A stretch of 27,844 nucleotides of DNA from a virus, in the IMG/VR virus record IMGVR_UViG_3300045284_000142, positions 1 to 27,844 of that record, one strand, 5' to 3'. Both the position numbers and the translations under genes were made by a program. The notes beneath the pieces are model-generated. The model made no database searches and had not been told where the DNA came from. It worked only from the letters and a program-made list of their open reading frames with translations. Positions 1 through 27,844 of this stretch are shown in pieces (the stretch's first letter is position 1; the number at the start of each line of letters is the position of its first letter).

Positions 1-1
1 G

Positions 2-913
2 TTGATCGGGACGCTGGACCCGAATCCGTTCGTGGATGATTCGGTGCATTATTACTCAGCGCACTTTAGCCGGGTGGGAGTGGCAGGTAACGGGTTCAGC
101 ATTCAGACGGTTTGGGGTGGGAATATTTCGACTGACTACACCATTACCCCAGAGGTTGACGTTACGATCTTGGGTTTTTTCATGATCTACGATCGGCACG
201 GCGGCTACATGATGAGCAACTGGCTCGGAGGAAACAACGAACAGTTCGCGATTGGTTACTTGGAGCCGCTTGCTCCCGGACCAGGACCGGATGGGGATTG
301 TTTTTACGCCTTCTGTCGTGACAACTTACTGAACGATTGGATTGCTTACGCGACCTACGAAGTAACCCCGGACCTGAATAAATGGTATGCGCTGGCGCTG
401 GTTGTCCCGGCAGGGACGCATCTAGTCCCAGCTGGGGGCTCTCCAACCCTTTACGTATCAGATGGGACAACGATGCACGGTTACCCAATGTTTAGCGAGA
501 CTTCGGGGGCGTTCTACGGACTCAAACCGGGAGGGGCCAATGTCTTGATCGGTTCACGGTCAGCACCGAGTTATAGCTTTGACGGTAGGATTGATCAGCT
601 CGGCGTGTGGCTGAATCGGGCTTTGACAAGCCTTCAAATCGGGTCGCTTGTAGCGGCGCAAGGTGCGCGCTATCCTTCCTTGACCGCAGCGCAAAAAGTT
701 AATCTCCGCGCCTACTGGGAGTTCGACACGGAAGACCATCTTGCAACCGCGCTCTTGGTGACTCCGCAGTATCAGTATCTGGATCGGCTCGGATACAGCA
801 GCCATGTCCCAGTGGGGCTGCCGCCGTGGCACGCTACGCCGTTTGACTCCGATGTCGGCGGGGTGACTGTGGTCCCATTTCCTGACCGGGCGGCGCCGGT
901 CCCAATCGTATGA
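2..913 (+). CDS. LamG/concanavalin-like phage structural protein (5' partial)
   Basis: The reading frame is open from the first bases of the window, so the true start lies upstream and only the C-terminal ~303 residues are visible. Near residues 180-215 is a LamG-type signature, FDGRIDQLGVWLNRAL, preceded by beta-rich sequence, as in the LamG/concanavalin-A-like fold found in phage fibres and surface proteins. A second aromatic stretch, LRAYWEFDTEDH, follows. Family knowledge suggests carbohydrate or surface binding; the exact role is inferred from its position before the tail-tip genes. Its TGA stop overlaps the ATG of the next gene (ATGA at 910-913), indicating translational coupling. Confidence 0.85.
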   Translation: MIGTLDPNPFVDDSVHYYSAHFSRVGVAGNGFSIQTVWGGNISTDYTITPEVDVTILGFFMIYDRHGGYMMSNWLGGNNEQFAIGYLEPLAPGPGPDGDCFYAFCRDNLLNDWIAYATYEVTPDLNKWYALALVVPAGTHLVPAGGSPTLYVSDGTTMHGYPMFSETSGAFYGLKPGGANVLIGSRSAPSYSFDGRIDQLGVWLNRALTSLQIGSLVAAQGARYPSLTAAQKVNLRAYWEFDTEDHLATALLVTPQYQYLDRLGYSSHVPVGLPPWHATPFDSDVGGVTVVPFPDRAAPVPIV

Positions 914-1110
914 GCGATTACAAAATTATTAAGACGCAGGGCAACAATCTGGAAGCGGTCATCAGCGAGATGGAATACGCCGTGAAGGATTTAATGCTGA
1001 AAGGCTGGTCACCCGCTGGGGGCGTCTGCACGGGCCGGGACGGTTCGCGAGATTTCGAGGGCCGAAGTCACTGGGCCGTGCAGGCAATGATTCTGGAGGG
1101 CGGCAAATGA
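910..1110 (+). CDS. DUF1737-like small protein
   Basis: This 66-residue protein has the layout of DUF1737: an N-terminal strand (YKIIKTQG), a helix with a conserved leucine/glycine end (VKDLMLKGWSPAGGV), and a C-terminal strand (HWAVQAMI). Proteins of this family are common small bacterial and phage proteins without a known biochemical role. It is coupled on both sides by ATGA overlaps (910 and 1107), so it belongs to the tail operon and is probably made at levels tied to its neighbours. No catalytic residues are visible and the function is unknown. Confidence 0.8.
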   Translation: MSDYKIIKTQGNNLEAVISEMEYAVKDLMLKGWSPAGGVCTGRDGSRDFEGRSHWAVQAMILEGGK

Positions 1111-2570
1111 TGGTCCTTGGACGTCCCGTCATGGACGTGCGCCCAAACTTCGAGGAGATCGAGCACGGCGAGCTTGACGACTTCACTTACGATTCTCAAG
1201 GCGTCGGCGGGGCGACTCCGTGGAAGCCGACGCTGGCTCCGAAACGAATCGGGCGTTACCCGTTCCTGTTCACAACGCCGGCCGAGTCCCGATATTTCCG
1301 TGCGTTCGTCCAAAATGTGCGCGGCAGGCTGCAAGGTTTCTGGCTGCCGCTGGCCATCAGCGACACGCGGCTTGCTGCGAATGCTGCGATCGGTGACGTG
1401 ACGCTGACGGTGGACAAGATCGGGCTGGCGGCGGCGATCGGGCTCTATCAGCAGTTCCAATGGATTGCGCTCACGACCTGGAAAACGATCTATGCTTACC
1501 AGATTTCGAGCGTTGCGGTTGTCGGAGAAACCGAAGTGATCACGCTGGCGAGCGGCTTGCTCAAGGCCGTTGTTGCCGAGGACACGAACGTCGAAGGATT
1601 GATCTACTGCCGGTTTACCGATGACGAGATTGAATACATTTACGACAGCGAAAATGTTTGCAGTTGCAAGGTAAGCTTCACAGAACTTCCTACCGAGTAT
1701 GTCACTCCTCATCTTGGGACGCGCCCGATTTACCTTTACCGATTCACCCGAGGTTCAACGGTCTGGCACTTCGCTGACTACGCAATCGACATTGTTGCCG
1801 GGGCGGTAACCTGGAACGCGCAGGACATCTCGCATGAGTCAATCGTGATGAGTGGAGACTTCGTCAATGATGGCGTCCAGATACTCTGCGGCACGGATGA
1901 TCCTGCGCACCCGCTCCGCTACTACATCGAATCCAAGGCCGGGGAGAAGATGGTCTGCGAAATATTCCAGACCGACGCAGACACGCTCACGGTTGATCTG
2001 GCTGCTCCGATTTGGATCGGGGATATTGGGCAGGTAGCGTTCCAGGACAAGGGAGTGATCCAAGGCACCATCGGAAGCGTGCAACGCATCGCCGAAATGG
2101 ACCTGCCGCGCATCAGTATTCAGCGGCCCTGCAACTTGCATCTTTACGACGAGTTTTGCACGGTGGACAAAGCGGCCTACACGACGACCGCGACGATAAC
2201 CTGGATCAGCCCGACTGGAGAATGGATCGAGGCCGATGCGTTTGAAACCAAGATCACAGCCGAAGGGGATATCAACTGGTTCGCGCTCGGTCGCTGCTAC
2301 TTCGGGACGCAAAAGAGATTGATCATGGGCAGCAAGGCGGCAGGCATCGCGAAGCGGATGAAACTCAACTCTCCATTCTACGGTTTGACCGTGGGTTCAG
2401 TGGTGACCGCGACAGCGGGCTGCAACAAAAGAATCGAGACGTGCCGTGACAAATTTGGGAATTTGGAAAATCACCTTGGATGGAAGTATATGCCAAACCA
2501 GCACCCTCAAATCAAAGCGCTAGCTACTCCGAAAGCGTCGGGCGGAAAAATGAACAAGGGGGGCGGTTAG
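1107..2570 (+). CDS. Tail-tip protein of BR0599/DUF2163 family (gpL/GTA g13-like)
   Basis: The C-terminal part (about residues 335-470) matches phage conserved protein BR0599/DUF2163, the family of gene-transfer-agent g13 and functionally of lambda gpL. The two diagnostic cysteine pairs are present: C342 and C351 in PCNLHLYDEFC, and C439 and C446 in GCNKRIETCRDKFGN. In lambda gpL an equivalent C-terminal cysteine set binds a 4Fe-4S cluster, so a cluster here is a reasonable inference. The N-terminal ~180 residues are beta-rich and less recognisable (RGRLQGFWLPLAISD). Starts at ATGATG with GGAGG upstream and overlaps the preceding stop. The NlpC/P60 and hub genes follow in the canonical order of a siphophage tail tip. 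Confidence 0.88.
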   Translation: MMVLGRPVMDVRPNFEEIEHGELDDFTYDSQGVGGATPWKPTLAPKRIGRYPFLFTTPAESRYFRAFVQNVRGRLQGFWLPLAISDTRLAANAAIGDVTLTVDKIGLAAAIGLYQQFQWIALTTWKTIYAYQISSVAVVGETEVITLASGLLKAVVAEDTNVEGLIYCRFTDDEIEYIYDSENVCSCKVSFTELPTEYVTPHLGTRPIYLYRFTRGSTVWHFADYAIDIVAGAVTWNAQDISHESIVMSGDFVNDGVQILCGTDDPAHPLRYYIESKAGEKMVCEIFQTDADTLTVDLAAPIWIGDIGQVAFQDKGVIQGTIGSVQRIAEMDLPRISIQRPCNLHLYDEFCTVDKAAYTTTATITWISPTGEWIEADAFETKITAEGDINWFALGRCYFGTQKRLIMGSKAAGIAKRMKLNSPFYGLTVGSVVTATAGCNKRIETCRDKFGNLENHLGWKYMPNQHPQIKALATPKASGGKMNKGGG

Positions 2571-2573
2571 CAA

Positions 2574-3026
2574 ATGAACTGGTATTTCGACAGCGAGGAC
2601 AATCGCGCCAGGTTGAGTGAGGAGCTGAACGCGTGGCGTGGCGCGATCTTCCGGCCGCACGAGTGCAAGAAAGGCGTCGCGACGGATTGCGTCCAGTTCG
2701 TGCACGCGGTTCTGGTGGACATGGGCGCCATCACGCGGATCGAGTGGCCCCGCTACGTGACCGTTCGCGGCGGGGTCAGCATGTGGCAACTCCTGATTGA
2801 GCACCTGGACAAAGTGCCGGAGCTGATCCATCAACCAAAGGAAGCCGAGCCCATGGACGGAGACGTTGTCGCGGTGTCAGCGGGCGAGAACGGGCATCAT
2901 GTCGGCATCGTATGCGATTACCCGGTGATCTGGCATTGTCTTCACGGGCAAGGGGTCTGCCAGGGAAACATCAATGATGCCATCGGCAGGAATTTGACGA
3001 TCGAAGTTTACCGCGCGCGTGCATGA
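2574..3026 (+). CDS. NlpC/P60-type tail peptidase (gpK/GTA g14-like)
   Basis: The protein has 150 residues, the normal size for the stand-alone tail-tip NlpC/P60 domain. The predicted catalytic cysteine is C39 in TDCVQFVHAVL, followed by H108/H109 in HHVGIV and a third polar site near H121 in IWHCLHG, giving the Cys-His-His order of the family. Family members cut peptidoglycan stem peptides and help the tail penetrate the cell wall or assist hub assembly. It lies between the DUF2163 protein and the gpJ-like hub, the conserved order in gene transfer agents and lambda-like tails. It starts 3 bp after the previous stop and its own TGA overlaps the next ATG. Confidence 0.9.
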   Translation: MNWYFDSEDNRARLSEELNAWRGAIFRPHECKKGVATDCVQFVHAVLVDMGAITRIEWPRYVTVRGGVSMWQLLIEHLDKVPELIHQPKEAEPMDGDVVAVSAGENGHHVGIVCDYPVIWHCLHGQGVCQGNINDAIGRNLTIEVYRARA

Positions 3027-5830
3027 ATCCCGCTCCCACAAAAACAGGTAAGCAAGCCATCGGCGGAAACCGTAATCGCGAGAGCGACCGTCATTTTCTG
3101 ATCAAGTCGCGGGAGCTGGTCAGCAACGAGCAAGGCTACCCGGCGCGCGTGTGGTGGGGCAAGACGAGATTGGCCGGCGATGTTATCACGCCCGTTTTCA
3201 ACATTCAGAAGCGACCGGCGCCGGTCAAAGGCGGCGGCAAGGGCGGCGGCAAGGCTGGCGGCGCCGGCAACACTTCGTTCCTCACGAGCGCGAGCTACGC
3301 GGTTTTCCTGGGGCTCGGGCTTTGCTCGAAGCTGACCGGGATTAAGAACGGTGACACGGACATCTGGACCGGGGACATCGACAACACGAGCGCGGACAGT
3401 CACGGGCGCACGGTCCTGGATACGAGCATCGGCGCGATTCATTTCTACTGGGGCTTCCCGGATCAGGATCAGGATGAAGTTCTCAACAATCTTTACCTGG
3501 ATGATGGGGCCGCAGCGGGACTCGTTCCGATTCCTAACTACAAAAATTGCTGTTACGCGGTCATGCACGATGTGGAGTTTGGCGAGCAGGACGTCCAGCC
3601 GACGCTTCATTTTTATGTCGCGCGACACAACGACGTGTTGACACTGAGCGCGCACAGCATCAACGGGGATGCGGTCATGTCGGAAGTGATCTACGACTTG
3701 CTTACCAATCGGCTTTACGGAGGAGGACTTGACCCGGCGCGTATCGACAAAGCGAGTTTCGAAGCCTGCGGCGAGCAGATCATTACCGAAGGACTCGGGA
3801 CAAGCCCGGTTCTCGAAGATCATTCGCAGGGGCGGCAACTCATCGGTGACCTGATGGAGTATTTGGACGGTGTGATTTACTTCAACGGCTCGAAATTCGT
3901 AATGAAGCTGATGCGGCCGCAAACCACGGTCGGCATTCAGGCAATCAATGAAAGCCATTTGATGGAGGAACCTGATCCAACCAACACGCAATACGATGAT
4001 ACATGGAGCGACACGCGAATTTCGTTCACTGACCGTTTGAACAAATGGGAGGACGCAGCCGAGCCTTGGTATGACGAAGCCAACGCGGAGATTGTTGGCG
4101 AGCGGCGCACGAAAACTTTCAACCTGAAATATATCACGACGCAGAAGATTGCGAAGAAGGTTGCACGCCGAAAGGGGAAGCGGAACGGCATCCCGCACGT
4201 TGGCTACCGGTTGACGCTCAAGCCTAGCGTAACGATTCTGCCAGAGGAGATTTTTTTCCTTACCTACGCGGCGACCGGCATCAACGGGAAAGTGATGCAC
4301 GCGCAGAAGGTAACGCGTGGCGGAAGCCTCAAGCCAGAACTGGTTGTTGAGTGCATCGAGGAACCGGCGCTTGAATCGACGGACGATTACGAACCGCCTG
4401 ATGACTTCTACGCTTTCGCTCCGATCGTGGACAGCAGCGGCAGCGGCGAGTTTGCCATCATGCCAACGACGGCGCGGGTTGCAGTAATTCCGAACGCGCT
4501 CAAGGAAGGTTTCTCTGACGGCTTCCTCGTGGTGATGAATCGGACGGACTCGTTTATCTCGCGGCACAAAACCTTTTTTACTTTCGACCCGTTGCAACAG
4601 GAGTTCGCGCTCTTGGAAGGGGACGACAACTTTCCGGCCGCTGGCACGATTCTGTTTTGGCAACGGATGCGCGGCGGCACAGGTATCCATCTGCGGATTC
4701 AATTTGACGCGACCAATTTCGCCATGGCCGCGGCACTGGGCGGCGACTACAGCATGCTCGCTGTGACCGGCAAGCGATCGGTTAAGACGGAAGGCTACAC
4801 ATTGGACCGGCACGAAGTGGACTCGCTCTGGTATCGGCAGCAAGTCAACGGATTGTTCCAGGCGTGGAGCGCGACAGTTTTCGACATCGAATTGGTTCCG
4901 GGCCAATACGGCAACGGGGCGCCGGTCCCCGAAAGCGACAATGCGCCCGGTGAATTTCCGCCTGTGAGCGCTTACCTTGGCCGGCTGGACGACTTTACTT
5001 TCGTGCGTTCGAACGAGATGCAATTTGAGCGGAGCGGCGGTAATGCTCCGGTGGTTGCTGGGGGCCCGGACCCTGACGCGGGACGGGTGAGGCATGTGAA
5101 AGTGACCCTGGCAAACCAAGTTCAGGAGGAATCGGTTGCTGATGCGGTGGAGACAACCTATGCGCGCCTGGATACCACGATGGCGCCGCTCGGAACCTAC
5201 ACGCCGGACTGGGGGGCGCGGGCGCGGCTCGCTCCTGAGATTTTCGACTTGAGTGGCGGGAACAAGTTGGACGAAGTCACAGATTCAGATTACGGGCTCA
5301 TGGCGGACATTGATGCTGGGCTGGGCGCGATTTACAACTCCGCGCCATCAACGACCGAAAGTCTAATTAGCGAGGACAGCAACTCGGTCCTCGGCCAGAT
5401 GGTGACGGTTGGGGACAAGATTTATAATTGGGATTACCCCAGCAACTATGTCCCGGTGATTCCGGCGCCTTACACGCCCGGAACGCCTCCGGTCAGTCCT
5501 GGGACTGTCACGGTGGCAGCGCAGTATTTTATTCTCGCGAATGACGATACGATTTTCGGGGACACGACGGCGGGGGGATTTAATGTGTGGTTGCCGAGTC
5601 CGATCGGCATCCCGGGTAAAACCTACACGATCAAGAATATTGGTAGCGGGCTGTATGCCGGGCGAATCACGGTGCTGAGTCCAGACGGATACATTTTGGG
5701 ATCAAGTGAAAATGGTTTGCTGCCCGTGTTCGTAGCTTCTCTGACTGGGTTCGGCGGCGGCGGCGGGTCCGGGAGTCTCTACGGAACGGTGCAAATCAAG
5801 AGCGACGGCACGCGTTGGATCCTCCTTTAG
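3023..5830 (+). CDS. gpJ-like tail hub / host-specificity protein
   Basis: At 935 residues this is the largest protein here and matches the hub that closes the tail tip. Near the N-terminus it has the hub pattern YPARVWWGKTRLAGDVI (residues 39-55), then a Gly/Lys-rich linker (67-82), then SYAVFLGLGLC and the segment LLTNRLYGGGLDPARID, typical of gpJ/GTA g15-like proteins. The middle is a long beta-rich body. The last ~105 residues (from TVTVAAQYFILANDDTIF to SDGTRWILL) look like the small beta domain often ending phage fibres. The hub docks on the DUF2163 protein and carries receptor-contact parts. The start overlaps the peptidase stop (ATGA). Host range is probably set here together with the fibre at 6801-9230. 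Confidence 0.9.
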   Translation: MNPAPTKTGKQAIGGNRNRESDRHFLIKSRELVSNEQGYPARVWWGKTRLAGDVITPVFNIQKRPAPVKGGGKGGGKAGGAGNTSFLTSASYAVFLGLGLCSKLTGIKNGDTDIWTGDIDNTSADSHGRTVLDTSIGAIHFYWGFPDQDQDEVLNNLYLDDGAAAGLVPIPNYKNCCYAVMHDVEFGEQDVQPTLHFYVARHNDVLTLSAHSINGDAVMSEVIYDLLTNRLYGGGLDPARIDKASFEACGEQIITEGLGTSPVLEDHSQGRQLIGDLMEYLDGVIYFNGSKFVMKLMRPQTTVGIQAINESHLMEEPDPTNTQYDDTWSDTRISFTDRLNKWEDAAEPWYDEANAEIVGERRTKTFNLKYITTQKIAKKVARRKGKRNGIPHVGYRLTLKPSVTILPEEIFFLTYAATGINGKVMHAQKVTRGGSLKPELVVECIEEPALESTDDYEPPDDFYAFAPIVDSSGSGEFAIMPTTARVAVIPNALKEGFSDGFLVVMNRTDSFISRHKTFFTFDPLQQEFALLEGDDNFPAAGTILFWQRMRGGTGIHLRIQFDATNFAMAAALGGDYSMLAVTGKRSVKTEGYTLDRHEVDSLWYRQQVNGLFQAWSATVFDIELVPGQYGNGAPVPESDNAPGEFPPVSAYLGRLDDFTFVRSNEMQFERSGGNAPVVAGGPDPDAGRVRHVKVTLANQVQEESVADAVETTYARLDTTMAPLGTYTPDWGARARLAPEIFDLSGGNKLDEVTDSDYGLMADIDAGLGAIYNSAPSTTESLISEDSNSVLGQMVTVGDKIYNWDYPSNYVPVIPAPYTPGTPPVSPGTVTVAAQYFILANDDTIFGDTTAGGFNVWLPSPIGIPGKTYTIKNIGSGLYAGRITVLSPDGYILGSSENGLLPVFVASLTGFGGGGGSGSLYGTVQIKSDGTRWILL

Positions 5831-5861
5831 GTTTGCAATCCAGAATTGCACGGAGCAAAGA

Positions 5862-6131
5862 TTGCCGGAAATGAAGCATCTTGTTCGCTTCGAAGTTTAT
5901 TGCACGGCCCCAAATAAATGGTTCTGGAGGCTGCGGCATCGCAACAAAAAGATTCTGGCGGACGGCGGCGAGAGCTACCAGACGCGAGGGGCGCTCAAGA
6001 AAAGTTTAGAAAACGCCATTCGCGCGATCAGCAACGGGCAGTGGGAGATTGTTGAATCGGTTCCTGAGCGCGCCAGGAGAGCAACCAAAGCATCCTCGAT
6101 AGAACGCGCATTTGGTTCCCGCGTCGCATGA
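5862..6131 (+). CDS. DUF1508 (YegP-like) small protein
   Basis: The 89 residues contain one DUF1508 unit: FEVYCTAPNKWFWRLRHR followed by KKILADGGESYQT and a helix ALKKSLENAIRAI. This fold is widespread in small bacterial proteins and its role is unknown. Start choice: TTG at 5862 has GGAG six bases upstream, whereas the in-frame ATG at 5871 has no well-spaced ribosome binding site, so I prefer TTG; using ATG would shorten it by three residues. The C-terminal tail (RARRATKASSIERAF) is basic and outside the domain. Its TGA overlaps the next ATG at 6128. Confidence 0.8.
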   Translation: MPEMKHLVRFEVYCTAPNKWFWRLRHRNKKILADGGESYQTRGALKKSLENAIRAISNGQWEIVESVPERARRATKASSIERAFGSRVA

Positions 6132-6535
6132 CCCCTACAAAATTTCCAGAGCAGAACGGGAAGCTGGTTGCCGCGCCGGGCGACGAGGCAACAGTGTTGG
6201 ACCTGCCCGTTTATCGAGACGCGCAATACTCGATCAGTTGCTGGCAAATGTCGTGGCGCGACCGGTTGCGGTTGCTTGTGACCGGCCGCGTTTGGTTTTG
6301 GGCATGGGCGCGAACGCACCCCCCGATTTACCTTGGAGCGGAGCGCCCGGACGTGTTCCCGCCGCGGCCAGGCCGCATGAATCCATTGCGGCGGTGGCTG
6401 ACACAGTGGCGGATCAGGCGCGCGACGAAGCGGGCAATTGCCGCGGAGCTTAAGCGGTTCATGGCACGCGCGCGGGAGTCTGATCAGATTCCGATCGGAT
6501 ACCGCAACCATCGCTGGGAATCGGAAGCACGCTGA
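6128..6535 (+). CDS. Small conserved phage protein, function unknown
   Basis: This 135-residue protein has a central aromatic block (SISCWQMSWRDRLRLLVTGRVWFWAWARTHPPIYL, residues ~36-70; residues quoted as two adjoining parts: SISCWQMSWRDRLRLL and VTGRVWFWAWARTHPP). Such a block, with WRxRL-GRVW-HPP, recurs in many small phage proteins of unknown function. The C-terminal half is very basic (PLRRWLTQWRIRRATKRAI) and probably helical, so contact with nucleic acid or membrane is possible but unproven. It is translationally coupled to the DUF1508 gene by an ATGA overlap and sits between tail hub and fibre genes. Confidence 0.72.
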   Translation: MTPTKFPEQNGKLVAAPGDEATVLDLPVYRDAQYSISCWQMSWRDRLRLLVTGRVWFWAWARTHPPIYLGAERPDVFPPRPGRMNPLRRWLTQWRIRRATKRAIAAELKRFMARARESDQIPIGYRNHRWESEAR

Positions 6536-6540
6536 TCTAA

Positions 6541-6801
6541 ATGAAATCGCTTACCGATATGCGGCTCTTAAATGGACAAGAGCAAACGATCACGATGACC
6601 GAGCTTCGGGAAAGCCCCGGTGACGTGATTGCCCAAGTGCAAAGCGGAAAGACGTTTCGCATCACCAAGGCCGGGAAAGTGGTGGCTGTGCTGTCAGCTC
6701 CTGAACCAAATGCGTTTCAGCTTGGAGCGGAGTTGAGGCGGTGCAATGACAAGTTTGAAAACATTAGCCATTGCGGTGACTTCCCTGGATTCAAAGGTTA
6801 A
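6541..6801 (+). CDS. Orphan Phd/YefM-type antitoxin-like protein
   Basis: Residues ~14-58 match the Phd/YefM antitoxin fold: a first strand ([11 protein letters not shown]), the DNA-binding helix region ([11 protein letters not shown]) and the strand pair [15 protein letters not shown]. Antitoxins of this type bind operator DNA as dimers and neutralise a toxin with their C-terminus. No partner toxin gene is next to it: the gene before is an unknown phage protein and the next (TAATG overlap at 6799-6803) is the tail fibre. The 28-residue tail after the fold contains cysteines ([16 protein letters not shown]). It may be a free regulator or an anti-defence decoy, but these roles are inferred. 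No clear ribosome binding site precedes the ATG. Confidence 0.8.
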
Positions 6802-9230
6802 TGCTCCTTACCGACATCATTCGAAGCATTGCCGCGCGCGTCCTGACGTTCAACGGAGTCACCGGTTTGACCGGCGGTGGACTCACGAACCTGGACGGCA
6901 TCGCGACGCGGGCAACGGGCAGCATCACGTTCGGGGCGAATCCTTCCGCGGGCCAAACGATCACGATCAACGGAACGGTTTTTACTTTCGTTGCGGCTGG
7001 CGCGACCGGGAACCAGATCAACATCGGGGCGACGCTGATCCTGACGCTGGTTCAGATGACAACGGTTCTGAATGCGAGCGTCGTTGCCGGCGTCGCGCTC
7101 GCAACCTACAGCGACGACGGGGCAACTAAACTTTGGGCGAAGTATGACAACGGCGGAAGCAACGGGAACGCATTCACGCTGGCCGCAAGCAACGCGACCG
7201 TCAGCACAGCGAACCTCGCAGGCGGTCTGGACTACGGCGATGCGAGCAGCGGCGGCGTTACTGCGATGGTCATCGTTGGCGGGGTGTCGTCCTGGTATCG
7301 GCTGGTCAATGCGTCGGCGGCGACCAGCTCGCCGAATGTTATTCGTCCCACGGATTACGACGCAGTAGCGCACACGCGCAACTGGCTTCTGGTGTCGAGC
7401 AGCGCTGGTAGCGGGTTCCCGACAGGCGACGGGACAGAAGCGCTGCCGCCTTGGAGCTTCACGAGCGACCCGGACACGGGGCTGTATCGTTTCGGCGCGA
7501 ACCAACTCGCGGGTAGCACGGGCGGCACGGCGCGCTGGCTCCTGGACGCGACCGGGGTGCAGGTGCGCAACGACGGGGCGCTGAGATTCAGCAGCGGAGC
7601 GATCGGAGCGGCGGACGAAATCATTTTGTCGCGACCCGCAGCGAATAAGTTTTCGATCATGGGCGCAAGCGCCGGGGTCGGCATCAACACGCTCCTGCCA
7701 CTGACCAAGCTGACGGTTGTGGACACGGCCGGAACGAGTCCTCGCGGTATCCTCTCGATGCAGTTCAGCACCGATGCGAACGGGGCTCGGGTCGGGTTCG
7801 CTAAGGCACGAGGAACGGAAGCGACTCCGACAACGGTCGTGACCGCAGACGTTCTCGGGCGGTTAATGTTCAGGGGGCACGATGGGGCGAACTTCCTGGA
7901 GATGGGGAGCATTGAGGTCTCGGCAACGGGGACCATCGCAGCGACGCGGGTGCCGACCTTCATGGCGTTTGCGACGGCGACCAATGCGGCCCCGAGCGTC
8001 CTGACGGAGCGGCTGCGGATCGACGAAGCAGGGCTGTCCAAGTTCAGCGGCAATATCGGGTTCGATACGAATACCCGAAAGATTCTTTTCCCGGACGAAA
8101 CCAGCGTGAGCCGGATTCAGCTTTACACGACCGGCTACGAAATCGGGATGGATACGAGCGACACGGTCATTTCGATGGGGTCCAGTGGATCGGCGGGGGT
8201 CACGATCAAATATGGAGGGGTTGGGGGGACCGCCATCGCGAGGTTTACACAAACCGATAATTTCGTCATGGATGCTGGCGGCTCGATCTGCTTCGGCTCC
8301 AGCGGCGTGACTTCACCGGACGTAGTGTTATCCAGGCAGGCTGCGGCGCATTTGACGCTTCGGCAATCCACGACAGCGCAAACATTTTCGATTCACGGCA
8401 CCTACACCGATCCCTCGAATTACGAGCGCCTGACGATCAGGCACAACGGCAGCGCGACCGGGATCGTGTTCAGCAGCGATGCGCTCGGGACGGGGACGAT
8501 TCGACCATTTTTCTTCTATGACGGTGCGTTTAATCACTGGAACTCGATCAACGGAACTTCAGTCTCGTTCCGAAACTCGTTCGGAAATAATAGCGGGTTT
8601 GCTTTGACGATGGGGTTTTCGCGCGGCACCAGAGCGTCACCCACCGATGTTCAAACCACTGACCCGGTGGCAACGTTTTACGGGGAGGCTTACTCTGGTG
8701 GGACTTGGTTCACTTGCGGAGCGTTCGGAATCGTGGTCAACGGGGCCTTCATTAGCGGCCAGAGGCCCCCGAGCAAGCTCCAGTTTTCCACCAATCAAGC
8801 CAATGCTGCTCTGTCGGCGAAGGTTGAAATTGATTCAGCCGGGGCGGTGACCTTGACGGCGACTCAGCCGCTTCAGTGGGGCAGCAGCGGCCTAGCGACG
8901 CCGGACCTGTTCCTGTATCGCGGCGCGGCGGGACTGATCGGCTTCGGCGGCACGAGCAACGCGTTCCCGGGGCTGCTCCGCAACGCGGCGGTTCTGGAGT
9001 GCAAACTGGCGGATAACTCAGCTTTCGCGAACTTCAAGTGTCTCGGCCTGACCGTGACCGCCCCGGCGACGCTCAAGGGCTACACGGTGGCAACGTTGCC
9101 TGCGGGGACGCAGGGCATGATTGCGTTTGCTACGGACCTGTTGACTCCTACGTTTTTGACGACGGCGGTTGGCGGGGGTTCCGTTGTAGGGTTAGTTTTT
9201 TACGATGGAACCAACTGGAAAACGGTTTAA
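6801..9230 (+). CDS. Tail fibre protein (receptor-binding candidate)
   Basis: This 809-residue, Gly/Ser/Thr/Ala-rich beta protein has typical fibre motifs: WSFTSDPDTGLYRFGANQL (residues ~217-235), a GVNTTSP-like unit (GINTLLPLTKLTVVDTAG), and ERLRIDEAGLSKFSGN. A unit of the form SSG-PD-LSR-AA recurs near residues 264, 499 and 694, and a RGT-A-PT-V-T-D unit recurs near 338 and 612, so the shaft is built from degenerate repeats. The last residues (GMIAFATDL, GLVFYDGTNWKTV) resemble a common fibre tip. No C-terminal S74 chaperone peptidase is seen. It probably trimerises and attaches to the hub. The first ATG overlaps the stop of the antitoxin-like gene. Confidence 0.85.
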   Translation: MLLTDIIRSIAARVLTFNGVTGLTGGGLTNLDGIATRATGSITFGANPSAGQTITINGTVFTFVAAGATGNQINIGATLILTLVQMTTVLNASVVAGVALATYSDDGATKLWAKYDNGGSNGNAFTLAASNATVSTANLAGGLDYGDASSGGVTAMVIVGGVSSWYRLVNASAATSSPNVIRPTDYDAVAHTRNWLLVSSSAGSGFPTGDGTEALPPWSFTSDPDTGLYRFGANQLAGSTGGTARWLLDATGVQVRNDGALRFSSGAIGAADEIILSRPAANKFSIMGASAGVGINTLLPLTKLTVVDTAGTSPRGILSMQFSTDANGARVGFAKARGTEATPTTVVTADVLGRLMFRGHDGANFLEMGSIEVSATGTIAATRVPTFMAFATATNAAPSVLTERLRIDEAGLSKFSGNIGFDTNTRKILFPDETSVSRIQLYTTGYEIGMDTSDTVISMGSSGSAGVTIKYGGVGGTAIARFTQTDNFVMDAGGSICFGSSGVTSPDVVLSRQAAAHLTLRQSTTAQTFSIHGTYTDPSNYERLTIRHNGSATGIVFSSDALGTGTIRPFFFYDGAFNHWNSINGTSVSFRNSFGNNSGFALTMGFSRGTRASPTDVQTTDPVATFYGEAYSGGTWFTCGAFGIVVNGAFISGQRPPSKLQFSTNQANAALSAKVEIDSAGAVTLTATQPLQWGSSGLATPDLFLYRGAAGLIGFGGTSNAFPGLLRNAAVLECKLADNSAFANFKCLGLTVTAPATLKGYTVATLPAGTQGMIAFATDLLTPTFLTTAVGGGSVVGLVFYDGTNWKTV
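7584..8920 (+). repeat. Degenerate repeat units within the tail fibre gene
   Basis: Three similar coding units begin near 7584, 8292 and 8877. They encode SSGAIGAADEIILSRPAAN, SSGVTSPDVVLSRQAAA and SSGLATPDLFLYRGAAG. Spacing is about 235 and 195 residues. This looks like internal duplication of shaft modules, which in fibres often drives length or receptor variation. Confidence 0.55.
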
Positions 9231-9510
9231 TCTTAAAAGTAAATTATGGCAATTTCATTCAACACCTACGTCGCAGACCCGACGCTTGAAGAACCAGGTT
9301 GCAACTGGGCTGCGGCACGCTAACAATGCGGACCAGCGGGCGCAATTAACGGGCGCGGCACTGGCTGCTTACGTGGATTTGACCCCGCTTCAATACACGA
9401 AGAAAAATCTTCAGCGGATGATGCGCTCATTGACGCGGCAGAGCATCCAAGAATCAGCCGCAGCGACGGCGGCAGCGACGGTGGCGGCGAATCCAATCAT
9501 TGACCCGTAA
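9205..9510 (+). CDS. Small phage protein, possibly frameshifted at its 5' end
   Basis: The open frame gives 101 residues, but its first ~27 residues look unnatural and overlap the fibre gene by 26 bp. A better start is ATG at 9246, right after the fibre stop, giving MAISFNTYVADPTL; that frame ends at 9323. Skipping one base at 9288 would join it to LKNQVATGLRHANNADQRA, the convincing part of this frame, giving one ~88-residue protein. So either a +1 frameshift, an indel (natural or sequencing), or a downstream start is involved. The downstream part is helical (AALAAYVDLTPLQYTKKNL) with an Ala/Thr-rich end. The function is unknown. Confidence 0.6.
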   Translation: MEPTGKRFNLKSKLWQFHSTPTSQTRRLKNQVATGLRHANNADQRAQLTGAALAAYVDLTPLQYTKKNLQRMMRSLTRQSIQESAAATAAATVAANPIIDP

Positions 9511-9514
9511 AATT

Positions 9515-9835
9515 ATGAGCAAACCAGAAGACGGCAACGGAGCGGTCCCGGAGCAACTGGCCGCGCCGCAGTTCAGAATCGCGAGCGTCGCGTTGAACGA
9601 GAACGAGTGCCGGAACATCGTCGCGCTGATGACGACTGGCGTGAAGACGTTGAATGATCCGAGAGAGCTGGCAGGCTGCTCGCAATTCGTTCTGGCGATG
9701 CAGATGAAATTCGATCAAGCGCTGGCCCCGAAGCCAGAAGCCGCGCCGAAGCCACCGGCAACCGCGCCGCAGCCGCGAGGCAAGCGGGCAAGAGCGATGG
9801 ATACGGAGCCCGCGCCTCAGTCGCAGCGAGATTAA
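9515..9835 (+). CDS. Hypothetical phage protein with Pro/Ala-rich tail
   Basis: I chose ATG at 9515 (MSKPEDGNGAVPEQL), just after the previous stop, rather than the TTG at 9500 inside the preceding gene. The 106-residue product has a compact part at residues ~20-75 (FRIASVALNENECRNIVAL, then FVLAMQMKFDQAL) that looks mostly helical, followed by a disordered Pro/Ala/Lys tail (PKPEAAPKPPATAPQPRGK). I do not recognise the family. It lies between fibre-associated genes, so a small structural or assembly role is possible. Confidence 0.72.
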   Translation: MSKPEDGNGAVPEQLAAPQFRIASVALNENECRNIVALMTTGVKTLNDPRELAGCSQFVLAMQMKFDQALAPKPEAAPKPPATAPQPRGKRARAMDTEPAPQSQRD

Positions 9836-9838
9836 CCG

Positions 9839-10843
9839 ATGCGCCCCGCCGACATTGCGCCAACGCGGCAGATCAGCGGCCAGGTGGCCACGTTCCGCGT
9901 CGAGGCATTTGCTGACCCGTATCGGTGCTTTGTTGCGGCAGAGGAAGGCGGCGACGCGCTGAGCCAAAAGGCGGGCAATGCGGTTGGCGTCAATGTGATC
10001 TTTCCCGGTGGCGTGTTCGATCTTCCGAAGATGATCGAACAGAAGTTTGTGGTCGGAGTTTATTTTCAGGGACCAACGTCAACGATCATCACGCGCAAGG
10101 GGAATCCCTGTTTCAGAGCGGTCACGGACTACGCGCAAAACGATTGGGTGTATCGATGGTCTGGCTTCAGTTGCGACAACACGGACCCGAGCGGCGAGCC
10201 GATGATTTACGTTGGTGGATCGAGCTTCGCGACGATTGACCACTTCATGAGCGGCGGAGTCGGCGGCGGCGACTTGGTCGAGTTCACGAACGTTGAGCCC
10301 AGGCCGGCAGATCAGGTGCCAGAAGGTCACCCGTTCGGGACATGGACGGAGAATGCGGCGGTCGAAGTCGGCCTGATCTACGGCCCGAAGCGATCGGGTA
10401 TCCGGTGGACCGTGCCGCAGGCAAAGTGCATCTTCCAAAGCTTCGCGACGTTCAGCAGCCGGCGCCTGTGCATCGCAGGGACGGTCCCAGGCAGCATCGG
10501 GATCGAGTTGCGGGATCACTGCAACGTGTATGCCGCTGATTTGCGCGCAAAGTTCAACGTTGAGCGGACCTGCGGCGGTGACTTTACATGCGTAAAGGTA
10601 GGCCCGTATTGCAACCTGGACACGGATATCAACGTCTATGCCGAGGCAGCCAGGCTCAGCGACGACAAGGATGACTGGCGCTCAGCCGGGAAAATTCTGC
10701 AAGTGGACAAGACCGGCAAGGTGACCGGGCGCGGGCGCTTCACGCGGCAGGACCCGCGGCTGCTGGCTTACGTTTTGGAAAGCGGTTTGGACTGGCAAGG
10801 GAACGCGACGGCGGCGCTTGTGTCGCCAGAGCTGATGGATTAA
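9839..10843 (+). CDS. Putative beta-helix tail-associated protein
   Basis: The 334 residues are beta-rich with many short hydrophobic strands and glycine turns. The segment VNVIFPGGVFDLPKMI followed by VVGVYFQGPTSTIITRKG resembles the opening of right-handed beta-helix tailspikes and pectate-lyase-like proteins. Later strands (GIELRDHCNVYAADLRAKF, CVKVGPYCNLDTDINVYAE) fit a repeated-coil pattern and contain several cysteines. No catalytic site can be assigned. The location after the fibre gene suggests a virion surface protein. Assignment to a beta-helix is my inference; the coding call is firm from length, codon pattern and close spacing (3 bp after the previous stop). Confidence 0.78.
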   Translation: MRPADIAPTRQISGQVATFRVEAFADPYRCFVAAEEGGDALSQKAGNAVGVNVIFPGGVFDLPKMIEQKFVVGVYFQGPTSTIITRKGNPCFRAVTDYAQNDWVYRWSGFSCDNTDPSGEPMIYVGGSSFATIDHFMSGGVGGGDLVEFTNVEPRPADQVPEGHPFGTWTENAAVEVGLIYGPKRSGIRWTVPQAKCIFQSFATFSSRRLCIAGTVPGSIGIELRDHCNVYAADLRAKFNVERTCGGDFTCVKVGPYCNLDTDINVYAEAARLSDDKDDWRSAGKILQVDKTGKVTGRGRFTRQDPRLLAYVLESGLDWQGNATAALVSPELMD

Positions 10844-10852
10844 CAATCTCGC

Positions 10853-11584
10853 ATGACAACGGACCTTCTCCACCCTGACCCGGCGGCATCGGTTCCTGAC
10901 CCGTCCGTTCTGACGAGTCAGCAAATGTTTCGAGAATCTTCCGCGCTGCGAGAATTGGTTTTTCGTGAAATCCTGGGACTTGAAAAGACTCTTGCAACCA
11001 GGATGGACGCCATCGAAAAAGCGTCCGCTTTGGTGCACGAAGACGTGACCCGGTGGCCGACCGCTCTAGATAAAGGGCTGGGGCATTTGAAGGAACTGCA
11101 TCAGGAAAAGTTCAATAGTCTCCGTGAGATCGTTCATGCAGCGGAACAGCTGCAAGTCGAAAAGTTTAACTCGATTAAGACGCAGTTCGCGGAGCGGGAC
11201 ACCCGCAGCGAACATGATGCGAAGGAAACCAAAGTTGCCGTAGACGCGGCCCTTCAAGCAGCCGAGAAAGCGGTGGGCAAACAGCAGGAAGCTTTCGCGG
11301 AGGCAACGTCCAAAAGCGAAGCATCGACGACAAAGCAAATTGACCAGCAAGCCGAGCTGCTCCTGAAAACGACAGGCTCACTGGAGCAACGGATCAACGA
11401 TCTAAAGGAACGGTTGGGGCGGATCGAAGGGATGGGGCTTGGCGGGTCGGCGGTGACTGTTGAGCGTCGGGCATCCCGCGAAGAGCAGCGGGGCAGCAAT
11501 CAGCTTATCATCGCGGTCATTGCCATTCTTGTTTCGGCGGCATCCGTGCTCGCTGGAGTTGCCATCGCGTTTCTGAAACACTAA
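10853..11584 (+). CDS. Coiled-coil phage protein with C-terminal membrane anchor
   Basis: This 243-residue protein belongs to a type seen in many phages. A long helical region contains LHQEKFNSLREIVHAAEQL, EKFNSIKTQFAERDTRSE and KVAVDAALQAAEKAV. It continues with TTKQIDQQAELLLKTT and NDLKERLGRIEG, then a C-terminal hydrophobic helix (residues ~216-240, LIIAVIAILVSAASVLAGVA). That predicts a coiled-coil body anchored in the inner membrane, either facing the cytoplasm or the periplasm. A role in lysis or tail-DNA entry has been guessed for relatives but I know of no proof. It is followed directly by the lipoprotein gene with no gap, suggesting co-expression and perhaps a joint membrane function. 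Confidence 0.85.
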   Translation: MTTDLLHPDPAASVPDPSVLTSQQMFRESSALRELVFREILGLEKTLATRMDAIEKASALVHEDVTRWPTALDKGLGHLKELHQEKFNSLREIVHAAEQLQVEKFNSIKTQFAERDTRSEHDAKETKVAVDAALQAAEKAVGKQQEAFAEATSKSEASTTKQIDQQAELLLKTTGSLEQRINDLKERLGRIEGMGLGGSAVTVERRASREEQRGSNQLIIAVIAILVSAASVLAGVAIAFLKH

Positions 11585-12454
11585 ATGATTATGCGAAAAA
11601 CGATTGTCGGTTTCCTGTTGCTGGTCATGCTGCTGGCCCCGAGTTGTTCCCTGACTCGGCTCAGCGCGAAGCGGAACAAGATCAACGAGAAGTCCATGGA
11701 GGATGCGCGCCAGAACAATTCGCTGGCGCATCACGCTTTGGAGCGGCAGCCATTCACGAACCGGACCGTGCACACCGAAGTTGCGCGGGTGGCGACGGAG
11801 CAAAATGAAAAGATTCTCGGGCAACCGATCCGCGAGCTGGACGCGTCGGCAGCACTGAACACAAATGCGACGAATTATGAGGGTGTGCGCGCGGACGTGG
11901 AAAAGAATCTCGGGAAAGAGTTCGGGACACAGAACGATACGGAAGAGAAGAAGCGGGAGCTTGAAGCGCGGCTTGAGGAGCAGGGGCGCCTGCGGGTAGA
12001 GGAATACAAAGCGACCGTTGCGAAGCGATGGAAGTGGGGCATTCGAATCGGCGGCGGCATCCTGATCATTGCGGGGATCATCGCGGCATGCGTTTATTTC
12101 CCGCCGTTGATTGGAATGATTTTCCAGGCTTTTAGGACAGCAAAAAGCGCTACCTCAGCGCTCAAGAATACGGTGGTGGCGAATCAAAAGTTCTTCGAAT
12201 CGGCCCCGGCGGAGCACGGGGCGAAGCTGGCCCAGTTCCAAGGCCGGGAACAAGGCAAAGAAGACGAGGCGATAATCCGAAAGATCAAAGCTGATGCTTA
12301 CCAGGCCGGTGAAATTGAAACGGTGAGCGTGCCGAAGTCGCCGCCCGGCGACAAGCCGCCGCAGCGGTCACCGCTGCCAGGTGACGGCCCCGCCGCGAGT
12401 CACCCGATTGGCGGCAGCGCGGCAGCGGCCCCGATAGGCCGCCCGCTGCCCTGA
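11585..12454 (+). CDS. Phage lipoprotein with an internal membrane segment
   Basis: The N-terminus is a lipoprotein signal: basic MRK, a hydrophobic core (TIVGFLLLVMLLAP) and a lipobox-like APSC with C21 as the predicted lipidated residue. A charged helical region follows (TEEKKRELEARLEEQGRLR), then a strong membrane segment at residues ~150-182 (IRIGGGILIIAGIIAACVYF), and a Pro/Gly-rich disordered tail. Lipidation plus a second membrane segment could bridge envelope layers, which would suit lysis or exclusion, but this is inference. It is the last gene of the late block. Three inverted repeats lie in its final ~95 bp. Confidence 0.8.
   Translation: MIMRKTIVGFLLLVMLLAPSCSLTRLSAKRNKINEKSMEDARQNNSLAHHALERQPFTNRTVHTEVARVATEQNEKILGQPIRELDASAALNTNATNYEGVRADVEKNLGKEFGTQNDTEEKKRELEARLEEQGRLRVEEYKATVAKRWKWGIRIGGGILIIAGIIAACVYFPPLIGMIFQAFRTAKSATSALKNTVVANQKFFESAPAEHGAKLAQFQGREQGKEDEAIIRKIKADAYQAGEIETVSVPKSPPGDKPPQRSPLPGDGPAASHPIGGSAAAAPIGRPLP
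12361..12450 (+). repeat. Three consecutive inverted repeats at the end of the late operon
   Basis: GCAGCGGTCACCGCTGC (12361-12377) is a dyad with 8-bp arms around one base. GGTGAC (12380-12385) pairs with GTCACC (12399-12404). GGCAGCGG (12421-12428) pairs with CCGCTGCC (12443-12450). All lie inside the Pro-rich 3' end of the lipoprotein gene and could fold as adjacent mRNA hairpins. There is no following T-run, so this is not a standard intrinsic terminator; it could protect the 3' end of the late mRNA or slow transcription before the early promoter. Confidence 0.5.
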
Positions 12455-12486
12455 GTCGGCTTCAGGAAATTCCCAAAGATTTGCGC

Positions 12487-12521
12487 TTGCAATCTGCGAG
12501 CGCATCGGGTAATTTTACCCG
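12487..12521 (+). promoter_or_regulatory. Early promoter 1 with overlapping palindromic operator
   Basis: TTGCAA (12487-12492) and TAATTT (12510-12515) are separated by exactly 17 bp, a good sigma70-type layout. The -10 box lies inside a perfect inverted repeat, CGGGTAA-TT-TTACCCG (12506-12521). A dimeric repressor bound there would block RNA polymerase. Transcription would start near 12522, leaving a 5' leader of ~75 nt before the SSB-like gene. The 13-bp core GGGTAATTTTACC is identical at promoter 2. Confidence 0.68.
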
Positions 12522-12570
12522 CAGTAAGCAACCCGTTGCGGCCCCGACGAACGTAGGGCGGACGGCAAAC

Positions 12571-12586
12571 AAACGATAACGAAAGG
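12571..12586 (+). promoter_or_regulatory. Early-gene leader element, copy 1
   Basis: AAACGATAACGAAAGG ends 9 bases before the ATG at 12596. The final AAAGG could serve as a weak Shine-Dalgarno sequence; the preceding A-rich ACGATAACGA part recurs before other early genes. Confidence 0.5.
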
Positions 12587-12595
12587 TTAGAAATT

Positions 12596-13492
12596 ATGGC
12601 GAAGAATTTGTATCACTCAGCGCTCGTGAAGCTGGGGCAGGTAATGGTGACCGTCAAAAGTGACGTGCTCAAATCCCAGTTCCCCAACAAACCCGATTAT
12701 GTCGTGATGGAGATCAATGGGGAAGATTTCAACTATACTACCGAGAACGACGCATGCGCGGAGTTTTTCCGTGGCCAGAAAGGCGCGACGATGGCTCTTT
12801 CCGCCGAAGGCCGCAAGGAGGAGGCGGCGCTGACGTATCTGGGGGACACCGTGGACAGCATCAGTCACCGGAACCTGCCGCCGAAACAGGCGGCAGCCCC
12901 GGCGAAACCGGCCGCGGGCGGACCGCCCCAGAGGCGTCAGGAGCCTCCCGGGGGGCAGAAAGGGGCGGCCCCCCCTGCCAAAGCGGCGGAAACCGGGCAG
13001 CCCGTAGCGGGAAACAAGCCTCCCGTCCAGGGTCAGGCGGCGAACGGGAAGCCGCCGCCGCAGCCGGTCAAGACCCCGGCTGAGCGATTGGCTGGGGCCA
13101 AGGTCCATGCCAACAAGGTGGCGAACCTCTACCTTGTCGCGCATCAGGCGGCAAAGTTTGCTCGGGACCAGATCAAGATTCAGTGCGGGGACGAGCTTTC
13201 AGCCGAGGAATTTCAAGGCATGAAAATGAATATCTGCATCCAGCTTGAAAAGGACGGCCATCTTGCCGGGATGCCGACGGGCGTCTTGTCGCTGGCCAAG
13301 GCGGCAGCGAAACCGGCAGCCCCGGCGAGTGGCCCGGACCCTGACGCGGCAGCGGCAGCCGAAGCCGAGGCGCGGGCGGCGGAGCGGGCAGCGGGCGAAG
13401 CGGCAGCCGCAGCCGAACGGGCGCGGGTAGCCGAGGCGCAGCGGCTGGCGGCGGAACGGGCGGAAGAGGAAGCCGCTGGGGTTCCCTTCTGA
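12596..13492 (+). CDS. Putative SSB-like early protein
   Basis: The first gene of the early block encodes 298 residues. The N-terminal ~90 residues are beta-rich (VMVTVKSDVLKSQ, YVVMEINGEDFNYTT, GATMALSAEGR) and could be an OB fold. A long Pro/Ala/Gly-rich disordered linker follows, a second compact part lies at ~160-235 (FARDQIKIQCGDELSAEEF), and the Ala/Glu-rich end finishes EEEAAGVPF. Bacterial single-strand DNA-binding proteins end in an acidic tip with a final PF (DDDIPF) that recruits replication partners, so this tip, the linker and the context with helicases suggest an SSB analogue. The fold is not proven. Start: ATG with AAAGG and the leader element upstream. Confidence 0.82.
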   Translation: MAKNLYHSALVKLGQVMVTVKSDVLKSQFPNKPDYVVMEINGEDFNYTTENDACAEFFRGQKGATMALSAEGRKEEAALTYLGDTVDSISHRNLPPKQAAAPAKPAAGGPPQRRQEPPGGQKGAAPPAKAAETGQPVAGNKPPVQGQAANGKPPPQPVKTPAERLAGAKVHANKVANLYLVAHQAAKFARDQIKIQCGDELSAEEFQGMKMNICIQLEKDGHLAGMPTGVLSLAKAAAKPAAPASGPDPDAAAAAEAEARAAERAAGEAAAAAERARVAEAQRLAAERAEEEAAGVPF

Positions 13493-13507
13493 GCGCAACC
13501 GCAACCG

Positions 13508-13530
13508 AAACGATCACGACAACGAAACGA
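13508..13530 (+). promoter_or_regulatory. Early-gene leader element, copy 2
   Basis: An extended A-rich variant, AAACGATCACGACAACGAAA followed by CGA, fills most of the 43-bp gap before the ATG at 13536. No Shine-Dalgarno sequence is present, so this element is the only visible initiation context. Confidence 0.45.
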
Positions 13531-13535
13531 AAACT

Positions 13536-15452
13536 ATGAACCGAATCACTTCTGTAAAAGGCATCAACGTCAAGGGGCTCACGTTCGAGCATCAGCTCGC
13601 ACCTCTGACCTGCATCATCGGGAAATCTTTCACCGGCAAAACCGCCATCCTGGATGCTGTCACCATCGCGACGTATGGCTATCATCCAAAGTTGGGCAAG
13701 CGCCCAATGGATACCTTTCAACTGGCTGGCCCCGGGCGACCCGAAATGTCGTCGAGCATAAATCTTTCCAATGGGGAAATTAATTGGCACGTGTGGAAAC
13801 AGTCAAAAGGTGGCGCGATCACTCACGAAGGATCTGAGCCGGTCACGCAATCCTTGCCGTGGATTGAATATCTGGATTTGAAGCGCCATGACCGAGTCAA
13901 ATACGTTTTCGACCAACTGAACCTGGAAGCCGAAGGCGTCAACGATTCCCAGTTACTCGGAGTAATCAAGTCGCTGATCGTTCCTGACCCCGGCGCGGAC
14001 ACCGCGGCAGCGCTGGCCGAGTGCGAGCGGATCGTGGAAAAGTTTTGCAAGGCGCGCGTCGAAGAGGATGCGACGTTGCAGGACGTAACGGAGGCAATCA
14101 TCAATGAATTCGAGAATGGCCGAAAAGAAAGCGCGCTCACGGTCCGGCGAATGGAAGGGCTGGCCCAAGGGTCAGCGTATCTTTTGGACGGATCGGCGCC
14201 CGCGGCAAACGTGGATCAGGAGCTTGCTGCGGCGCGTCAGAAATATGACAAGCTGCGCACGGAATTGGCTGGGCTGATGGCGCGTGCCGATGCCGGTCGC
14301 CGGGCAGCGGAGCGCGTCCGTGACCTGGAACGGCGCAAGGCTGGGCTCGTGGCATCGCAGCCGGCAGCGGCAACAGAGATGGCAGCAATGGAGCGGGAGT
14401 TGGCCGGCATCAAGGCCGAAGACCTGACCGCGCTGGCGGCAAGCATCCGCGCGACGGAAAAGATTGTGACCGTGACCGCGTCGGAAGCGGCGCAAGCGGC
14501 GAAGGAAATCAAGCTGCGGCAGGATAACCTCGCGGAAACCAAGGCGCATAAATCCTGTCCGGTATGTCTCTCGAAACGCAAAGGCTGGTGGAAAGAGTTT
14601 GCTGAGAAAGCAGAGGCATCCATTGCGAACTTAGGCAAGGAGCGGCAACGATTGGAAGTGGAGAACGGTTCGGCCCAGTCGCGTCTCCGCGCCTTCCGTG
14701 ACCGTGAAACCGCAGCCGTGGCGGCGGTCCAGCGGCAACAGGAGCTGGGCAACAAGCTGCGCGACGCCAAGGCCGCGAATGAACGGCGGCAGTGGTGGGA
14801 TCAGCAAATGAGCCAGATCGGCAGCGACCTGGAAGCGGCCCGCGTCGAGTCAGCCAAGTTCGCTGCGCCTGAAGGTGTCGCGGCCCTGGAAGCGGAGATC
14901 AGCGGGGCAGCCGGTGTCATCGAGCGATTGACGCAAGCTCAGAAAAAGTTTATCGCGGCTAAAGCGCAAGAAGCTTCCGTCCTGGAATCGAAGCGGACGC
15001 ATCGGCAACAGAGCGACCGCGCCCGCGTCATGAAGCTGGCCGCGGAATCGTTGGTGCAGTGGCAGCAACGGGCGATTGACGGAGCGATCGGAAAACTGTT
15101 CGCGGTGGCAAACCAATTCACGAACGGGATTCTGCGCGGCGAAGTGGCTTACCGTGACGGTGACATGGGGATCCTGCGCGACGGGCATTTCGTGAATCAC
15201 AAGACGCTGAGCGGGACGGAGCAGGCGCTCACGTATGCGGGCATCACGGTTGCCCTGGCGCAGCGGTCACCGTTGAAAATTGCGGTGATAGACGAATTGG
15301 GGATTGGCGACGCTGGCGCGCGCGCCAAAATCGTGGAGCGGCTTGGGTTGCTGGTCGGCAACGGGACGCTCGGTAACGCGATCGTTGCGGATACGGCGCT
15401 GCCGGGCGGCATCGAGGAAAGCGCGCATTGTGCGGTTATTCGGGTGGAGTAA
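13536..15452 (+). CDS. Rad50/SbcC-like SMC-type ATPase
   Basis: This 638-residue protein has a split ABC ATPase head with a coiled-coil middle. Walker A is GKSFTGKT (residues 29-36), the hinge cysteines form a Rad50-type zinc-hook motif SCPVC (C341, C344), the signature is LSGTEQALTYAG, and Walker B is IAVIDE (D586, E587). Rad50/SbcC proteins tether and help process DNA ends, usually with an SbcD/Mre11 nuclease. No such nuclease is encoded in the window. It is shorter than bacterial SbcC (~1000 residues), as is usual for phage versions such as T4 gp46-like proteins. It lies 43 bp after the SSB-like gene and before the UvrD-type helicase, consistent with recombination-dependent replication. 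The stop overlaps the RBS of the next gene. Confidence 0.9.
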   Translation: MNRITSVKGINVKGLTFEHQLAPLTCIIGKSFTGKTAILDAVTIATYGYHPKLGKRPMDTFQLAGPGRPEMSSSINLSNGEINWHVWKQSKGGAITHEGSEPVTQSLPWIEYLDLKRHDRVKYVFDQLNLEAEGVNDSQLLGVIKSLIVPDPGADTAAALAECERIVEKFCKARVEEDATLQDVTEAIINEFENGRKESALTVRRMEGLAQGSAYLLDGSAPAANVDQELAAARQKYDKLRTELAGLMARADAGRRAAERVRDLERRKAGLVASQPAAATEMAAMERELAGIKAEDLTALAASIRATEKIVTVTASEAAQAAKEIKLRQDNLAETKAHKSCPVCLSKRKGWWKEFAEKAEASIANLGKERQRLEVENGSAQSRLRAFRDRETAAVAAVQRQQELGNKLRDAKAANERRQWWDQQMSQIGSDLEAARVESAKFAAPEGVAALEAEISGAAGVIERLTQAQKKFIAAKAQEASVLESKRTHRQQSDRARVMKLAAESLVQWQQRAIDGAIGKLFAVANQFTNGILRGEVAYRDGDMGILRDGHFVNHKTLSGTEQALTYAGITVALAQRSPLKIAVIDELGIGDAGARAKIVERLGLLVGNGTLGNAIVADTALPGGIEESAHCAVIRVE

Positions 15453-15454
15453 TT

Positions 15455-16333
15455 ATGAACGAACCTAGCATCAAAGAACTTCTGGAGTCGGCAGAGTATC
15501 TAATCAAAGACGGCTCACCAATGTTTGCAGTCCCGGACCTGCACCGGGCGCTGCGGCAGCTTGCCGCAAAAGTCGAATCGCTGGAGCAGGACGCGGTTGC
15601 GGCGGGGCGCGCTTACGTGACGCCGCCGCGGCAGTGCCTGGGTTGCGGCGGTTCCGGTGTGCTCGTTAACCCTGAGAGAGTATGCCCTTCCTGTTACGGA
15701 ACAGGATCATCGGATACAACCGCGCCGCCCGATGACGGCACGCTGATTCGCACAGCGGCAAACAAACTGACGCAAGGGGGCGCTCCGCCCGAGGCGCAGC
15801 AGGCCAACTGCCCTGGGTGCGGAGCTGAACCCGGATCTTACCACGAAAGGGGGTGCCGAGAAATCGGGTATAGCCCCGCGTTGGACCGGCCCGAGGCGCA
15901 GCAGGAGCAGGCGGCGCAGCCGTTGCGGATGCCGGAGCCTCACTACCAAGTCGAGGTTTATCACGCTGGCTGTGACAAGTGCGGCGATGGCAAAACCTGG
16001 GCAATTTTCGAGGACGGGATTGCCGGGGGAACATCATTCTCCGAGGAAGGCGAAGCAATCGAGCAGTGCGATGAGTTGAATGAGGCTTACTTTGCCGGGG
16101 TTGCCTCTGTCGCCGCCGAGCTGGCCCGCCTCCGGGATGCGCTGCGGTGGCGGGACGCGGGGAAAGAAAAGCCGACCGATACCGCGAGGGTTATCTGTTT
16201 GTGGAAGGATGACCCAATGGTGATTCTGGCAAGATGGTCTGAGCCTGAGAAGCGGTGGATGAATCAAGCTACGGCGTTTTCGCCGGACTACTGGCTTCTG
16301 CTGCCGCCGCGGCCGCAGCAGGAGACACCATGA
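15455..16333 (+). CDS. DnaJ-type zinc-finger / DUF551-like protein
   Basis: I start it at ATG 15455, which has GGAG five bases upstream, two bases after the previous stop. The 292-residue protein has paired CxxCxGxG units as in DnaJ: CLGCGGSG (C61, C64) and CPSCYGTG (C77, C80). Another CPGC and CDKC-type pair follow (NCPGCGAEPG, AGCDKCGDG). The C-terminal ~55 residues (PTDTARVICLWKDD to YWLLLPPRP) resemble DUF551, a small domain common in phage proteins. The combination suggests zinc-stabilised modules, perhaps for protein or nucleic-acid contact, but no J domain is present. The TGA stop overlaps the helicase ATG (ATGA at 16330). Confidence 0.8.
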   Translation: MNEPSIKELLESAEYLIKDGSPMFAVPDLHRALRQLAAKVESLEQDAVAAGRAYVTPPRQCLGCGGSGVLVNPERVCPSCYGTGSSDTTAPPDDGTLIRTAANKLTQGGAPPEAQQANCPGCGAEPGSYHERGCREIGYSPALDRPEAQQEQAAQPLRMPEPHYQVEVYHAGCDKCGDGKTWAIFEDGIAGGTSFSEEGEAIEQCDELNEAYFAGVASVAAELARLRDALRWRDAGKEKPTDTARVICLWKDDPMVILARWSEPEKRWMNQATAFSPDYWLLLPPRPQQETP

Positions 16334-18039
16334 CCGCCATTGGGGCAACGATAACGAAAATGAAAGCCATCGAAACATTCACCGAAGTTCAGCGCGGCAT
16401 CATCGAGTCAGTCTACTCAAACAACATCGTGCTCAGTTGCCCGGGCTCAGGCAAGACATCCGTCCTTGTGGCCCGCATCAGGCATCTGCTGGAGCAAGGC
16501 GTCCCGCCATCGGAAATCGTCGCAATCACATTCACCAACTCGGCATCAAGTGTCATCGTGGAGCGCCTCGGAGACTGCCGCCTTTCATTTGTGGGGACCA
16601 TCCATGCCTACCTGTTCCGGTTGCTGCGGCTGCACGGGCGCGAGATTTACGCGCTCCCGGATAAGCTCACCGTTTTGGATGACGAGCAGTGTTCCGCGCT
16701 CATCAAGGACGTTCGGCACGACCTTAAAATTAAGGTGTCCGTCACGGAGATTCGCAACACACTGCTCGATCTGTGGTGGGGCCGACTGGAGCTTGACGCC
16801 GTGCCGACCGTGACGCGGCCGCTGGTCAATGAGATCACGCGTCGGATGATTGCGAACGGCTTCTTTTCTTACGATGCGATTCTGGCCCTGGGCGCAAAGC
16901 TGGTGGACCGGCTATCCGAAACGTTGGAGCCGGGGCGCGTGTTGCTCCTAGATGAAGGCCAGGATTGCTCGGTCGCCGTCGCCGGCATCATTGATACGTT
17001 GCCGTTCCCGGAAAAGTTCATTGTGGCCAGTCTCGATCAGGCCATTTTTAGCTTCATCGGCGGCGACCCGGGATGGTGCGTCACGCTGGCCAACTCGCCC
17101 GAATATCAGACTTGGGTCATGGCTTCAAACTTCAGGTGCGACGCGATGATTTGCCAATTTGCTAACCGGCTCATGTCGCACGGGCTGCGGCCGCAGGAGC
17201 CCATGGAATCAGTAACGGGTGGCACGGGCAGCGTCGAAGTCTATCAGGATTTCGAGGATGACTCTGCGGAATACGCGATGGTGGCCCGCGAGATTCAGTT
17301 GCATCTGGATGCAGCCGGGGACGAGCCGTTCTCTTGCGCCGTCCTGTGCCGGACGCGGCAACTGGTGTCTGCGGTCACGGATGCGTTGCGGCAGCATGGC
17401 GTCCCGGTCAAGCCGAGCGTTGGCGACAATGACGCGGCCTGGACGCAAATGAAACGGTTCGTCGCGCTGCTGGCCAATCCGCAATCGGACGAGCTGGCCT
17501 ACTGGTTTCTCCGCGTGAGATTTGGGAGCGACTACGCCGACCGGGCGCGGCACTCGGCCGCGCAAGCGTTCCAGAGCATTAACGATTATCATCTCCAGAT
17601 TCCCGTCGGCCTGGGGCCAGGCGACATCCGAGGCCAGATGCAGTTCGCCGGGGTGCGCCAGTCAATCGACAACTGGATGCGTGTCGAGGAACTGATACGG
17701 GTGCACCTGACCCCGGAATCGACCCTGTCGGATTTGCTGGTCGTGATGGAGCGGGACACGCCGCAGGAATTGGTCACAGCCGAGGGGGTTACGGTGTGCA
17801 CGATCCATGCCGCCAAGGGGCGCGAGTTCGACACGGTGTTTCTGCCTGCGCTGGACGATGGGATTTATCCGATTAGCGGCGAGGATCCGGAAGAATCCCG
17901 CCGACTCCTGTTCGTCGGCCTGACCCGCGCCCGTTGCCGTTGCGTGCTGTCCACCGCGCAGATGCGGCCGCCGCAGTGGGGCAACGGGCGCCCGGTTGCC
18001 GCGGCGCCGAGCCGGTTCATTGCGGAGTTGACAGCTTGA
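16330..18039 (+). CDS. UvrD/PcrA-type superfamily 1 DNA helicase
   Basis: All core SF1A helicase motifs are visible: Q-motif-like TEVQRG, Walker A GSGKT (K42), Ia AITFTNSAS, GTIHAYL, motif II DEGQD (D208, E209), motif III ASLDQAIFSFIGGDP, motif IV region SNFRCD, motif V TIHAAKGREFDTVFLPAL, and motif VI RRLLFVGLTRAR. It would unwind DNA 3'-5' using ATP. At 569 residues it is shorter than UvrD (~720), mainly in the accessory 1B/2B domains. Start: ATG 16330 has GGAG five bases away and overlaps the upstream stop; ATG 16360, in frame, directly follows the CAACGATAACGAAA element and is the alternative. Promoter 2 lies just beyond its end, with the -35 box inside its last codons. Confidence 0.93.
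   Translation: MTAIGATITKMKAIETFTEVQRGIIESVYSNNIVLSCPGSGKTSVLVARIRHLLEQGVPPSEIVAITFTNSASSVIVERLGDCRLSFVGTIHAYLFRLLRLHGREIYALPDKLTVLDDEQCSALIKDVRHDLKIKVSVTEIRNTLLDLWWGRLELDAVPTVTRPLVNEITRRMIANGFFSYDAILALGAKLVDRLSETLEPGRVLLLDEGQDCSVAVAGIIDTLPFPEKFIVASLDQAIFSFIGGDPGWCVTLANSPEYQTWVMASNFRCDAMICQFANRLMSHGLRPQEPMESVTGGTGSVEVYQDFEDDSAEYAMVAREIQLHLDAAGDEPFSCAVLCRTRQLVSAVTDALRQHGVPVKPSVGDNDAAWTQMKRFVALLANPQSDELAYWFLRVRFGSDYADRARHSAAQAFQSINDYHLQIPVGLGPGDIRGQMQFAGVRQSIDNWMRVEELIRVHLTPESTLSDLLVVMERDTPQELVTAEGVTVCTIHAAKGREFDTVFLPALDDGIYPISGEDPEESRRLLFVGLTRARCRCVLSTAQMRPPQWGNGRPVAAAPSRFIAELTA
16346..16359 (+). promoter_or_regulatory. Early-gene leader element, copy 3 (inside the helicase N-terminus)
   Basis: CAACGATAACGAAA stands immediately before an in-frame ATG at 16360, thirty bases inside the annotated helicase gene. 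It is identical to the core of the copy at 23931 apart from a 3-base insertion there, and suggests a second start point. Confidence 0.45.
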
Positions 18040-18060
18040 TGAAATAGGGGTAATTTTACC
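18028..18060 (+). promoter_or_regulatory. Early promoter 2 with the shared operator core
   Basis: A consensus -35 box TTGACA (18028-18033), a 17-bp spacer and TAATTT (18051-18056) form a strong sigma70-like promoter. GGGTAATTTTACC (18048-18060) is the same 13 bases found at promoter 1, with a GGTAA-TT-TTACC dyad over the -10. The predicted transcription start (~18063-18065) lies at the ATG at 18066, so the mRNA would be leaderless or nearly so. Confidence 0.72.
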
Positions 18061-18065
18061 GCACG

Positions 18066-20108
18066 ATGACGACAACGATTGAAATTGATGGGCTCCTGAA
18101 ATGGAGCGCTCCAAAACGCGTCGAGACCAAGGCCGGTCCCCGCATGCTTCGCAAAGCCGCGCCGACCGAAACATTTTGGGCCGCATGGCGCAGCGGCAAG
18201 GAAGCGCTCAAAGCTGCTGGCGTCTCCTGCTCCCGCGAGCAGGACGGCAACTGGTCCGCGTGCTGGTGGCAGCCGCTCACCGGGGCGGATGCGGCGGTTG
18301 CCGTCGCGCAACATGAGCGCAAGGCTGAAGCAATCGAAGTGAGCCGGGCAACTGATGCGGCGGTCGAGATCCCGAGGCCGGACGGGTGCGAGTATCTCGG
18401 CTATCAAAAGGCCGGAGTGGCATACGCGCAGTCGGCTTATCGCGCGGGATTCTCCGGTGTCCTCATCGGAGATGAAATGGGATTGGGCAAGACAATTCAG
18501 GCGGTCGGGCTAATCAACGCGGAGCCGAGCATCGGGCGCGTGATCGTGGTTTGCCCGAATACGCTTAAGGAAAATTGGAGACGCGAACTGACAAAATGGC
18601 TGGTCCGTCCGCTCAAGGTCGCGGTGCAATATGCGGGCCGACCTTGGGTAGGGAGCGTGGCTGATATCGTCATCCTTAATTTCGACATCGTGGGAAAATT
18701 TGCGAATCAGATCGGGGAAACCAAATGGGACTTGCGCGTTGTGGACGAAGCGCACAAATGCAAAAACCCGAAGGCCGCGCGCACAAAGGCGACGCTCGGG
18801 ATTCAGGCGACACGGAAGCTGCTCCTGACCGGGACACCGATTCTCAACCGGCCTGTGGAGCTTTGGCCGCTCATCTCGGATTGTGACCCGGTCGCATGGG
18901 CCCCGAAGAAAGGTTTTTTCCGGTTCGCGAAAAAATACTGCGCAGCGGTCCAGAACGGATACGGATGGGACTTTTCTGGATCGAGCAACTCCGCCGATCT
19001 GCAAACCCGGTTGCGCTCAACGATCATGGTGCGTCGGATGAAAGCGGACGTGTTGACGGAGCTGCCGGCAAAGCGCCGGCAAGTCATCGAGCTACCGGTG
19101 AACGGTGACGCGGGGCTTGTGACCGCGGAGAATGACGCATGGGCCGCGCGGCAATCGGGCATGGATGAACTATCCGCCCGGGTGGCGCTGGCCAAAGCCA
19201 GCGAGGACCGCGGCGAATATGAGGCGGCCGTGGATGCGCTCCGGGCCGGTCAAGGCGCGGCATTTGCGGAGATGGCCAAAGCCCGGCATGACGTGGCAAT
19301 GGCCAAGGTCCCGCACGTGATCAGTTTCATCGAGGACGCTCTGGAGTCGGGTAAAGTTATTTTATTCGCGCATCACCTGGACGTTGTGGCGCGATTCAAA
19401 GCGCAGTTTCCGCAGGCTGCGGTTGTAACCGGGGAAACGAAAACCGAGAATCGTCAGGGTGAAGTTGACAGATTTCAGAACGATCCGGCCTGCAATCTTT
19501 TTATCGGCAACGCGGCAGCGCAGGAAGGGTTAACGCTGACTGCGTCGAGTCACGTGATATTCGCGGAGAGCGACTGGACGCCCGGAGCGCTGTCGCAGCG
19601 CGAGGATCGAGCGCACCGAATCGGGCAAAAGAACAGCGTGCTCGTGACGCACCTTGTTCTTGAGGGTTCGCTGGATTCCCACATGCTCAAGACGGTAATT
19701 GCGAAGCAGGAAGTCATCGACAAGTGCCTGGACCGGGACGCGGGGCCGTTGGCAGCCGAGCCGATGCTGATTGAGGCCGGGCCGGTCAAAAGCGCGGTGA
19801 CGATCACCTACGAGCAGGTAGCGGAGCAAGCGGCGTTAATCAGCCCGGAGCTTTGCCGCCTGGCGCACGAAGGAATGAAGCGACTCGCCGGAGTCTGCGA
19901 CGGGGCGCTGAATCGGGACGGAGCGGGGTTCAGCGGCGTGGACGTGCGGATCGGCCACAGCTTCGCGCGGCAAGGCAGCCTGAGCCAGAAGCAGGCAGTC
20001 CTGGCGGCGCGGCTGTGCGTCAAGTATCAGCGGCAGCTCGGGGCCGAATTTGTGGAACCGTTTCGCTTGCTTTGCGGCAAGGAAGCTGGTATCAGTGGCG
20101 GCAAGTAA
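18066..20108 (+). CDS. Snf2/SMARCAL1-like SF2 ATPase
   Basis: The 680-residue protein has a complete Snf2 core. Walker A is DEMGLGKT (residues 136-143), motif II DEAH (227-230), motif III LLTGTP, then a RecA2 domain with ILFAHH, NAAAQEGLTL and motif VI QREDRAHRIGQ (511-521). Relatives (SMARCAL1/ZRANB3 and phage analogues) anneal or remodel DNA at stalled forks. A C-terminal extension of ~120 residues (GVDVRIGHSFARQG, LSQKQAVLAARLCVKYQRQL) recalls a domain I have seen at the end of other phage helicases and is probably a DNA-contact module. An upstream N-terminal part of ~90 residues precedes the core. The gene starts directly at promoter 2 with no Shine-Dalgarno sequence. Confidence 0.93.
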   Translation: MTTTIEIDGLLKWSAPKRVETKAGPRMLRKAAPTETFWAAWRSGKEALKAAGVSCSREQDGNWSACWWQPLTGADAAVAVAQHERKAEAIEVSRATDAAVEIPRPDGCEYLGYQKAGVAYAQSAYRAGFSGVLIGDEMGLGKTIQAVGLINAEPSIGRVIVVCPNTLKENWRRELTKWLVRPLKVAVQYAGRPWVGSVADIVILNFDIVGKFANQIGETKWDLRVVDEAHKCKNPKAARTKATLGIQATRKLLLTGTPILNRPVELWPLISDCDPVAWAPKKGFFRFAKKYCAAVQNGYGWDFSGSSNSADLQTRLRSTIMVRRMKADVLTELPAKRRQVIELPVNGDAGLVTAENDAWAARQSGMDELSARVALAKASEDRGEYEAAVDALRAGQGAAFAEMAKARHDVAMAKVPHVISFIEDALESGKVILFAHHLDVVARFKAQFPQAAVVTGETKTENRQGEVDRFQNDPACNLFIGNAAAQEGLTLTASSHVIFAESDWTPGALSQREDRAHRIGQKNSVLVTHLVLEGSLDSHMLKTVIAKQEVIDKCLDRDAGPLAAEPMLIEAGPVKSAVTITYEQVAEQAALISPELCRLAHEGMKRLAGVCDGALNRDGAGFSGVDVRIGHSFARQGSLSQKQAVLAARLCVKYQRQLGAEFVEPFRLLCGKEAGISGGK

Positions 20109-20150
20109 TCACTTGGGCCGTAAGAAAGCTCAAAGCAAAATCGCAAGTGA
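20109..20150 (+). repeat. 7-bp inverted repeat after the Snf2 gene
   Basis: TCACTTG (20109-20115) and CAAGTGA (20144-20150) are perfect complements separated by 28 bases, starting right after the Snf2 stop codon. It could be an operator or a hairpin foot. T-rich sequence (ACTTTAATTTTG) follows, but a matching -35 box at the right distance is not seen. Confidence 0.35.
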
Positions 20151-20159
20151 ACTTTAATT

Positions 20160-20242
20160 TTGTCCGTCGTTGGTTGCGTGCCGCAAGGCCGGAGGGTGCC
20201 GCGAGCTTCCCCGAATTTCTTAGCGCAACCGGCGGCGGACGA
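20160..20242 (+). ncRNA. Candidate structured RNA with a 20-bp stem
   Basis: Bases 20160-20179 pair without interruption with 20223-20242: fifteen Watson-Crick pairs and five G-U pairs in the + strand RNA. The 43-base interior can fold into GCC-GCAA-GGC (20180-20189, a GNRA tetraloop hairpin) and a second hairpin spanning 20191-20212 (GGAGGG side against CTTCCCC), giving a three-way junction. The region contains no convincing gene. It ends 14 bases before the ATG of the replication initiator. Possible roles are a cis-regulatory leader, an attenuator, a primer RNA or an independent small RNA. The G-U pairs would be mismatches in single-stranded DNA or minus-strand RNA, favouring a + strand RNA. 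Confidence 0.6.
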
Positions 20243-20256
20243 TTCTTTTCCGCGCA

Positions 20257-20979
20257 ATGAGCATAAGAATAATGTCAAACGTTTGGGCTGATCACTCAAT
20301 CAAAAGCAGATCGGAGTTGCTGGTGTTATTGGCACTCGCGGACTTCTCAGGAGACGATAAGCCAGCATTCCCAAGCATCGACACGCTGGCCATGAAATCG
20401 CGATGCACTCAAAGAGGGGTCCAGAAGGTTCTGGCGAGGCTTATTGCCGATTCCAAACTTGTAATTGAATACGGGAAAGGTCCATCGGGAACCAATCTTT
20501 ACAGTGTTATCTGGGGGGGGGTGAACGGCGTTCACCCCGAACCGAGCGTTCCCAAAAAGGAACCGAAAAAGGGAACGGTGGGTTCACCCAATCCGTCAGG
20601 AAGCGTCAGGAACGGTCATGAAACAGATACCCCCTTAATCCCCCACATGGGGGAAATGATTCCAAGGGGAAGGAAACCTCCGCCAAGAAACAGGCAACCG
20701 AAACCGGAGGCATCCCCGGAGAGGCGGGCGGAAGAGAAGCTGCGGCTCGGGAAACTGTTTGGCCGGCGCCAGTCAACAATCTGGTCGGCTAAGGAGTTGA
20801 AAGCGTGGAAGGAGATCAGCCCGATTGACGAAGAGGACTTTCAATCGGTCGAGCGTTACTACGGCGCAAGCATCCCTGCGGATAAGAATTACCGGCGGCG
20901 CGACCTTCAAACGCTTCTGAATAATTTCTCGGGCGAAGTGGACCGGGCGCGCACATGGAAAGAGCCAAACCCGTGGTAG
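20257..20979 (+). CDS. Winged-helix replication initiator-like protein
   Basis: The N-terminal ~90 residues form a helix-turn-helix/winged-helix domain of the phage replication-protein type: SRSELLVLLALADFSGDD, AFPSIDTLAMKSRCTQRG, VQKVLARLIADSKLVIEYG. A disordered Pro/Lys-rich linker (~88-160) follows. The C-terminal domain (~165-240) has KLFGRRQSTIWSAKELKAW and YRRRDLQTLLNNFSGEVDRA, a pattern I associate with phage initiators that load the helicase. Position directly before the primase-helicase gene supports a role in origin recognition. The linker-coding DNA carries dyads and direct repeats, as in phage lambda O where the origin is inside the initiator gene. No strong RBS precedes the ATG; the structured RNA lies just upstream. 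Confidence 0.85.
   Translation: MSIRIMSNVWADHSIKSRSELLVLLALADFSGDDKPAFPSIDTLAMKSRCTQRGVQKVLARLIADSKLVIEYGKGPSGTNLYSVIWGGVNGVHPEPSVPKKEPKKGTVGSPNPSGSVRNGHETDTPLIPHMGEMIPRGRKPPPRNRQPKPEASPERRAEEKLRLGKLFGRRQSTIWSAKELKAWKEISPIDEEDFQSVERYYGASIPADKNYRRRDLQTLLNNFSGEVDRARTWKEPNPW
20513..20653 (+). other. Candidate replication origin inside the initiator gene
   Basis: Dense symmetry occupies the linker-coding part. A run of nine G (20513-20521) leads into GGGGTGAAC-GGC-GTTCACCCC (20518-20538, perfect 9-bp arms). CGTTCCC (20547-20553) is inverted as GGGAACG (20571-20577) around two A5 runs. GTTCACCC recurs at 20582-20589. CGTCAGGAA repeats directly at 20594 and 20604. CCCCCA-CA-TGGGGG (20640-20653) closes the region. 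Lambdoid phages carry origin iterons at the same place in their initiator genes, which makes this the best origin candidate here. Confidence 0.5.
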
Positions 20980-20997
20980 CCGCGATGTCGCAAAAAT

Positions 20998-22839
20998 ATG
21001 CGGACTGACCAGCTATCCATGCCGCGCAAGACCGCGGAGAAACTGGCCGCACCCGCTGTCCCCGGTCACCGGCACGAGGAGGCGCTGGCAATCGCCTATT
21101 CCCTGATTGGGGAAGGATGGGCCCCTGGCGACGTGTTCCTTGAGTTGCGCGCAAAATATCCCGATGACGTTACCGACCATGAACTGCGGTCATTGATTAA
21201 CGGCGCGGTGCGTAAGGGGCCGGTCCCCACAATCGGCAACGGTGCTCGGAACGGCGGCGCCTGGCATCCGATAGCGATGCGCGACAAGCCGAAGGTCGAA
21301 GTTTCGCCGGCTGACAAAGTCAAATGGTGGGTGTCCGGGGCCGAGGTGTCCGCGGAACAATTCTCGGCCGGCAGCCCGGCGGGAGTTGCGGGGCTTGGTG
21401 CGGTGGATGCGACCGTGCTTCTTTTCGAGTCGCTCTATGCTGCTGGAGATCGGGTGAACCTCGTGACTTTGTTTACGCAGACGGAATCCAAAACGAGTCC
21501 GCTCGGTGGCGGTAAAACCATGACGCGGCAATCGTGGGTGGATTACTTTCGAAAAAATGGGATACCGCAGAGCGACGCTGGAGCGTGGATGCGTCCCAAC
21601 CCTTGCGCTATGGCCGGGAGCGGCAAGGACGGCGCGATAACGGACAGCGACATTGTGCGGCTCGAGTTTTTGCTCCTGGAATCGGACAGCTTGCCGCTGC
21701 CGTTTCAACTGGCGCTTTATGCGCGGCTGAAACTTCCAATTGCCGCTGTGCTGCTAAGCGGCGGGAAAAGCGCTCATGCGTGGGTGAGGTTGGGCGCTCC
21801 GAACAAGGAAGCTTACGACGAATCCGCGGCGAAGATTTTCGCCGCGCTTGCTCCATTCGGGATTGATGCCGGTAACAAAAACCCGTCGCGGTTGTCGCGG
21901 TTGCCGGGGGCCGTGCGCAAGATCGGCGCGGTTAACGGTGGCGAGCAGCGGTTGCTGTGGCTGAATCCTAAGGCGTCGGCCTTAACGGCTGATGGGTTGG
22001 CAATGTTCGAGCAATCGCTGAAGGTGCCAGCGATTCAGGAAAAGCCGCTGCATTCGCTGATGGCTGATTCAATGGACCGATACAACGATCTTGTGGCCAA
22101 TCGCGGCAAGCTGGGACTGGCAACCGGTATCGCTGGCTTCGACATGGACACAGGCGGTTTGAAGCCTGGGAATTTTATTGTCATCGCAGGCGAGACAGGA
22201 GGCGGGAAAAGTTCACTGGCCCTGAACTGGATCAACACCGCGTTGCTGGCGCAAGTGGGCGTCGCCTACTTTTCGCTCGAAATGGATAGGGAAGAGATTT
22301 GCGATTTTCTGGTTTCGCTTAACTGCGGGGTGGACCGAAACCTTTTCAACACTGGCCGATTTGGAGATGACGACATCCGTAAAATTTCGGAGTGCCTTGC
22401 ATGGCTGAAAGATTTGCCGCTGTGGATTTTTGATTCGGCCATCATCAGCGTCGAAGAAATTCGAAGCGCGGTGACTCTGCTCAACGCTGAAAATAAAATC
22501 GGGCTGGTGGTTGTGGATTACGTGCAACTTGTGGCGGCATCCGATGCCCGGGAAGTGAGGGAGCAGCAAGTGGCAGGCATTGCAACCGGGCTTCGGGCTG
22601 TGGCGAAGGACTCGAAGCTGCCGCTGGTGGCGTTGTCTCAACTGAACGAGGACGGGAAGCTGCGCGAGTCGCGGGTGATAGCGCACGCAGCGAATGTGAT
22701 GATCATGATTGATTCCCTGGAAGCTAAGGGGGACCACTGCCCGAAAATGAAGGTAGTGAAGGGGCGCCGGATCAAAAAGAAATCCTACGACCTGGTGTTT
22801 GATGCGGTGCGTTGCCGGTTGTCGAGCGCTGCGCCATGA
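20998..22839 (+). CDS. Primase-like / DnaB-type replicative helicase fusion
   Basis: The 613-residue protein combines three parts. Residues ~22-75 (EEALAIAYSLIGEGWAPGD to LRSLINGAVRKG) resemble a PriCT-like helical domain. Residues ~215-310 look like an archaeo-eukaryotic primase core: ESD (E228, D230) after hydrophobic strands, GGKSAHAWVRL (H260), and RLSRLPG (R298, R301). Residues ~365-613 are a DnaB/RecA-type helicase: FDMDTGGLKPGNFIVIAG, Walker A GETGGGKSS (K404), Walker B VVVDYVQL (D507), and VALSQLNEDGKLRES. So priming and unwinding may be in one chain, as in T7 gp4, but with a different primase type. Catalytic activity of the primase part is not assured from motifs alone. Its TGA overlaps the next ATG. 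Confidence 0.9.
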   Translation: MRTDQLSMPRKTAEKLAAPAVPGHRHEEALAIAYSLIGEGWAPGDVFLELRAKYPDDVTDHELRSLINGAVRKGPVPTIGNGARNGGAWHPIAMRDKPKVEVSPADKVKWWVSGAEVSAEQFSAGSPAGVAGLGAVDATVLLFESLYAAGDRVNLVTLFTQTESKTSPLGGGKTMTRQSWVDYFRKNGIPQSDAGAWMRPNPCAMAGSGKDGAITDSDIVRLEFLLLESDSLPLPFQLALYARLKLPIAAVLLSGGKSAHAWVRLGAPNKEAYDESAAKIFAALAPFGIDAGNKNPSRLSRLPGAVRKIGAVNGGEQRLLWLNPKASALTADGLAMFEQSLKVPAIQEKPLHSLMADSMDRYNDLVANRGKLGLATGIAGFDMDTGGLKPGNFIVIAGETGGGKSSLALNWINTALLAQVGVAYFSLEMDREEICDFLVSLNCGVDRNLFNTGRFGDDDIRKISECLAWLKDLPLWIFDSAIISVEEIRSAVTLLNAENKIGLVVVDYVQLVAASDAREVREQQVAGIATGLRAVAKDSKLPLVALSQLNEDGKLRESRVIAHAANVMIMIDSLEAKGDHCPKMKVVKGRRIKKKSYDLVFDAVRCRLSSAAP

Positions 22840-23030
22840 AAGCAGAAGAAAAGAGAATCGGTGAATTGTGGGAAGGGTTCGACGCGTTTTGGAATAAGAA
22901 TTTATTGCCGCTGATCATTGAAGATTATCCAGAGTGGAACAGCGAAGAGATTCTCTCGAAAATGAAGCGCAACTGCTGGCATGGATGGGTTGAAGATGCA
23001 CGGATTGATGCTATGAATCCGCCTCCATGA
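22836..23030 (+). CDS. Small acidic hypothetical protein
   Basis: The ATG at 22836 overlaps the helicase stop (ATGA), and I prefer it to the upstream in-frame ATG at 22812. The 64-residue product is mostly helical and rich in tryptophan and acidic residues (ELWEGFDAFWNKNLLPL, WNSEEILSKMKRNCWHGW). I do not recognise a family. Coupling to the primase-helicase suggests an accessory replication role, without direct evidence. Confidence 0.7.
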   Translation: MKAEEKRIGELWEGFDAFWNKNLLPLIIEDYPEWNSEEILSKMKRNCWHGWVEDARIDAMNPPP

Positions 23031-23311
23031 CCCGCTACCGCTACGTGGTGCGGACGCTGGCTGGTGAGGAGATTTTGCGATATGAATTTAATCGCCGGCG
23101 CGAGAAGTGGTTTGCGACAGCGGTTGCCGCGGCCGGCTTCAGGCTGCCGCTGGACCAGTTCGGCGGGTGGCTGTCGCGGCGTGAAGCGAGAGCGGACCTG
23201 AAACATTGGCGGGGCGTTCCGTGGGTGAGCGTGGCGGCGGAAGCGGTGCCGCGGTTACGGGAGCGGGTGAGCGGCGAGCGCGGGTATCTGGAGACGCGAT
23301 ACGCGCGGTGA
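23027..23311 (+). CDS. Small basic hypothetical protein
   Basis: ATGA overlap with the previous gene fixes the start. The 94-residue product is strongly basic (17 or so arginines), with YRYVVRTLAGEEILRYEF as a probable strand pair and FGGWLSRREARADLKHW as a helix. No family is recognised. Charge suggests nucleic-acid contact. The frame overlapping its end on the same strand is the extension of the next gene, whose true start is probably at 23353. Confidence 0.65.
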   Translation: MTRYRYVVRTLAGEEILRYEFNRRREKWFATAVAAAGFRLPLDQFGGWLSRREARADLKHWRGVPWVSVAAEAVPRLRERVSGERGYLETRYAR

Positions 23312-23323
23312 ATTTTGTGACGG

Positions 23324-23346
23324 AAAACAACAACGAACCGAAAGAG
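23324..23346 (+). promoter_or_regulatory. Early-gene leader element, copy 4 (divergent)
   Basis: AAAACAACAACGAACCGAAA followed by GAG sits in the short gap before ATG 23353. It shares CAACGAA and CGAAAG with the other copies but lacks the central ACGATAAC. Confidence 0.35.
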
Positions 23347-23352
23347 AAGTTT

Positions 23353-23922
23353 ATGACCTACGACGAAATGAAGCTGGCCGCAGGCCACGTGGCCGATGAT
23401 CCAGGAGCGCATTCGAGTTACCGCGCAATGGCGATGGCATTTGGCCGCCTTGTGGAAAAGATCGAGCAACTGGAGCGGCGGTTGCCGGTTGTGGTGGCGG
23501 CTGGATTCTCCGAGGGCGGCAAGGTGCCTCGGTCACAGGACACGGTTGCGGCGGCGCGGCAGCAGGACGGCGCGGAGTCTCAGGACTGGCGAGACATGGC
23601 CCGCGAAGCGCTGAGAGAGCGCGACGGGTTGCGGCAGCGGGTGACCGAGCTAGTTTCCGAGTGCAACAAGTCGCACGAGGACGCGGTTGCGGCGCGGCAT
23701 CAGGTAGCCGATGCAAGAGCGGCGCTCGAAGCCGCGGCGCGGCAATGGAAGGAAGCTGCGGCGACCAGTCGCGTGATCCAGGATCGGTTGGACGATGAAG
23801 GCGGGGCTGGCAGCATGGACCGGACGCACGGGCTAACCGCAGCGGTGCTGGCGTCGTGCGCGGGCGACCTGGGGGATGCGGCGAAAGCGCTCGGAATCAA
23901 CCCGGCTGATTTAACGTTCTGA
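23353..23922 (+). CDS. Coiled-coil early protein with Fis-like C-terminus
   Basis: I start it at ATG 23353, after the leader element, instead of further upstream inside the previous gene; a GTG at 23317 is the other option. The 189-residue product begins MTYDEMKLAAGHVADD. A long coiled-coil region covers ~70-155 (REALRERDGLRQRVTELVSE, HQVADARAALEAAARQWKEA). The end, AVLASCAGDLGDAAKALGIN, resembles the Fis-type helix-turn-helix pattern (GxxxxAAxxLGI), so DNA binding is possible. The function is unknown. Confidence 0.75.
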   Translation: MTYDEMKLAAGHVADDPGAHSSYRAMAMAFGRLVEKIEQLERRLPVVVAAGFSEGGKVPRSQDTVAAARQQDGAESQDWRDMAREALRERDGLRQRVTELVSECNKSHEDAVAARHQVADARAALEAAARQWKEAAATSRVIQDRLDDEGGAGSMDRTHGLTAAVLASCAGDLGDAAKALGINPADLTF

Positions 23923-23930
23923 CGGTGAAG

Positions 23931-23950
23931 CAACGATAACAACGAAAGGA
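23931..23950 (+). promoter_or_regulatory. Early-gene leader element, copy 5
   Basis: CAACGATAACAACGAAAGGA ends five bases before the ATG at 23956. AAAGGA is a fair Shine-Dalgarno sequence; the upstream ACGATAACAACGA part repeats the shared motif with one extra AAC. Confidence 0.55.
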
Positions 23951-23955
23951 TAAAA

Positions 23956-24333
23956 ATGCCACGTAAAAACAAAGCAGAAGCTCGCATGGAGGAAGTGCGG
24001 GACAAGTTCCTGCAACGGGCTGCGGAACTGTGGGACAAGCATCAGGCGGAATTTTCCACCGTCTTGGAAAACGCCGAGAGCCACTGTCTGAACATCACGT
24101 TTACGGCGGCGCTGGACTTCAGTGAGTCCGCGGCGAAGTTGGAAACGAAACAGAGTTTCAGCGAAGTCCACCGGGACAGCACCGAGGACACGTTTGATGA
24201 CCCGAGCCAGCCCGCACTCGGCCAGATCGCTGCGGAAGCGGCAGCGGCAGGCCCGGCACCAAAGAAGCGCGGGCGCTCGCGCAAGGCGGCAGCGGCAAGC
24301 GATGACCGCGACGAGACAGGCGGGGAAGCGTGA
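23956..24333 (+). CDS. Hypothetical early protein with basic low-complexity tail
   Basis: The 125-residue product has an N-terminal helix (EVRDKFLQRAAELWDKH), a short compact part with CLNITFTAALDFSESAAKLE and a motif YSE/FSEV-like SFSEVHRDSTEDTFDDP, and then a Lys/Arg/Ala tail (PKKRGRSRKAAAASDD). The central part resembles small phage and bacterial proteins I have seen before containing LN-TF---D-S-SAP and SE-V-D, but none has a role I can name. It is preceded by the best example of the leader element. Its TGA overlaps a GTG start (GTGA at 24330). Confidence 0.75.
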   Translation: MPRKNKAEARMEEVRDKFLQRAAELWDKHQAEFSTVLENAESHCLNITFTAALDFSESAAKLETKQSFSEVHRDSTEDTFDDPSQPALGQIAAEAAAAGPAPKKRGRSRKAAAASDDRDETGGEA

Positions 24334-24539
24334 GGCCGCGCCGTCACTTCCCGGCTGCGGAAGCGGTGGCGATGCTGCCAAGGAAGCAGGCGCTGCCGCA
24401 TCCGTGGCAAAAAGGATTCCCCAATAATTCACGGTTGAGAGTCTTAAAAGAGGCCGCTGAATTGCGGCTGGAAACTGCGGCAAAAATACCGCTTGCAACC
24501 GCAGCCGGTAGCGGGCACAGTGATCGCACGAAACGATAA
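24330..24539 (+). CDS. Doubtful small ORF with GTG start
   Basis: GTG at 24330 overlaps the previous stop as GTGA, the normal coupling pattern, and the frame runs 69 residues to TAA at 24537. The product is basic and Ala-rich (MLPRKQALPHPWQKGF, LRVLKEAAELRLETAAKI). No family is recognised. The final codons coincide with the leader element before the next gene, so the frame could simply be open by chance. If it is not real, this 200-bp stretch is untranslated leader. Confidence 0.4.
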   Translation: MRPRRHFPAAEAVAMLPRKQALPHPWQKGFPNNSRLRVLKEAAELRLETAAKIPLATAAGSGHSDRTKR

Positions 24540-24544
24540 AGAGA
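24531..24544 (+). promoter_or_regulatory. Early-gene leader element, copy 6
   Basis: AAACGATAAAGAGA directly abuts the ATG at 24545. It keeps AAACGATAA and replaces the second half by AGAGA. No separate Shine-Dalgarno site is correctly spaced for this ATG. Confidence 0.42.
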
Positions 24545-25228
24545 ATGAGCGATTCAAAAAATTCGGAATGGTTCTCCAATGTCACGAAAACTCGAGGAGC
24601 AACCGTGAACGATAAGCATCCCATCGCAGACCTGTTAGAGCGCCTCGCCGGCGGTATGTGCCACTACCCCGATGCGCTCAGGTTCGAGCACCGATTCAGC
24701 CCCGCGTCGGCAACGTTGACCGTTCGCGCTCACGCTGCCGACACGTCGCGCCTGATTGGTGAAGGTGGAAAAAACTATCAGGCATTGCGGACGCTGATGC
24801 AGGCAGCCGGGGCGCGGCGCGGGCTCAGTGTTACTCTGGCGCGGTTCATGGAGCCGGTCACCGGGCAGCCGGAACGGCACTCGGCAACCATGACTGAGAA
24901 TCCAGACTGGCCACGAGAGAAGCTGATTCGGTTGCTGCGCGACACGCTGGACGCAGTGTTCGAGTTTAGCGACCGGATCGAAGTAGCCGAGTATCCCGAG
25001 GCAACCGCGGCCATGACAACGTTCGAGGTTTACATTTCGCCGCTTGAAAAGCCTGATCTATACGACCTGCTTAAAGAACCGCTATGGCGCATCTTTGACG
25101 CGATCGGGCGCCGTCACGGGCGCGTGCTCAACGTGACGGTGGCGACGGCGAAGGTGACGCGGCCTGAGTCAATGGAGCGGCAACCAAAGACGGCAGCGGG
25201 CCGGTTCAGCGGCGAGGTGGGGCGATGA
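24545..25228 (+). CDS. KH-domain RNA-binding protein, KhpA-like, with a second KH-like unit
   Basis: The first half contains a KhpA-type KH domain: ATLTVRAHAADTSRLIGEGG followed by KNYQALRTLMQAAGA, with the GxxG loop at residues 72-75 (GEGG). KH domains of this class bind single-stranded RNA. A second region (TTFEVYISPLEKPDLYDLL, LWRIFDAIGRRHGRVLNVTV) has the same strand-helix-strand layout but no GxxG, so it looks like a degenerate copy. The KhpA itself is ~80 residues; this is 227. Start is uncertain: ATG 24545 follows the leader element, while GTG 24605 has a strong GAGGAG five bases upstream and would remove 20 residues. KH proteins are unusual in phage early regions. Stop overlaps the next ATG. 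Confidence 0.83.
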   Translation: MSDSKNSEWFSNVTKTRGATVNDKHPIADLLERLAGGMCHYPDALRFEHRFSPASATLTVRAHAADTSRLIGEGGKNYQALRTLMQAAGARRGLSVTLARFMEPVTGQPERHSATMTENPDWPREKLIRLLRDTLDAVFEFSDRIEVAEYPEATAAMTTFEVYISPLEKPDLYDLLKEPLWRIFDAIGRRHGRVLNVTVATAKVTRPESMERQPKTAAGRFSGEVGR

Positions 25229-25398
25229 AAGTCTCTGAACTGATCGAAGCGCTGCGGCAGCAGGATCAGAACGTGCAAGTGGCGATCGAGTGCGTGAACG
25301 ATTACGGCAATGTGGCGGTGCTGGACATCACTTCCGTCATCGGGCAGGACCGGCGCGGGCGGATTCCGGTGCTGCTGCTGCGCGCGGAGGCTGACTGA
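25225..25398 (+). CDS. 57-residue small early protein
   Basis: ATG at 25225 overlaps the KH gene stop, and the frame ends at TGA 25396-25398. The product begins MKVSELIEALRQQDQNVQVA and includes GNVAVLDITSVIGQD and RIPVLLLRAE. The first half resembles small phage proteins that begin MK-SELIE-L----D--V-V, a widespread group without a known role. It is compact with alternating helix and strands. The stop TGA is joined to the next ATG as TGATG. Confidence 0.75.
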   Translation: MKVSELIEALRQQDQNVQVAIECVNDYGNVAVLDITSVIGQDRRGRIPVLLLRAEAD

Positions 25399-25472
25399 TG
25401 CGCCCGAACACGTCACCGAGTCCAGGGAAGCGGCGCCCGAAGCCGCGCAAGAAACGGTATCCCGCGCAATGA
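25398..25472 (+). CDS. 24-residue Arg/Lys/Pro-rich micro-ORF
   Basis: GGAGG (25386-25390) lies seven bases before ATG 25398, the best ribosome binding site in the neighbourhood. The peptide is MRPNTSPSPGKRRPKPRKKR plus YPAQ, with nine basic residues. Its stop overlaps the ATG of the SWIM gene (ATGA at 25469-25472), which has no ribosome binding site of its own. So translating this ORF may be how ribosomes reach the SWIM gene. The peptide may also act itself. In the other frame the same bases read as Glu/Ala-rich sequence continuous with the SWIM protein, so a longer SWIM product with an unusual start cannot be ruled out. Confidence 0.5.
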   Translation: MRPNTSPSPGKRRPKPRKKRYPAQ

Positions 25473-25816
25473 AACTGTTCCCTCTGCCTGGCGACGTGGA
25501 CCCCGTAGCCGGTGAACCGCTGCGCTACATGGTGCGGTCACGGACGCGGCGGGGGCAAAAGTTTCTCGTGGACCTTGGCGAGTGGGGCGCGCATGGAATT
25601 TGCAGCTGCGAGCATTTCGAGTATCGGTTGCTGCCGCAGTTGCGGGCCGACCGTGACGCGGGGGCCGTGCTGGTGTATCGGCGCTGCTGGCACATTCGGC
25701 AAGCACTGGACTTTCACGCGGCGCTTTCGGTTCGCGTCATCGCAGCAACGTTAGCAAAACGACAACGATCGAATGACAGACAACCTTACGAAACCATCGG
25801 CGGCCGCGCGGCCTGA
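25469..25816 (+). CDS. SWIM zinc-finger protein
   Basis: The 115-residue protein has the SWIM pattern CxCx(n)CxH: C45 and C47 in GICSCEHFEYR, then C73 and H75 in RRCWHIRQAL, with a strand VRSRTRRGQKFLVDLGEW before it. SWIM domains bind DNA or proteins and are known partners of Swi2/Snf2 ATPases in bacteria and eukaryotes. Here the next gene is a Snf2-type ATPase, overlapped by 44 bp, so a working pair is likely. The start at 25469 is coupled to the micro-ORF. The C-terminal ~25 residues (ATLAKRQRSNDRQPYE) overlap the start of the helicase gene and may be of little structural importance. Confidence 0.8.
   Translation: MKLFPLPGDVDPVAGEPLRYMVRSRTRRGQKFLVDLGEWGAHGICSCEHFEYRLLPQLRADRDAGAVLVYRRCWHIRQALDFHAALSVRVIAATLAKRQRSNDRQPYETIGGRAA
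25756..25772 (+). promoter_or_regulatory. Early-gene leader element, copy 7
   Basis: AAAACGACAACGATCGA directly precedes ATG 25773 inside the end of the SWIM gene. No Shine-Dalgarno sequence is seen for this start. Confidence 0.42.
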
Positions 25817-27227
25817 CGCGGGCGGCTATGCCGCGTTCCTGGACCGCAAGGCGCAGATCGGGACGCGCAGCGGGTTCGCGCCAATCTGGATGCCGGACTT
25901 CCTTTTCGACTTCCAGAAATCGCTCGTGGAGTGGGCGCTGCTCAAAGGCAAGGCTGCGATCATTGCTGACTGCGGGCTCGGGAAATCCCCGATGGAATTG
26001 GTGTGGGCCGAGAACGTGCGGCGGAAAACGAACAAGCCGACGCTGATTCTTTCCCCGTTGGCTGTGTCGAATCAAATGGTGCGTGAGGCGGAAAAGTTTG
26101 GCATCGAATGCAAACGCAGCAATGACGGCACGGTCCACCCAAACATCACAACGACAAACTATGAGCGGTTGCACCTGTTTAACCCGGACGATTGGGGCGG
26201 CGTGGCGTGTGATGAGTCTTCGATACTCAAGAATTTTACCGGGCAGCGCAAGAAAGACATCACGCGATTTATGAGCAAGGTTCAGTATCGGTTGCTCGGA
26301 ACCGCGACCGCTGCCCCGAATGATTTCGTGGAACTGGGGACGTCATCTGAGGCGCTCGGAGAGCTTCCTTACATGGATGTGCTTCAGCGGTTTTTTGTGG
26401 ATGACAAAGACCGCAAGGGCTCGGACAAGCCCGGGGCGGCCAGTTACAGCAAGGAGCGGCAGGCAGCCCGCGTGCATGGTTACTGGAGGCTCAAGGGGCA
26501 TTCTGAATCGGCGTTCTGGCGCTGGGTCTGCTCGTGGGCGCGAGCGTGCCGCAAGCCTTCGGACTTGGGATTCAGCGACGACCAGTTCAAGCTTCCGCCG
26601 CTGATCGTGAACGAAACAAAGATCAAGAACGAGAAGCCGTTGCCCGGCGAGATGTTCATCTGGAAAGCCGTGTCACTGGCGGATCAACGGACTGAGTTGC
26701 GGGCCACGTTACAGCAACGGTGCGAGATGGTGGCTGAGCTTTGCGCGCAGCATCCGGTGTCGGTTCTTTGGTGCGACCTGAACGACGAAGGGGACCTGCT
26801 CGAAAAGATAATCCCTGGCGCGGTCCAGATTGCCGGCAAGGATTGCGACGAAGCCAAGGAGGAAAAGTTTGAGGCGTTTCTTTCTGGAAAGATTAAGCGA
26901 CTCGTGACAAAGGGTAAAATTGCGGGGTTTGGCCTGAACCTTCAGCTCTGCAATCACACGACATTTTTCCCGAGCCATTCGTGGGAAAAATATTACCAGA
27001 GCGTCCGAAGATTCTGGAGGTTCGGGCAAAAGAAGCCGGTCTATGTGGACATCGTAACGACTGAAGGCGAGGCTGGAGTTCTCCAAAACCTGCAACGGAA
27101 ATCGGCGCAAGCTGATAAGATGTTTGATCGGTTGGTGGCCAGCATGAACGAATCTTTGAACATCGAACGGAACGGCAAACAACAATCCTCAATCGAAATT
27201 CCATCATGGATCACCCAAAGCAACTAA
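25773..27227 (+). CDS. Second Snf2-like SF2 ATPase, phage type
   Basis: This 484-residue protein is a compact helicase of a kind common in phages. It has FDFQKSLVEWALLKG, Walker A ADCGLGKS (K71, S72), LILSPLAVSNQMVREAEKFG, a motif II of the form CDESS (D147, E148) in place of DEAH, and LLGTATAAPNDFVELGTSSE as motif III. The second lobe has VTKGKIAGFGLNLQLC and YYQSVRRFWRFGQKKPV. It would act as a DNA translocase. It differs strongly from the ATPase at 18066 and lies beside a SWIM protein and a DNA methyltransferase, which overlaps its end by 22 bp. Such helicase-methyltransferase pairs recur in phages and may modify or protect phage DNA. Confidence 0.92.
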   Translation: MTDNLTKPSAAARPDAGGYAAFLDRKAQIGTRSGFAPIWMPDFLFDFQKSLVEWALLKGKAAIIADCGLGKSPMELVWAENVRRKTNKPTLILSPLAVSNQMVREAEKFGIECKRSNDGTVHPNITTTNYERLHLFNPDDWGGVACDESSILKNFTGQRKKDITRFMSKVQYRLLGTATAAPNDFVELGTSSEALGELPYMDVLQRFFVDDKDRKGSDKPGAASYSKERQAARVHGYWRLKGHSESAFWRWVCSWARACRKPSDLGFSDDQFKLPPLIVNETKIKNEKPLPGEMFIWKAVSLADQRTELRATLQQRCEMVAELCAQHPVSVLWCDLNDEGDLLEKIIPGAVQIAGKDCDEAKEEKFEAFLSGKIKRLVTKGKIAGFGLNLQLCNHTTFFPSHSWEKYYQSVRRFWRFGQKKPVYVDIVTTEGEAGVLQNLQRKSAQADKMFDRLVASMNESLNIERNGKQQSSIEIPSWITQSN

Positions 27228-27844
27228 TCACTCCTGACTACGCTCTGTATAATTCAGATTGCCTGGCCGTCCTGCCTAGGATGCCGGAAGCGTCGATAGA
27301 CTTTTCGATTTACTCGCCTCCGTTCAACAACATTTACACCTACTCCAGCGCGGATGAGGACATGGGGAACTGCCGCAATTACATTGAGTTTCTGGAGCAC
27401 TACGAATTCCTCGTGGCGCAAATGTCGCGGGTGACAAAGCCTGGCCGGCTATCCTTCGTTCACTGTTTCGCGATCCCGAAGGGAATGGTCCTAACTGATT
27501 TCGGCGGCGACATCATTCGGCTCCATGAGAAGCACGGTTTCAAATGGCACGGTGAGCACGTCGTGTGGAAAGAGCCGCTGCGGATTGCGATCAAGACGCG
27601 GACACGCGGACTCATGCACAAGAGCATCGTGGAAGACTCCACCAAGACGCGGGCTGCGCTTCATGATCGGTGCTTGATCTTTCGGCGCACGGGGGACAAT
27701 GCCGTGCCGGTCAAGCACCTAATGGGGTTAACAAAGTATGCTGGGGAAACTCCATTCCCCGAAGGCTTGCGCGAAAAGTACCTCGGATGGGAGGATCAAA
27801 AAACCAATAAGCTGAGTCACTGGATTTGGCAGCATTACGCTTCG
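27206..27844 (+). CDS. DNA methyltransferase (3' partial)
   Basis: The frame is open from ATG 27206 to the window edge, 213 residues, so the gene is cut. It begins MDHPKQLITPDYALYNSDCL and has catalytic motif IV SPPF (residues 37-40) in IDFSIYSPPFNNIYTYSS, followed by a motif V-like RVTKPGRLSFVHCF and WHGEHVVWKEP. SPPF at the N-terminus fits beta-class amino-methyltransferases of the N4-cytosine or N6-adenine type; the AdoMet-binding FxGxG motif is expected beyond the window. Target base and sequence cannot be read. It overlaps the ATPase gene by 22 bp, supporting coexpression. No restriction endonuclease is visible, so self-protection or host-mimicking modification is more likely than a complete restriction system. 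Confidence 0.9.
   Translation, partial: MDHPKQLITPDYALYNSDCLAVLPRMPEASIDFSIYSPPFNNIYTYSSADEDMGNCRNYIEFLEHYEFLVAQMSRVTKPGRLSFVHCFAIPKGMVLTDFGGDIIRLHEKHGFKWHGEHVVWKEPLRIAIKTRTRGLMHKSIVEDSTKTRAALHDRCLIFRRTGDNAVPVKHLMGLTKYAGETPFPEGLREKYLGWEDQKTNKLSHWIWQHYAS

Follow-up and report, generated by a model that had tools for sequence, protein, structure and literature searches.

What does an uninterrupted 20-bp RNA stem do when it lies directly ahead of a phage replication initiator gene? The window analysed here, the whole 27,844-base stretch of an IMG/VR virus record (G+C 59%), carries phage tail genes and a DNA-replication block in which the UvrD-like, SNF2, initiator and DnaB-like genes all lie co-directionally on the + strand (Table 1). 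The stem occupies the 148-nt gap before the initiator (20109-20256). A sequence-only reading had called this the only long gap between replication genes, which holds for the SNF2 helicase, initiator and DnaB genes; elsewhere the window has a 141-nt gap at 12455-12595 and a 211-nt gap at 24334-24544. We place the initiator start at ATG 20257, because an in-frame stop lies upstream at 20221 and an MSxxIMSxVW-type start is shared by initiator homologues. The same stop rules out the element as coding sequence.

Table 1. Features of the replication block and of the element ahead of the initiator gene (window coordinates)
Feature	Position	Strand	Basis or remark
UvrD-like helicase gene	16255-18039	+	replication block
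SNF2-type helicase gene, upstream of stem	18066-20108	+	
A+T-richer stretch, helicase stop to stem	20109-20159	+	sequence
5' arm of 20-bp stem	20160-20179	+	
GCC-GCAA-GGC hairpin, GNRA loop	20180-20189	+	sequence, predicted fold
Second imperfect apex hairpin	20190-20213	+	predicted fold
Unpaired linker, contains stop codon 20221 in frame with initiator	20214-20222	+	predicted fold
3' arm of 20-bp stem	20223-20242	+	
TTCTTTT run directly 3' of stem; U-tract of intrinsic-terminator-like element	20243-20249	+	
Lambda-O-like replication initiator gene	20257-20979	+	HTH_36; PHROG replication initiation families
Inverted-repeat cluster inside initiator gene	20518-20585	.	repeats seen in sequence
Primase-like/DnaB-like helicase gene	20998-22839	+	18 nt behind initiator

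Structure of the element

The two arms form 20 uninterrupted pairs, 15 Watson-Crick and five G-U, exactly where the sequence-only reading had put them; in order, the pairs are TA TG GC TA CG CG GC TG CG GC TG TG GC GC TA TA GC CG GC TG. Eleven of the 20 are G-C, all five G-U pairs have their U on the 5' arm, and 17 pairs have a predicted pair probability of 0.99-1.0 in their sequence context. The whole element spans 83 nt and its branched apex 43 nt. The GNRA-capped hairpin described earlier is present in the apex, as is the second hairpin, although the fold places the latter at 20190-20213 rather than at 20191-20212. The distance from the end of the stem to the initiator ATG is 14 nt, as had also been noted.

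RNA from the + strand is predicted to fold considerably better (minimum free energy, MFE, −46.8 kcal/mol) than RNA from the − strand (−33.5 kcal/mol), in which the five U-G pairs become A-C mismatches. Any action of the element would therefore be that of + strand RNA. It is present in a single copy in the window and no terminal duplication was seen by eye, which rejects a multicopy repeat. No Rfam covariance model matched at its gathering score anywhere in the window, and a tRNA, a tmRNA and a known Rfam RNA or riboswitch were rejected as identities for the element, whose Rfam matches were weak chance hits to microRNAs alone (E 0.47 and 5.1).

Stem length and chance

The stem is the longest uninterrupted one on either strand of the window, the next reaching 16 bp. 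None of 60 whole-window shuffles contained a stem of 20, and when the 148-nt gap was shuffled 20,000 times a 20-bp stem arose once, which bears out the earlier judgement that such a length is unlikely by chance. The 83-nt element on its own has a z-score of −4.4. For the 156-nt region around the stem, whose folding against shuffled controls had been suggested as a check, the energy was only mildly low (z −1.63; 12 of 200 shuffles scored as well), and an equal or lower MFE occurs in several coding windows. For these two reasons it is the length of the stem, and not its energy, that we take as evidence for the element, and on stem length it is more than chance.

A U-rich tract bordering the stem

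The TTCTTTT run that follows the stem is absent from the sequence-only reading. It occupies one of just 35 equally T-rich seven-base positions on the + strand of the window, and the element is the one place on either strand where a stem of at least 10 bp (apex of at most 60 nt) is followed by at least six T in seven bases. Across 1000 whole-window shuffles, both strands included, the longest stem beside such a run was 15 bp. A stem without any function could draw on the mildly low folding energy of the region and on the fact that no conservation could be demonstrated for the stem, but the rarity of 20-bp stems in local shuffles, together with a window-wide frequency of stem plus T-run below 1 in 1000 shuffles, makes it barely credible.

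Intrinsic terminators are built in this way, as a stem followed by a U-run. Here the hairpin is stable and G+C-rich (20 bp, 11 G-C pairs, −46.8 kcal/mol) and the U-rich tract follows directly, but at 83 nt, with its branched 43-nt apex, it is not compact: the TransTermHP criteria call for a loop of 3-13 nt and a hairpin of at most 59 nt (PMC12207403), and among terminators mapped by Term-seq the median loop length is 4 nt (PMC12207403). Because of its size we do not class the element as a canonical terminator, while keeping the view that it works like one. A d'Aubenton-Carafa-type score falls just under zero (d = −4.0). A terminator scan with a short-loop limit did not list the element, because that scan permits short loops only. 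Stem-loops inside clostridial ABC-importer operons terminate with efficiencies of 20.7-96.1% (PMC9045158), and their stems are longer and GC-rich, with fewer U's than in canonical terminators (PMC9045158). We tentatively read the element, with a little less than even confidence, as a putative internal intrinsic terminator or attenuator of the transcript for the replication initiator.

Transcription through the element

No sigma-70-type promoter was found in 19500-20700 on either strand, with a consensus that may not be that of the host. A −10-like TTTAAT at 20153-20158 has no matching −35, and a weak promoter in 20109-20159 is possible. The 14 nt between the stem and the ATG leave no room for a promoter, so that polymerase would have to cross the element, or its 3' part at the least, for the initiator to be expressed at all. 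Control of the initiator in cis, one of the roles first proposed, is accordingly the best reading by position, strand and anatomy, since the genes are co-directional, no promoter fits after the stem and the U-run follows it directly.

Under partial termination, RNA polymerase coming from the helicase genes, or from the weak promoter in 20109-20159, would transcribe the element. The two small inner hairpins would probably fold first and bring the arms together, after which the 20-bp stem would zip; the final fold is the one seen in silico, and such an order of folding could shorten the effective loop. The stem would be complete as UUCUUUU is made, and a fraction of the polymerases would stop at about 20249, before the ATG. 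The initiator and the DnaB-like helicase would then be encoded on read-through transcripts alone; their messages would be scarcer than that of the upstream helicase or would depend on antitermination.

As a separate observation, the 13-mer GGGTAATTTTACC, an inverted repeat (GGTAA-TT-TTACC), has exactly two copies, at 12507-12519 and 18048-18060, in the gaps upstream of the genes that begin at 12596 and 18066. It is possibly a repressor operator. A third + strand copy of its core, TAATTTT, lies at 20155-20161 and overlaps the start of the stem.

Other roles for the stem

The main rival to termination is processing by RNase III. The host enzyme would cut the duplex, separate the helicase and initiator messages and leave the initiator mRNA with a new 5' end. 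Such a site has at least about 20 bp of unbroken duplex in a transcript, and the stem offers this, some two helical turns between co-directional cistrons, but cleavage leaves the adjacent T-run unexplained. We consider this reading unlikely, while giving it real weight; it is compatible with partial termination and inseparable from it here.

A rather improbable alternative is a translational leader. The stem would lie immediately beyond the footprint of the ribosome and either shield the initiator mRNA at its 5' end or regulate access to the start. The 14-nt spacing fits such a role, and so do the structured initiator leaders of the distant phages described below. Hiding of a Shine-Dalgarno site by the stem is nevertheless ruled out, since the initiator has none to hide, and the predicted openness of the start region is nearly equal with or without the stem (mean 0.50-0.59). 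Most genes in the window are without a strong Shine-Dalgarno site. An A-rich element like AACGAAAGGNTA occurs at 12578-12589, 13521-13532, 23941-23952 and 24527-24538, before genes that lie behind gaps, and these genes have it in place of a strong Shine-Dalgarno site; it is possibly a translation-start signal of the host.

In truncated transcripts, 20098-20103 is predicted to pair with 20178-20183, and the 5' arm might belong by turns to the terminator stem and to a putative pairing with the helicase gene's end. The element would then be a regulated switch (a riboswitch, a protein-bound leader or ribosome-controlled attenuation), for which the branched apex and GNRA loop could be a binding site. 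We find this doubtful, because the complete stem is strongly favoured in fold prediction and Rfam offers no match.

More doubtful still is a small regulatory RNA, an antisense-controlled copy-number leader, or a DNA or primer-RNA element of the replication origin. The stem does adjoin the initiator gene, and a small RNA could equally end in the U-run. Yet these readings are opposed by the absence of a sigma-70-type promoter on either strand in 19500-20700, as scanned with a consensus that may not suit the host, and by the poorer fold of the − strand. They are also opposed by the inverted repeats inside the initiator gene, which would be a likelier candidate origin than the stem; in phage lambda, origin repeats likewise lie inside the initiator gene O. 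On these grounds neither the small RNA nor the primer RNA first suggested for this locus has gained positive evidence.

Relatives and the leaders of distant phages

Searches of viral contigs with the stem arm (exact) and the initiator N-terminus (degenerate) gave no close relative, and the initiator, SNF2, DnaB, UvrD-like and tail proteins had nothing close there either. The DnaB-like protein had nothing close in bacterial genomes, nor did blastn and tblastn find anything close among phages and plasmids. With no homologue found in these collections and no Rfam family match, the proposal of a new structured RNA, in the sense of a conserved class, is unsupported. The helicase at 25773-27227 is widespread in viral contigs (122 matches at up to 76% identity; L026) and is the sole gene of the window with a close relative there, a pattern of strong mosaicism. 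In the searched records behind these second-helicase matches, initiator, SNF2 and tail genes are missing or represented by remote matches only.

In two distant phage records, L006 (record G003) and L005 (record G002), an HTH_36 initiator likewise follows an SNF2 helicase. L006 has promoter matches of 12/12 and 11/12 and, after them, a long hairpin with GUUUUUU at its end, a short distance ahead of the initiator's ribosome site, a feature that speaks for the terminator reading of the element here. The region L006:7720-7925 holds two near-perfect tandem promoter matches, repeated TAGTTATATA elements and then the U-run hairpin before the initiator, and it looks like an operator plus attenuator leader. 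In L005, a leader lies between a 10/12 promoter match and the ribosome site of the initiator, just before AAAGGAG (L005:7398-7535; z −6.7), an unclassified three-way junction with two long hairpins. In a ranking of gaps by structure, made after the folds had been seen, the initiator gap came second of 17 in L006 (z −6.1), second of 13 in L005, in the part covered by ORF calling (z −3.0), and first of the four called in the window (z −2.0), where it falls behind 24334-24544 if that gap is counted. The latter (211 nt, if its small ORFs are not genes) is strongly structured on both strands (z about −2.6 to −3.8) and may be partly coding.

Neither distant leader has sequence similarity to the element, and most other initiator homologues lie directly behind the upstream gene, with little or no leader. 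These findings support the view that initiator leaders can be strongly structured when present, with no homology implied. We think it improbable that phages with the SNF2 helicase-HTH_36 initiator pair repeatedly carry a large branched leader as a regulated switch (ligand-, protein- or translation-controlled attenuation), of which the element would be an unclassified example. The gene at 24545-25228 encodes a phage protein that has no match in PHROGs and contains a KH RNA-binding domain of the KhpA/KhpB type (E 4e-11); that it might be an RNA-binding partner for structured leaders is purely speculative.

Comparison with known systems

The terminator tR1 of phage lambda is Rho-dependent and lies before cII. 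Like the element, it precedes an O-type initiator within an early operon whose genes are co-directional, but it differs in its dependence on Rho and in its position further upstream. The early mRNA of phage T7 carries intercistronic RNase III sites, which resemble the element in placing some 20 bp of duplex between early genes of the same direction. Unlike those sites, the duplex here has a U-run directly after it, and cleavage of it is putative.

Like the element, the internal terminators of clostridial ABC-importer operons (PMC9045158) lie between co-directional genes and consist of a stem-loop whose U-tract is imperfect and whose stem is long and GC-rich; they also have a downstream gene reached by read-through only, which is putative here. 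Their hairpins range from −38.3 to −10.1 kcal/mol (PMC9045158), in contrast to the 83-nt hairpin here, with its branched 43-nt apex and MFE of −46.8. In the rep attenuators of plasmids pT181 and pIP501, too, the leader of the initiator gene contains a terminator-like structure (PMC5703833), but these attenuators have no sequence relation to the element and are switched by a counter-transcribed RNA (PMC5703833); neither such an RNA nor, on either strand of 19500-20700, a sigma-70-type promoter for one was found here.

Significance

The element is of a known kind, a terminator-like hairpin, with an unusual shape, and branched hairpins of this sort are missed by terminator finders that limit loop size. 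It bears on how phages outside the model systems dose their replication initiators. A stop signal that leaves the initiator and the replicative helicase to read-through would be a simple and testable form of dosage control.
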